Shown one piece after another: positions 1 to 64,000 of a stretch of 64,000 nt of DNA; the first letter of the stretch is position 1, and each line of letters starts with the position of its first letter. The DNA lies in assembly GCA_913057435.1 (NCBI GenBank), contig CAJXNY010000023.1:1-64000 (forward strand). The letters are read 5' to 3'. The position numbers and the translations under genes were made by a program. This DNA comes from an uncultured Oceanospirillaceae bacterium. Lineage in GTDB: Bacteria; Pseudomonadota; Gammaproteobacteria; Pseudomonadales; Balneatricaceae. Under the pieces are notes generated by a model, which was not told the DNA's origin, did not search any database, and worked only from the letters and a program-made list of their open reading frames with translations.

Positions 1-1
1 G

Positions 2-1107
<1,106 letters not shown>

Positions 1108-1177
1108 CCACTACACCCCATGTGCACCCTGCGAGCATAAAAGACTAGGGCATCGCCAGGTGGCTAATTACGAAAGA

Positions 1178-1208
1178 CCCCGAGTGCTTAATTGCCTCGG
1201 GGTTTTTT
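1178..1208 (+). terminator. Rho-independent terminator
   Basis: CCCCGAG-loop-CTCGGGG stem followed by TTTTTT. Confidence 0.8.
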
Positions 1209-1360
1209 CGTTGTACGGAAAAAGCAGGACAGCGGATCGCTAGCCAGCTGGATCCTGCGAGGTGGCCTGCTACGCCCTGTCGCAGCGCGCTCCGCACGCG
1301 TCTGGTCTGTCGTAATCCCCGGTTGGTCGTGTTTGAGAATTACTTATCAAAGCTTCATAA

Positions 1361-1377
1361 TAGAACTTCAGGTTCCA
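1361..1377. promoter_or_regulatory. Candidate IclR-type operator, site 1 (just upstream of the IclR gene)
   Basis: TAGAA-CTTCAGG-TTCCA, ending 19 bp before the IclR start. Confidence 0.45.
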
Positions 1378-1395
1378 TTAAAAGGTTATGAATAA

Positions 1396-2181
1396 ATGAC
1401 ATCGCAACGTGCAGGACGGGGGCCATCTGTGACCCGTGTGATGGAGATTGTGGAAGCTGTGTCCTCGTTAGAGCAGCCCATGTCGCCCGCCGATCTTTCG
1501 TTTTTACTGGGTATTCCCAAGGCCAGCCTGCATCGTCTGATCCAGCAGCTGGAGGATGATGGTTATGTACAGACCAATATGCGCGGGAAGATCGTGCCGG
1601 GTCGGCGGATGTATAAGCTGGCGCTAGGGGTATTGCACAGCAGCCGTTTTCAGATCCAGCGTCAGGCTATTCTGCAGCGCTTGGGGCGGCAGCTGGATGA
1701 GGCCTGTGGCATTGCGATCCCAGATGGCACCGAGATGGTGTATTACGACCGGGTAGAGTCCAGCTGGCCGTTACAATTCAACCTGAAAACGGGCAGCCGG
1801 GTACCGCTGTGGTGCACCTCCAGCGGTAAGCTATATCTGAGTTTTCTGGCCAGGAATATGCGCCATCGAGTCATTCATAATTTGCCGCTGGACAAGATGT
1901 CGCGCTCTACATTGACGGATCCGGAAAGCCTGGAAGCATCGCTACTGGCGATCAGGGCCAATGAGATGGGTATTGATAACGAAGAGTATATGGATGGTAT
2001 GGTGGGTTGTGCAGTGCCGATTAAAAATGCCGAAGGTCAGTTTATTGCCAGCCTCTATACCCATGTTCCGGTCGTGCGTAAAAGCCTGGATGAGTTGAAG
2101 GCGTTTGAACCGCTGCTGCGCCAGGCGGCGGCTGACATCAGTGATCTGGTGAACTCACCGGTGATCGATAGCGGCGAGTAA
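1396..2181 (+). CDS. IclR-family transcriptional regulator
   Basis: N-terminal HTH 'SPADLSFLLGIPKASLHRLIQQLEDDGYV' and IclR effector domain 'LPLDKMSRSTLTDPESLEASLLAIRANEMGIDNEEYMDGMVGCAVPI'. Confidence 0.92.
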   Translation: MTSQRAGRGPSVTRVMEIVEAVSSLEQPMSPADLSFLLGIPKASLHRLIQQLEDDGYVQTNMRGKIVPGRRMYKLALGVLHSSRFQIQRQAILQRLGRQLDEACGIAIPDGTEMVYYDRVESSWPLQFNLKTGSRVPLWCTSSGKLYLSFLARNMRHRVIHNLPLDKMSRSTLTDPESLEASLLAIRANEMGIDNEEYMDGMVGCAVPIKNAEGQFIASLYTHVPVVRKSLDELKAFEPLLRQAAADISDLVNSPVIDSGE

Positions 2182-2200
2182 GTATTGAATGGAAAGAAAA

Positions 2201-2228
2201 AGCCCCGCACTGGCATCAGGGCGGGGCT
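2201..2228. terminator. Intrinsic terminator between convergent iclR-like and mmsA-like genes (strongest for the minus strand)
   Basis: AGCCCCGC ... GCGGGGCT stem flanked by an A-rich tract on the left (T-tract for the minus strand). Confidence 0.75.
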
Positions 2229-2244
2229 GTTTTCTGTCTAACGA

Positions 2245-3741
2245 TCAGGCCGGGAAAGAGAACTCGGCCCCTTCACGTACACCGCTGGACGGCCAGCGCT
2301 GGGTGATGGTTTTACGCTTGGTGTAAAAGCGTACAGCGTCCGGGCCGTAGGCATGCAGATCACCAAACAGCGAGCGCTTCCAGCCGCCGAAGCTATGGTA
2401 GGCAACCGGTACTGGCAGCGGTACGTTAATACCGACCATCCCCACTTTGATGTTATCGCTGAAGTAACGGGCGGCTTCGCCATCACGGGTGAAGATGCAG
2501 GTACCGTTACCGTACTCGTGGTCATCGATCATCTTCATCGCTTCTTCCATTGAGTTTACTCGTACGACGACCAGTACCGGACCGAATATCTCTTCCTGGT
2601 AGCAGGTCATAGCGGTTGTCACCTGATCGATCAGGGTGCCGCCAACGAAGAAGCCGTTCTCGTAGCCTAGTACCGTAACATCACGGCCATCTACCACAAT
2701 AGTGGCACCCTGCTCGGCAGCGCTACCGATGTAACCCTGCACTTTTTCCATATGCTGACGGGTGATCACCGGACCAAAGTCATTGCTGTTATCAGTGCAG
2801 GCACCGACCTTCAGACTTTTCATCCGTTCTTTCATTTTGCTGACCAGCTGATCGCCGGCGCTGTTACCCACGGTGACGGCCACAGAGATCGCCATACAAC
2901 GCTCACCGGAGGAGCCGAATGCCGCGCCAGTCAGTACGTTAACGGCGTTATCCATGTCTGCATCTGGCATGACGATGGCGTGGTTTTTTGCTCCACCCAG
3001 GGCCTGACAACGTTTGCCATTTGCGCTGGCGGTGGTGTAAATGTATTCGGCGATTGGTGTGGAGCCAACGAAGCTGACAGCTTGGATACGTGGCTCAGAC
3101 AACAAAATGTCCACGGCTTCTTTATCACCGTTAACAACGTTCAGGACACCGGCAGGCAGGCCTGCTTCGTACAGCAGCTCGGCAACCAGCATCACGGAAG
3201 ACGGGTTACGCTCGGATGGTTTGAGTACGAAAGTGTTACCGCAGACGATTGCCATTGGGTACATCCACAGTGGCACCATGGCCGGGAAGTTGAACGGTGT
3301 GATACCCGCGACAACCCCCAGTGGCTGGAATTCGCTCCAGCAGTCGATGGCCGGGCCGACGTTTTTACTGTGCTCACCCTTGAGCAGTTCCGGGGCATAA
3401 CAGGCGTATTCGACACACTCGATGCCACGCTGCAGTTCACCCTTGGCATCGTGACCGATCTTGCCGTGTTCTTCGCCAATGACCTCGGCTAGCCGGTCGG
3501 CATTCTGCTCCAGCAGCTCTTTGAAGCGGAACATGATGGCAGCGCGTTTCTGTGGTGGGGTGTTGCGCCATGCCGGGTACGCTGCTTCGGCAGCGCTGAT
3601 CGCTTCATCGACGGTTGCGGCGCTGGCCATGGCCACGTGTTTGCTGACCTCTCCTGTTGCCGGGTTGTAAACAGGGGCAACGCGTTCGTCGCCATGCAGG
3701 GTGACAGGGCTGTTATTGATCAAGTGTGCAACGGTTTTCAT
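2245..3741 (-). CDS. mmsA: CoA-acylating methylmalonate-semialdehyde dehydrogenase (MmsA/DddC/IolA type)
   Basis: 498 aa; 'GITPFNFPAMVPLWMYPMAIVCGNTFVLKPSERNPS', catalytic Cys in 'FGSSGERCMAISVAV', typical MmsA C-terminus. Confidence 0.9.
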   Translation of the reverse strand: MKTVAHLINNSPVTLHGDERVAPVYNPATGEVSKHVAMASAATVDEAISAAEAAYPAWRNTPPQKRAAIMFRFKELLEQNADRLAEVIGEEHGKIGHDAKGELQRGIECVEYACYAPELLKGEHSKNVGPAIDCWSEFQPLGVVAGITPFNFPAMVPLWMYPMAIVCGNTFVLKPSERNPSSVMLVAELLYEAGLPAGVLNVVNGDKEAVDILLSEPRIQAVSFVGSTPIAEYIYTTASANGKRCQALGGAKNHAIVMPDADMDNAVNVLTGAAFGSSGERCMAISVAVTVGNSAGDQLVSKMKERMKSLKVGACTDNSNDFGPVITRQHMEKVQGYIGSAAEQGATIVVDGRDVTVLGYENGFFVGGTLIDQVTTAMTCYQEEIFGPVLVVVRVNSMEEAMKMIDDHEYGNGTCIFTRDGEAARYFSDNIKVGMVGINVPLPVPVAYHSFGGWKRSLFGDLHAYGPDAVRFYTKRKTITQRWPSSGVREGAEFSFPA

Positions 3742-3746
3742 CGGGG

Positions 3747-4913
3747 TTACTCCTGGTTCCAGAGGGCTTTATAGATATCAACAATCTCTTGCTGGCTTGG
3801 GATGCGCGGATTGTTGTTGGGGGATCCTGAATTGAGGGCCTGAGTGGCCATCTCATCGACCAGTGACATGAACTGGTCACGGTCGATGCCAAACTGCTGG
3901 GGTGTTGGTACCTGCAGTTCAGCGTTAAGGGCATGCAGTTCTGCCAGTAATTTCTGACTGGCCTGATCGGTGCTGTCCTGTGAGGTCGCCACGCCCATAG
4001 CGCGGGCACAGTCGGCGTAGCGTTCGGGCGCTGCGCTGATAGAGAACGCCGTTACGCTGGGTAGTAACATGGCATTGGACAGCCCGTGAGGGACGTGGAA
4101 AAAGGCACCGATCGGGCGGCTCATACCATGTACCAGTGCCACCGAGGCGTTAGAAAAACCAATGCCGGCCAGAGTTGAACCCAGCATCATCGCTTCACGG
4201 GCGGGCTTGTCTTTGCTGTCTTTATAAGCACGGCGCAGGTTCGGGCCGATCAGGCTCATGGCGGCCAGGGCCTGAGTGTCGCTGTAGGCATTGGCTTTCT
4301 GGCTGACATAGGCTTCCATGGCATGAGTCAGCGCATCAATGCCCGTGTCGGCGGTAATCCGCGCAGGGAGGCTAAGGGTCAGACTGTAATCAACCAGGGC
4401 GGCAACCGGCATAAAGCCGATTCCGACGCAAAGCATTTTCTCGTCATTGGCTTCATCGGTAATGATGGTGAACTTGGTCGCTTCTGAGCCGGTACCCGCG
4501 GTGGTCGGGATGGCAATAATTGGCAGGCCAGCTTCGTTAACGATACGCGGGAATTTGTAGTCGCGCATCGAGCCGCCATGCTTGCCGAGGATGGCAATGG
4601 CCTTGGCACTGTCGATCGGGCTACCGCCGCCCAGAGCGATAATTGAGTCGTAGTCGCCGTTCTGGACCTGGTCCACACCGGCCATGATTGAGCCAATGGT
4701 CGGTTCGGGAACCGTGTCGGCAAACACATCACAGAACACCATATGGTTGGCCAGTGTGGCTTCGATCTGGCTGACGTAGCCCAGCTCTACCATGACCTTG
4801 TCGGTGATAATCAGAGGGCGTTTGCAGTTCAGGCTGGCCAGCACAGCAGGTATTTCCTGGCTGGCGCCTTCGCCCACCTGCATGATGCGGGGCAATATGA
4901 TTTGAGTAGACAT
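3747..4913 (-). CDS. Iron-containing (group III) alcohol dehydrogenase
   Basis: 'GGGSPIDSAKAIAIL', 'PTTAGTGSEAT', 'GIDALTHAMEAYVS', 'HGMSRPIGAFFHVPHGLSNAMLLP'; start set to the internal ATG (MSTQIILPRIM). Confidence 0.92.
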   Translation of the reverse strand: MSTQIILPRIMQVGEGASQEIPAVLASLNCKRPLIITDKVMVELGYVSQIEATLANHMVFCDVFADTVPEPTIGSIMAGVDQVQNGDYDSIIALGGGSPIDSAKAIAILGKHGGSMRDYKFPRIVNEAGLPIIAIPTTAGTGSEATKFTIITDEANDEKMLCVGIGFMPVAALVDYSLTLSLPARITADTGIDALTHAMEAYVSQKANAYSDTQALAAMSLIGPNLRRAYKDSKDKPAREAMMLGSTLAGIGFSNASVALVHGMSRPIGAFFHVPHGLSNAMLLPSVTAFSISAAPERYADCARAMGVATSQDSTDQASQKLLAELHALNAELQVPTPQQFGIDRDQFMSLVDEMATQALNSGSPNNNPRIPSQQEIVDIYKALWNQE

Positions 4914-4990
4914 GTGTGTTCCTACCTTAAAAATCAACAGAGATAACAGAAAATCAAACTTGAACCATTCCATGGCGACCGTGCTTCAGC

Positions 4991-6346
4991 TCAGGGTGCA
5001 TAGGCTGTTGCGGGCAGCCAGGTGACGATACCTTGCCAATTGAAAACAATGACCAGGCCCAGTAACTGGATCAGGATAAAGGGTATGACTCCCCGGTAGA
5101 TGTGGCCGAGACTGATCCCCTCGGGGGCCACCCCTTTGAGGTAAAACAGGGCGAAGCCGACGGGTGGCGTCAGGAACGACGTCTGCAGGCAGACCGCAAA
5201 TAGCACGGTGAACCACACCAGATCAAAGCCAAGACTGGCGACCACAGGGGCAACCAGTGGCAGCACGATCAGCGTCAGCTCGATCCAGTCGAGGAAGAAG
5301 CCGAGAATAAAAGTCACTGCCAGGATGCTGATCACAATGCCGGAGGGGCCAAAAGGTAATCCGGTCAGCGCGCCTTCGATCAGTTCGTCGCCGCCCAGCC
5401 CACGCAGGATCAGTGAGAAACCGGTCGCACCCAGTAGCAGGGCGAAGATGAAGGCGGTGCTTTTGGTGGTTTCCCGGCCCACTTCACTCAGTACCTGTAT
5501 GGATAACCGGCCTTTACTCAGCGCCAGTACGGTGGCACCCAGCGCACCGACCCCGGAGGCTTCGGTAGGTGTGGCGATACCGAAGAAAATCGAACCCAGT
5601 ACTGCCAGGATCAGCCCGGCGGTGGGCAGTACCGCCCAGAGTACATTCAGCAAAATACGCAGCGAGACTTTCTCGGCATCGGCGGGTACTGGCGCGGCCT
5701 GTGGCCGCAGAAAACCAAACACCAGGATGTAGGTTACATACAGGGCGGCCAGCAACAGGCCGGGAAACAGCGCGCCCAGGAACAGGTCACCTACGGACAG
5801 ACCGACCCGGTCACCCATCATCACCAGCATAATGCTGGGGGGAATCAGGATACCCAGGGTGCCGGTGGAGCAGACTGTGCCGCAGGCCAGCTCCTTGCTG
5901 TAGCCTTCACGCAGCATCAGCGGAATGCCCAGCACTGACAGCAGCACCACGGAAGCACCGATAATGCCAGTCGACGCGGCAAGCAGCAGGCCGACAAAGG
6001 TCACCGTGACCGCGAGGCCACCCCGAACCTTGCCAAACAGCCGGGCCAGGTTAGTCATCAGATCTTCGGCGACGCCGGAGCGGTCCAGCATCAGGCCCAT
6101 AAACACAAACATGGGCAGGGCGACCAGCACCCAGTTGGTCATCACATCCCACATGCGGGGCACAACGATCGACACATAGTTCCAGTCGATGCCAATAAAA
6201 GCGTCGAACCAGCTGTCGGCCAGCATGGCCAGGGCGGCAAAAATCACCGCCACGCCACCCATTACCCAGGCGACCGGGAAACCGCTGAACAGCAGGCCGA
6301 TAAAGCTGGCAAACATAGTGATGGCCAGAATTTCATTAATCTCCAT
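4991..6346 (-). CDS. dctM: TRAP transporter large permease (DctM family)
   Basis: Hydrophobic 451 aa; DctM signatures 'GASVVLLSVLGIPLMLREGYSKELACGTVCSTGTLGILIPPSIMLVMMGD'. Confidence 0.92.
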   Translation of the reverse strand: MEINEILAITMFASFIGLLFSGFPVAWVMGGVAVIFAALAMLADSWFDAFIGIDWNYVSIVVPRMWDVMTNWVLVALPMFVFMGLMLDRSGVAEDLMTNLARLFGKVRGGLAVTVTFVGLLLAASTGIIGASVVLLSVLGIPLMLREGYSKELACGTVCSTGTLGILIPPSIMLVMMGDRVGLSVGDLFLGALFPGLLLAALYVTYILVFGFLRPQAAPVPADAEKVSLRILLNVLWAVLPTAGLILAVLGSIFFGIATPTEASGVGALGATVLALSKGRLSIQVLSEVGRETTKSTAFIFALLLGATGFSLILRGLGGDELIEGALTGLPFGPSGIVISILAVTFILGFFLDWIELTLIVLPLVAPVVASLGFDLVWFTVLFAVCLQTSFLTPPVGFALFYLKGVAPEGISLGHIYRGVIPFILIQLLGLVIVFNWQGIVTWLPATAYAP

Positions 6347-6355
6347 GAATGACTC

Positions 6356-6967
6356 CTAAGCGGCCGCAGGGGCAGTGGTGGCCAGACGGCGGGGCGCAAA
6401 CAGCAGTGCGATTACCCGGCTTAGCCGCGATACCGTGGCCAGCGCCAGCAGCGCAAAACCGAACAACAGAGCTGATTTGATCAGCCAGCGGTACGGTAGC
6501 CCGCCCGGGTCGCCAGAGACTTCGCTCAGCTGCCAGGAGTAGACGATAAACGGCACCGAGTACCAGAGCACAAGGCTGAGGAATGGAGTCAGTAAAAACA
6601 GCATGCCGAACAGTTCGACCCAGGCCTGGGTACGCAGGCTAAAACGGTGGTGAAACAGATCGACTCGCACGTGATCATCGGCGACGAAGCAGTAAGACAG
6701 CCCCAGTAGCCAGCCGGCGGCGTAGAGGTGCCATTGCAGTTCTTCAAACTCGATCCGGCCCTCATCCAGGGCATAGCGCATAAAAACGTTAAGTATGATC
6801 ACTGCCATCAGCAAAACCCATATCCAGGACAGCCATTCGCCGATGCGCATCAGCAGGGCGTCCAGCCAGCGCGACACAGCGGTGTCTGGCAGGGTGGTGT
6901 GAGGGGTCAGGCGGTCCAGCTCCACATGGGTGAGGTCGAGTGCCGGATCCGTGTTGGTCTGATGCAT
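6356..6967 (-). CDS. dctQ: TRAP transporter small permease (DctQ family)
   Basis: Four hydrophobic segments, between dctM and dctP; 'ALDEGRIEFEELQWHLYAAGWLLGLSYCFVADDHVRVDLF'. Confidence 0.88.
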   Translation of the reverse strand: MHQTNTDPALDLTHVELDRLTPHTTLPDTAVSRWLDALLMRIGEWLSWIWVLLMAVIILNVFMRYALDEGRIEFEELQWHLYAAGWLLGLSYCFVADDHVRVDLFHHRFSLRTQAWVELFGMLFLLTPFLSLVLWYSVPFIVYSWQLSEVSGDPGGLPYRWLIKSALLFGFALLALATVSRLSRVIALLFAPRRLATTAPAAA

Positions 6968-7027
6968 ATAGCCTCCGCGATGGACTGAAATCGTGATCAG
7001 GTGGCGATTTCAGAGCGTCAGAGCCCG

Positions 7028-7049
7028 CACCTGCAGTGAGCTGCAGGTG
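7028..7049 (-). other. Intercistronic stem-loop between dctP and dctQ
   Basis: CACCTGCAG-TGAG-CTGCAGGTG, perfect 9-bp stem with 4-nt loop. Confidence 0.6.
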
Positions 7050-7086
7050 GAGCGGTAAAAACCTGAAGGTAAACTGTGACGGTGGG

Positions 7087-8160
7087 TCAGAAATCCCGTG
7101 GCAGGTAGGCCAGTCGCTTCCAGCTTTTATACTCTTGCATAAAGGCCTGCTGAGACTGGTAGACGCGTTTGAAGTCGGCGTCTTTGGCGGACTGTTCCTG
7201 CATCACTTCGTCGGTGAGCTGTTTCAGTTTGCTCAGCAGTTGCGGGTTGAGTGTACGTGCAGTTACGCCTTTGGCCGCGAAGCCGTTGACCACCGAGCCC
7301 TGGAGGGATTCACCACGGGTTAGCGCACGTAAGGTGCCAGCGGTACAGGCCATCTCGATCATCGCCTGACTGGATGTGCTCAGCTCATCCCAGGTTTGCT
7401 TGTTTACGACCAGGTGGTTGGCAGTAAAGGTCTGGTGCCAGCCTGGGAAGTAGTTGTTCTTGGCGATTTTATCGAAGCCCAGCAGCTGGTCGATGGCAGG
7501 CATGGAGAATTCTGTCGCATCGATAGCCCCTTTCTCCAGCGCGGGGAATATCTCACCACCCGGCATGGACGTCACGGAGGCACCTGCTTTCTGCAGCACC
7601 TGACCACCGAGCCCGGCAAAGCGAATTTTCAGACCTTTGAAGTCCTCAATGGAGTTGATCTCCTGACGGAACCAGCCTGCGGTTTCCGGGCCAATCACAC
7701 CGCACAGAATCGGTTGAATATTGTGTTTGGCGTACACCTGCTCAGCCAGTTTTCTACCTTCGCCGTCATACCACCAGGCAGCGTATTCCCAGGGTTCCAT
7801 GCCAAACGGTACGTTACTGAACAGGCCAGAGGCCGGGATTTTGCCCTGGTCATAGCCCAGCAGTGCCAGCCCGGCTGGAATCTGTTTGTTCTTTACCGCT
7901 TCGGTAATCGCGAACGGTGGCACAATTTTGCCCGGTTCATACACCTTGAACTGAATATCGCCATGACTGGCGGCTTTGAGCTGTCTGGCGACCTGAGCGA
8001 TCGGGTCGCCCAGTGCTGGCAGATGGGTACCGAATACGGACTGGACCTTCCAGCGTACGGTTTCGGCAGCGTGTAGCGGTGTGCTGGCAACAGTGGCCAG
8101 AATGCCGGCAGCGGCAAATTTTACGACAGCAGAGCGCAGGTTGTTTTTATATTTATCCAC
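7087..8160 (-). CDS. dctP: TRAP transporter periplasmic substrate-binding protein (DctP family)
   Basis: Signal peptide; 'FKGLKIRFAGLGGQVLQKAGASVTSMPGGEIFPALEKGAIDATEFSMPAIDQLLGF'. Confidence 0.92.
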   Translation of the reverse strand: MDKYKNNLRSAVVKFAAAGILATVASTPLHAAETVRWKVQSVFGTHLPALGDPIAQVARQLKAASHGDIQFKVYEPGKIVPPFAITEAVKNKQIPAGLALLGYDQGKIPASGLFSNVPFGMEPWEYAAWWYDGEGRKLAEQVYAKHNIQPILCGVIGPETAGWFRQEINSIEDFKGLKIRFAGLGGQVLQKAGASVTSMPGGEIFPALEKGAIDATEFSMPAIDQLLGFDKIAKNNYFPGWHQTFTANHLVVNKQTWDELSTSSQAMIEMACTAGTLRALTRGESLQGSVVNGFAAKGVTARTLNPQLLSKLKQLTDEVMQEQSAKDADFKRVYQSQQAFMQEYKSWKRLAYLPRDF

Positions 8161-8246
8161 GGCTAGATCCTCGATCCGGTAACCCGATGGGACTTTCCCA
8201 GCAAGCGACCGTTCTTATTGGTTTTTTAAGGCTCTTAACTCTATAT

Positions 8247-8263
8247 CGGAACCATAAGTACCA
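8247..8263. promoter_or_regulatory. Candidate IclR-type operator, site 2 (upstream of dctP)
   Basis: CGGAA-CCATAAG-TACCA, same architecture as sites at 1361 and 8300. Confidence 0.45.
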
Positions 8264-8299
8264 TATTTGAGGCTTTAGGGGCTGTCAATTCTTTTATAA

Positions 8300-8316
8300 T
8301 GGAATCATGAGTCCCA
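8300..8316. promoter_or_regulatory. Candidate IclR-type operator, site 3 (upstream of dctP)
   Basis: TGGAA-TCATGAG-TCCCA. Confidence 0.45.
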
Positions 8317-8507
8317 TAATGTTGTTTTTGCCAGGGTTGAGTGTTTTTGATCGTGGGTTATGTATTGCGGTGCAAGAGAGAGGGCGTCGGAGCATAGGCA
8401 GCCCTCTCTGGTCAGTACTCGTGTTCAGCGCTGGGTTGGCGGGTGAGATATTTTTCGCGAATGGGGAGGCAGGAGTGCAGGGCAGTGGCTCTGTTGTGGG
8501 GGTAGAT

Positions 8508-8624
8508 TCAGAGCAGCTGATTGCGGGCGTCAATACGACGGGAGACCGTCGACGGGCAGGCGTGCAGATTACGCGCTGCTTCACTCAGGCTGCTGGACCG
8601 TGCTACGACCAGGAAATATATTAG
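8508..8624 (-). pseudogene. Remnant of a LysR-family regulator (N-terminal HTH only)
   Basis: Minus-strand reading gives LIYFLVVARSSSLSEAARNLHACPSTVSRRIDARNQLL-stop, a recognisable LysR wHTH with no usable start or downstream effector domain. Confidence 0.7.
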
Positions 8625-8692
8625 GGCTGGTGCTGGTGCTGATGGTGAAACCGAGGCGGTAGCAGGTGGGTAAGGCCCGCCTCGGTTGCTCG

Positions 8693-10906
8693 CTATTTTA
8701 GTTTTGCCAGTAGCTGCTCAGTCTGTTTGACCAGCAGTTGCTGGACCTTCTCAGTCAGGCTGATAATCAGCACTTTGTCTTCATCTTCCCGCCGGATATC
8801 CGCCTGCTTCAGCAGCTTTCCTTTTAATACCGTCGATTCTGTCAGGGCGGTATGGCTGATCAGTTCGTTACTCTGGGTGGTATGGGTCAGAAAACGCGCC
8901 TCTTCGAGCAGGAGCTGATCTTTGGTGCGCTGGCCGCGGGCCAGCGACATGCGTAAATTCAGTGCAGGCTGAAAGGCGCGGATGCGTGACTGGTTAAAGC
9001 CTTTGTACAGCAGGTTAAACAGCACCGAGGCGCATAGCGCATTGATACCGTGGCTGTCGTCGGGCAGGGCCCGGTCGAAACGGATAAACATATCGCCATT
9101 GTTCAGTTCCGCGATATTGCCGTTATAGAGGGCAGCGGTCTGGCCTGCCAGCCGGGTATACATGCGTAGCAGCTGCTGACGCTCCACTTCCTCTACATTT
9201 CCTGCGTGGGCACTGGTATCGATATACAGGCAGTAGCCTGCGTCGTCTGGGGTGAGTGCCAGTTCCAGCTCATGTTCCATGGTGTAGAGGCTGAGCTGTT
9301 CCTCTTTACCCCGCTCGGTGGTCAGAGGGTTGGGAGTCTGCGTAAAAGACGGCTCTGGGTGGTCTGGCTGAAACCCTGACGGGTGAGTCGTTTCTTCGAA
9401 ATCAGGCATCTCGTCTTCCGGGTCAGCATTGTCTATGCCTGATGGCGGCGACGGCTGAAACTGCGGCATGCTGCGGTCGTGCAGGTCTGGACGAAGCAGG
9501 GAAACCAGTGACTGTGTTTCCAGTGTCGGTTCAGTTCGTGATGTTTCAGTCGTCTCGGGTGTGCTGGCTTCCGGTGCGGGATGGTTTCCACGTCTTGCTC
9601 CACCAATGAATGGAATATCATCGGGTAGTTCTGGCCGGTCTGCTGTGTGAAGCTGAGCCGGTTCTGGCATGTCATCTGTCGCGTGCGGGTCAGTTGCGAT
9701 TGAGCTGATAAAAGACTGCAAATCCCCTTCATCCTCGGGGTGTTCAGATGTGGCTGCGGGCTGTTCGGCAGTCGGCATCGGCTCCGGTGGTATTGCGCTC
9801 TGCTCTAATGCCTGGAGGCTGTCGTCAACGCTGATGCGTTCAGGAAGCTCGCCAATAAATGGAATGTCGTCCACTTCACTATAACTGTCATAAGGGTCGA
9901 GGGTGAGCTGAGCGGCGGGCTCTGCTGGCGTCGCCGGGCTAAATTCATCCAGCCATGGGTCTTCCTCTGTCTCTGCTGCTGTCTCTGTCTGTAATGATGG
10001 CTGAGTCAGAGTTTCAGTATTCAGTTCAGCCATCTCCTCTACAGAGGCAATGGGCTGGGCCGGTGTGATCGACTCGAGAGTGATAACGTCTTCAGGCTCT
10101 GGCGGCTGAGGCTCGGCGTCTTCCTGTGCGACAGGTGTCGGTATATCCACTTCAGTGTCAGTTGCTGGCTGGCCTGCTATTGCCTCAGGCAGGGCTGCTG
10201 GCTGAGGTTCCGCTTCAATTTCAGTTTCTGGTGCAAGCGCTGCAGGCTGGGGTTCGGTGGTCAGGTGAGGAGAAAAGACGGGTTCAGCGCTGTCTTCATA
10301 ATCATCGCAGTCTTCTGCCCGGCGGTTGTGCTCGGGGTGTTTACGGCTGACCATCACCACGGTTACCAGGCTGCCCAGTAAGGCGAGCAGGGCAAAAATT
10401 GCACTGGTTTTCAGCTGTGCCTGCATCGGGGCTGCAAAGGGTGTTGGGTCAAGCCAGATAGATAGATGACTATCCTGCTTACTGGACAGGGCCTGTTGCA
10501 TTTCGATGCCACCAGAGTCACCAGCACGGGCGATAACCCCTTCCCGGTTGGTTTCCAGCTGGGCGGCACGAATGTAGGGCAGGGTGATCAGCTCATTGAG
10601 CAGGTAGTTGAGGCTGACCCGGTCATTTGACAGCAGCAGAGGGTTAGCCAGCAGGCTGGTCTGCTTGAGCAGCAGTTCACCGTGCTCAACCGTGGCCTGT
10701 TCAGCTTTGGTGCTGGCCTGCTGGGTTTGTAAAAAACCAGCGGCGAGCAGCACTGACAACAGGACAGCGGTGAGGCTGAGCAGTAGAAGGTTGCGACGAC
10801 GGTTAGGCGAGGACGACACGATGCAGGCTCCAGATACTGACAAACGGCAGAGATATCGATAATAGCACCCAGGCGGCTGCTGAATAAGCCGTTGTGTACC
10901 AGACAA
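8693..10906 (-). CDS. Membrane-anchored protein with N-terminal SMP/YtjB-like sensor segment, long Pro/Glu-rich linker and C-terminal domain resembling a degenerate class III cyclase fold; true start may be GTG at 10819
   Basis: TM segment 'NLLLLSLTAVLLSVLLAAGFL', acidic/proline-rich linker, compact C-terminal domain 'YCLYIDTSAHAG...GNIAELNNGDMFIRF'. Confidence 0.6.
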   Translation of the reverse strand: MSGTQRLIQQPPGCYYRYLCRLSVSGACIVSSSPNRRRNLLLLSLTAVLLSVLLAAGFLQTQQASTKAEQATVEHGELLLKQTSLLANPLLLSNDRVSLNYLLNELITLPYIRAAQLETNREGVIARAGDSGGIEMQQALSSKQDSHLSIWLDPTPFAAPMQAQLKTSAIFALLALLGSLVTVVMVSRKHPEHNRRAEDCDDYEDSAEPVFSPHLTTEPQPAALAPETEIEAEPQPAALPEAIAGQPATDTEVDIPTPVAQEDAEPQPPEPEDVITLESITPAQPIASVEEMAELNTETLTQPSLQTETAAETEEDPWLDEFSPATPAEPAAQLTLDPYDSYSEVDDIPFIGELPERISVDDSLQALEQSAIPPEPMPTAEQPAATSEHPEDEGDLQSFISSIATDPHATDDMPEPAQLHTADRPELPDDIPFIGGARRGNHPAPEASTPETTETSRTEPTLETQSLVSLLRPDLHDRSMPQFQPSPPSGIDNADPEDEMPDFEETTHPSGFQPDHPEPSFTQTPNPLTTERGKEEQLSLYTMEHELELALTPDDAGYCLYIDTSAHAGNVEEVERQQLLRMYTRLAGQTAALYNGNIAELNNGDMFIRFDRALPDDSHGINALCASVLFNLLYKGFNQSRIRAFQPALNLRMSLARGQRTKDQLLLEEARFLTHTTQSNELISHTALTESTVLKGKLLKQADIRREDEDKVLIISLTEKVQQLLVKQTEQLLAKLK

Positions 10907-11046
10907 AGAGCATATTGCCGTTTACACCGTTGTATCGGGAATTTTGAGTCAATATGGCGGCGATTGTGTCGCGATGTGCCCTTTACCATGACCCGGCACA
11001 GCAGGAAAGGTATAATGCCCGCATCAGCGACCTGGAAGGACAAGAA

Positions 11047-12303
11047 ATGAACGTAGAACAGTACATGACCGAGCTGGGCCAGCAGGCGCGTGACGCTTCA
11101 CGTCTGGTAGCGCGTGCCGACAGCGGCCTTAAAAACCGTGCCCTGCTGGCGATGGCTGAGGCGATCGACAGCAGCCGTGATGCGCTGGCAGTAGCGAATC
11201 AGCTGGACCTGGATGCGGCCCGTGCCAATGGCCTTGATGATGCGATGGTGGATCGTCTGGCGCTTAAGCCGGCGACGATTGATACCATGGTGGAAGGTTT
11301 GCGTCAGGTCGCTGGTCTGCCGGACCCGGTTGGAGCGATTACTGATCTGAACTACCGTCCTTCCGGGATCCAGGTGGGCAAGATGCGTGTCCCGCTGGGG
11401 GTGATCGGTATCATCTACGAGTCACGTCCTAATGTAACGGTCGAAGCGGCCAGTCTGTGTCTGAAATCGGGTAATGCCACGATTCTGCGCGGCGGCTCTG
11501 AAGCGATTCACTCCAATCAGGCCGTGGCGGCCTGTATCCGCCAGGGGCTGCGGGAAACCGGTCTGCCGGAAACCGCGGTGCAGGTCGTAGAAACGACAGA
11601 CCGGGCTGCGGTAGGTGCGCTGATCACCATGCCGGAGTTTGTTGATGTGATTGTACCGCGTGGCGGTAAAGGGCTGATCGAGCGGATCAGCCGTGATGCA
11701 AAAGTGACGGTGATCAAGCATCTGGATGGCATCTGTCATATCTACATTGATGACCAGGCGGATAAAACCAAAGCGATTAATGTGGCAATCAATGCCAAGA
11801 CGCATCGCTACGGCACCTGCAACACCATGGAAACCTTGCTGGTGAACAGCGCCGTGGCGGCTGAAATCCTGCCTGAACTGGCGGAGCGTTATCAGGGGCT
11901 GGGTGTGGAGTTGCGTGGCTGTGCACAGACGCTTGAGGTGCTACCGCAGATCGTTGCGGCGACCGACGCCGACTGGTCCACCGAGTATCTGGCTCCGATA
12001 CTGGCGATCAAGCTGGTGGATGACATGGCTGAAGCAATTACGCACATCAACCGGTATGGTTCGCATCATACTGATTGCATCATCACCGAAAATTACACAA
12101 AATCGCGGGCTTTCCTGCTGGAAGTCGATTCCAGTTCGGTGATGGTTAACACGTCAACCCGCTTCGCCGATGGCTTTGAATACGGGCTGGGTGCTGAAAT
12201 TGGTATCTCTACTGATAAGATTCATGCCCGTGGCCCGGTGGGCCTCAATGGCCTGACCTCGGAAAAATACGTTGTACTGGGTGATGGTCATATCCGTCAG
12301 TAA
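11047..12303 (+). CDS. proA: Gamma-glutamyl phosphate reductase
   Basis: '[45 protein letters not shown]', '[15 protein letters not shown]', C-terminal '[46 protein letters not shown]'. Confidence 0.97.
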
Positions 12304-12309
12304 GCTGCG

Positions 12310-12969
12310 ATGAGCCGCACAATGCATGCGTTTATGGGCGGCACCTTTGACCCTGTCCACTTTGGCCACCTGCGCAGTGCGCTGGAAGTACAGCAGTGGC
12401 TGGCAGTCGATCAGGTTCAGCTGATGCCTGCACGGGCACCTGTGCATAAAAACACACCGGGCAGAGACGCTGCCCAGCGGCTGGAAATGGTGGAGGCAGC
12501 GATTGCTGACACCCCTGCGCTGGTTGCTGATTCACGGGAAATTCAGTCACCTCAGCCATCCTATACACTGCTGACACTGCAGGCGTTACGTCAGCAGCTG
12601 GGCCCGGATATGCCCATCTGTATGATCATGGGGATGGACTCGTTACTGAACCTGCCCAGCTGGCATGGCTGGCAGGCCTTCAGTGAGTTATGCCATATCT
12701 TGGTATTGAAACGCCCCGGCTACAGTTTTGCGCCGCACGGTGAGCTGGCAGACTTTATGCGCCAGCATCAGACCGCGCAGCGAGATGATCTTTTTACAGC
12801 ACCCTGTGGGCGGGTGCTGCTGCATGAGCAGACTCCGCTGGATATTTCAGCGACCCAGATACGGGCGCTGATTACCGCGGGAAAATCCCCACGTTATCTG
12901 TTGCCAGACCTTGTCTGGCAGTACATCAAGCAACACCAACTGTACGGTTATACCGTACCCATCGAATAG
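12310..12969 (+). CDS. nadD: Nicotinate-mononucleotide adenylyltransferase
   Basis: 'GGTFDPVHFGHLRSALE', 'MIMGMDSLLNLPSWHGW', 'ISATQIRALI'. Confidence 0.97.
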   Translation: MSRTMHAFMGGTFDPVHFGHLRSALEVQQWLAVDQVQLMPARAPVHKNTPGRDAAQRLEMVEAAIADTPALVADSREIQSPQPSYTLLTLQALRQQLGPDMPICMIMGMDSLLNLPSWHGWQAFSELCHILVLKRPGYSFAPHGELADFMRQHQTAQRDDLFTAPCGRVLLHEQTPLDISATQIRALITAGKSPRYLLPDLVWQYIKQHQLYGYTVPIE

Positions 12970-12975
12970 AGACCT

Positions 12976-13320
12976 ATGCAAACAGAACAATTGATCGAGC
13001 TGGTGCAGAACGCGCTGGAAGATATAAAAGCCAAGGACATTGTCGTATTAAACGTAACAGGCAAGTCGACTGTCACTGACTTTATGGTCGTTGCCTGCGG
13101 CACCTCCAAGCGTCATGTCGTTTCCTGTGCTGAGCACGTTGCTGAACAGGCTAAAAAAGCCGGTGTACAACCACTGGGCATTGAAGGTGGTGATGTCGGT
13201 GACTGGATTCTGGCGGATCTCGGTGAAGTCGTTGTGCATGTCATGATGCCGGATGCCCGCAGCTTCTATGATCTGGAACGTCTGTGGGGCTTCGATGCTC
13301 ACCAGGCCAAGGACGCTTAA
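12976..13320 (+). CDS. rsfS: Ribosome silencing factor
   Basis: '[31 protein letters not shown]', '[16 protein letters not shown]'. Confidence 0.97.
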
Positions 13321-13326
13321 GCGGTC

Positions 13327-13794
13327 ATGAAAATTCGTCTGATCGCCATTGGCGGTAAAATGCCGCGCTGGGTAACCGAAGGTTACAACGAGTACGCTAA
13401 ACGTTTTCCTGCTGAAGTCAGTTTCGAGCTGATTGAGCTGCCGCTGGGTCACCGGGGTAAAGGGGCTGATCTGGCGCGTGCGAAAAAACAGGAAGGTGAT
13501 CAGATGCTGGCAGCGATCCCCAAAGGGGATCGAGTGATTGCGCTGGAAGTGGGCGGCAAAAGCTGGTCAACCGAGCAGCTGGCGGAACAGCTGGAGAGCT
13601 GGCAGATGGATGGCCGTAATGTCAGCCTGCTGGTCGGTGGGCCTGAAGGTCTGGACGGTCGCTGTGTGGCACTGGCCGATCAGAAATGGTCACTCTCCGC
13701 GCTGACCTTGCCGCATCCGCTGGTGCGGGTGTTACTGGTCGAACAACTTTACCGGGCCTGCACAATTCTGCAGGGCCACCCCTACCACAAGTAG
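13327..13794 (+). CDS. rlmH: 23S rRNA (pseudouridine1915-N3)-methyltransferase
   Basis: '[20 protein letters not shown]', '[44 protein letters not shown]'. Confidence 0.97.
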
Positions 13795-13806
13795 CACGGA
13801 CCTCGG

Positions 13807-15690
13807 ATGGGCTCAGAACGTCTAAAGGACCACGGTCAGGAACATCGCACGTTCACAGCTCGCGCTGTGCTTGCGATCTGTCTGGTGGTCACGCTGCTCG
13901 GTGTGCTGGTAGGGCGGATGTACTATCTGCAGGTCGAACAGTTCGAGCGCTATAGTGCGTTGTCAGATAATAACCGGGTGCAGTTGCAACCGGTTGCGCC
14001 GACCCGCGGCCTGATTTACGACCGTAACGGGGTGTTGCTGGCCGATAACCGGGCCAGTTACAGCGTGATGCTGCTCAAAGAAGAAATAAAAGACCTCGAT
14101 AACACCCTGCTCCAGCTGACAGACTTACTGGACCTGACTGAAAAAGAGATTCAGCGGTTTCGTAAACGGCTGCGTCAGCGTCGCCGCCCCTATCAGTCAG
14201 TGCCACTGCGTTTTCGCCTCAAGGAAAAAGAGATCGCTCTGCTGGCGGTGAACTATCACCGTTTACCGGGTGTCCGGGTTGAGGCTGAGCTGATTCGTTA
14301 CTACCCCTACGCTAACTCACTGGTACACGCCATTGGCTATGTCGGGCGTATCAACGAGCGAGAGCTGAAACGGGTGGATGAGCAGAATTACTCTGCCACC
14401 AACTACATCGGTAAGCTGGGGGTGGAAAAGTTTTACGAGGGGATTCTGCATGGTCAGGTGGGCATCCAGAAAGTAGAAACCAACGCCCGTGGCCGCGTGA
14501 TGCGGGTACTGGAGCGGACCGACCCGGTACCAGGGCGTGACCTGGTGTTATCGCTGGATATCCGTTTGCAGCAGATTTCCGAGAAACTGCTGGGCGAGCG
14601 TCGCGGTGCTATTGTCGCGCTGGACCCTAACACTGGTGGTATTCTGGCGCTGGTCTCTACCCCAGGCTACGACCCCAACCTGTTTGTCACCGGAATCTCC
14701 AGTAAAGACTATAACGCCCTGCGTGACTCCCCTGACTTGCCACTGTTTAATCGTGCCATTCGTGGTCGCTATCCACCGGGTTCAACAATCAAGCCGGTGA
14801 CAGCGCTGTCCTTTATTGATAGCGGTGTGGTAACCCCGGCGTACCGGGTGTTTGACCCGGGTTACTACCAGCTCAATAAGAAAGGCCGAAAATATCGCGA
14901 CTGGAAACGTTGGGGTCATGGCTGGGTCAATATGAAGAGCGCCCTGGCGCAGTCCTGTGATACCTGGTTCTACGTGGTATCCCATAAAGCCGGCGGTGAG
15001 CCGATGTGGGATTACCTGGGCCGGTTTGGTTTTGGCCAGATCACCAGTTATGACCTGCCGGAAGCCTCATCTGCGCTGCTGCCAACCCATGAGTGGAAAA
15101 AGCGTAGCCGTAAGCAGGGCTGGTATCCGGGGGATTCGCTGAATATGAGTATTGGTCAGGGCTTTATGCTGGCTACGCCGTTGCAGCTGGCCACGGCCAC
15201 TGCGGTATTGGCGAACAGAGGCCGCTGGGTACGACCGCAGATGCTGTATGCCGTACGTGACAGTGAAACGAATCCGGTCGTTTTGCCAGAGCCGCACCCT
15301 TTACCAGAGGATGTTCAGCTCAAGTACCCGGGATATTGGCAGAATATCATCGATGGCATGGTTGAAGTTATGCATGGTGAGAAAGGCACTGCGCGTAAAG
15401 TAGGCGCGGGAGCACCCTATAAAATTGCTGGTAAAACGGGAACCGCTCAGGTGGTAGGGATTAAACAGGATGAGCGTTACGATGCCTCGAAACTGGCTGA
15501 AATACACCGTGACCATGCGCTGTTTGTTGCTTTTGCACCTGCTGATAAACCCAAAATATCAGTGGCGGTCATTGTGGAAAATGGCGGCGGTGGCTCCAGT
15601 ACGGCGGCACCACTGGCGCGAAAAATAATGGACGCTTACCTGCTGGGTGTTGATCCGATCGCTCCTGAGGAGGTGGCTGATGGCCCCTGA
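13807..15690 (+). CDS. mrdA: Penicillin-binding protein 2
   Basis: 'GRYPPGSTIKPVTALS' (SxxK), 'GKTGTAQV' (KTG), N-terminal PBP dimerisation domain. Confidence 0.96.
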   Translation: MGSERLKDHGQEHRTFTARAVLAICLVVTLLGVLVGRMYYLQVEQFERYSALSDNNRVQLQPVAPTRGLIYDRNGVLLADNRASYSVMLLKEEIKDLDNTLLQLTDLLDLTEKEIQRFRKRLRQRRRPYQSVPLRFRLKEKEIALLAVNYHRLPGVRVEAELIRYYPYANSLVHAIGYVGRINERELKRVDEQNYSATNYIGKLGVEKFYEGILHGQVGIQKVETNARGRVMRVLERTDPVPGRDLVLSLDIRLQQISEKLLGERRGAIVALDPNTGGILALVSTPGYDPNLFVTGISSKDYNALRDSPDLPLFNRAIRGRYPPGSTIKPVTALSFIDSGVVTPAYRVFDPGYYQLNKKGRKYRDWKRWGHGWVNMKSALAQSCDTWFYVVSHKAGGEPMWDYLGRFGFGQITSYDLPEASSALLPTHEWKKRSRKQGWYPGDSLNMSIGQGFMLATPLQLATATAVLANRGRWVRPQMLYAVRDSETNPVVLPEPHPLPEDVQLKYPGYWQNIIDGMVEVMHGEKGTARKVGAGAPYKIAGKTGTAQVVGIKQDERYDASKLAEIHRDHALFVAFAPADKPKISVAVIVENGGGGSSTAAPLARKIMDAYLLGVDPIAPEEVADGP

Positions 15691-16819
15691 TTTTCAGCGC
15701 ACCATGCCGGATGCTGTCGCCGATCTGCGTCGTCATCCGGGCTGGTGGAGCTACACCCGGCTGGACCTCTGGTTGCTGTTGTTATTGCTGTTGCTCTGTG
15801 GCGTCGGCCTGTTAATCCTCTACAGTGCGTCCGGGCAGAGTTCTTACTATGTGGGTCGTCAGGCGATGCACATGGGAGTGGGCTTTGGCGTGATGCTAGT
15901 ACTGGCGCGAATGTCGCCCCGGTTTATTGGTCGCTGGGCGCTGAGCCTCTATGTACTGGGGCTTGCGTTACTACTGGGAGTCTTGCTATTTGGTGTTGGT
16001 GCCAAAGGGGCGCAGCGCTGGATTGCCTTACCCGGGTTTCGTTTCCAGCCCTCAGAGATTATGAAGCTTGTGCTGCCATTGATGGTCGCCTATTACCTGG
16101 CCAACCGGGCATTGCCGCCGAGCTTTAAGCATGTACTGGTATCGCTGGTAATGATTGCTATGCCAACCCTGATGATTATGAAGCAGCCTGATCTGGGAAC
16201 CTCTTTGCTGATCGCAGCCTCCGGCACTTTTGTGTTGCTGTTTTCCGGTATTCGCTGGCGTTATGTGCTGGGAGCGCTGGCCGTTGCCGCCGCAGCATTA
16301 CCGGGGCTGTGGATGGTGATGAAGGAGTACCAGAAGCAACGGGTACTGACCTTCCTGGATCCTGAAAGTGATCCGCTGGGTTCGGGCTGGAATATTATTC
16401 AGTCTAAAACCGCCATTGGCTCCGGCGGCCTGACCGGCAAAGGTTATCTGGAAGGAACCCAGTCACAACTGGACTTTCTGCCGGAATCACACACCGATTT
16501 TATTATCGCCGTGGTCGCTGAAGAGCTGGGCATGGTCGGTGTGCTGGTATTGTTGCTGATCTACCTGTTAGTGATCGCGCGTGGCATTGTGATCGCTAAC
16601 AGTGCTCAGGACAGCTTTGGTCGCCTGCTGGCGGGCAGTGTGATTCTGACATTTTTTGTTTATGTGTTTGTGAATATCGGTATGGTCAGTGGTTTATTAC
16701 CGGTAGTGGGTGTTCCACTACCACTGGTAAGCTACGGCGGCACATCCATTGTTACCTTGATGGCGGGGTTCGGACTGTTGATGTCTGTTCATAGCCACCG
16801 CGCGATGCTTTTAAGATAG
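15680..16819 (+). CDS. mrdB: Rod-shape-determining glycosyltransferase RodA
   Basis: SEDS family 'FQPSEIMKLVLPLMVAYYLANR', 'FLPESHTDFIIAVVAEELGMVG', 'GVPLPLVSYGGTSIVTLMAGFGLLMSVH'. Confidence 0.96.
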   Translation: MAPDFQRTMPDAVADLRRHPGWWSYTRLDLWLLLLLLLLCGVGLLILYSASGQSSYYVGRQAMHMGVGFGVMLVLARMSPRFIGRWALSLYVLGLALLLGVLLFGVGAKGAQRWIALPGFRFQPSEIMKLVLPLMVAYYLANRALPPSFKHVLVSLVMIAMPTLMIMKQPDLGTSLLIAASGTFVLLFSGIRWRYVLGALAVAAAALPGLWMVMKEYQKQRVLTFLDPESDPLGSGWNIIQSKTAIGSGGLTGKGYLEGTQSQLDFLPESHTDFIIAVVAEELGMVGVLVLLLIYLLVIARGIVIANSAQDSFGRLLAGSVILTFFVYVFVNIGMVSGLLPVVGVPLPLVSYGGTSIVTLMAGFGLLMSVHSHRAMLLR

Positions 16820-16828
16820 GAAAGTACT

Positions 16829-17845
16829 ATGCAGAAGTGGATCAGATCTTTTATTACCGCCGCCACTCTGGGGGCTGCGGTGATGCCAGCAGCGTATGTG
16901 GCAGCGGCCGGTTCGACAACCGTCGCCGGTTATAGCAAACACCCTGAAGCACAGGTCTTTATTCAGGAGCTGGCAGCGCAGGGGTTTGATCGTGGCGAGC
17001 TGGAAGCGGCGCTTGATCAGGCACGTAAGCAGGAGAGTATCCTGAAAGCGATGTCGCGGCCCGCAGAGCGTCGCCTGACCTGGGGTAAATATCGCAAGAT
17101 TTTCCTCGGGCAGAAGCGGATTGATCAAGGCATCGAATTCTGGGAAAAACACCGTGAAACCCTGGAGCGGGCGGAAAAAACCTATGGTGTGCCTGCTGAG
17201 ATCATCGTCGCTATTATCGGCGTTGAAACCCGCTATGGCCGCAATATGGGTAGCTATCGGGTACTGGATGCGCTGGCGACGCTGGGATTTGATTACCCCA
17301 AACGAGGCAAGTTTTTCCGCGGTCAGCTGAAAGAATACCTGCTGATGGCCCGCGAAGAAGGCCTGACTGACTTGACCCAGCTGAAAGGCTCCTACGCCGG
17401 GGCGATGGGTTTTGGCCAGTTTATTCCGTCCAGTTTCCGTAATTTTGCCGTCGACTTTGATAACGATGGCAAGCGTGACATCTGGACGAATCGGGTCGAT
17501 GCGATTGGTTCGGTCGCTAACTACTTTAATAAACATGGCTGGAAAACAGGTGAGCCGGTACGTGCCAGTGTCAGCTTTAGTGGCCCGGTAAAAGACGAGT
17601 GGGTTAACCAGAGCCTGAAACCGACCCGTACTCTTAAAGACTGGAATGGGCTGGGTGTGCAGAGCAAAACGAGCCTGGATGCCAGCCAGGTCGCGACCCT
17701 GGTTGGGCTTAAAACCGGTGATGCGACACAGTACTGGTTTGGCCTGCATAATTTCTATGTTATTACGCGCTACAATCACAGCCGGCTGTATGCCTCAGCG
17801 GTCTATGAATTGAGCCAGCAGATACGTAACGCTGTGAAAAAATAA
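16829..17845 (+). CDS. mltB: Lytic murein transglycosylase B
   Basis: 'AIIGVETRYGRNMGSYRVLDALATLGFDYPKR', 'GSYAGAMGFGQFIPSSFRNFAVDFDNDGKRDIW'. Confidence 0.95.
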   Translation: MQKWIRSFITAATLGAAVMPAAYVAAAGSTTVAGYSKHPEAQVFIQELAAQGFDRGELEAALDQARKQESILKAMSRPAERRLTWGKYRKIFLGQKRIDQGIEFWEKHRETLERAEKTYGVPAEIIVAIIGVETRYGRNMGSYRVLDALATLGFDYPKRGKFFRGQLKEYLLMAREEGLTDLTQLKGSYAGAMGFGQFIPSSFRNFAVDFDNDGKRDIWTNRVDAIGSVANYFNKHGWKTGEPVRASVSFSGPVKDEWVNQSLKPTRTLKDWNGLGVQSKTSLDASQVATLVGLKTGDATQYWFGLHNFYVITRYNHSRLYASAVYELSQQIRNAVKK

Positions 17846-18753
17846 TGATCAGATTCTTAGTTCTTGGTGTTAGCGCACTGTTATTGGTGGGATGTGGCTC
17901 ATCCGAGGTCCGGACGCCGGGTAAGGAAAGCCAGTCCACCTGGGTGGGTGCGAGTAAAGATAGCAACCCCAACGCTGGTCGCTATGCATTGAAACAGGAC
18001 CGTGGGCCGGGCAGTAATGTCCGGCTTGATCATGTGCAGAATGCGGTGCCACGGGCGGAGCCAAAAAGCCGCGGAGGTAACAAAAGCAGTTACCGGGTGC
18101 TGGGTAAAACCTACCGGGTAATGCCCAGTGCGGTGGGCTATAAAGAGCGCGGCACGGCGTCCTGGTATGGTAAAAAATTCCATGGTCATAAAACCTCCAA
18201 TGGCGAAATCTACGACATGTATGCCATGTCAGCGGCGCATAAATCAGTGCCACTGCCGACGTTTCTGCGGGTGACCAATCTGGACAATGGTCGACAGATT
18301 ATTGTGCGGGTGAACGACCGTGGCCCCTTTCATGGTAACCGGTTGATCGATCTGTCCTACGCGGCGGCGTATAAGCTGGATATGCTGGGTAAGGGCACCG
18401 CACGGGTTGAGCTGGAAGCGATTACCCCGGGCCGGGGGGCGGTATCGGCCCAGCCTGTGGCTGCACGCCAGCCCGCGAGTACCCCCTCAGCAACCAGCCA
18501 GCTGAGTATGCCGGTCGGGCAGTACTTCCAGCTGGGGGCATTTTCCACCCGCCAGGCTGCGGTGAATGTGCAGCATGATGCCCGCAGTATTCTGCCCCAG
18601 CTACCCATCCGGGTCGTACCGGTATCATTGGGAGGGAAAACCCTTTATCGAGTTCAGGCGGGCCCGCTCAATGGTGCTTACCCGGTGCAGAGTTCGCTGG
18701 ATCTGTTGCAGCGAGCCGGGTATCAGGGGGTCCGGCTGGTGGACTTAAACTGA
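17845..18753 (+). CDS. rlpA: Septal ring lytic transglycosylase RlpA (lipoprotein, SPOR domain)
   Basis: Lipobox 'LLLVGCGS', 'GTASWYGKKFHGHKTSNGEIYDMYAMSAAHKSVPLPTFLRVTNLDNGRQIIVRVNDRGPF', C-terminal SPOR domain. Confidence 0.96.
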   Translation: MIRFLVLGVSALLLVGCGSSEVRTPGKESQSTWVGASKDSNPNAGRYALKQDRGPGSNVRLDHVQNAVPRAEPKSRGGNKSSYRVLGKTYRVMPSAVGYKERGTASWYGKKFHGHKTSNGEIYDMYAMSAAHKSVPLPTFLRVTNLDNGRQIIVRVNDRGPFHGNRLIDLSYAAAYKLDMLGKGTARVELEAITPGRGAVSAQPVAARQPASTPSATSQLSMPVGQYFQLGAFSTRQAAVNVQHDARSILPQLPIRVVPVSLGGKTLYRVQAGPLNGAYPVQSSLDLLQRAGYQGVRLVDLN

Positions 18754-18819
18754 GCGCTTGCGTAAAGTTAGCCGCTACAGAATTCTTCTTTTCACTCTAC
18801 TGAATTGCTGACAGGTCCA

Positions 18820-19974
18820 ATGTTTAAAAAGATAGCAACGCCATTTTATCTGCTGGTGGTGGCACTGTTTACCGTTCAGGTACAGGCAGCTGCACTGATT
18901 CCATCGACACCCAGTATTGCTGCGCGCTCTTATCTGGTGCTCGATGCAGACACCGGCCAGATTCTGGCTGCCAAGGATGCGGAAAAACGCTATCCCCCAG
19001 CCAGTCTCACCAAGATGATGACGGCCTACATTCTTGAATATGAACTGGATAAAGGGAATGTCTCCAAGAATGACCTGGTCCTGATCAGTGAAAAAGCCTG
19101 GCGCACCCAGGGTTCACGGATGTTTATTCGTGAAGGCACTCAGGTGAAACTGGGTGATCTGATGAAGGGCATTATTATTCAGTCGGGCAACGATGCTTCA
19201 GTTGCCGTGGCCGAACATATTGCGGGTAGTGAATCCGCTTTCTCTGATCTGATGAACCAGCATGCCCGCCTGCTGGGGATGGATAACAGTCACTTCCGTA
19301 ATGCGACCGGTTTACCGTCGGATGACCATTACTCCAGTGCTCATGATCTGGCGACCCTGGCCAAAGCGATCATTACCCGCTTCCCTGAACACTACGGCAT
19401 TTACTCTGAGAAGTACTTTACCTATAACAAAATTCGCCAGCCCAACCGCAACAAGCTGCTGTGGCGGGATAAAACTGTTGATGGTCTGAAAACCGGTTTT
19501 ACCAATGCGGCGGGCTACTGCCTGGTGGCATCGGCTAAACGTGACGGTATGCGGCTGATTTCTGTGGTGATGGGCACCAAAGATGAAAACGCCCGTGCCC
19601 AGGAAAGCCAGAAGCTGCTGGCGTATGGCTTCCGCTATTTCCGTACCCATAAGCTGTATGCAGCCAATGAAGCGCTGAACACTGCCAAAGTCTGGGGAGC
19701 AACCCGGGATCAGGTTGCACTGGGGCTGGAAACGCCACTGACGGTAACTATTCCCCGTGGCCAGGCAGACAAACTGCAGGCTAGCATGGATATTGATAAA
19801 GTGATCGAAGGGCCGATCCGCAAAGGTCAGATCTACGGTAAAGCACGGGTGATGCTGGGCGGCAAGCTGGTGGCGGAACAGTCGCTGGTGGCACTGGAAG
19901 ATATCCCCCAGGCCGGCGTGATGAAGCGTATCTGGCACTCAATTATGATGTTCTTCCTCAGCCTGATGGGTTGA
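18820..19974 (+). CDS. dacA: D-alanyl-D-alanine carboxypeptidase (PBP5/6)
   Basis: 'PPASLTKMMTAYILE' (SxxK), 'SGNDASVAVAEHIAGSE', 'VDGLKTGFTNAAGYCLVASA' (KTG). Confidence 0.95.
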   Translation: MFKKIATPFYLLVVALFTVQVQAAALIPSTPSIAARSYLVLDADTGQILAAKDAEKRYPPASLTKMMTAYILEYELDKGNVSKNDLVLISEKAWRTQGSRMFIREGTQVKLGDLMKGIIIQSGNDASVAVAEHIAGSESAFSDLMNQHARLLGMDNSHFRNATGLPSDDHYSSAHDLATLAKAIITRFPEHYGIYSEKYFTYNKIRQPNRNKLLWRDKTVDGLKTGFTNAAGYCLVASAKRDGMRLISVVMGTKDENARAQESQKLLAYGFRYFRTHKLYAANEALNTAKVWGATRDQVALGLETPLTVTIPRGQADKLQASMDIDKVIEGPIRKGQIYGKARVMLGGKLVAEQSLVALEDIPQAGVMKRIWHSIMMFFLSLMG

Positions 19975-19992
19975 TCAAGGCCAGTTTGCACA

Positions 19993-20050
19993 AAAATGCC
20001 TACATTTAGAGGGGGCGTCCGTCGACGTTCTGCCTGATGTGGGCATTTTC
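19993..20050 (+). terminator. Possible terminator/attenuator hairpin between dacA and dat
   Basis: AAAATGCCTACAT ... ATGTGGGCATTTT, near-perfect 13-bp stem ending in TTTT. Confidence 0.5.
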
Positions 20051-20068
20051 GGTTTACAGGACAGGTGT

Positions 20069-20932
20069 ATGAATATCGTTTATCTCAATGGTGTTTTTTT
20101 ACCCGCGCAGGATGCACATATTTCTGTATTCGATCGGGGCTTTCTGTTCGGTGACAGCGTGTATGAGGTCATCCCCTTTTATCAGGGGCAGGGCTTTCAG
20201 CTGAGCCATCACTTGCAACGGTTGCGTCATAGCTTGCGCGCAGTACGGATTCATAGCGAACTGGACTGGGCCGATATACTGAAGGAACTGGTTGAGCAAA
20301 ACGGCGGTGGTAACCTGTCGGTGTATCTGCAGGTCAGTCGTGGTGATGTGGGTGAGCGCTCACATAGTTTTGATGAGGCAATGGCGCCGACGGTGTTTGC
20401 CTGTTGCCAGCCGATCCGGGATATCTATTCGCTGGATGTCAGCGAAGTCGAGTCGATCAAAGCGATTGTGACGGCGGACATGCGCGGCCATCGTTGCGAT
20501 ATTAAATCCACCTGCCTGCAGCCGAATATCATGGAATTGCAGCAGGCCCGTGCCCAGGGGGCGGGGGAAGCATTGCAGATGCGTGATGGATTGCTGACTG
20601 AGGGTACCTCCAGCAATCTGTATGTGGTGCGTCAGAATGTGATTTATACGCCCAAACTGGGCTCTGAAATTTTAGGTGGGGTGACCCGCCAGCTGGTGCT
20701 GGAACTGGCCGATGAACATGGCATCCAGCTTCAGGAAAAGGATTTGGATTACGAACAGCTACTTGATGCGGATGAAGTCTGGATCTCCAGCTCGACCCGG
20801 GCAGTGGTGCCGGTGGTTGAAGTGGATGGCGAACTGATTGGCGAGGGTACGCCGGGCCCTCTCTGGCAGCAGATGTATCAGTTGTTCGTTGAGTATCACC
20901 AGGTATTGATGACAGGTCGAAAAGATGGCTGA
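20069..20932 (+). CDS. dat: D-amino acid aminotransferase (fold-type IV PLP)
   Basis: 'FDRGFLFGDSVYEVIPFYQG', 'DIKSTCLQPNIMELQQAR', 'LTEGTSSNLYVV'. Confidence 0.9.
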   Translation: MNIVYLNGVFLPAQDAHISVFDRGFLFGDSVYEVIPFYQGQGFQLSHHLQRLRHSLRAVRIHSELDWADILKELVEQNGGGNLSVYLQVSRGDVGERSHSFDEAMAPTVFACCQPIRDIYSLDVSEVESIKAIVTADMRGHRCDIKSTCLQPNIMELQQARAQGAGEALQMRDGLLTEGTSSNLYVVRQNVIYTPKLGSEILGGVTRQLVLELADEHGIQLQEKDLDYEQLLDADEVWISSSTRAVVPVVEVDGELIGEGTPGPLWQQMYQLFVEYHQVLMTGRKDG

Positions 20933-21197
20933 GCAAGACGCACCAAAGATTGAATTTCCATGCGCTGATTATCCAATCAAGGTGCTGGGTAAAAACGAAG
21001 ATAACTTCCGCGGTTTCGTGATTGAAACCCTGCAAAAATATGACCCGCAACTGGCACTGGACAAAGTGACTGTCAATGACAGCAGTAAAGGCACCTTTAC
21101 TTCCGTGACGCTGTTTATCACGGCTGCCAGTGAGGAACAGCTGAAAACGCTGCATCAGGAGCTGATGGCCTCGGGTCGTGTGAGAGTCGTATTCTGA
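20925..21197 (+). CDS. ybeD: YbeD/DUF493 family protein
   Basis: '[33 protein letters not shown]', position directly upstream of lipB. Confidence 0.93.
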
Positions 21198-21847
21198 TGG
21201 CACTGGCTGAGCAACTGGTGATCCGGCAGCTGGGCCTGCAGCCTTATCTGCCCATCTGGGAGCGGATGCAGAAGTTTACTGCTGAGCGTCATGCCGATAC
21301 CGTCGATGAAATCTGGCAGCTGGAACATGAACCGGTCTTTACCCAGGGTCATGCGGGGAAAGCTGAGCACCTGATCGCGACCGGTGATATACCGGTCGTC
21401 GAGGTGGACCGTGGCGGTCAGGTAACGTACCACGGGCCGGGTCAGTCGGTGGTGTACCTGATGATCAACATTCGCCGTAAGAAACTGGGCGTGAAACACA
21501 TTGTTGCTCAGATGGAGCAGAGTGTGATTGCGCTGCTTAACGATTACGGTATTGAAGCCTTTGCCAAGCCGGATGCCCCTGGCGTCTATGTGGGTAACGC
21601 CAAGATCGCTTCGCTAGGGTTGCGGGTGCGCCATGGCTGCAGCTTCCATGGCCTAGCCTGTAATATCGATATGGATATGACACCGTTTATGCGGATCAAC
21701 CCCTGTGGCTACGCTGGCATGCCGATGACGCAGCTGGCTGAGCTGGTGCCGGGTCTGGATGCTGCTCAGGCCCATCGACGGCTGGTGGTCCATCTGGCGG
21801 AGAAGCTGGGCTATACCCAGCTGAGTGAATACCAGACGCTGGATTAG
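21197..21847 (+). CDS. lipB: Octanoyltransferase
   Basis: '[22 protein letters not shown]', '[39 protein letters not shown]'. Confidence 0.97.
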
Positions 21848-21874
21848 GCTATGCAGGTCTGAGTCGGTAAGAAA

Positions 21875-21906
21875 CCCTGTACGTGGCAGCATGTACAGGG
21901 TTTTTT
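21875..21906 (+). terminator. Rho-independent terminator after lipB
   Basis: CCCTGTAC-loop-GTACAGGG followed by TTTTTT. Confidence 0.9.
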
Positions 21907-21990
21907 ATACGGTGAAAAGCTTATTTAAACATTGCTAATGTACGATGCCCTCTTTAAATTAGCGTGCTCTTATTTAAGTGGGGTATATCA

Positions 21991-22428
21991 ATGAGCAATC
22001 TGAAAACGGTTTCCGTAACGGCCAGCATGGGTAGTACTGCAATGATTACGGCAGATATTCGTGGCCATAAAGTCGTGATTGATCAGCCGCATGCGGCGGG
22101 TGGTACGGATGAAGGGCCGACACCGCTGGAATACTTTCTGTTCTCGCTGGCTGGTTGCATCGAGTCGATTGCTCGTATCGCGGCAACACAGCGCAAGCTG
22201 GACCTGCGTGGTATGGAAGTGTCTGTTGCAGCCGATCTGAACCCGATGGGACTGATGGGCAAAGCGACGGATGATCGGACAGGTTTTCAGACCATCGATG
22301 TGAAAGCGACGATTGATGCGGATATGACAGACGCGGAAAAAGCACAATTCCTGGATGAAGTCTGCGAGCGCTGTCCGCTGCACGACAATATCCGCCTGGC
22401 AACAACGGTGGCCCACGCGATGGCGTAA
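21991..22428 (+). CDS. OsmC/Ohr family protein
   Basis: 'GGTDEGPTPLEYFLFSLAGCIESIARIAATQRKLDLRGMEVSV', 'CERCPLHDNIR'. Confidence 0.88.
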   Translation: MSNLKTVSVTASMGSTAMITADIRGHKVVIDQPHAAGGTDEGPTPLEYFLFSLAGCIESIARIAATQRKLDLRGMEVSVAADLNPMGLMGKATDDRTGFQTIDVKATIDADMTDAEKAQFLDEVCERCPLHDNIRLATTVAHAMA

Positions 22429-22445
22429 AGCCTGCCGGTTACTTG

Positions 22446-22469
22446 CGGGCGTTGCTGCAGCAACGCCCG
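22446..22469. repeat. Perfect 24-bp palindrome between convergent genes (probable transcription-end hairpin)
   Basis: CGGGCGTTGCTGCAGCAACGCCCG. Confidence 0.7.
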
Positions 22470-22478
22470 GCTCTCCTG

Positions 22479-22862
22479 TTATTCGCTGGCTGCCTGCGCC
22501 GGCTCTGCTACTGTTTCGGTCTCAACAGGTGTCTGTAATTTGACGACGTAGTTGGAAATCAGCTGTAGCTTGTCTGGGTTGGTATCCATAAACGTTGGCA
22601 TATTAAGATGACGTTCCTGAGAACCAAACTGCATCAGCATCATCAGTTCATGGTTTTTCAGTGCAGGCCGGTTCGGGTCACGGTTTTCCAGCATAGCGCC
22701 CGGACCACGAATTTTATGACAGTTGCGACAGTAGTAATTGTACAGATCACTGCCCTTGGTCATACGTTCCGGTGTCAGCACGCCCGCGGGTTCATCTTCA
22801 CCGCAGCCGGTCAGAAGCAGTGCCATCAGTGCAGTGCTCAGGACACTCAGTTTTAAACGCAT
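22479..22862 (-). CDS. Small c-type cytochrome lipoprotein
   Basis: Lipobox 'LLLTGCGE'; heme motif 'YCRNCHKIRGPGAM' (CXXCH). Confidence 0.88.
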   Translation of the reverse strand: MRLKLSVLSTALMALLLTGCGEDEPAGVLTPERMTKGSDLYNYYCRNCHKIRGPGAMLENRDPNRPALKNHELMMLMQFGSQERHLNMPTFMDTNPDKLQLISNYVVKLQTPVETETVAEPAQAASE

Positions 22863-22964
22863 TGATCATACTCCGTTGTTAAGTCCTGATAGCAAGCGTA
22901 GCGCTGTTTGCCAGGTAATGTTAAGACCTGTCAGGACTAATAGCTGATAACAAAAATAGGGTAG

Positions 22965-23987
22965 TCAGCCTGGTAAGTGCAGGGGCTGGCCAGCCAGAGC
23001 CAGGCTGATACTGGAGAGCTCCAGCCACAGATCACCGGGGCGAGCGCCTTTGATCATCTGGTCGATATGAAAGCAGCGCTCCAGTTGCGCCATCAGCAGC
23101 GTCGCTGGGCTGCGGTTGGCGGCCTGTCGCATCTGCTGTTTACGTTTGCCCCATATCCGCTCTCGCTGACACAGGGTGTCATAGGGCACGCCGTTACTAA
23201 GGCCCTGCTGGATTGTCAGCAGGCTACGAATTTCCCGGCTCAGCGCCCATAGCAGTACCGGTGGTTCGGTGCCTTCCTGGCGCAGCACCTGCAGAATTTT
23301 CTGGGTACGAGCTGCCTGGCCCTGCACTGCGGCATCGGTCAGGCCATAGATGTCGTAACGTGAGCTGTCGGAGACGGCCTCGATGACGGCATCGGCATTG
23401 AGGGTCTGGCCGGGGTAGAGCAGGCTGAGTTTATCCAGTTCCTGCTTGGCGGCCAGCAAGTTTCCTTCCACCCGGTCAGACAGTAACTGAGTGGCGTCTT
23501 TATCCAGCGTCAGCCCCAGGCTGCTGGCCCGGTTGCGTAGCCATTGGGGAAGCTGAGCACTGTCGATCGGCCAGATCTCGACCACCACGCCATGTTGCTC
23601 CACCGACTTGAACCAGGCGCTTTTTTTAACGCCACTGTCGAGTTTATCGGCCAGCATCAGCACGACATTGTCCGGGGCGGGGTTGGCCAGGTATTGTTGC
23701 AGAATCTGGCTGGCAGCCTTATTCAGTTTCTGGCTGCCGAGCCGCAGTTCAATGACTTTTTTCTCGGCAAACAGTGACAGTGCATTGGCACATTCAAGCA
23801 GATACTCCCAGTTGAAACTGGCATCCACATGCATGACCTCGCGCTCGCTGAAACCCTGTTTTTGCAGGGTGGCGCGCAGCAAGTCACTGCTTTCTTCCGA
23901 AATCAGCGGCTCATCACCGGTGATCAGATAAATCGGGGCCAGCCCTTTTTTGAGCTGGCCTGAGAGTTGTTCGGGTTTGATCTTCAT
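22965..23987 (-). CDS. holA: DNA polymerase III subunit delta
   Basis: 'GLAPIYLITGDEPLISEESSDLLR', 'VEGNLLAAKQELDKLSLLYPGQTL', position between lptE and lipB block. Confidence 0.95.
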   Translation of the reverse strand: MKIKPEQLSGQLKKGLAPIYLITGDEPLISEESSDLLRATLQKQGFSEREVMHVDASFNWEYLLECANALSLFAEKKVIELRLGSQKLNKAASQILQQYLANPAPDNVVLMLADKLDSGVKKSAWFKSVEQHGVVVEIWPIDSAQLPQWLRNRASSLGLTLDKDATQLLSDRVEGNLLAAKQELDKLSLLYPGQTLNADAVIEAVSDSSRYDIYGLTDAAVQGQAARTQKILQVLRQEGTEPPVLLWALSREIRSLLTIQQGLSNGVPYDTLCQRERIWGKRKQQMRQAANRSPATLLMAQLERCFHIDQMIKGARPGDLWLELSSISLALAGQPLHLPG

Positions 23988-24481
23988 TCAGCGGGCTTGA
24001 TCTTCAGGTAGCGACGGACCAGCTGGCGGGCCAGGTCGTCAGCCATCTCCTGTTTAAGCAGGGTTTCCTGTTCTGCAGCCGCTGTCGCAGCATTGGCATC
24101 ATAGGTGTACACCCGTTCTGTACTGAGGGTCTGTGGTTTGAGTACCAGCTGTTCCTTGTGGTCGGTTACCTGGTAATCAACGGTCAGGGTCAGTTCGTAT
24201 TCATCCACCCGGGCTGCCCGATCCAGGGTGACGGTGCGGCGGCGTTCATCGACTTTCAATAGTTCCAGTCGATAAGGCGCCGTGGTGCTAACCTCCAGCT
24301 GATTGAGACGCAGGGTCTCAACCAGGCTGGCGGTCAGACGGTGGTTCCGGGCATGCTGTACCAGCGAGAGCTGGCGCAGATGCTCAGGGACGTCCAGCTG
24401 GCCACGCAGCTGAAAACCACAACCGGTCAGGCCTGTCAGAAGCAGCGCACCCGCTGCAGTAATCAGTGTTCTGCGTTGCAT
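23984..24481 (-). CDS. lptE: LPS-assembly lipoprotein LptE
   Basis: Lipobox 'LLLTGLTGCGFQLRGQ', position between leuS and holA. Confidence 0.94.
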   Translation of the reverse strand: MQRRTLITAAGALLLTGLTGCGFQLRGQLDVPEHLRQLSLVQHARNHRLTASLVETLRLNQLEVSTTAPYRLELLKVDERRRTVTLDRAARVDEYELTLTVDYQVTDHKEQLVLKPQTLSTERVYTYDANAATAAAEQETLLKQEMADDLARQLVRRYLKIKPAE

Positions 24482-24505
24482 CAGTGGTATCCCTTTGCAC
24501 AGGCC

Positions 24506-27169
<2,664 letters not shown>

Positions 27170-27332
27170 TCACCTGACAATCTGTCAGGTTCCCAGTCAT
27201 TCACCCATAATCGCGGTTTAGCTGATGCCGGTTAAGGAATAAAAAGATGCTGCATAGCATACAATATAAGCGACATCGTCAACAGCATCCGAGTGACCAG
27301 GATGCGCTGATGACAGGCTGAAGGAGATTGTC

Positions 27333-27866
27333 ATGGCTGAGCAAAAAAAACCGGGTAGCACAGGCTTTGTTGCTGCTTATGAGCGTGTAGTAAAACGACT
27401 GGGTTCCAGTCTGGAAAATGCTGAAGTACGTAGCTGGGACTTTCTGCAGAAGCAGATTGAAGAAGCGGTGAATGTTGAGCAGACGGCTGAGCAGATGACT
27501 CAGGACGAGCTTGATCTGCTGGGCGCGTATGTACGCCGCGATATGCAGCAACTGGGCCGCTATAGCCACAAGGCGGGAGAAGGGCTGGCAGCGTTTCTGA
27601 AATTCGACCTTAACTATCTGGAAGGTCAGGTGCTGGACGGACTGAAAAACCTGGCGGATCAGACCCGGATTGACCAGGAGTTGCTGCGTGAACAGCTGGA
27701 TCATGAGAGTGAGCAGTACATAGCGGGTGAGCTGGCAACCGTGGGCACGCTGGAGTGCCTGGAGTGCGGTATGCCGCACCGGCTGTTATCAACGGTGATC
27801 ATTGAGCCCTGTCAAAAATGTGGTGGTAACTATTTCCACCGGGTTTCTGGACCAGTGCCGGAATAA
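27333..27866 (+). CDS. Zinc-ribbon protein, YbeL/DUF1451 family
   Basis: C-terminal 'LECLECGMPHRLLSTVIIEPCQKCGGNYFHRV' (CxxC...CxxC), divergent from leuS as ybeL homologs often are. Confidence 0.9.
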   Translation: MAEQKKPGSTGFVAAYERVVKRLGSSLENAEVRSWDFLQKQIEEAVNVEQTAEQMTQDELDLLGAYVRRDMQQLGRYSHKAGEGLAAFLKFDLNYLEGQVLDGLKNLADQTRIDQELLREQLDHESEQYIAGELATVGTLECLECGMPHRLLSTVIIEPCQKCGGNYFHRVSGPVPE

Positions 27867-28223
27867 CACAGTGTAGGTTGTTATGGGGTTCCAGGGAGTA
27901 CTACCCAGGTGAGCTTGTAGCAGGGATACATTCCCGGCTGCAGGCCGCTTATAATATACTACCGAGTACAATTACCTACTTTCTGTGCATGTACGGAAAA
28001 TGCTCTGCGGCGTAGACTTGGCGGCTTAATTAATAAAGTAGCAATATTATATATACAATCGATATGACGCTGTTTTCAGCTCCCGCCAGCAATGCCTCTG
28101 TCTGGTTATCTCCGGCCTGAAAAAGTGTTATAGCGTCTGTTTTTATCGGCAATCCAGTCTTTCGAACTCGCGATACCATTCCGGTTCCGCCCTTGCGTTG
28201 GCAGCGTTCGCTGATATTTTATA

Positions 28224-29567
28224 TTGTGCATTGGAGCACTTATGTTTTCGTCTCGAATTAAAAAGCAGTTAGCTGACAGTCAGGCTGCTCTGGCGCAGAG
28301 TGAAGCCCGTTTTACTGCTATCAGTCGCTCCATGGCCGTTATCGAGTTCGCCCCGGATGGGCGGGTAAAAACGGCAAATGATAATTTTCTTCGTTTGATG
28401 GGCTATAACCTGGCTGATATTCAGGGCGAGCACCACCGGATGTTCTGTGAGCCGTCTTACACCAGCAACGCAGAATACAGCAACTTCTGGCAGATGCTGA
28501 ACCGGGGTGATTTTTTCTCAGGCCGCTATCTGCGGCTCAATAAACAGGGCCAGACGGTCTGGCTGGAAGCCAGTTATAACCCGGTGTTTGGTGCCGATGG
28601 TAAACTGGAAAGTGTGATCAAGTTTGCCTCTGATGTCACCGAACGCATGGAAAAGACGCAGCGTCAGACCAGTATCATCAACGCGATCGACCGCTCGATG
28701 GCGATGATCGAATTTAATTTGCAGGGCGACATTCTGGTGGCTAACGACAATTTCCTGTCGACCACCGGCTACATGCTCAATGACATCAAGGGCAAACATC
28801 ACCGGATGTTCTGTACCTCGGATGAGGTGAACTCCCAGCAATACAGCCAGTTCTGGCAGCGGCTGAACCGGGGCGAGTATATTGCCGGCCAGTTCAAACG
28901 GGTGAACAAGTTTGGTGATGTGATCTGGCTGGAAGCTACCTATAACCCGGTATTTGATTCGAATGATAAATTGGCCAAAGTGGTCAAGTTTGCCACCGAT
29001 ATTACTGCCAAGGTGAATCGCCAGGCGGCGGAATCGGAAGCGGCTCGCATGGCGTACGATATCTCGGTGACGACGGATGAAACTACCCAGCAGGGTGAAC
29101 AGGCGGTGCAGAACGCCGTTAGTCTGATGAGCGAACTGGCAGATACCACCCGTGCGGCCTCCGATCATATTGAAGCACTGAATGCCCAGTCTGAACAGAT
29201 TGGCTCCATCGTTAGCACCATCAAGGGGATTGCCGAGCAGACTAACCTGCTGGCTCTGAATGCGGCGATTGAGGCGGCCCGTGCCGGTGAAGCCGGGCGT
29301 GGTTTTGCCGTGGTTGCCGATGAGGTGCGCCAGCTGGCGGCCCGTACCAGTGACTCCACCACAGAAATCACCAATGTGGTGAAGAAAAACCACGACCTGG
29401 CTCAGCAGGCCGTATCCACCATGTCATCCAGCCTGGAGCTGGCTGAGAGTGGTCTGGGGATGGTTAATGAAGCCGGTGAAGTGATGCTCGATATTCGTGG
29501 CAAGGCACAGAGCGTAGTCAGCGCTATCGAAGAGTTCGCCCATACTCTGGATGATGTTTCCCCTTAA
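28224..29567 (+). CDS. PAS-PAS methyl-accepting chemotaxis protein without transmembrane segments (BdlA-like)
   Basis: Two tandem PAS domains ('[26 protein letters not shown]', '[26 protein letters not shown]') and MCP signalling hairpin '[51 protein letters not shown]'. Confidence 0.9.
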
Positions 29568-29592
29568 GGTCGTCCCCGCCGACGCTGGCTGT

Positions 29593-30975
29593 TCAGGGCT
29601 GGCGTCGGTAATTCCCCAGATCGCTCTGCCAGTACATTTCCCCCTTATCGACAAAGAATAGATGCGTAGCACCGCCATCCTCTGCGGTTCTGAAACGCCG
29701 TTCGCTAACGGCGAGCAAGGCGGTGCTACGCCCCTCCTCGATATAACTTAACTGACCATTTTGTACGCGCGTTGTCAGCGTAGCAGGCTGATGCTTGCGA
29801 CCCGTAAAACGTGAGGTGACAGCCTGCCAGCGGCCGACCAGCGGGGCCAGTTGCTCTGTGGTCAGCGGTAGTACGTCAATGTCTGGTGCGGGCAGCGGTG
29901 CGGTGACCCACTTTTCCAGTGGCGCGCGCAGTGCCTGCAAGGCGCGGTAGTGGTAAGCATTAATCACCACAAACATGCCGCGTTGACTGTCGGGGTTGTA
30001 GGCAAAATGAGCCAGATAGCCATCACCATCACCACCATGCCCGAGTAACAGTTTTCCATTGCGATACCAGCGGTAGATTCCGGCACCATAGCCGTAGTCA
30101 TGCCCCAGCCTGGCGGCATGGGTTGATTGTGGCTGCTCCATCCGTTGAATCTGTTTTGAACTCAGCAATAATTGACCCTCGTACTGGCCCCGGTTGATCA
30201 GTAGCTTCAATAGCTGACTGAAATCTGCAGCGCTGGTATTGAGCGCGCCGAAAGGCCGAAACAGGGTGTGCCAGTAGGGGATGGGCGTGGTGCGGTCAGT
30301 ATCATAGCCGGTGACAAGTTGTTGTTGCAGCAGGTCGCTGTACTCAGTGCCGGAATCAGACATGTGCAGAGGCGTTAGCAGATTATCGGCGACCCAGCGG
30401 TCCCATGGCTGGCCCGTCACCTGTTCCAGCACCCGCCCGGCATAGCCTGCACCGGCATTGCTGTAGCTGTGATGTAACCCCGGTGGCCATTGAACCTGGC
30501 GGGCTTGAGGGGCAACCTTAAACGCTTCGCCCAGCGATAATGGCTGCGGGTAGTCAAACTCGACCCTGGTCAGGTCTTGCAGCCCGGCGCTGTGTTCCAG
30601 CAACATATTCAGGGTGACCGGTATGGCAGTTGGGTTATGTAACGGTATGTCTGGCAGGTACTGGCGCAGCGGGGCATTCAGCTCGACCAGACCCTGGCCT
30701 GCCAGCTGGTGCAGGCTCAGTCCGGTAATCAGCTTGGTCAACGAACCGACTCGAAATACCGAGTGGGCGGTGACTGGCCGCTGTTTTGTCAGTGAATAAA
30801 ACCCCAGCCCACCTTGCTGTACTGTGGTGTCTGCTTCGACCAGTGCCCAGGCCAGCGCACCGATCTGATACTGCTGGCGTATCTCATTTAACTGGGTCGG
30901 AAGCCTGTTCAGCGCAGCGGCGTTGCTGTGCGTGATATAAAGACATAACAGTAAGGTCAGTGACGCACGGAACAT
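29593..30975 (-). CDS. Serine beta-lactamase-fold hydrolase (class C / PBP4*-like), secreted
   Basis: 'FRVGSLTKLITGLSLHQL' (SxxK), 'YSNAGAGYAGRVLE' (YSN), 'LGHGGDGDGY'; signal peptide. Confidence 0.88.
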   Translation of the reverse strand: MFRASLTLLLCLYITHSNAAALNRLPTQLNEIRQQYQIGALAWALVEADTTVQQGGLGFYSLTKQRPVTAHSVFRVGSLTKLITGLSLHQLAGQGLVELNAPLRQYLPDIPLHNPTAIPVTLNMLLEHSAGLQDLTRVEFDYPQPLSLGEAFKVAPQARQVQWPPGLHHSYSNAGAGYAGRVLEQVTGQPWDRWVADNLLTPLHMSDSGTEYSDLLQQQLVTGYDTDRTTPIPYWHTLFRPFGALNTSAADFSQLLKLLINRGQYEGQLLLSSKQIQRMEQPQSTHAARLGHDYGYGAGIYRWYRNGKLLLGHGGDGDGYLAHFAYNPDSQRGMFVVINAYHYRALQALRAPLEKWVTAPLPAPDIDVLPLTTEQLAPLVGRWQAVTSRFTGRKHQPATLTTRVQNGQLSYIEEGRSTALLAVSERRFRTAEDGGATHLFFVDKGEMYWQSDLGNYRRQP

Positions 30976-31026
30976 TAGGCGTTCTCCAGCTTCAAAACAG
31001 GTTCGATCAGACATTGGGGGTTAGCA

Positions 31027-32403
31027 GTGCAGCGAATAATACGGCGTGTCATCGGAGTACTGTGCCTGCTGCTGGCAACGCCGCTGTGGGCGCAGGTGTT
31101 TGATTATCAGGTGCGCTTTAATCGCAGCCTGACCGAATCCGAGACCCGTGTCTGTTTCAGCGATAGCATACCCCGGATGCTGATCACCGGCGATATAGCT
31201 GCGGCTCCGTTGTTAGCCGAGGTGCAGGTCCGTGGCGGCACCGTGCGGCGCAAGGCGAACCGGCTCTATCTGTTCCCGGACTCCGACCAGCTGTGTCTGA
31301 CTCTGGTGCAGCGCGTTAAGGCACAAAGTAGCAGCTATGACTGGCGCCGTCAGCGCAGAGGGAGCATGTGGTTTGGGCGGGATCTGGTGTTGCCCATTGG
31401 CAGCTGGCTCTGGCGTCCAGCGAAACTGACACCCGGGCAGCAGATCCAGCTTAGCTTTGATCTGCCCGCAGGGGTTAATATCTCCGCACCCTGGCCTGTA
31501 ATGGCAGCCAATACTTTTCGTATCGATCACCAGATGCCCTATAACTGGGCTGGCCGCATGGCTCTGGGGCGGTTTACCCCCATTGAGCTGAAGGTGGGAG
31601 AGCAGACGCTGGAAGTGGCAATGCTCGACGGACTGGAGCGACGGCGCAACCTGCTCGACTGGTTACAACAGGCAGCCACAACGGTTGCAGGGGTCTCCGG
31701 TTATTTCCCCACGGCCCGTACCCAGGTGCTGGTGCTGCCTGTCGGTGTGGATAAAGAAGCGGTTCCCTGGGCTGAGATCCAGCGCCAGGGGCGTCCGGCG
31801 GTCCACTTTTTTATTGATCAGCACCGGCCGATTTATGAGTTCACCCGTGACTGGACGGCGGTGCATGAATTCAGTCACCTGTTGCATCCTTATATCCTGC
31901 GTCAGGATGCCTGGCTGTTTGAAGGCATTGCCAGTTATTACCAGAATATTTCCCGTGTCCGTAGTGGTTTGCTGACAGAGCAACAGGCCTGGCAGAAACT
32001 CTATGACGGTTTTCAGCGAGGCAGTAAAAAAATCGGTGGCGCAGTGCTGCGCGACAGTAATGAAATTATGCAGTTTTACTGGGGTGGAGCGGCCTTCGTG
32101 CTGATGGCGGATGTAGAACTGCACCAGCGTTCAGGCCAGTCGCTGGCGGGTGTGCTGCATCGTTTTCGCCAGTGTTGCGGCGAGGATATGGGTCCCTGGA
32201 GTGCCAAAGTCATGTTGCGCCAGCTGGACCAGCTCAGCCAGGGGACAACCTTTATTCAACTATACCGCCAGCAGGTCAGTCGGCGGGCTTTCCCGGCGGT
32301 ATATGGTGTACTCGACCAATTGGGTGTTAAGGTTCGCAATGGCCGGGTATCCCTGGATAATGCTGCCCCGCTGGCAGGTATTCGTCGAGAAATTACACGT
32401 TAA
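31027..32403 (+). CDS. Secreted gluzincin-like HExxH metalloprotease-fold protein
   Basis: Signal peptide; 'TAVHEFSHLLHPYILRQDAWLFEGIASYYQNI' (HExxH and downstream E). Confidence 0.75.
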   Translation: MQRIIRRVIGVLCLLLATPLWAQVFDYQVRFNRSLTESETRVCFSDSIPRMLITGDIAAAPLLAEVQVRGGTVRRKANRLYLFPDSDQLCLTLVQRVKAQSSSYDWRRQRRGSMWFGRDLVLPIGSWLWRPAKLTPGQQIQLSFDLPAGVNISAPWPVMAANTFRIDHQMPYNWAGRMALGRFTPIELKVGEQTLEVAMLDGLERRRNLLDWLQQAATTVAGVSGYFPTARTQVLVLPVGVDKEAVPWAEIQRQGRPAVHFFIDQHRPIYEFTRDWTAVHEFSHLLHPYILRQDAWLFEGIASYYQNISRVRSGLLTEQQAWQKLYDGFQRGSKKIGGAVLRDSNEIMQFYWGGAAFVLMADVELHQRSGQSLAGVLHRFRQCCGEDMGPWSAKVMLRQLDQLSQGTTFIQLYRQQVSRRAFPAVYGVLDQLGVKVRNGRVSLDNAAPLAGIRREITR

Positions 32404-32627
32404 GAAAAAACACTTTCGATAATAGATGTGAATGTTTGTTTGATTAGAATAATGAAACTACAAATTAGTCTAATATCATAAACTTCAATCATTAGACTTT
32501 GGCATGATTACTTATGTTTCTCCTGTTTTTTGTTAAAACATTCGCTGCATCCGTATTCAAAGCTGGTGGATATAGTGGTAGGATTGCTCGCCGCTTTAAG
32601 ATGGAAAGCTGCTTCTAATAAGAATTT

Positions 32628-33560
32628 TTGAGAAAGGATTTCTCTATGAGTAATGAAAAAAACCTTACTTTTTGGGTTAAAGATAGTATAGCGAAAAAAA
32701 TAACCGATGCCGTTTGTTCAATGCAAAATGAAGGTTTGTCTAGAACTCTGGATGCAGCTTTTTTCATAAAAAAAACATTGCCTGAAGAAATAATATTCGC
32801 CTTAGAAAATATTGGTAGCAAGGGTTCTTTACACAATTCTATTGTTATCCATGGGCTATTTGAATCAAATGATCCCGATGTTGCTCTGACCATTCATGAA
32901 TCTGTTTCTCGCTACTTGTGTGGTATCAATGACATTCAATATAGGTATGAAGACCATAAGGCTATCTATCCTAAGTTAGAGGGCAGGATGTCTTCTGAGT
33001 GGGGGAATGGTGTTGGAGAAATATCACCTCACTGCGATGATTTATATGAGAATATTGATTCTGATCTTCTGTCCCTTACCGTTGTTAAGGATAATACCTT
33101 GTGCCCCACACTCATATATAATTCAAATGAACTCGTAGATTCATTGTCGGAAGAAAGTCAGGCGTTATTAAAAGTAGCCCCAGTTAGATACCGATCCGGT
33201 CGAAACGTTGTTGGTGAGAAAATTGAACGTATTCGCCCTGTTATTGAACAAAATGGCGATGATGTTCTATATAACATTGATTTTAGAGTCGAGAGAAACT
33301 ACGGGGACCGGATGGTTGCTGTTGATATTGAAAATCAGTCTCTGATTGATCAGCTAAGATCCAATCTTAATCACGTTAAACCAGTCTCGGCGGATGGTAA
33401 ACCAGGAACCTTTCTTGTGATTAATAATCGAAAAGTTCTGCATTCCAGGGAAAAAATCCCCAAAGAACAGACCTTTTCTAAGCCGGAAGAGTCTGATCGG
33501 TTACTTTTTAGATCAAAAGGTCAAAAAGCCATACTAAAAAGCATCAGCTCATTAGGTTGA
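32628..33560 (+). CDS. Fe(II)/2-oxoglutarate-dependent oxygenase, clavaminate-synthase-like (TauD superfamily)
   Basis: HxD 'ISPHCDDLYENIDSDLLSLTVV', distal His 'PGTFLVINNRKVLHSREK', C-terminal Arg 'SDRLLFRSKG'. Confidence 0.78.
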   Translation: MRKDFSMSNEKNLTFWVKDSIAKKITDAVCSMQNEGLSRTLDAAFFIKKTLPEEIIFALENIGSKGSLHNSIVIHGLFESNDPDVALTIHESVSRYLCGINDIQYRYEDHKAIYPKLEGRMSSEWGNGVGEISPHCDDLYENIDSDLLSLTVVKDNTLCPTLIYNSNELVDSLSEESQALLKVAPVRYRSGRNVVGEKIERIRPVIEQNGDDVLYNIDFRVERNYGDRMVAVDIENQSLIDQLRSNLNHVKPVSADGKPGTFLVINNRKVLHSREKIPKEQTFSKPEESDRLLFRSKGQKAILKSISSLG

Positions 33561-33622
33561 TATTTCCTGTTTCCTGTCGGGAAGGTTAGATCGCTCTGGC
33601 CTTCCAGCTCTAAAGTGTAACT

Positions 33623-34570
33623 ATGAACGGAATAATAAATGCTATACTCCCTATTGTTGGCTTGCTGGCAATAGGTTACTTTTGTAAAAAAAATTGGATT
33701 AAAGATAGCAGTTTCTGGAATAATGTAAATAAACTTATTTATTACATAATGTTTCCTTGTCTTATGGTTAGTTCAATTGGGCGTGCTAACTTTGACGAGA
33801 CCACTGATTTCTCTTTCATCCCTGTTCTTGTCTTTATTGTTATCTTTTTTGTTGCATGTATATGGTTAGCAAAGCCGCTTTTTAAAAGTGAGGGGTTTTG
33901 GGTTGCTTTTATTCAGGGAGGAGTTAGGTATAATAGCTATGTCTTTATAGCAATTACTTTGTTTTATGTTGATGATGATGTTATGCCTGTCATCGCACTT
34001 ATTACAGCCTTTCTGGTTATGACAACAAATGTTATTAGTGTGTTTATTCTTAATAAATATTCTGAAAACAAACTGGGGCAGGTAGATACGATACTTGCTA
34101 CGCTGAAAAACCCTCTTGTCTTTTCTTGCTTGCTTGGACTTGGTGTTAATGCGTTGTCTCACCTGATTCCAATAATCACCCACATTACCTGGATTAATAA
34201 TATGCTAGGGCATATTGGTAAGGCGTCGCTTACCTTAAGTTTGATGTCTGTGGGCGCATCACTAAATTTTGGCGTATTTAAGGATAATTTAATGGAAATT
34301 ATTCTGTGCTCTGGGGTTAAGTTGATTTTGTTGCCATTGACCGTTGTATTCGTATTATTAGTGCTCGATTTTGACCCGTTGCTTACGCTTGTCTGTATGA
34401 TTTATGCGGGTAGTCCCTGTTCCTCTAATGCGACGGCAATGACTCAGGCGATGGGGGGGGATTATGAGTCAATGAGCATGATAATCAGTGTGCAAACTGT
34501 TTTATCAATTCTGACACTACCTGTGCTTATGTACGGTTATTCAGTCTACGTTACTTCCCTGGCGCTTTAG
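33623..34570 (+). CDS. AEC (auxin efflux carrier) family permease
   Basis: Polytopic; 'ILPIVGLLAIGYFCKKNWI', 'GKASLTLSLMSVGASLNFG', 'AGSPCSSNATAMTQAMGGD'. Confidence 0.85.
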   Translation: MNGIINAILPIVGLLAIGYFCKKNWIKDSSFWNNVNKLIYYIMFPCLMVSSIGRANFDETTDFSFIPVLVFIVIFFVACIWLAKPLFKSEGFWVAFIQGGVRYNSYVFIAITLFYVDDDVMPVIALITAFLVMTTNVISVFILNKYSENKLGQVDTILATLKNPLVFSCLLGLGVNALSHLIPIITHITWINNMLGHIGKASLTLSLMSVGASLNFGVFKDNLMEIILCSGVKLILLPLTVVFVLLVLDFDPLLTLVCMIYAGSPCSSNATAMTQAMGGDYESMSMIISVQTVLSILTLPVLMYGYSVYVTSLAL

Positions 34571-34589
34571 TGACCTGAAAATCGATATC

Positions 34590-34641
34590 AGGAATCTGTC
34601 GGGTTTTCCGCAGTTGGTCATGTCAAATTCGACAGGTTCCT
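34590..34641. terminator. Imperfect inverted repeat between convergent AEC and TetR genes
   Basis: AGGAATCTGTCG ... CGACAGGTTCCT (12-bp arms, one mismatch). Confidence 0.45.
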
Positions 34642-34649
34642 GGTGGTGC

Positions 34650-35213
34650 TTACTTGTTTGTTTGTATTGATGCTACGCAGCTGGCCAGTAGTGATTCAGC
34701 CAGTTCATCATCATTCAGGGCGCGGGCGACTGCCAGCCCACCGATCATCATTACTGCCGTTTGCAGAGCTTTCTGGGTTACCGCTGTGTTAGTGGCCGTT
34801 TCGGATGAGGTGTCATTCTGCTGTTTGCGTTGTATTAACTGAATGAAACCACGAAATGTCTCCGTCCAGGCGTTACGTACCAGTTCATCCCGCTGGGCAA
34901 CGTCGCTAATCAGAAATGCCAGTGGGCACTGAAATTGCTCACTGTTACGGTGCGCCATGCTGAGATAGCTCTGACAGGTCTGCTCCAAGCTGGATTCCTG
35001 GGCCGCCAGTCGCTGTGCTGTGGCGCGGATGGTTTCACTGTACAGTTGCGACTTTGAATTGAAGTGACTGTAAAAGGCCCCCCGGGTCATGCCTGCTGCC
35101 TGCATTACTTCATTGATACCCACCTGATCAAAGCCCTGTTTACTGAATAACTCACCTGCGGCACGGAGAATGCGTTGTCGGCTGTCGTTTTTGTGCTCTG
35201 GGTGCCAGCTCAT
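34650..35213 (-). CDS. TetR/AcrR-family transcriptional regulator
   Basis: 'RQRILRAAGELFSKQGFDQVGINEVMQAAGMTRGAFYSHFNSKSQLYSE'. Confidence 0.93.
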   Translation of the reverse strand: MSWHPEHKNDSRQRILRAAGELFSKQGFDQVGINEVMQAAGMTRGAFYSHFNSKSQLYSETIRATAQRLAAQESSLEQTCQSYLSMAHRNSEQFQCPLAFLISDVAQRDELVRNAWTETFRGFIQLIQRKQQNDTSSETATNTAVTQKALQTAVMMIGGLAVARALNDDELAESLLASCVASIQTNK

Positions 35214-35353
35214 ATCTGTGCTCCATCTATGTCTGTGGTAAGAACCGGGTATTGTTGCAGTTTGCCAGAGTCCGAAAATATGTTCTTGATCATATTCTGT
35301 TCGGCACGCAGTCTGCCGCTACTAATATGACTGTGAACAGAGAGAAATTGGTT

Positions 35354-36001
35354 ATGCAGCAAGATATTCAGATCCTGGGCCCGACCTTCAGTACCTTCGT
35401 TCGTACGGTGATGCTGTGTTGTGAAGAAAAGGACATTCGTTATCAGGCCGGACTGAGCTGGGATGGAAACGAGATCGGCTTCAAAAGTGCTGAGCGTTAT
35501 GCACTGCACCCCTGGGGCAAGGTTCCGGTGATTAAACATCAGGGGCTGACGCTCTATGAAACCGCCTCAATTCTGCGCTATCTCGACGGCATGTTCGATG
35601 GTATAGCGTTACAGCCTGTGGACCCGGTGCTGCGGGCGCAGGTAGATCAGTGGTGTGGTGCACTGGGTAGCTATGTGGATAAAGCGCTGGTGCGGGATTA
35701 TCTGCTGGAGTTTGCCTTCCCCAAAGGGGAGAACGGTGCGGTCAGGCTGGCTGAGGTGGCCCAGGCTGAACCTGCTGTCAAAGAGACGCTGGCGTTGCTG
35801 AACACTCAGCTGGGTGAGCAGTCATTCCTGTGTGGTGAGCAACTGAGCCTGGCAGATCTGATGGTGCTGCCGATGCTGGATTACCTGGCGGGATTACCTC
35901 TGGGAGGTGGTCTGTTAGCTGAGCAACCCACGTTAAACGCTTACCTTCAGCGCCTGCGTGCACGACCGTCAGCCCGGACGGTCCTTCAAACTGCCAGCTG
36001 A
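35354..36001 (+). CDS. Glutathione S-transferase family protein
   Basis: 'ILGPTFSTFVRTVMLCCEEKDIRYQ', 'NPWGKVPVI'-like 'HPWGKVPVIKHQGLTLYETASILRYLD', C-terminal GST helix bundle. Confidence 0.9.
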   Translation: MQQDIQILGPTFSTFVRTVMLCCEEKDIRYQAGLSWDGNEIGFKSAERYALHPWGKVPVIKHQGLTLYETASILRYLDGMFDGIALQPVDPVLRAQVDQWCGALGSYVDKALVRDYLLEFAFPKGENGAVRLAEVAQAEPAVKETLALLNTQLGEQSFLCGEQLSLADLMVLPMLDYLAGLPLGGGLLAEQPTLNAYLQRLRARPSARTVLQTAS

Positions 36002-36867
36002 GTTGCCAGCCAGGCTTGAAACTTTTCAAATGCAGCGCTCGCCGGGCGCTGCTTCGACCAGAGTAACGCGTAGCCGTAGGGGCTGTCGTTCTCCACGTCA
36101 CAGGCCACTACCAGTGAGCCGTCTGCCAGCTCCCGCTGGATCATCTCCCGGTCAAATAACAGGAACAGATCGCCCAGCATGCAGGCTTCGATTGCCTGAG
36201 CGCCGTTCTGCACCGACATGCTGCACCGTTGCCGGTCGGCCTGAATACCATGGCGGGCAAACCAGCTTTTCCAGCGATCGCTGTGGGCGGCAACATCCAG
36301 CAGAGGTTGATGTTGCAGCTGGTGGGCGCCCAGTGGCTGGCTGAAGCGCTTGAGCAGCGCTGGACGGCAGACAATTACGGATTGTTCGGCCAGTAAAAAC
36401 TGCTGATTGACCTGTGGCCAGCGGTGGTTCCCATGGCGGATCAGGCCATCCACTTGCTGGCTTTCAAGATCAACCTGTTCAGTGGTTGCCTGAACGGACA
36501 GTTCAATATCCGGGTAATGAGACTGGAAATCACTGAGCCGGGGCATCAGCCAGCGGGTAGCAAAGATCGGTGCGCAGCTGATACGGACTACCGGCTGGGT
36601 GGGTTGTAGCGCCAGCTCGGCGGCATGGTGCAGCTGATGCAGGGGCTGGTTGATGCTCTGGTAAAGGGTGCGACCAGGCTCGGTCAGGCGGACCTGCTTA
36701 TCCAGCCGATGAAACAGCTTGTAACCTAGTTGTCGTTCAAGGTTACGGATCTGATGGCTGACAGCCGATGGGCTGATATGCAGCTGTTCGGCGGCCCGCT
36801 GGAAGCTTTCGCCCCGGGCGGTACAGGCAAATGTATTAAGGCTGTTAAGCGGGATTTTGAAATGCAT
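35986..36867 (-). CDS. LysR-family transcriptional regulator
   Basis: 'LNSLNTFACTARGESFQRAAEQLHISPSAVSHQIRNLERQLGYKLFHRL'. Confidence 0.93.
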   Translation of the reverse strand: MHFKIPLNSLNTFACTARGESFQRAAEQLHISPSAVSHQIRNLERQLGYKLFHRLDKQVRLTEPGRTLYQSINQPLHQLHHAAELALQPTQPVVRISCAPIFATRWLMPRLSDFQSHYPDIELSVQATTEQVDLESQQVDGLIRHGNHRWPQVNQQFLLAEQSVIVCRPALLKRFSQPLGAHQLQHQPLLDVAAHSDRWKSWFARHGIQADRQRCSMSVQNGAQAIEACMLGDLFLLFDREMIQRELADGSLVVACDVENDSPYGYALLWSKQRPASAAFEKFQAWLATQLAV

Positions 36868-36974
36868 ACAGATGAGTTTAGCTCACCTGTGGTGCGAGGA
36901 TAAGCCTTTTGTCAGATGTCTGGCCTGAACGTAGCCTGTGGGTAAGTTATCTGTCTGGCTGAAGGGGGAACACA

Positions 36975-37187
36975 TTGATTAATAAGATAAAACGTACAGA
37001 GAGTGGGGCCATTGATATGGATTTCTATATTGCTCGCGGACGTTATCTGCGGGCGATAGAAGTGCAGAACCGGTCTGCTGGCAGGATTACTTTGCTCATC
37101 CACTGGCTTCGAGGTATCTTTCCCCGCTGGCGTGCTGCCCTGGTGGGGAGGCCAAAAGTTGCGACAGGTCAACAGGAGCTGAAGTAG
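36975..37187 (+). CDS. Small basic protein of unknown function
   Basis: 70 aa; 'MDFYIARGRYLRAIEVQNRSAG' resembles short conserved proteobacterial small proteins with an (I)AxGRxLRA motif. Confidence 0.5.
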   Translation: MINKIKRTESGAIDMDFYIARGRYLRAIEVQNRSAGRITLLIHWLRGIFPRWRAALVGRPKVATGQQELK

Positions 37188-37592
37188 CACAGTAAGTGCC
37201 GGGCTGAAGTGATAGTTTAGCCGGTCGATAACGTGGCAGATTCAAACAGTAATGAGTGTTTCCTGGCAGTGGGGCTTGTCTGTGTTTGTGAATTCAGAAA
37301 TCATGCCTGCTGCCGATACGGTGTATAGAACAACATAAATGATAGTGGCCGGATCTTACCTGATCAGTATGATGTTCGGCGCAATGTGCTTTTTTGCACC
37401 GTCCAGAGTTAACCATGACGCCTGGCGGGCCTTGAAGCGATGATGTAACAGTCTGCAGACAGTTAACTGGCTGTTAATGACAGCACAGATTATGCAGCGC
37501 ACATGGCGCAGCGCTCTGAGAACGCGAAAATTGGTGCAAGGTCTCGGAGATCACGACGTTCATGGGCCGCTAGAATAAGGAGAAAATAGCAA

Positions 37593-37916
37593 GTGGCGAC
37601 ATCCGATAAAGATTGGCAGAGAGCACGAGAGCTTCACCCGGTACTGGTGCAGCGATATCTAAACGGCTTCTTTACTGAAGTGGATTCCATTACCCAGAAT
37701 CGCGGCACGGATCTGCGTTCTCCCTACCGGGATCTGTATAAACTGATCAGTGAGCGGGACAAACTGATTCCCGAACTGTTCGAAGGGATGACTCACAGTA
37801 ATATGTGGGTGCGGGTATTGTCCTGGAAGCGCCATGGGCTGCTGACCAAAGAAGAAGAACGTACCTTTACCTTTGAAATTCAGGAAGCGCTGCGCAAGGT
37901 CTCTGTTGATCGTTAA
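37593..37916 (+). CDS. Hypothetical protein
   Basis: 107 aa, RBS-like AAGGAG upstream, typical codon usage. Confidence 0.65.
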   Translation: MATSDKDWQRARELHPVLVQRYLNGFFTEVDSITQNRGTDLRSPYRDLYKLISERDKLIPELFEGMTHSNMWVRVLSWKRHGLLTKEEERTFTFEIQEALRKVSVDR

Positions 37917-37982
37917 TGCAAGGCTGGGTTGCGGTGTTCACCGCAACTATCCCACCCGCCTCGGATCAGAGGTACTGATGTC

Positions 37983-38585
37983 TCAACGTTGCAGAAACTG
38001 CTGCTGAATCTGGTAATCAGCGATCAGCCGGTTGGCGTACGTAATGGACTCTGCTGGAATGCTGGCCGGTAACTCAGGCAGTGCACAGCCAGATTTAATC
38101 AGGAACTGAATCAGTGGCTGGTCGAACTGTTGCAGCGCGCTGACCAGCAGCGCCGGGTAGCTGTTCAGATCCGCGCCGTGCTGCTGTAACCGGCTCAGGT
38201 GCAGCGGCAGCTGGTTGCTGGCACAGTTATCCACACACAACTGTAGTAGCCCTCGACCTTGCATATCGGGCTGGTGGACATCTGCCCCGGCGGCCAGCAA
38301 CACACTGAGCAGTGGCAGGCTGTTGGTTTGTGCCAGCGCCAGTGCGGTCAGGGGCTCGCCGGTGGAGCTGCGTGTTTCGGCCAGGCCGCCTTTACTGAGT
38401 ATCAGTGCCAGAGCGTGGGGCTGGCTGGCATGGATGGCCAGCTCCATCACCGTCTGCCCCTGGTGAACGGGGCTGTTCAGGCTCTGCTCGTCAAACTTGT
38501 TCAGTAATGGTCCCAGTGTATCCAGCTCACCATTCTCGATCGACTCGATCAGCTTTTGCTCACGGCCTTTCAGAAATTCAAACAT
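37983..38585 (-). CDS. Ankyrin-repeat protein
   Basis: Repeats 'GQTVMELAIHASQPHALALILSKGG', 'GEPLTALALAQTNSLPLLSVLLAAGADVHQPDMQGRGLLQLCV'. Confidence 0.85.
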   Translation of the reverse strand: MFEFLKGREQKLIESIENGELDTLGPLLNKFDEQSLNSPVHQGQTVMELAIHASQPHALALILSKGGLAETRSSTGEPLTALALAQTNSLPLLSVLLAAGADVHQPDMQGRGLLQLCVDNCASNQLPLHLSRLQQHGADLNSYPALLVSALQQFDQPLIQFLIKSGCALPELPASIPAESITYANRLIADYQIQQQFLQR

Positions 38586-38634
38586 TCGCTACTCCACTGA
38601 TCGGTTATAAAATCTCGCGCATGGGTCATGGCAG

Positions 38635-39288
38635 TCAGCCGCGCTGTTTACTCAGTATATCGGTCATTTTCTGTTGCCACAGTTCTGACAGGCCGGGCAG
38701 GGCGATGGCGGCTTCCAGCTCGGCAATGGCCGGCGTTTTACTGCGGTAAAGCTGCCAGAAGCGGGCAATACTCCAGTCCGGATTCAGCTGACTGAGACGC
38801 TGGAAGGTATCACCGGCATTGGCTGTACCTTCGTCCAGCACGCGGAAATACCAGCCGCTCAGACCCTGACTGTCGATGAACTTCACCAGCGCCGGTTCTT
38901 CAAAGCGGGCGTTTATTTTCCAGCAGGGTTTACGTGGCTCACTGACCTGCAGACGGGCACTGCCCAGCTGCCAGATATCGCCAATGCAGACATCGTCAGC
39001 ACATAGCTGCGGGGTGCTGAAATTTTCCCCCATGGTGCCGGGACGCAGCTGGCTTTCCAGCGCCGGAAACGCCGCCGCCAGCTGTTGATATTCCAGTGCC
39101 GAGTACTGATGTACGGCTTTATCCGGGCCGCCGTGATTAACAAGGTCAGCCTGCTCATCACCGGCCAGTCCGGCAAAGGTAATGCTGACCGGGCCGCTAA
39201 TAGTTGTTTTCACAATGGCGCTGGGTTTGCCATGGGGGCCCAGTGGCTGTGTTTTGCCCCGGTAGAGGTTGGTGATGGTGGTCTGCAT
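38635..39288 (-). CDS. MOSC-domain protein (YiiM-like)
   Basis: 'LAGDEQADLVNHGGPDKAVHQYSALEYQ', 'GTMGENFSTPQLCADDVCIGDIWQLGSARLQVSEPRKPCWKINARF'. Confidence 0.92.
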   Translation of the reverse strand: MQTTITNLYRGKTQPLGPHGKPSAIVKTTISGPVSITFAGLAGDEQADLVNHGGPDKAVHQYSALEYQQLAAAFPALESQLRPGTMGENFSTPQLCADDVCIGDIWQLGSARLQVSEPRKPCWKINARFEEPALVKFIDSQGLSGWYFRVLDEGTANAGDTFQRLSQLNPDWSIARFWQLYRSKTPAIAELEAAIALPGLSELWQQKMTDILSKQRG

Positions 39289-39439
39289 AGCGGATATCCT
39301 CAATCGTCCTGATACGAGGGGCAGTCTACGTGGCAGTGGAAAAAAAGCCAGCCCGGCAAAGGCTGCTGACAGTCATTGTCAGCAGGGGGCAGGCACACTG
39401 CTGTTCGACATAAAAATAGCCCAACAGGAGCTGTAAATA

Positions 39440-39763
39440 ATGACAACCACCGTTATGGAAATGGTTAACTTTACCCTCAAACCCGGTACTGATAATGCGC
39501 AGTGGCTGGCCAGCGCAGCTGAGCTGGAGGGTTTCCTGCACCAGCAGCCGGGGTTTCTGTATCGCGCTTTGACGCAGGATGAACAGGGCCTCTGGTACGA
39601 TGTGGTGTACTGGCGGGATATGGATGCGGCAGTTGCCGGTGGGAAGGCGTTTATGGCCTCCAGTCAGGGCCAGCAGATGTGCCAGTTTATCGAGCTGGAG
39701 ACGGTAAAAGTGCGTCATATGCCGGTCAGTGTTGAGGTGATGAGCTGCCAGGGTGCAGACTGA
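39440..39763 (+). CDS. Dimeric alpha/beta-barrel (ABM-like) protein
   Basis: 'MEMVNFTLKPGTDNAQWLASAAELEGFLHQQPGFLYRALTQDEQGLWYDVVYWRD'. Confidence 0.7.
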   Translation: MTTTVMEMVNFTLKPGTDNAQWLASAAELEGFLHQQPGFLYRALTQDEQGLWYDVVYWRDMDAAVAGGKAFMASSQGQQMCQFIELETVKVRHMPVSVEVMSCQGAD

Positions 39764-39799
39764 CGTAACGTGAATTTGTTGTAAACAGAAAGGATCACC

Positions 39800-40501
39800 A
39801 TGCAAAAAGGCGAGCGCCTGTTTCAGTTACTAACCCTGCTGCGTAGCCGTCGCACCGTGATGACAGCGGCGCAGCTGGCGCAGCGGCTGGAGGTGTCGGA
39901 GCGCACCATTTATCGAGATATGCAGGCGCTATCCCTGTCAGGAATCCCTATTCAGAGTGAAGCCGGGGTCGGTTATCGTCTGCAACCCGGCTTTGCCGTA
40001 CCGCCGCTGATGTTTGATGAAGCGGAGCTGGAAGCGTTGCTGCTGGGGGTGCGGATGGTGCAGGGCTGGAGTGATAAAAGCCTTGGCCAGGCGGCTGACC
40101 GGGCCTTGCAGAAAATCCATGCGGTATTGCCTGAAGCACTACACCAGCGTCACTGCGATCAGCCCGAATGGCTGCTGGTGCCGGATTACTTTCAGCACAA
40201 CAGTCAGTACAGCGATCAGCTGCGGGGTGCGATCAAAGCCTGCCTGCGCGTGTCGATTGATTATCAGCGCGCAGACAACATGCCTTCACAACGAACACTG
40301 TGTCCGCTGGGGCTGGTGTACTGGGGGAAAGTCTGGTGTCTGCTGGCCTGGTGTGAATTACGTGGCCAGTACCGGCAGTTTCGGCTGGACCGGATTCAGG
40401 CACTAGAAGTGCTGGAGATGCACTTCAGCACCGGCCCTGACTGCAACCTGCAACACTGCCTGCAGGTAATGACGGCGGAGGAAGCTGCGAAGCATACTTA
40501 G
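39800..40501 (+). CDS. YafY-type transcriptional regulator (HTH_11 + WYL)
   Basis: 'MTAAQLAQRLEVSERTIYRDMQALSLSGIPIQSEAGVGYRL', 'LCPLGLVYWGKVWCLLAWCELRGQYRQFRLDRI'. Confidence 0.92.
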   Translation: MQKGERLFQLLTLLRSRRTVMTAAQLAQRLEVSERTIYRDMQALSLSGIPIQSEAGVGYRLQPGFAVPPLMFDEAELEALLLGVRMVQGWSDKSLGQAADRALQKIHAVLPEALHQRHCDQPEWLLVPDYFQHNSQYSDQLRGAIKACLRVSIDYQRADNMPSQRTLCPLGLVYWGKVWCLLAWCELRGQYRQFRLDRIQALEVLEMHFSTGPDCNLQHCLQVMTAEEAAKHT

Positions 40502-40617
40502 TTCCGCTGCTCGGTGTGGTTTTACGTCTGCGCCTGTTCCAGAACCGGACGCGCATGGAATGCGCTGCTACAGCGGTAGCAGGCTGTCCCACGGGCGTCC
40601 GGTTACCAATCGCGGGC

Positions 40618-41904
40618 TCAAAAACCCAGCTGGTCGCGCAGGTTGTAGTACCAGGCGCCCATGGCCGTCAGCGGGATGCGGAATGTCCGGCCCCCTGGGA
40701 AGTTGGGTTGCGGCAGGCGGGTAAATACATCGAAACGTTCAGCCTGGCCTTTAATCGCTTCGGCCATCACTCGGCCTGCCAGGTGGGAGCTGGCCACGCC
40801 GTGGCCGCTGTAGCCCTGGGCGTAGTAGATGTTGCTGCCGATGCGGCCAAACTGCGGCAGGCGCATCAGGGTCAGCAGGAAGTTGCCGGTCCAGGCGTAG
40901 TCCACTTTGACATTGCTCAGCTGCGGAAACGTCTTGATCAGGTTGGGGCGGATCTTCTGTTCGATTTTGTCCGGTTCACGGGCACCGTACGTCACACCGC
41001 CACCGTAGATCAGCCGACCATCGCCAGACAGACGGAAGTAATCCAGCAGGTAGTTACAGTCTTCCACGCAGTTGTCTTTTGGCAGCAGCTCTTTTTGCAG
41101 GGCTTCAGACAGCGGTTCGGTGGTCAGTACCTGGGTGCCACAGGGGATCGCTTTCTGTTCCAGTGTTGGAATCAGATCGCCCAGGTAGGCGTTACCGGCC
41201 ACGATCACATAGTCAGCGGTGACGGAGCCATTTTCGGTGATGACACGGGCTTTATCACCTTCTTTTACTTCGATGACTTTGGAGCCTTCAAAGATCTGCC
41301 CGCCCAGTGATTCCAGCGCGGCGGCTTCGCCCAGCACCAGGTTCAGTGGGTGGAAATGGCCGCCGCTTTTATCCAGCAGGCCACCGACGTAACGTTCGGA
41401 GCCAACGTAGTCTTTAATGCCATCGGCAGACAGCATTTCCAGCTGCTCATGGCCGTAGCGTTCCCACAGCGCTTTTTTGCCTTCCATCTCCTTGAGCTGG
41501 CCCGGGTTACAGGCGGCAAAGATACCGCCGTTTTTCAGATCACAGTCGATGTTGTATTTATCGACGAAGCCACGGATCACCTGACCGCCTTCAAAGGCCA
41601 TACTGCCCATGGCCGTGGCGGTGTCCTGGCCGTAATGGCGTTCGATAAAGTCGATATCACGGCTGTAGCTGTGGACGATCTGGCCACCGTTACGGCCGGA
41701 GGCACCGAAGCCAACCCGGCTGCCCTCCAGAACGGTGACCTTAAAGCCCAGCTCTGCCAGATGAATGGCGGAGGACAGGCCGGTGAAGCCAGCACCGATG
41801 ATGCATACATCGGTGCTGATATCGCCGTTCAGTGCCGGGCGCTGGTTTTTGTCGTTGGCTGACGCCGCGTAGTAAGAGCCGGTGTGGGCAATGGGTGCTG
41901 ACAT
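40618..41904 (-). CDS. puuB: FAD-dependent oxidoreductase, gamma-glutamylputrescine oxidase type
   Basis: 'DVCIIGAGFTGLSSAIHLAELGFKVTVLEGSRVGFGASGRNGGQIVHSYS', adjacent to puuA/puuD-like genes. Confidence 0.85.
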   Translation of the reverse strand: MSAPIAHTGSYYAASANDKNQRPALNGDISTDVCIIGAGFTGLSSAIHLAELGFKVTVLEGSRVGFGASGRNGGQIVHSYSRDIDFIERHYGQDTATAMGSMAFEGGQVIRGFVDKYNIDCDLKNGGIFAACNPGQLKEMEGKKALWERYGHEQLEMLSADGIKDYVGSERYVGGLLDKSGGHFHPLNLVLGEAAALESLGGQIFEGSKVIEVKEGDKARVITENGSVTADYVIVAGNAYLGDLIPTLEQKAIPCGTQVLTTEPLSEALQKELLPKDNCVEDCNYLLDYFRLSGDGRLIYGGGVTYGAREPDKIEQKIRPNLIKTFPQLSNVKVDYAWTGNFLLTLMRLPQFGRIGSNIYYAQGYSGHGVASSHLAGRVMAEAIKGQAERFDVFTRLPQPNFPGGRTFRIPLTAMGAWYYNLRDQLGF

Positions 41905-41990
41905 GTTCTGGTTACCTGTTTCAGCCCTCTATGAGGCTGATTTATCTTGAAATTCCGGGCCTTTCTTGCACATTAGCAAGGGCCGTTAAT

Positions 41991-42017
41991 TAAAAAGGGG
42001 ATCTGCATCAGATCCCC
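41991..42017 (-). terminator. Rho-independent terminator for the minus-strand NhaC-type gene
   Basis: GGGGATCTG-CATCAGATCCCC with AAAAA on the left (TTTTT on minus strand). Confidence 0.8.
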
Positions 42018-42064
42018 TGTTGCCCCGGCCTGCGCCGGGGCGATGTTGTAGATATGGCTGTCGA

Positions 42065-43543
42065 TCAGGCCATAGAAAAACCCAGAATCAGCAGGCTGAT
42101 AAACGCCAGCGCACCGCCCATCAGGGCATAAGGAATCTGGGTGATGGCATGGTCCATGGTGCTACAGCCTGAGCCTTGCGCCGACAGTACGGTGGAGTCA
42201 CTGAAGAAGCAGGCGTGGCTACCAAATGCGGAGGCCGACAGCAGGGCTCCGATGGTCAGTGGCATGGAGACATCCATGCTCTGCGCCAGCGGGATGACGA
42301 TTGGCAGGGAGATGACAAACACCCCCCAGCTGGAACCGGTGGCGAATACCACCGCCGCCATTACGACGAACACAGCAGCAGGCAGCAGCTCACTCGACAG
42401 GTAAGGGACAAGGGTATCGATGATGTATGGGGTCATGCCCAGCTGATCATTGATCTCTTTGACCATAAAGCCAGCGGCAACCATGGCAATCGGCTGCAGC
42501 ATGATTTTAAAGCCAGTCAGCATGGACTCGACCAGCTCGCCAAAGCTCAGCAGGCGCTGCCAGTAGTACAGCACCATGGTGAAGATTGAGGCTACCAGTG
42601 CGCCTTTAAGCAGATCGATGTCGTAGTACATCGATGCGCCTACCAGTACGGCCATCGGCAGCAGGAAGTTCATCAACCCACGCATCGGCGAGGTTTCAGG
42701 TAAATCACTGGTATCGAAACCGATCTGCTCACCGCCATCGGGAATCGGCTGACCTGCCTGGGCCCGTGCTTCGGCTTTTTTCATCGGACCGATATCCGGA
42801 ATAATATCGGCGACCACCAGCCAGACGATAACCAGCGCTGCCCAGCCATAGGCCATGTACGGAATTGACTCGATGTACAGCATCATGCCCGCGCCTTCAG
42901 CGGCGGCATTGTTCTCTTCCAGCAGCGCGGCAAAGTATACCGCCCAGGTGGAAACAGGCACCAGAATACACACCGGTGCAGCGGTGGAGTCCACCACAAA
43001 GGCCAGCTTCTCACGGGAGATGCGGTAGCGGTCGGTGAGGTTTTTCATCGACGCGGACACGGCCAGTGAGTTGAGGTAGTCATCGATAAACACCGCCAGC
43101 CCCAGCACGGTGGTGCCGATCAGAGTCTGACGTTTGTTTTTCAGCCGATGGACCAGCATGCCACTGAAGGCCAGCACGCTGCCGCCTTTTTCCAGCATGG
43201 TGATCAGGCCGCCCATCATGCCGCAAACCAGAATAATCCAGGCGATGGTTTCATTCATCATTACGCTGGTGGCGGTATCACCCAGGCTGGTGAACACGGC
43301 GTCCGGATTTGGATCAAGTAACAGCAGGCCTGCCATAATACCGGCAAAAATAGACTCCAGCGGCCGCTTGGTAATGATGGCGGTCGCCACGATCAGTAAC
43401 GAAGGTAACAGGCTGAGAATGCCGTAGGCTTCACCTTCCTGCTGCAGGGTGGACATAAAGCCGAACGCGATGGCGATTAATGTACAGGCGCCAACCGTCT
43501 TCCATGGTGGGGTCGTGATTCGAGTTTTTACTGCTGTATTCAT
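42065..43543 (-). CDS. NhaC-family transporter (Na+/H+ antiporter fold)
   Basis: 'LAVFIDDYLNSLAVSASMKNLTDRYRISREKLAFVVDSTAAPVCILVPVSTWAVYF', 'SAFGSHACFFSDSTVLSAQGSGCSTMDHAITQIPYAL'. Confidence 0.88.
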   Translation of the reverse strand: MNTAVKTRITTPPWKTVGACTLIAIAFGFMSTLQQEGEAYGILSLLPSLLIVATAIITKRPLESIFAGIMAGLLLLDPNPDAVFTSLGDTATSVMMNETIAWIILVCGMMGGLITMLEKGGSVLAFSGMLVHRLKNKRQTLIGTTVLGLAVFIDDYLNSLAVSASMKNLTDRYRISREKLAFVVDSTAAPVCILVPVSTWAVYFAALLEENNAAAEGAGMMLYIESIPYMAYGWAALVIVWLVVADIIPDIGPMKKAEARAQAGQPIPDGGEQIGFDTSDLPETSPMRGLMNFLLPMAVLVGASMYYDIDLLKGALVASIFTMVLYYWQRLLSFGELVESMLTGFKIMLQPIAMVAAGFMVKEINDQLGMTPYIIDTLVPYLSSELLPAAVFVVMAAVVFATGSSWGVFVISLPIVIPLAQSMDVSMPLTIGALLSASAFGSHACFFSDSTVLSAQGSGCSTMDHAITQIPYALMGGALAFISLLILGFSMA

Positions 43544-43638
43544 AATTCACGTTTCTTATTGATATTAGGGTTTAGCATGAATATCCGCACCGTAATACAG
43601 CTGTTCGCTACGGTGCAGTAAGGCTTCTACACTGTCCG

Positions 43639-45060
43639 TCAGCCCGGCAGTTGCATAGATTTGAGCTCGATGTATTCATCCAGACCGGCGTCGCCCCATT
43701 CGCGGCCATTACCTGACTGCTTGAAGCCGCCAAACGGCGCTTCATAGTTAAAGCCGCCGCCATTCAGGCTGATCTGGCCCGCCTGGATTTTACGAGCCAG
43801 TTGTTGGGCTGCAGGAATATCGGCCGCCCACACTGCTGCAGCCAGGCCGTAAGGGGTGTCGTTGGCGATGGCGATGGCGTCGGCTTCATCAGCATAAGGG
43901 ATCAGGCACAGTACCGGGCCAAAAATCTCTTCGCGAGCGATGCGCATCTGGTTGTTAACATCAGCAAAAACAGTGGGTTGTACATAGGCACCCTGTTCCA
44001 GCCCGGCCGGGCTTGCCGTACCACCGGTGACCAGGGTGGCACCTTCGTTAAGGCCCGTCTGAATGTATTCCAGTACGCGCTCTTTCTGCGCCATGCTGCT
44101 CATCGGGCCCAGGTAGCTGCTGCTATCCATCGGGTCACCCTGTACGACGTTTTCAGCGGCGGCTTTGGCCAGCGCAACGGCGTCGGCGTAGCGACTTTGA
44201 GGCACCAGCATACGGGTCAGGGAACAGCAGATCTGGCCGGAGTTGACCATCACATCCTTAACGCCGAACTCCACCGCAGCGACCAGGTCAGCGTCTTCAG
44301 TGATCAGCAGGGGTGACTTGCCGCCCAGCTCCTGACAGACCCGTTTCAGACTTGGCGCGGCGGCCTGGGCGATATGGATCCCGGCCTGCGTTGAACCGGT
44401 GAAGGACACCATGTCTACGTCCGGGTGGTTACACAGCGGGGCGCCGACATTAAGGCCATCACCGCTGACCAGGTTAAATACCCCGGCAGGCAGGCCGACT
44501 TCATCAGCGACTTCGGCAAAGATGTAAGCATGCAGCGGGCTGATCTCGGAGGGTTTCAGCACCATGGTGCAGCCTGCGGCCAGTGCCGGAGCGACTTTAC
44601 CCACCAGCTGGTGCAGCGGCACGTTCCACGGCGTGATAAACGCACAGACGCCGACCGCTTCACGGTTGATAACGGAGTTGCCGACTTTCTCGATCTCGTC
44701 CATATGGGCTGCGCGGGAGACATAGCTGCGCATACCGGAGATTGGCCCGGCGACCTGCCAGCCACGGGACAGATGCAGTGGCATGCCCATCTCCTGGGTG
44801 ATGGTCAGCGCCAGTTCTTCACTGCGCGCTTCCAGCCCCAGACAGATCTTTTCAATAAAGTCCGCCCGGACTGCTGCCGGGGTGCAGGACCAGTCATAGA
44901 ACGCGGCCTGTGCTGCCTTTACGGCCTGATCAACATCCTGCTCAGTGGCATCGGTTACCTGGGCGATAAAGTCGCCAGTGGCCGGATTGGTCACTGCCCG
45001 TGGGCTGCCGTGGGCTGCACACCACTGGCCATTGATATAAAGCTGTTCTCGAATCTGCAT
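43639..45060 (-). CDS. NAD(P)-dependent aldehyde dehydrogenase (PuuC-type role inferred from context)
   Basis: 'FITPWNVPLHQLVGKVAPALAAGCTMVLKPSE', 'CQELGGKSPLLI', catalytic Cys 'NSGQICCSLTRMLVP'. Confidence 0.88.
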   Translation of the reverse strand: MQIREQLYINGQWCAAHGSPRAVTNPATGDFIAQVTDATEQDVDQAVKAAQAAFYDWSCTPAAVRADFIEKICLGLEARSEELALTITQEMGMPLHLSRGWQVAGPISGMRSYVSRAAHMDEIEKVGNSVINREAVGVCAFITPWNVPLHQLVGKVAPALAAGCTMVLKPSEISPLHAYIFAEVADEVGLPAGVFNLVSGDGLNVGAPLCNHPDVDMVSFTGSTQAGIHIAQAAAPSLKRVCQELGGKSPLLITEDADLVAAVEFGVKDVMVNSGQICCSLTRMLVPQSRYADAVALAKAAAENVVQGDPMDSSSYLGPMSSMAQKERVLEYIQTGLNEGATLVTGGTASPAGLEQGAYVQPTVFADVNNQMRIAREEIFGPVLCLIPYADEADAIAIANDTPYGLAAAVWAADIPAAQQLARKIQAGQISLNGGGFNYEAPFGGFKQSGNGREWGDAGLDEYIELKSMQLPG

Positions 45061-45080
45061 AACGGTTTTCCTTGGGCCAA

Positions 45081-46451
45081 TTACAGGGTGCTGAGGAACC
45101 ACTGGGTTTCCAGGGTGGTGACATGGCGTTCAAACTCGGCCAGCTCGGACGCTTTACAGGTGGCGAACAGCTCGACGAAGCGGCTGCCAAAATACTCACG
45201 GATCAGGTCACTGTTGCGCAGGGCGTCCAGTGTATCGGGCAGGCGGTTGGGCAGGTTTTCCCGCTCGGTGGCAAAGGCGTTGCCAACGATCGGTGCCGGA
45301 GGCGTAATCTGCGCCGTCAGACCGTGATGAATCCCGGCCAGCAGGGCGGCCATCACCAGATACGGATTGGCATCGGCACCGGAGATACGGTGTTCAATAC
45401 GACGGGCCGCATCAGGGCCAGCCGGAATACGCACGGCCACGGTGCGGTTATCTACACCCCAGGTGGGTGCCATCGCCACGTAGTAACCTGGCTGCAGACG
45501 GCGGTAAGAGTTTACGTTGGGGCAGAACAGCGCCATGGAATCCGCCATCATGGCCAGCAGCCCACCGACCGCATGTTGCAGTTTATCGCTGTACGGCTGG
45601 CCGCTCTGGGCGAAGACATTGTTGCCGTCGCTGTCGAGCAGGCTGATATGAATGTGCAGGCCGTTACCGGCTTCATTTTCATAGGGACGGGCCATAAACG
45701 ACGCTTCCATACCGTGTTTGTCGGCGGTGGCTTTGATTACCCGTTTCAGCAAAATGGCGTTGTCACAGGCGGCCAGTGGGTCATCCTGGTGTTTGAGATT
45801 GATCTCGAACTGGCCCGGTGCGTTCTCGGCCACGGCAGTATCTGCCGGGATGCCCTGGGCGGTGGTGTAGTCAGCGATGTCGTGCAGGAAGTCGGCGTAG
45901 TTATCCAGGTCAGTAATCGAGTACACCTGAGTATGGCCTTCACGCTTGCCGGTTTTTGGCGACAGTGGTGGTTGTGGCTTACCGTGCTGATCACGATTCT
46001 GATCAAGCAGGTAGAACTCCAGCTCAACGGCGACCACCGGAGTCAGCCCCAGTGCCTTGAGGCGGTCCAGCTGCTGCGCCAGCACATGGCGCGGATCAGC
46101 AAAGAATGGACTGCCGTCGCTTTCGTACATATTCATCAGCAACTGTGCCATGGGCCGTTTCTGCCATGGTGTGGTGGTCAGGCTACTGGCGACTGGCTTG
46201 CAGGGCTGATCCGGCTCACCAATCTCCAGCCCCAGGCCGCATTCTTCAATGGTGTTACCGGTGATATCCAGCGAAAAAACGGAGGCAGGCATGGCAACGC
46301 CTTCCTTATACACCTTGCTCAGGGCTTCACGTTCAATGCGTTTGCCGCGTACCACACCGTTGAGGTCGGGTAACAGCAGGTCAATGGCTTCAACGTCCGG
46401 GTGGCTGGCTAAAAAGGTATCGGTTTCAAGGCGTGGGCTATGTGACGACAT
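45081..46451 (-). CDS. puuA: Glutamine synthetase-family gamma-glutamylpolyamine ligase
   Basis: GS fold 'AVAENAPGQFEINLKHQDDPLAACDNAILLKRVIKATADKHGMEASFMARPYENEAGNGLHIHISL', 'NRTVAVRIPAGPDAARRIEHRISGADANPYLVMAALL'. Confidence 0.88.
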   Translation of the reverse strand: MSSHSPRLETDTFLASHPDVEAIDLLLPDLNGVVRGKRIEREALSKVYKEGVAMPASVFSLDITGNTIEECGLGLEIGEPDQPCKPVASSLTTTPWQKRPMAQLLMNMYESDGSPFFADPRHVLAQQLDRLKALGLTPVVAVELEFYLLDQNRDQHGKPQPPLSPKTGKREGHTQVYSITDLDNYADFLHDIADYTTAQGIPADTAVAENAPGQFEINLKHQDDPLAACDNAILLKRVIKATADKHGMEASFMARPYENEAGNGLHIHISLLDSDGNNVFAQSGQPYSDKLQHAVGGLLAMMADSMALFCPNVNSYRRLQPGYYVAMAPTWGVDNRTVAVRIPAGPDAARRIEHRISGADANPYLVMAALLAGIHHGLTAQITPPAPIVGNAFATERENLPNRLPDTLDALRNSDLIREYFGSRFVELFATCKASELAEFERHVTTLETQWFLSTL

Positions 46452-46470
46452 GCGCTGGTCTCTTCAAAAT

Positions 46471-46655
46471 AGTGATCAGGGCAGTGCTGAAATCAGCAAA
46501 AAACAGCTCAGTGATCAAAATATCGTTAATGTTTTTTATAAATCCTATGCGCCAGGCCCCCTTGTCGTCAATCTGTAATGATAAAAAATGTGATCACTAA
46601 TCTGTATTGTTGGTTTTTATGAGATCTTTTTGTTAATAATTGCCACTAGTGATCA
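46471..46655. promoter_or_regulatory. Cluster of four AGTGATCA/TGATCACT octamers in the puuA-puuD divergent region
   Basis: 46471-46478, 46510-46517, 46591-46598 (reverse), 46648-46655. Confidence 0.65.
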
Positions 46656-46745
46656 AAAAAATGATTGCCTTTGCTTGCGCGCCTGGATAGGTTGTTTTTG
46701 CTCAGTCTGTCGGACTGATTAAAAAACAGATCGTTTGGGGTTGTT

Positions 46746-47531
46746 ATGAAACATCACAGTGGTTCGCCGGAAGCTCTTCCATTGGTAGGTATGCCTGCCT
46801 GTAGCCAGCAGGTGGGCATTCACCCTTCGCAGGCAGTGGGTGAGAAGTACATCAATGCCGCAGTTCAGGGCGCGGGTGTTGCGCCGCTGCTGATTCCCGC
46901 ACTGGGTGAGCAGACGCTACAGTTTCTGCCGGGGCTGGATGGCCTGCTGCTGACCGGCAGTTATTCCAATGTTGAGCCGCACCACTACGGTGCTGAGCCA
47001 GAAATTGCCGATGACACCTCAGACCCTAAACGTGATGCCACCACCCTGGCGCTGATCCGGGCCGCCATTGAGCAACAGATTCCGGTGCTGGGCATCTGCC
47101 GTGGTTTCCAGGAGATCAACGTGGCGCTGGGCGGTTCTCTGCATCAGCAGTTGTGGACAGTGCCCGGCATGATGGAACACCGTGAGAAGAAAGGCCTGAC
47201 CCTTGAAGAGCAATACGCCGTTGCCCATCCCGTCAGTCTGAACCCGCAAGGCTTACTGGCGCAGCTGATGAATGGCGAACTGGAGCAGGGAGTGAACTCG
47301 CTGCATGGCCAGGGGGTTGATCGGCTGGCCGACAGCCTGCGTGTGGAAGCTACGGCCCCCGATGGGCTGGTGGAAGCCTTCTCGCTGGCCAGTAATAACA
47401 GCTTTTTACTGGCGGCGCAGTGGCACCCGGAATGGCAGCTGGACCGCCACCCGTTCTATCTGGAAATTTTTCGCGCCTTTGGCGCAGCCTGCCAGCAGCG
47501 CCGTTTGCAGCGTGAGGCATTGCAGCGCTGA
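46746..47531 (+). CDS. puuD: Gamma-glutamyl-gamma-aminobutyrate hydrolase (class I glutamine amidotransferase-like)
   Basis: 'IPVLGICRGFQEINVALGGSLHQQL', 'VNSLHGQGVDRLADSLRVEATAPDGLVEAF', 'LAAQWHPEW'. Confidence 0.93.
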   Translation: MKHHSGSPEALPLVGMPACSQQVGIHPSQAVGEKYINAAVQGAGVAPLLIPALGEQTLQFLPGLDGLLLTGSYSNVEPHHYGAEPEIADDTSDPKRDATTLALIRAAIEQQIPVLGICRGFQEINVALGGSLHQQLWTVPGMMEHREKKGLTLEEQYAVAHPVSLNPQGLLAQLMNGELEQGVNSLHGQGVDRLADSLRVEATAPDGLVEAFSLASNNSFLLAAQWHPEWQLDRHPFYLEIFRAFGAACQQRRLQREALQR

Positions 47532-47604
47532 GCTGACAGCGTGCGTTACTGAATTACTCTGGAGTAATACAGGCCCGGTGTCGTCCGGGCCTGACGTCGA
47601 CTTG

Positions 47605-47639
47605 GCCGGCCTCCCATATTGGGATGGCCGGTTTTTTTT
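47605..47639 (+). terminator. Rho-independent terminator after puuD-like gene
   Basis: CCGGCCTCCCATATTGGGATGGCCGG followed by TTTTTTTT. Confidence 0.9.
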
Positions 47640-47967
47640 GCCTGCTGTTTACTGCCCCCGTTACGGTGGTGCTATTTCTGCTTATGTCTTGATAAATAAA
47701 CTGTACCAAATGTCAGGTTGTTGTTTTTTATATTTCATATAATCATTAATATTGATAATTCCTTTCGTTTTTGTGCGAAATGGCGATAAGAAACGAAAGC
47801 ACATTTCTCCGTCTCCCACCTATACTGAATTTAACAATTTAGCCCGGCGCAATCTTACCCGCCAGGGCCTGGCCACCCCTTAATAATGATAATAACCGTG
47901 ACCGCCGATACACCGCCTGGACCGTTCTATGCTGTGGTGTCGCCGAAGGAACGGACTGGAGACGCCC

Positions 47968-50070
47968 ATGCCAAAGAGCAACCTTGCTGTTATCGCCTCG
48001 CCGACAGATGCTGTCGCTGCCATCGACTGGAATAAAGTCGCCTATCAGATTCAGGTGTCCCGTGCGCTGGATGATCTGGAAGAGGGCACCCTGGTGCCTA
48101 ATAAAGAGGTGCTGTACCAGTTCTCGGCCCGTGGTCATGATCTGAGCCAGATCATTCTGGCCCAGTTGCTGGACCATAAACGCGATGCGGTCAGTGGTTA
48201 TTATCGCTCCCGTCCGCTGATGCTGGGCATTGGCCTGTCGCTGGAAGATGCGCTGGGTGGCCCGCTGATGCGAGCGGGTGGTTATAGTGATGGTCGCGAT
48301 ATTGGCGTAGTGCACAATATGCCCAACCTGGATGGCCCCTGTGGCCTGCCGATGAGTGGCGGTGTTGGCGCGCAATACACGCCGATTGCGGGCTGGGCCC
48401 AGGCGATCCGTTACCATGCAGAAACCCTGAAAGATAACAGTTACGACGGCTCCATCGGGGTCGCCCATGGCGGGGAGGCCTCCTGCTCGACCAACGGTTT
48501 CTGGTCATCACTGACCATCGCCACCACCCAGAAGCTGCCGATGCTGTTTTACATCGAAGACAACGGCTACGGCATCTCCACCACCTCTGATTACCAGACG
48601 CCGGGCCAGAACATTGCGGCTAACCTGGCGTCGTTTAAAAACCTGAAAATTTTTGACGGTGATGGTACTGAGCCTGCCGAAACGGCGCAGCTGATCAGCG
48701 AAGCAGTGGCCTGTGTACGCGCCGGTGAACCCACGCTGATTCGTCTGCAGGTGCCGCGTTTGTGTGGTCACTCGGCTCAGGACACCCAGGGCTACAAAAA
48801 TGCTGCTACGGTGGATGCTGAGAACGCCCGTGACCCGCTGCCAAAACTGAAGGCCTTTATGGTGCCTGCAATGGTGAGCGAAGTGCAGTGGGAGCAGATT
48901 ACCGCCACGGCGCAGGCCGATGTAACGGCAGCGCTGGATGCCGCCCGTGCCCGGCCAGAACCATCTGCGGAAAATATTACTCGCCATGTCTTTGCTGAGC
49001 GCGATGCCAGCGGTACGCTGGAACAGCCACTGCAAGGCGGGCTGGCAGCGAAAGGTATTTTCTCGGCAATGGGCTCGGACCAGCCTCAGCCGGAAGGTCA
49101 GCGAATTAATATGGTCACGGCGATCCGCCGTACCCTGGACAGCGAGCTGGCCAGCAACGACCGCATGGTGGTGTTCGGTGAAGATGTGGGCCCCAAAGGC
49201 GGCGTGCATGCCGTAACGCTGGGCCTGCAGGATAAATACGGTAAAGACCGGGTATTTGATACCTCGCTGTCGGAAGAGGGCATTATTGGTCGCGCACTGG
49301 GCATGGCCCAGGCAGGCATGATGCCGGTGCCGGAAATCCAGTTCCGCAAATATGCCGACCCGGCTGAAGAACAGCTTAACGACACCGGCACCATTCGCTG
49401 GCGCACCAACAACCGCTTTGCTGCACCGATGGTGGTGCGCATGCCCGGTGGATTCTTCAAATGTGGCGACCCATGGCACAGTCAGGCCGCTGAAGTGAAA
49501 TGGGCCCACGCCATTGGCTGGCAGGTTGCTGTGCCATCCAACGCTGCAGACGCCGTGGGCTTGCTGCGCCATGCGCTGCGCGACCACAACCCGACGATCT
49601 TCTTTGAACACCGTAATCTGCTGGACGATATTTCTGCCCGTCGGCCCTATCCGGGCGATGACTACGTGCTGCCTTTTGGCCAGGCCAATGTGCTGACCGA
49701 AGGCACCGAGCTGACCCTGGTGACCTGGGGTGGCATGGTGCCACGGGCACTCAAGGGTGCTGAGATGAGTGGCAAGTCGGTGGAAGTCATCGATCTGCGG
49801 ACGATTTCTCCCTGGGATAAAGACGCTGTTTTTGCCTCAGTGCGTAAAACCAGCCGCTGCATGGTGGTACATGAAGACAACTTCACCGCAGGCTTTGGTG
49901 CCGAAATTGCTGCGGTACTGGCCGATGAATGTTTCTTCGAGCTGGATGCGCCGATTATGCGCGTCACCATGCCGGATGTACCGAGCCCGCACCATCCCGC
50001 GTTGCTGAATGCCGTGGTGCCGACGCCAGAGAAAATTAGCGCACAAATCTGCAAACTGCTGGAGGTGTGA
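47968..50070 (+). CDS. 2-oxoacid dehydrogenase E1, fused alpha and beta subunits (TPP-dependent)
   Basis: E1alpha-like N-half ('GGEASCSTNGFWSSLTIATTQKLPMLFYIEDNGYGIST') and E1beta-like C-half ('VFGEDVGPKGGVHAVTLGLQDKYGKDRVFDTSLSEEGIIGRALGMAQAGMMPVPEIQF') in one frame. Confidence 0.9.
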   Translation: MPKSNLAVIASPTDAVAAIDWNKVAYQIQVSRALDDLEEGTLVPNKEVLYQFSARGHDLSQIILAQLLDHKRDAVSGYYRSRPLMLGIGLSLEDALGGPLMRAGGYSDGRDIGVVHNMPNLDGPCGLPMSGGVGAQYTPIAGWAQAIRYHAETLKDNSYDGSIGVAHGGEASCSTNGFWSSLTIATTQKLPMLFYIEDNGYGISTTSDYQTPGQNIAANLASFKNLKIFDGDGTEPAETAQLISEAVACVRAGEPTLIRLQVPRLCGHSAQDTQGYKNAATVDAENARDPLPKLKAFMVPAMVSEVQWEQITATAQADVTAALDAARARPEPSAENITRHVFAERDASGTLEQPLQGGLAAKGIFSAMGSDQPQPEGQRINMVTAIRRTLDSELASNDRMVVFGEDVGPKGGVHAVTLGLQDKYGKDRVFDTSLSEEGIIGRALGMAQAGMMPVPEIQFRKYADPAEEQLNDTGTIRWRTNNRFAAPMVVRMPGGFFKCGDPWHSQAAEVKWAHAIGWQVAVPSNAADAVGLLRHALRDHNPTIFFEHRNLLDDISARRPYPGDDYVLPFGQANVLTEGTELTLVTWGGMVPRALKGAEMSGKSVEVIDLRTISPWDKDAVFASVRKTSRCMVVHEDNFTAGFGAEIAAVLADECFFELDAPIMRVTMPDVPSPHHPALLNAVVPTPEKISAQICKLLEV

Positions 50071-50071
50071 G

Positions 50072-51367
50072 ATGGGTACCATGATTGAGGTGATGATCCC
50101 GGACGGCCAGCTTGAGGGCACTGAAGCCACACTGCAGAGCTGGCTGGTGGCGCCAGGTGATTTGGTGAAAAAAGACCAGCCGCTGGCCGAACTGGAAACC
50201 GATAAGGTGACGATGGAAGTGGCAGCCCCGGCCGATGGTGTGGTGGCGCAGCTGATCGCGGGTGAAGGTGAACAGGTGGTGGTTGGCATGTTGCTGGCCA
50301 CGCTGGGCGAGGGCAGTGTTAGCGCTGGACCTGTTAGCGAAAGTGAAAACGAAAGCGTGCCCCAGGTCGTTGTCCCCGCCACCGTGCCTGCCGCGCTCAC
50401 TGAGTCGGTGATTCCTGCCGGAACCCGGCTGAGCCCGGCGGTGCGGCGTATTCTCAGTGAGCACGCGGTGGATCTGAACCAGCTGCAAGGCAGCGGCAAA
50501 GGCGGCCGGGTGACCAAGTGTGATCTGCTGGCCTACCTGAAAACGGTTCCGGCCAGCGTCGCGACGCCGGTGCTGAAGGCCCCTGCTCAGGTTCCTGCAC
50601 AACCGGCCGTACCGGTAACGGTTGCTGCTGCGAAACCCGCCACGCAGGCCGGTCAGTCCGGGCTGGCCTCAACACTGCGTCCGCACAGCAAAATGCGCAG
50701 CCACATTGCCGAGCATATGGTCGACAGCCTGCTGCATACTGCGCCCCATGTGACCAGCATCTTTGAAGCAGACCTGTCGGCGATCCAGCGCCATCGGGCG
50801 AAACACAAAGCGGACTTTGCCGATAAGGGCGTCAAACTGACTTACACCGCCTATTTTGTTGCGGCGGCGGCCAAAGCGCTGCAGGCCGTGCCGGAAGTTA
50901 ACAGCCAGTACCATGACGATGTACTGGAGCTGTTTCACGACTGCAACATTGGTGTGGGTACGGCACTGGGTAATGACGGGCTGGTAGTACCGGTGATTCA
51001 GCAGACGCAGGATCTCAACCTGATGGGCATCGCCCGTCGGCTGCAACAGCTGACCGACGCTGCGCGTGATAACAGGCTCAAGCCTGCAGATATGCAGGGC
51101 GGTACGTTTACCATCTCCAACCACGGCGTCAGCGGTTCGCTGGTGGCCACACCGATCATCATCAACCAGCCACAGAGCGCCATTCTGGGCATTGGCAAGC
51201 TGGAGAAACGGGTGATCGTCAAAGAGATTGAAGGGGTGGATACCATGGTGATCCGGCCGATGTGTTATGTCAGTTTGAGCATTGATCATCGCGCACTGGA
51301 CGGTTTTCAGACCAACAGCTTCCTGGCCACGCTGGTTGATGAACTGGAGAGCTGGCCGCTGGATTGA
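50072..51367 (+). CDS. 2-oxoacid dehydrogenase E2 (dihydrolipoamide acyltransferase)
   Basis: Lipoyl site 'PLAELETDKVTMEVAAP', peripheral-subunit-binding domain, catalytic 'SIDHRALDG'. Confidence 0.93.
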   Translation: MGTMIEVMIPDGQLEGTEATLQSWLVAPGDLVKKDQPLAELETDKVTMEVAAPADGVVAQLIAGEGEQVVVGMLLATLGEGSVSAGPVSESENESVPQVVVPATVPAALTESVIPAGTRLSPAVRRILSEHAVDLNQLQGSGKGGRVTKCDLLAYLKTVPASVATPVLKAPAQVPAQPAVPVTVAAAKPATQAGQSGLASTLRPHSKMRSHIAEHMVDSLLHTAPHVTSIFEADLSAIQRHRAKHKADFADKGVKLTYTAYFVAAAAKALQAVPEVNSQYHDDVLELFHDCNIGVGTALGNDGLVVPVIQQTQDLNLMGIARRLQQLTDAARDNRLKPADMQGGTFTISNHGVSGSLVATPIIINQPQSAILGIGKLEKRVIVKEIEGVDTMVIRPMCYVSLSIDHRALDGFQTNSFLATLVDELESWPLD

Positions 51368-51415
51368 ACAGCGACCAGGTGTTGATACTGGCCAGATAAC
51401 GATTTGCACTACAAA

Positions 51416-51449
51416 CCCGATAGCATCCTGGCGCTATCGGGTTTTTTTT
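51416..51449. terminator. Rho-independent terminator (convergent region)
   Basis: CCCGATAGC-loop-GCTATCGGG followed by TTTTTTTT. Confidence 0.9.
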
Positions 51450-51469
51450 CGTTATTACGAAACAGCGGT

Positions 51470-53140
51470 TTACGGTTGTTTCAACGGGGCGTTGCGCAGG
51501 CCCTCAAGGTTTTCAATGATGCTGCTCATCAGAGCATTATCACTGTCCTGTTTGGTGCGTACCTGCTCAGAGTGGCTATTCAACCGGGCCAGGATTTCCA
51601 GTCGGGACGCATCAAGTGGCATGAACACGGGTTTTTCTGCAGCCTCCTCGGTGTCCTCTTTTTTAACCGCTATTGTTTCCTCGCTCACACTTAGCACCGT
51701 GGTTTGCGCTATTCGTGACGTCTGTTCAGTTTTACGTTCAGTTGCGCCATCCTGTTGCACTACCGGTAAGATGGCTGGTCGGGAGCCTTCCTCTGCAGGC
51801 TGCAATAGCAATTCGAGCATGGTGGGGGGAGGCGGTTCGGTTGGCTCATCTCGGGTGGCCGGTGCCGGTGCAGGAGAGAGTTGATCAAGCAGCTGCTGAT
51901 AACTGGCGGCAAGGTCTGGCTCAGGCGCATCCGTGGGTGTGTCGGCGAGGGCCTGGTTGTGTATTGCCAGGTCCAGCTCCTGAATGCTGGCGACTTGTCC
52001 CTGTTCGGTTAAAAAGACACCGCTGCGTTTCACCTGGCCCAGCAGGTTGTTCTCGCTATCGGTCAGATCGAAAGAGCTGGCCGTTGAACCCAGGTAGATG
52101 GCACCCACGCCCGCGTCTTTCAGGCTTAATAGCTGATCTTCACCCTGCTCATTGCGGGTCCAGACTTTCAGATCAGCAAAGATCTCATCGTTTTCATCAA
52201 TCCATTTATTGCCATCGCCATCGTAACGGGCCAGATCGGCAAACCCTTCGGTGCCCTGAGTGCCGAACAGCTCTGAGCCATCATTGATCTGGCCATCCCT
52301 GTTCATATCCAGCGCGAGAAAGCCGCTGCCCTGGCTGACAAATGAGATCTCTTCTTCGCTGCCATCAGCATCAAGGTCAAAGCTAAAGCTGCTGCTGGTC
52401 AGCCCGGCGGCCCCGCCATCCAGTGAGATCACCAGTGGGTCGATCAGCGTTCTGGCAGCGACCTGCTGAGTCAGGGACTCTTCCAGTTCAAAGTTACGCG
52501 CCATGTCCAGACCCAGGGCAAAATCGACTTTCCGCCCATCATCGGTGGTGATGGTGCCCATTGCGCCCATCTGCAGCCGTTCAGCTTCCTGGAAAAAGTG
52601 CTGCTGGCGAATATCGACTCTGGCCTCAGTGATCCGGTTACCCTCCCCCAGACTGATCTGATCATCGGCACTGATGGCGTTGATCACCGGGTTGCGCAGC
52701 GCAGAGACGTCAATGGTCTGGTTCTCGGTATCTGGTGCAGGCGTGCCTAGCTCAAGTATCGCCCCATAGCGCTGCACGGAGATCGGGTTCACCGGTGGCT
52801 GCAGGTTAATGATGGGTAAGGGGGAGGTGGTTTGTGCACTCTCGATGGTGATATCCCGTTTGATAATACTGCTGACAACGGTGCTGGTCGCTTTGTTTTG
52901 CTGGTAGGTGGTAGTTTGCTCGCCGTCGGTGACGGCTGACAGGCGGGTGGTATTTACCGACTGTGTCGATTGCATCCGGGCTTCATAGGATAGGTCGACC
53001 GTTTCGCGGCGTCCGGCAACCCGTTCATTTTGTTGCAGGATAACCGGTTGGCCAGATGCTGTTCTTTGCTGGCTGTAATCATGATGACTGGTTTTCTGAT
53101 GGGCGCTGTTAAACAGTACCTGGGAGCTGGAAATCTTCAC
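51470..53140 (-). CDS. Protein with EF-hand-like calcium-binding motifs, function unknown
   Basis: 'FDLDADGSEEEISFVSQGSGFLALDMNRDGQINDGSELFGTQGTEGFADLARYDGDGNKWIDENDEIFADLKVW'. Confidence 0.75.
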   Translation of the reverse strand: MKISSSQVLFNSAHQKTSHHDYSQQRTASGQPVILQQNERVAGRRETVDLSYEARMQSTQSVNTTRLSAVTDGEQTTTYQQNKATSTVVSSIIKRDITIESAQTTSPLPIINLQPPVNPISVQRYGAILELGTPAPDTENQTIDVSALRNPVINAISADDQISLGEGNRITEARVDIRQQHFFQEAERLQMGAMGTITTDDGRKVDFALGLDMARNFELEESLTQQVAARTLIDPLVISLDGGAAGLTSSSFSFDLDADGSEEEISFVSQGSGFLALDMNRDGQINDGSELFGTQGTEGFADLARYDGDGNKWIDENDEIFADLKVWTRNEQGEDQLLSLKDAGVGAIYLGSTASSFDLTDSENNLLGQVKRSGVFLTEQGQVASIQELDLAIHNQALADTPTDAPEPDLAASYQQLLDQLSPAPAPATRDEPTEPPPPTMLELLLQPAEEGSRPAILPVVQQDGATERKTEQTSRIAQTTVLSVSEETIAVKKEDTEEAAEKPVFMPLDASRLEILARLNSHSEQVRTKQDSDNALMSSIIENLEGLRNAPLKQP

Positions 53141-53364
53141 TGTAGCCTCCTTGCCACCATGGAATTATCTGGTTTTGTTAACCGTTATCGGGCAGCGTTG
53201 TTATAGCTGAATCGGGCGACTGTAACTGAAGGTTATCGGCTGATTCTGTACAAAAATTAAACATAAAAACATAGAGACAGTTGAGTAGCGGTGAATCACG
53301 ACCGGCTGGAGATCATGCTAAGATGACGCTCTTATAAAAACAGAATCAAGGTTGAGGTAGCTGA

Positions 53365-53907
53365 GTGGAAGTTGGTGATCGACTGAAGAAAATTCGTAAG
53401 GTGTATGGCCTGTCGCAGCGTGAGCTGGCCAAGCGTGTCGGCCTGCCTAACAGTACGATCTCGATGATCGAACAGAACCGGGTCAGCCCGTCGGTCAGCT
53501 CACTGAAAAAGATCCTCAGCGGTATCCCAATGTCGGTGACCGAATTCTTCACCGTTGATATGGAAGCTCAGGAAAAAGTGGTGTATCGCTCGGACGAGCT
53601 GGTGGACGTCGGCGGCGAAGGGATCAGTATGAAACTGGTCGGCGGTGCTGAGCGCAAAAACAATCTGGCGTTTCTGATCGAAACCTACGAGCCGGGCTCT
53701 GACACGGGCACCGAGATGGTGGCCCATGAAGGTGAAGAGGCCGGTACCGTGATCGAAGGCTCGGTTGAAATGACGGTCGGCGGTGATGTTTACAGCCTGA
53801 GCACCGGCGACAGTTATACCTTCTCGACCAAAATCCCCCACCGTTTCCGCAATAAAAGCAAAAAAGTCTGCCGTATTATCAGCGCGCACACGCCGCCGAC
53901 ATTCTGA
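53365..53907 (+). CDS. puuR: XRE-HTH + cupin regulator, PuuR-like
   Basis: 'LKKIRKVYGLSQRELAKRVGLPNSTISMIEQNRVSPSVSSLKKIL' and C-terminal cupin 'GEEAGTVIEGSVEMTVGGDVYSLSTGDSYTFSTKIPHRFRN'. Confidence 0.85.
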   Translation: MEVGDRLKKIRKVYGLSQRELAKRVGLPNSTISMIEQNRVSPSVSSLKKILSGIPMSVTEFFTVDMEAQEKVVYRSDELVDVGGEGISMKLVGGAERKNNLAFLIETYEPGSDTGTEMVAHEGEEAGTVIEGSVEMTVGGDVYSLSTGDSYTFSTKIPHRFRNKSKKVCRIISAHTPPTF

Positions 53908-53935
53908 TCCAGCCGCTGGCTCTGCGGGTGCGGTG

Positions 53936-54730
53936 TTAGCTGTGATGATCCCGGCGCATCGCGCCTGGAGAGCAGCCAAACTGCTTTTTAAATGCCCGTG
54001 AGAAACTCGATGCATCATGGAAACCCAGCTCTTCAGCCAGGGTTGCCAGTGTTTTTCGGCTGCTCAGCAGTTGATGTCTGGCGGCTTGCAGCCGTCGGCT
54101 CATCAGGTATTTTTGTGGGCTGATACCGAACTGCTGCTGGAATATCGCATAAAAGTAACTCTCACTCAGGTTTAGCTTCTGTGCCAATGCTGCGTTTGAT
54201 AGCGGCTGAGATAACGACTGATCGATATAGCGATTAAGTGCGTTAGCATCAATATGGCCACGCCTCACCGGTCTGGTCTTTTCCGGTAAATAAAGGCTGC
54301 ATAACTGGGTCATAAATAGCGATACCAGCTGGCAGTTCAGCGCCTGAGCGTGGTGCTGGTTACTTTGTTTTAATTGCTGGGCGGCAAAATCAAGCAGGGG
54401 CAGTGCCTCAGGACTTAACGAGACAAATTCTGGCTGTTTGAACAGGGTGTCTTTAAAGGACAGCCCGCAGGCAAGTTCCAGCGCCTGTATATAAGGGTCT
54501 GTTGCTGAAATATCGATGACCAGCAGTTCACTGTCTTCGCTTAAACCATTAAAGGTATGTACGGCGCTATTCGGGACAATCGCCAGGGTGCCGTTATCCA
54601 GCAGGCTGCCATGTGTCTCGAACTCGCATGCCATCTTGCCGCGCCAGCCAAACAACAATTGCGAAAAATCATGACAGTGCTCCCCGCTTTGCCGGGCGAT
54701 CATATTTCTGCGTGCCTGGCTGTGGGTCAC
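53936..54730 (-). CDS. AraC-family transcriptional regulator
   Basis: 'NAALAQKLNLSESYFYAIFQQQFGISPQKYLMSRRLQAARHQLLSSRKTLATLAEELGFHDASSFSRAFKKQFGCSPGAMRRD'. Confidence 0.94.
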   Translation of the reverse strand: MTHSQARRNMIARQSGEHCHDFSQLLFGWRGKMACEFETHGSLLDNGTLAIVPNSAVHTFNGLSEDSELLVIDISATDPYIQALELACGLSFKDTLFKQPEFVSLSPEALPLLDFAAQQLKQSNQHHAQALNCQLVSLFMTQLCSLYLPEKTRPVRRGHIDANALNRYIDQSLSQPLSNAALAQKLNLSESYFYAIFQQQFGISPQKYLMSRRLQAARHQLLSSRKTLATLAEELGFHDASSFSRAFKKQFGCSPGAMRRDHHS

Positions 54731-54858
54731 CGGACTCTCCTCAAATAACGCTTCCGGCTGCCGGAATAGTCTGGGTCAAAAACTGCATAGCCTGCGCCAA
54801 CGACGAAAAAGCTGCAGCCTTTATCATGGCGGTGAGACTACCAATAAGAGATTCCATT

Positions 54859-55815
54859 ATGCAATTGAATAGCGCGCAAGTCCGGGCCGCGCTGCCATGG
54901 CCTGCTCTGATTGCAGCCCTGCAGACGATATTCACCCGCCAGGTTCATTCACCGATACGCCATCACCATACGTTGCAGGTACCGGACGAACCGGAAGCGA
55001 CACTGCTGTTAATGCCCGCCTGGCTGGAAGGTGAGTTTTATGGTGTTAAGCAGGTAGGTGTATTCCCAGGAAATAGCGCCCGCAACCTGCCCGGACTGAG
55101 CAGTCATTACATGCTGAGTTGTGGTCGTACCGGCCAGCCACTGGCACAGCTCGATGGCAACGAACTGACGGGCCGACGGACGGCCGCTGCCTCCGCACTG
55201 GCATCAGGCTTTCTGTCTCGCGAAGATGCCAGTGAGTTGTTGATGGTGGGTGCTGGCCGAATGGCCCGCCAGCTGATCCCTGCGCATATGTCGGTGCGAA
55301 ATATTCGCCGGGTGCGTATCTGGGCTCGCAATGCTGACGCGGCTGCTACTCTGGCTGCGGAACTGCAAGCGGACGGTATTGATGCACTGGCCTGTGATCG
55401 TGATGGGCTGGAAGCCGCTGCCCGTCAGGCGGACATTATCAGTTGTGCGACGATGGCAACCGTACCGCTGATTCAGGGGGAGTGGCTTAAGCCGGGTGCG
55501 CATCTGGATCTGGTCGGCAGTTTTACCCCGACCATGCGTGAGACTGATGATGAGTCGATGCGGCGCTGCGCTATTTTTGTCGATGTTAAAAATGCAGCCC
55601 TGCAGGAAACCGGTGAACTGATTATGCCGATCCGCGATGGCGTGATTAGCGCTGATCACATTCAGGCCGAGCTGTCGCAGCTGTGCGGCGGGGAGCATAC
55701 CGGCCGTGCCGCGCTGGCCAATCCTGACTCGGCGATCACCCTGTTTAAATCCGTCGGTGATTCCAGAGAGGATCTGGCCGCGGCGATGCTGGCCTACCAG
55801 TCTCTGATGACATAG
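54859..55815 (+). CDS. Ornithine cyclodeaminase / mu-crystallin family protein
   Basis: 'LLMVGAGRMARQLIPAHMSVRNIRRVRIWARN', 'ADIISCATMATVPLIQGEWLKPGAHLDLVGSFTPTMRETDDE'. Confidence 0.9.
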   Translation: MQLNSAQVRAALPWPALIAALQTIFTRQVHSPIRHHHTLQVPDEPEATLLLMPAWLEGEFYGVKQVGVFPGNSARNLPGLSSHYMLSCGRTGQPLAQLDGNELTGRRTAAASALASGFLSREDASELLMVGAGRMARQLIPAHMSVRNIRRVRIWARNADAAATLAAELQADGIDALACDRDGLEAAARQADIISCATMATVPLIQGEWLKPGAHLDLVGSFTPTMRETDDESMRRCAIFVDVKNAALQETGELIMPIRDGVISADHIQAELSQLCGGEHTGRAALANPDSAITLFKSVGDSREDLAAAMLAYQSLMT

Positions 55816-55831
55816 CGGACTTGTTCCATCC

Positions 55832-57178
55832 TTGGGGGTACGTCGGCCCCTTTTTCTGATGGATATTGTGAATAGCAATGAAACCGGCGTGAGCGGGGGA
55901 ATCGGGATAATGGAACATCATGCACAGCCAGAGGCAGTGACACACTCAGTTGCTGTGATCGGGGCGGGTGTGGTTGGCCTCTGTACTGCACTGGAAGCAC
56001 AGCGCTATGGCTATGCGGTCACCCTGTTTGATCGTGACACGCCGGGCAACGGCGCGTCTTTCGGCAACGCAGGCTATCTGGCAACTGAGCTGGTGGCCCC
56101 GCTGGCCACGCCGAAAACTGTGGCCGGGGCTTTGCCTATGCTGCTGGACCCCAACGGCCCGCTGTCTTTGCCATAGAGATACCTGCACCGCAGCCTGCCC
56201 TGGCTGGCGCGCTTTGTTAAAGCGGCCTGGCCAGCGCAGGTCGCCAGAGGCCAGCAGGCGCTGACGCAGCTGAATCAGCGGGCGGTGGAGGCCTGGCAGC
56301 AGTGCCTGGCGGATATTGATGCCAGTGAAATGCTGGTTCAGTCGGGTTACCTGCTGGTCTGGGAGTCTGCATCGAAGCTGGATGACGCGCGCGGTCATGC
56401 GGACTGGCTGCAAGAGCAGGGCATTGAAACCGAGCTGGTGCAGGGGGCACGGCTGGCGATGCTGGAACCTGAACTGGCACCCCAGCTAAGTCATGCACTT
56501 TACTTCCCTGATGCCTGTCAGATCAGTGATCCATTTCAGCTGTGCCAGCGGCTGGCCGCTGCCTTTCAGGCCCGAGGCGGACGTTTTATCCAGCAGCCGG
56601 TTGAGCGACTGGAGCCAGATCAGCATTCGGTGACGGTACACAGCAACATTGACGCTTTCTGCTTTGATCAGGCGGTGGTATGTGCCGGTGCCTGGAGTAC
56701 TGAACTGTTGCAGGGGCTGGGCGTTAAGGTGCCACTGGAAGCGGAACGCGGTTATCACCTGACCTATGCAACAGAGTCGGTGCAGTTAAACCACACCATA
56801 GGCTCAGCCGAGCGGCGGATGGTGATGAGTGCGCTGGGCAGCGGTATTCGGGTGGTGGGCATGACCGAGTTTGGTGGCCTGACACTGGCACCGCTGGCGC
56901 GTGGTTTCAGAGCCTTGCAACATCATGCCCAGGGGCTGTTTCCGGCGCTGGCAGGGCCCGATGTCACTGCGAAACAGTGGATGGGGCCTCGGCCGACACT
57001 GCCCGATTCATTGCCGGTGATTGATCGCCATCCGCAATATCCGAGTCTTTTATTTACCTTTGGCCATCAGCACCTGGGGCTGACCCAGGCGGCTGTCAGC
57101 GCGCAGCTGGTGGTTAGCCTGATGCGACACAAGCCCCCCGCGATAGATACCCAGCCGTTTCGTGTCGATCGTTTTTAA
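55832..57178 (+). pseudogene. DadA-like FAD-dependent D-amino-acid/imino-acid oxidase interrupted by one in-frame TAG at 56174-56176; likely start around 55910
   Basis: ORFs 55832-56176 and 56285-57178 are in the same frame and contiguous apart from TAG; 'SVAVIGAGVVGLCTALEAQRYGYAVTLFDRDTPGNGASFGNAGYLA' ... 'WMGPRPTLPDSLPVIDRHPQYPSLLFTFGHQHLGLTQAAVSAQLV'. Confidence 0.88.
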
Positions 57179-57216
57179 CGACTCGGCTTTCACCTCGTCT
57201 GCTGGGTGGCTGATGG

Positions 57217-58119
57217 TTAATTTGCCGCATGGGACAGCAGCCATTGCCGGACCAGCTCGACCCCGGTTTTAGGGCGCAGGGTTTGCGGGGGCTGCAGCAT
57301 ATAGAACTGTGATTCGGTGATCAGGGCGTTATCCACCGGTCGTACCAGCAGGCCGCTGGCCAGATAGTCATCCACCAGATTGGCCCAGGCCAGTGCCAGC
57401 CCCTGACCGTTGAGCGCGGACTGAATCACCAGCGGGTAGTTGTTGATCTTCAGGCGGCGGGCGTTTTCCGTTGGGGCGGGTAACTCGCAACCTTCAAACC
57501 AGTCACGCCAGCTGAGCCAGTCTTCCCGTACTTCCAGTGAGAGCAGGGTGCTGGTGGCCAGTTGCAGTGGGTCAGCAATCTGCGGGTTTTTCGCCAGGTA
57601 GGCCGGGCTGCAAACCGGAAACACCGACTCGCTGAACAGCGGTGTCGCACGCAGGCCATCCGGCGGAGCACGGCAGTAGAACAGCGCCAGATCAAACTCG
57701 TTGTGGCGGATATTGCGCAATGACTCAACCGCCAGAATACGCAGATCAACCTCCGGATGCTGTTCCTGAAATTCGTTGAAACGGGGTAGCAGCCAGAATG
57801 AAGCCATGGCGTTGGTGGTGACAACAGTGACCTGCTGGTCGCCCTGCCATTGCAGAATATCCCCTGTGGCTCCGGCCAGCTGCAGCAACGATTGTTGCAC
57901 GCTGTCGTAGTAGTCGGCACCGGTGTCGGTCAGGCTCAGGGCTCGCTTATCACGGATAAACAGTGCCCGGCCCAGATAATCTTCCAGATGCCGTACCTGA
58001 CGGCTGACCGCGCCCTGAGTCACGCTCAGTTCGTCTGCAGCACGGGTAAAGCTCAGATGACGGGCGGCGGCTTCAAAAGCCACCAGGCTGTTCAATGGTG
58101 GTAGTGGTCTGATTCGCAT
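57217..58119 (-). CDS. LysR-family regulator, GcvA-like
   Basis: 'LPPLNSLVAFEAAARHLSFTRAADELSVTQGAVSRQVRHLEDYLGRALFIRDKRALSLTDTG'. Confidence 0.94.
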   Translation of the reverse strand: MRIRPLPPLNSLVAFEAAARHLSFTRAADELSVTQGAVSRQVRHLEDYLGRALFIRDKRALSLTDTGADYYDSVQQSLLQLAGATGDILQWQGDQQVTVVTTNAMASFWLLPRFNEFQEQHPEVDLRILAVESLRNIRHNEFDLALFYCRAPPDGLRATPLFSESVFPVCSPAYLAKNPQIADPLQLATSTLLSLEVREDWLSWRDWFEGCELPAPTENARRLKINNYPLVIQSALNGQGLALAWANLVDDYLASGLLVRPVDNALITESQFYMLQPPQTLRPKTGVELVRQWLLSHAAN

Positions 58120-58225
58120 TGCCTCACCCTAACGCAATGGCAGAAATGGCTGCGCCGCCAGAAGAGCTCCGGCGGCGCAGGGGTATGCTCCCGTCATGGC
58201 AGGAACTTTCTATAAAAACAGTAGC

Positions 58226-59860
58226 TTAGATGCCGCTAGCTGTCATCTGCTCAGGCTCGGCGTTGTCGTTTCCAGCTACGTTTTCCTCTTTTAAGGCACG
58301 CTGTACTGACATCGCCATCAGCATCACCAGCACCGCTGCTGGCAGTGCTGCACAGATAGTGGCGGTCTGCACAGTTTTGAGCCCGCCAGCCCATAGTAGC
58401 CCGGCGGCGATTGCCCCGATCACCAGTCCCCAGGCGATACGGCTTATCTGCGGTGGCTCCAGGCTGCCGCGTGAGCTGAGGGTGGAGATGACCAGGGTGC
58501 CGGAGTCTGCTGAGGTAACGAAATAGGTCACCAGCAACAGCGTGGCCAGCGCACTGAGCAGGGTGCTAACACTGGCACCGGAGCTCTCTTCGATGGTGTC
58601 GAACAGGGTAAAGATGGCCAGCGTAGAATCTTTTTTCGTTGCCAGCAGAATCTCGCCACCGTTGAATTCAGCGGCGTCACCGCTGAGCTGCTGCTCAGCC
58701 ACCAGCGCCTGATGGGCGATACGGCCTTCGTGTTCGTAGTGGATAGCTGAACCACCGAACGCTGAAATCCACAGGAAACCGAACAGGGTGGGTGCAATCA
58801 GTGCGCCGCCGATCAGTTCACGGATAGTACGACCACGGGAGATACGCGCAATGAACATGCCGACAAACGGTGCCCAGGTCAGCCACCATGCCCAGTAGAA
58901 GGCGGTCCACCAGTTCTGCCATTGAGAATCACCCTGGGCATCACTCCACAGGCTCAGGCCAATCACGTTTTGGGCATAGTCAGCAGTGCCTTCCAGCCAG
59001 GTGTGCAGGATGTAGCGGGTGGGGCCAAACAGCATCACGCCCACCAGCAGCAACAGTGAGAGCACCACGTTACCGATCGACAGCAGGCGGATGCCTTTGC
59101 CGACACCGGACATTACCGACATGATGGCGATCAGTGAGATGACCAGGATCAGCAGTATCTGGCTGCCGATACCGATCTCAACGCCGAACAGCTTTTCGAT
59201 CCCGGTGCTCATCTGCACCACGCCCAGGCCAAACGAAGTGGCGATACCAAATGCGGTAATGGCGACCACCATGATGTCGATGACATTACCGAACCAGCCA
59301 TCCATACGGGCCCGGCCAAACAGCGGCTCCAGGGTGGAACGAATGGTCAGTGGGCGGTCTTTACGGTAGGAGAAATACGCCAGCCCCAGCGCGACCGTGA
59401 TGTACAGTGCCCAGGGGTGCAGGCCCCAGTGGAAGAAACTGATACGTACTGCCGTCTGGGCTGAAGCCTGGCTCAGTCCTTCTGCGGCGAACGGGTTGCT
59501 GGCGTAGTGCCACATCGGTTCCGCAACGGACCAGAACAACAGGCCAATGCCCATCCCTGCGCTGAACAGCATGGAAAGCCATGAACCCAGGCCGAACTCC
59601 GGTTGTTCGTCATCGCGGCCCAGTTTTATGGTGCCGAAACGGCTCATCATTAAATAGATCAGGAATATCAGTACACCGGTAGCCATGGCCAGGTAAAACC
59701 ATTTAAAGCGGTGCAGAATATCGCCAGAAACTTCAGTAAATAGCGCACCGGCCTTATCAGCCAATACACCACAGATCACCACAAAACCGATAATCAGTAT
59801 TTTGGAAATCAGGGTTACCGTGGGATCAATCCCATGGAGTATCCCATTTTTATTATTCAT
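58226..59860 (-). CDS. BCCT-family transporter (betaine/choline/carnitine type)
   Basis: 'GMGIGLLFWSVAEPMWHYASNPF', 'FFHWGLHPWALYITVALGLAYFSYRKDRPLTIRSTLEPLFG', 'WTAFYWAWWLTWAPFVGMFIARISRGRTIRELIGG'. Confidence 0.96.
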   Translation of the reverse strand: MNNKNGILHGIDPTVTLISKILIIGFVVICGVLADKAGALFTEVSGDILHRFKWFYLAMATGVLIFLIYLMMSRFGTIKLGRDDEQPEFGLGSWLSMLFSAGMGIGLLFWSVAEPMWHYASNPFAAEGLSQASAQTAVRISFFHWGLHPWALYITVALGLAYFSYRKDRPLTIRSTLEPLFGRARMDGWFGNVIDIMVVAITAFGIATSFGLGVVQMSTGIEKLFGVEIGIGSQILLILVISLIAIMSVMSGVGKGIRLLSIGNVVLSLLLLVGVMLFGPTRYILHTWLEGTADYAQNVIGLSLWSDAQGDSQWQNWWTAFYWAWWLTWAPFVGMFIARISRGRTIRELIGGALIAPTLFGFLWISAFGGSAIHYEHEGRIAHQALVAEQQLSGDAAEFNGGEILLATKKDSTLAIFTLFDTIEESSGASVSTLLSALATLLLVTYFVTSADSGTLVISTLSSRGSLEPPQISRIAWGLVIGAIAAGLLWAGGLKTVQTATICAALPAAVLVMLMAMSVQRALKEENVAGNDNAEPEQMTASGI

Positions 59861-60125
59861 CTATCAGGCTCCGTCTTTTTATTATCAGATAGATTTTGAT
59901 GTCGCGGTTTTTTATTCGGCTGACTCATGCAGCCGAACAGACAACATAAAACCGTGCAGACAAGCGATTGAAGAAAAGACAAATAAGTCCTGCCAGTGCG
60001 CACAGGAGCTATTAGTCTGGGCCATAGAAAGCCCCCGATTAAGAGGGCGAAATGGCAGGGTTGATAATGAAAAAAACACTGACCTGCATCAAACGACTTT
60101 TCAGCCGTGAGCTAATGAGTTTTTG

Positions 60126-61031
60126 TCATGCACCGGTCATATTGGTTGAGGGAGGCTGACGCGATTGTGACCAGACCATTAGCAGGGCTGCGCTGATCAC
60201 CAGCACGACGCCGAACAGGCTGCGCTGGGTCAGGGTTTCCTGCAGCAGTAACCAGGCCCAGAATATCGAGGCGATGGGTTCCGTGGTGGAGAAGATGGCG
60301 ACATCAAACTGGCGTTGCAGTAAACCGATCCCTTTGATCAGCAGCAGGAAAGGGATAAACGTCGAGATGATGCCCAGCGCCAGTACCATCGACCAGCCAT
60401 AGCGGGACGCGGGCAGCTCTGCCTGACCGGCCAGCACCGGCAGGCTGAAGATCAGCGCTGCACCGATTAACGTCCAGCTGGCACCCGCCAGGGCATCATT
60501 GTGCGGCATCCAGCGCTGTGCACCAATGATATAGCCGCTGTAGAACAGGGCCGAGCCAAGCCCGAACAGGATGCCAGCCCAGCTGATCGCTGTGCGACTG
60601 AAATCAGCATCCAGGGTGAAGTAGATCCCCAGCAGTGCACCCATTAATGCCAGAATTTTACTGGTTGAAAATGATTCCTGACGCTGCATAAAGCCAAGAA
60701 AAAATACCATCAATGGAAATAGACTGAACAACATCACCGTCAGACTGACACTGACCTGCGACAGGGCAGCAAAGTAGCACAGTGAGGCCAGCCCGTTGAT
60801 CACCCCCAGCGTGCCGGCCCCTTTCAGTGGTTTACGCACACGGGGAATACACAGCAGTAGCAACAGGCTGGGCACCAGAAAACGCAGCCACACCAGCCCC
60901 AGAGTGTTGGCGCCATCGGCATAAACGGCGCGGGCAAAGATTGGCTGCAGGCTGAAACACAGTGCGGCAATCAGGATCAGCCCGGCACCGTTGAGGTAGT
61001 GCCGGGTTGGGCTGGGGGGGAAAAGGTTCAT
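60126..61031 (-). CDS. EamA/DMT-family transporter
   Basis: Ten hydrophobic segments; 'GLVWLRFLVPSLLLLLCIPRVRKPL', 'TTEPIASIFWAWLLLQETLTQRSLFGVVLVISAALL'. Confidence 0.92.
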   Translation of the reverse strand: MNLFPPSPTRHYLNGAGLILIAALCFSLQPIFARAVYADGANTLGLVWLRFLVPSLLLLLCIPRVRKPLKGAGTLGVINGLASLCYFAALSQVSVSLTVMLFSLFPLMVFFLGFMQRQESFSTSKILALMGALLGIYFTLDADFSRTAISWAGILFGLGSALFYSGYIIGAQRWMPHNDALAGASWTLIGAALIFSLPVLAGQAELPASRYGWSMVLALGIISTFIPFLLLIKGIGLLQRQFDVAIFSTTEPIASIFWAWLLLQETLTQRSLFGVVLVISAALLMVWSQSRQPPSTNMTGA

Positions 61032-62287
61032 CGCAACCAGTCTTCCTGCCAGGGGTAACTGGACAGCGGCACACAGCCGTCACGGGTGATCAGCACTTGC
61101 TGCTCCAGCTTGATACCTTCCTCACCGCCACGCTCGCCAATATAGCTTTCGACACAGACCACCATATTCTCCTCAAAATGTCCGTTATAACCGGCGCTAC
61201 GCCAGTCTTCTCCCTGATGTGCCACCGCCGGGAATTCGTCGGCCAGCCCCACACCGTGTACCACGCAGCAATAGCGGTTGGGGTAAAACGGTTCGGGGAT
61301 AGGCCAGGCCTGTTCGCTGAATTCGCGATAGCTGAGCCCGGCTTTAAGCAACCCGCTATTGTGCATAACCTGAGCATGGGCGAGCTGGTATAAGCGACGC
61401 TGTTCGGTAGTGGGTGCGACATGGCCGACCGTCCAGGCGCGGGAGATATCAGCGCAGTAACCGTAGGGGCCGATCAGATCGGTGTCGAAGCTGATAATTT
61501 CACCTGCCTGCATCACCCGGTTGCTGGACTCCTGCATCCAGGGGTTGGTGCGCGGCCCCGAGGCCAGCAGGCGGGTTTCGATCCACTCGCCACCGTTGCG
61601 AATGTTTTCGAAATGCAGCCAGGCCCAGAGTTCGTTCTCGGTCATCCCCGGGCGCTGCTCGTCGTGCATGCGCTGGATACCCTGTTCACAGACACGAATA
61701 GTCCAGCGCATCAGTTCCAGCTCGTCGGCAGACTTTATCCGCCGGGCTTCCTCCATCAGGCTGTGGCCCTCAACCAGTGTCAGCCCCGCTTCACGCAGCA
61801 GGTCCAGCCCTTCAAATTCGGCTTTATCTACCGCCAGTCGCTGGTTGTCCGGGCTGTGCTGGTGCAGCAGCTGGCTGATCTCGGTGGCCCATTGCTGCGC
61901 TTTTTCCTGGATACGGTTACCGGCACCAAAGTAACTCCAGTTGAGGGCGGTGCGGATTTCATCAATCTGCTGATTACCGTCCTGCAGGTGCTCGCAGTTA
62001 TGAAACTCCCATAGAATCACCGGCCCTTCGGCAAATACCAGCGCATAGCGGGCAAAGTTATGCAGCGTCCAGACCTGCATATTGGAACTGTCGGTGGCAT
62101 AGCGAATATTGACCGGGTCATAGAGCAGCATGGCGGCGCAGTCACTGGCCAGCAGCTGCTGACGGACCCGTTGCAGCCGGTAGCTGCAGGCGGCCTGGTG
62201 GGTGTCTGCGGACACCGGGTTCTGTAATGGCTGATCACTGCGGGTTATATATTCGTTATGCGGCTCTGGGTGAATATAGCTGGACAT
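61028..62287 (-). CDS. M24 (pita-bread) family metallohydrolase, DddP-related clade; substrate unknown
   Basis: 'DPVNIRYATDSSNMQVWTLHN', 'GGEWIETRLLASGPRTNPW', metal ligands in 'ISFDTDLIGPYGYCADISRAW', 'HGVGLADEFP', 'VVCVESYIG', 'IKLEQQVLIT'. Confidence 0.88.
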   Translation of the reverse strand: MSSYIHPEPHNEYITRSDQPLQNPVSADTHQAACSYRLQRVRQQLLASDCAAMLLYDPVNIRYATDSSNMQVWTLHNFARYALVFAEGPVILWEFHNCEHLQDGNQQIDEIRTALNWSYFGAGNRIQEKAQQWATEISQLLHQHSPDNQRLAVDKAEFEGLDLLREAGLTLVEGHSLMEEARRIKSADELELMRWTIRVCEQGIQRMHDEQRPGMTENELWAWLHFENIRNGGEWIETRLLASGPRTNPWMQESSNRVMQAGEIISFDTDLIGPYGYCADISRAWTVGHVAPTTEQRRLYQLAHAQVMHNSGLLKAGLSYREFSEQAWPIPEPFYPNRYCCVVHGVGLADEFPAVAHQGEDWRSAGYNGHFEENMVVCVESYIGERGGEEGIKLEQQVLITRDGCVPLSSYPWQEDWLR

Positions 62288-62483
62288 GGCGTTGGGCTCT
62301 TATCGTTTTTTGCGCAACGCTACCTGGCTTATAAACAGGGGTAAAACGACGAAAACTCATAAGTCGATGAGTAATCGGCATGGATTAATGATTCTGCGGT
62401 GTCGTTAAAACCAGCCTTTTATTAACCGGGTTTATATGACGCGGACAGGTATTTTTTCGTCGCAAATAATCATCAAACAAACC

Positions 62484-62500
62484 TATGAGTTTTTCTCATA
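62484..62500. promoter_or_regulatory. Candidate operator in divergent M24/Rieske region
   Basis: TATGAG-TTTTT-CTCATA perfect inverted repeat, fits T-N11-A. Confidence 0.5.
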
Positions 62501-62631
62501 ACCTCGCACCTTAAAAATCGTTTTTTTGATTTTTCTCAGCTCATTAATATCCGCTTTATCACGCACCGGGTGCGTAAACCAACAATAACAAAAGCCCGTC
62601 AATGCACAGGCCAGAGGTGGAGAGCCCTTCA

Positions 62632-63819
62632 ATGAGCAACGAAATGCAGAAAATCCCGACCGCAACCCTGGACGCTGTCCGCCAGCCAATCGCCGACGCC
62701 AATGGTATGCCGAATGCGGTTTATGCTGATCCGGCGCTGTTTGAGTTTGAACGTGACAACGTACTGGGTAAAACCTGGGCGGGGTTGTCATTTGCCAGTG
62801 AGCTGCCGAAGAACGGTTTTGCCAAGCCGGTGGATTTTATGGGCCTGCCGCTGGCGATCATGCGTAACCGTGATGGCGAGCTGAAAGTGTTCCACAATAT
62901 CTGCAGCCACCGCGGCATGATCATGCTGCGCGAAGAGACTGAAGTTGAAGGCATGGTGCGTTGTCCGTACCACTCCTGGACCTACGACCTGAATGGCAAC
63001 CTCAAGGGCACGCCGCATATCGGTGGTGTCGGTAAACACACGGCAGAAGGCTTTGTCTGCGAAAAACACGGCCTCAAAGAGGTACGCGCTGAAGTCTGGA
63101 TGGGGATCGTCTTTATCAACCTGTCTGGCGATGCTGAGCCGTTTGCCGACTTTATCGCCCCGCTGGTCAGCCGCTGGGAAGAGTTCGCCGGTAAAGGTGG
63201 TTTTGAGAAGGTCCGCGTGGCACCGACGGGCAGCAATATGGAACTGACCGTTGAGGCTAACTGGAAGCTGGCAGTGGAAAACTACTGTGAAGCTTACCAC
63301 CTGCCATGGGTTCACCCGAGCCTGAACACCTACTCGCCGCTGGATCAGCACTACAACCTGATTGTTAACGACTGGATGTCCGGCCAGGGCACTTACACCT
63401 ATAACCTGTCCGATGTTGCGGGCACCAGCCTGCCACAGTTCGGCGACTGGCCAGAAGACAAAATCCGCCAGGGTGAGTATGTCTCCCTGTATCCGAACGT
63501 GTTGCTGGGCATTCAGGCTGACCACGCTTTCGCCATCATCCTGCAGCCACAGGCTAATAACCGCACGCTGGAAAAACTGCAGCTCTCCTATGTTGGCGAT
63601 AAGGCAACCGGTGATGAGTTTGCTGCCTGCCGCTCCGCCGTGCTGGAAAGCTGGAAGGTGGTGTTTGGTGAAGATGTGTTTGCCGTTGAAGGCATGCAGA
63701 ACGGGCGTAAATCACCGGCCTTTACCGGCGGTGTGTTCTCGCCAGTGCTGGATGCCCCGACCCATCATTTCCACACCTGGGTCGCTGACCAGTACGCCAG
63801 AGCGCAATCTGAAGGTTGA
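62632..63819 (+). CDS. Rieske non-heme iron oxygenase alpha subunit (glycine betaine/quaternary-amine type suggested by context)
   Basis: Rieske 'CSHRGMIMLREETEVEGMVRCPYHSW'; mononuclear Fe site 'ENYCEAYHLPWVHPSL'. Confidence 0.92.
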   Translation: MSNEMQKIPTATLDAVRQPIADANGMPNAVYADPALFEFERDNVLGKTWAGLSFASELPKNGFAKPVDFMGLPLAIMRNRDGELKVFHNICSHRGMIMLREETEVEGMVRCPYHSWTYDLNGNLKGTPHIGGVGKHTAEGFVCEKHGLKEVRAEVWMGIVFINLSGDAEPFADFIAPLVSRWEEFAGKGGFEKVRVAPTGSNMELTVEANWKLAVENYCEAYHLPWVHPSLNTYSPLDQHYNLIVNDWMSGQGTYTYNLSDVAGTSLPQFGDWPEDKIRQGEYVSLYPNVLLGIQADHAFAIILQPQANNRTLEKLQLSYVGDKATGDEFAACRSAVLESWKVVFGEDVFAVEGMQNGRKSPAFTGGVFSPVLDAPTHHFHTWVADQYARAQSEG

Positions 63820-63834
63820 TACGCGATAACCACA

Positions 63835-63867
63835 AGCCCCGGATGGCTTTGCTCTCCGGGGCTTTTT
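63835..63867 (+). terminator. Rho-independent terminator after the Rieske gene
   Basis: AGCCCCGGA-loop-TCCGGGGCT followed by TTTT. Confidence 0.88.
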
Positions 63868-63923
63868 CGCCTCTGATAACAGCATAACCACACAAAAAAT
63901 ACCGATAACAAGAGAGTGCCCCC

Positions 63924-64000
63924 ATGAACCCGACAGATCACTGGCTGAACTTTATTAATGGTGAATGGCTGGATGCCCGCCGCGTTATCGATGTGGATGA
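63924..64000 (+). CDS. N-terminus of an aldehyde dehydrogenase-like protein, truncated by window end
   Basis: Translation MNPTDHWLNFINGEWLDARRVIDVD resembles ALDH N-termini ('NFINGEW'); not in the ORF track because it runs off the edge. Confidence 0.6.
   Translation, partial: MNPTDHWLNFINGEWLDARRVIDVD

Follow-up and report, generated by a model that had tools for sequence, protein, structure and literature searches.

What does a bacterium gain from a two-gene island whose base composition differs from that of the DNA around it? The question arises from a 64,000-nucleotide stretch of DNA (the window), in which a gene for an Fe(II)/2-oxoglutarate (2OG) oxygenase is directly followed by a gene for an auxin efflux carrier (AEC) permease (Table 1). 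An earlier note, made from the sequence of this stretch, had pointed to the pair as an amino-acid hydroxylase with a dedicated transporter.

Table 1. Features of the AT-rich cassette and its surroundings (positions are those of the window)
Feature	Position	Strand	Basis
AT-rich island holding the cassette	32404..34640	none	GC 0.35-0.40 versus 0.55-0.60 outside
AT-rich leader, presumed promoter region	32404..32645	+	Non-coding, between the M61-like gene and the oxygenase gene
Fe(II)/2-oxoglutarate oxygenase resembling clavaminate-synthase-like (CSL) enzymes, 304 aa	32646..33560	+	ORF, domain searches, alignments, predicted fold
AEC (auxin efflux carrier, Mem_trans) permease, 315 aa	33623..34570	+	PF03547; L002 counterpart 67% identical

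The shift in composition that the note had described between about 32.4 and 34.6 kb was borne out by the drop in GC and by the codon third positions (GC3) of both genes. Past about 34.6 kb, GC rises again to about 0.50 and further on to 0.58. Among the 53 window open reading frames (ORFs) of at least 150 aa, the oxygenase (GC3 of 0.316) and the permease (0.378) have the two lowest values, against a mean of 0.631 (SD, 0.072) and a third-lowest value of 0.562. The genes that flank the cassette, an M61-peptidase-like gene upstream and TetR and GST genes downstream, are near normal in composition. The window cassette is foreign by composition. An Rfam search near the cassette returned no match for the leader, and its single match, to gyrA, was sub-threshold (E = 0.42) and lay within the M61-like gene.

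The note had also called the cassette recently acquired. Acquisition agrees with the foreign composition, but the word "recently" has composition as its sole basis, and near relatives yielded no empty site in which both junctions could be read. In the nearest relative (G424), with flanks about 90% identical to the window, contigs end at window positions 30534 and 34918, which leaves the cassette region unread. In another relative (G425), the counterparts of the chemotaxis gene and of the LysR gene adjoin each other; between them, G425 lacks the beta-lactamase-like and M61-like genes, the cassette genes, and the TetR and GST genes (window positions 28224 to 36867). The M61-like gene was also not found in the three other members of the genus. 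The segment from about 29.6 to 36 kb is thus variable, since G425 is without the intervening genes there; the junctions of the cassette itself are unreadable. Searches of plasmids, phages, and IMG/VR gave no close relative, so no carrier element was identified.

Among 85,462 species genomes, we found one close relative, in a Marinobacterium metagenome-assembled genome (MAG) of the same genus as the window genome (G425, locus L002). There, an oxygenase 56% identical to that of the window precedes an AEC permease with 67% identity to the window permease, in the same gene order, and the pair sits between an RND efflux operon and leuS, a locus different from that of the window. The stretch upstream of the L002 copy is also AT-rich, yet it has no detectable DNA similarity to the window leader. 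Within the family, 2 of the 117 genomes carry the oxygenase gene, namely the window genome and G425. A class-wide genome sample yielded one further oxygenase, from another gammaproteobacterial family (G742; 35% identical; E = 1.3e-51), and this gene is directly followed by azlC and azlD. The G742 cassette is AT-rich for its host as well (GC of 0.28 to 0.33 versus 0.43 in two neighboring genes). The earlier note had named in advance three outcomes that would speak against its proposal, which were a GC content like that of the flanks, a pair that never co-occurs elsewhere, and motif residues that do not align with CSL enzymes. We found instead that GC differs, that the pair recurs in a second genome at another locus, and that the motif aligns.

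In a tree of 25 proteins, built from the three oxygenases and 22 other CSL enzymes with no non-CSL outgroup, the three (window, L002, and G742) formed a 100/100 clade behind the longest internal branch. This clade, known from three members of which two belong to one genus, is far from every characterized CSL enzyme in the tree. A codirectional polytopic gene lies downstream of the oxygenase in 3/3 members; the base rate for this arrangement is 8.9%, which is conservative because the sampled loci themselves include exporters.

The oxygenase ORF is intact; its length was counted from an ATG, and an alternative TTG start is possible at 32628. Its sole Pfam match was TauD (PF02668), at 22.8 bits and under the gathering cutoff of 27 (the L002 copy scored 23.8 bits, and the G742 copy had no match), and its sole NCBIfam match was clavaminate synthase Cs1, at 15.9 bits versus a cutoff of 450. 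Several alignments placed the HCD...H...R residues singled out by the note on those of clavaminate-synthase-like enzymes. H129, D131, and H266 aligned with the His, Glu/Asp, and His of the CSL iron triad. Halogenases are without the carboxylate iron ligand, and we rejected a halogenase reading because D131 is present. R285 fell on the arginine that binds the 2OG carboxylate (P18) and R289 on the arginine that binds the substrate carboxylate (P19), which reproduces in the alignment the R-x-x-x-R of CSL enzymes. The substrate-carboxylate arginine is present in every CSL group (PMC6224419, from which the P18 and P19 definitions are taken). E102 aligned with a near-invariant Glu of the set and may correspond, by sequence alignment, to CSL position P2, a Gln or Glu that contacts the substrate amino group.

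The Lys/Arg-type CSL hydroxylases have an acidic DXXD sub-pocket formed with a lid Asp (P12) and a further Asp at P15 (PMC6224419). In our alignment, a conserved Gly185 occupies the position of the lid Asp, and D212 may match P15. A cationic substrate therefore appears unlikely, and we judged Lys or Arg unlikely as the substrate from the aligned sequences. This qualifies the assignment of the enzyme to the Arg, Asn, and Lys type of hydroxylase made in the note: the CSL-like motif stood, but the oxygenase belongs to a separate deep clade in which the lid Asp is replaced by Gly.

A profile of the three-sequence clade matched only two PDB entries, both weakly (NapI [6daw], E = 0.03, and KDO1, a lysine 3-hydroxylase, E = 0.19). 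A structural model from a three-sequence alignment was poor (pLDDT, 57) and was superseded by one from a 12-sequence alignment, which reached a pLDDT of 83.4 and a pTM of 0.87, with the caveat that this alignment contained CSL homologues, which could favor a CSL-like model. The best 46 PDB structure matches of this model were all CSL enzymes (TM score, 0.61 to 0.70), with KDO1, clavaminate synthase, OrfP, CmnC, AsnO, NapI, KDO5, and VioC among the structures matched. The oxygenase is thus predicted to have a CSL fold. Since the clade is far from the characterized CSL enzymes, the proposal of free amino acids as substrates draws on R289 and this predicted fold.

The permease ORF is also intact and begins 62 bp after the oxygenase gene. 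It scored 67.5 bits against Pfam Mem_trans/AEC (PF03547), above the cutoff of 25.7, which confirms the family named in the note. The genome of the window has two other AEC genes, whose products are 24% identical to the window permease. We know of no bacterial AEC member with a proven hydroxy-amino-acid cargo. The substrates and direction of AEC proteins are unknown in most bacteria, and a 2022 analysis called their substrate specificity "completely unknown" for bacteria (PMC9330825).

Transporters also occur beside more distant CSL enzymes. We found immediate or near neighbors of the LysE type (G274, Agrobacterium vitis, and G787), of the DMT/EamA type (Sulfobacillus, G787, and G1249), and of the MATE (G507), MFS (Rahnella, Burkholderia, and one GntD locus), and TSUP (Klebsiella plasmids and Vibrio) families. 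In an unbiased class-wide sample, an adjacent codirectional transporter was present for 3 of the 8 strong CSL hits, versus the 8.9% base rate (P = 0.028), and for none of the 5 weak hits. Several Streptomyces examples lie in biosynthetic clusters with no obvious dedicated exporter adjoining the gene. We rejected the statement that all CSL enzymes adjoin exporters, given the 3/8 in the unbiased sample; a transporter beside a CSL enzyme is a recurring theme but no rule.

Some of these distant loci have features of their own. On two conjugative plasmids of Klebsiella pneumoniae, a TauD/TfdA-type dioxygenase gene, a TSUP transporter gene, and a GNAT acetyltransferase gene have the same layout (L037:3255-5573 and L038:3255-5573), and a search with the dioxygenase matched 40 Klebsiella plasmid records. 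Plasmid p319 of Vibrio coralliilyticus (L039:3147-5846) carries a dioxygenase, which the tree shows as a relative of the Klebsiella set, together with an NAD(P)-dependent oxidoreductase and a TSUP transporter. A natural-product-like cluster in G1249 (L027:1919-12896) holds a CSL oxygenase, an ATP-grasp ligase, two heme-oxygenase-like iron enzymes, a carbamoyltransferase, and EamA and LysE transporters. In G787 (L059:3790-9717), genes for a POT-family transporter, an EamA exporter, and an amino-acid permease surround a CSL oxygenase gene and share its orientation. The CSL oxygenase gene of G730 (L061:4966-7076) overlaps a gene for a PLP enzyme of beta-eliminating-lyase/threonine-aldolase-like type, and this enzyme could split a beta-hydroxy amino acid. 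In G493 (L064:3431-5546), a radical-SAM/SPASM gene directly precedes the CSL oxygenase gene, which suggests a peptide-modifying cluster.

We consider it probable that the window cassette is a horizontally moved operon whose role is to hydroxylate a free amino acid and to send the product out of the cell. With Fe(II), O2, and 2-oxoglutarate, the oxygenase would add a hydroxyl group to the side chain of some free alpha-amino acid other than Lys and Arg, with a neutral one most likely. The AEC permease would then release the hydroxylated amino acid from the cell, and the product could function extracellularly as an antimetabolite, signaling molecule, or chelator. We infer the hydroxylation outcome, the substrate class, the outward direction of AEC transport, and the biological role. 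In Bacillus subtilis, AzlCD has an established role as a promiscuous exporter of amino acids (PMC10882977). AEC and AzlCD are unrelated and occupy the same place behind the oxygenase, which suggests a shared need to move an amino-acid product outwards.

The same anatomy would also suit a resistance trait, in which the oxygenase inactivates a toxic amino-acid analogue of environmental origin, with the permease expelling that analogue in its original or its oxidized form. AzlCD protects against toxic amino acids and their analogues, 4-azaleucine among them (PMC10882977), and a mobile two-gene cassette with a scattered distribution is what such a trait might look like. However, no sequence feature points to a toxic substrate, and most characterized CSL enzymes are biosynthetic, as is well established (PMC6224419). 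Gene anatomy alone does not separate this explanation from oxidation and export of an amino acid; weighing both sides, we regard detoxification as unlikely.

Transport in the opposite direction would make the cassette a catabolic module, with the AEC permease importing a carboxylate or an amino acid and the oxygenase beginning its breakdown. TauD relatives are often catabolic, and "malate permease" is the annotation that some AEC proteins carry (PMC9330825). The partner in G742 is, however, an exporter, and a downstream catabolic gene or an importer component was found in none of the three cassettes, which makes import for breakdown quite improbable in our estimation. It is also conceivable that two unrelated genes came to lie on one AT-rich fragment by chance, since three members are known and both AEC copies could stem from a single ancestral pairing. 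Against this, the order is preserved at 56 to 67% protein identity in a second genome and at another locus, and in the third member the equivalent position is taken by a different exporter. The probability of 3/3 at the base rate is about 7e-4 if the members are independent, which the window and L002 strictly are not. We give coincidence very little credence.

Beyond the single locus, the window cassette may be one case of a class of minimal mobile cassettes that join a CSL-type amino-acid oxygenase to any exporter (AEC, AzlCD, LysE, DMT, MATE, MFS, or TSUP) and supply the surroundings with hydroxylated amino acids that work as antimetabolites or signals; the clade would then form a new subfamily acting on a new amino-acid substrate, and the permease would be a bacterial AEC protein with an amino-acid cargo. 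We offer this wider view as a speculation that we presently lean against. If the proposed oxidation and export by the window cassette is right, a bacterial AEC permease would have a substrate hypothesis open to testing, and there would be a usable rule, namely that the exporter adjoining such an oxygenase gives a hint of the product class of the enzyme. The clade adds a deep, uncharacterized branch to the oxygenases, kin to the selective C-H hydroxylases employed as biocatalysts.

Compared with the CSL amino-acid hydroxylases (KDO1, KDO5, AsnO, VioC, OrfP, CmnC, NapI, and clavaminate synthase), the window oxygenase shares the predicted fold, the iron triad, the 2OG arginine, and the substrate-carboxylate arginine. 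It differs in being a separate deep clade, with 13 to 20% identity in structural alignments, in having HxD where those enzymes have HxE and Gly185 where the Lys/Arg type has its lid Asp, and in its own clade motifs, YEDHKA and SEWGNGxGxIS. The permease passes the same PF03547 profile as the AEC/Mem_trans permeases of the YfdV and malate permease type. AzlCD, which stands next to the G742 oxygenase where the window has its AEC permease, is a two-subunit system that is absent from the window cassette. A literature search limited to open-licence papers found none that treats this oxygenase clade or an AEC partner for it. The closest precedent is the IDO operon of Bacillus thuringiensis and the Hil operons, in which, as in the window cassette, an amino-acid dioxygenase is encoded with an exporter; there, a free-amino-acid dioxygenase and the exporter RhtA are proposed to release a bioactive product (PMC3684760). 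Those dioxygenases belong to PF10014 and PF13640 and usually come with a reductase, and their exporter is RhtA rather than AEC, whereas the window cassette has neither a PF10014 or PF13640 dioxygenase (TauD being the sole Pfam match) nor a reductase. The reading in the earlier note is to be qualified in this respect too, since operons of a hydroxylase and an exporter were already published, but their proteins are unrelated to those described here. The coupling of an amino-acid dioxygenase to an exporter is already known; what the window adds is an unrelated enzyme clade and an AEC partner.
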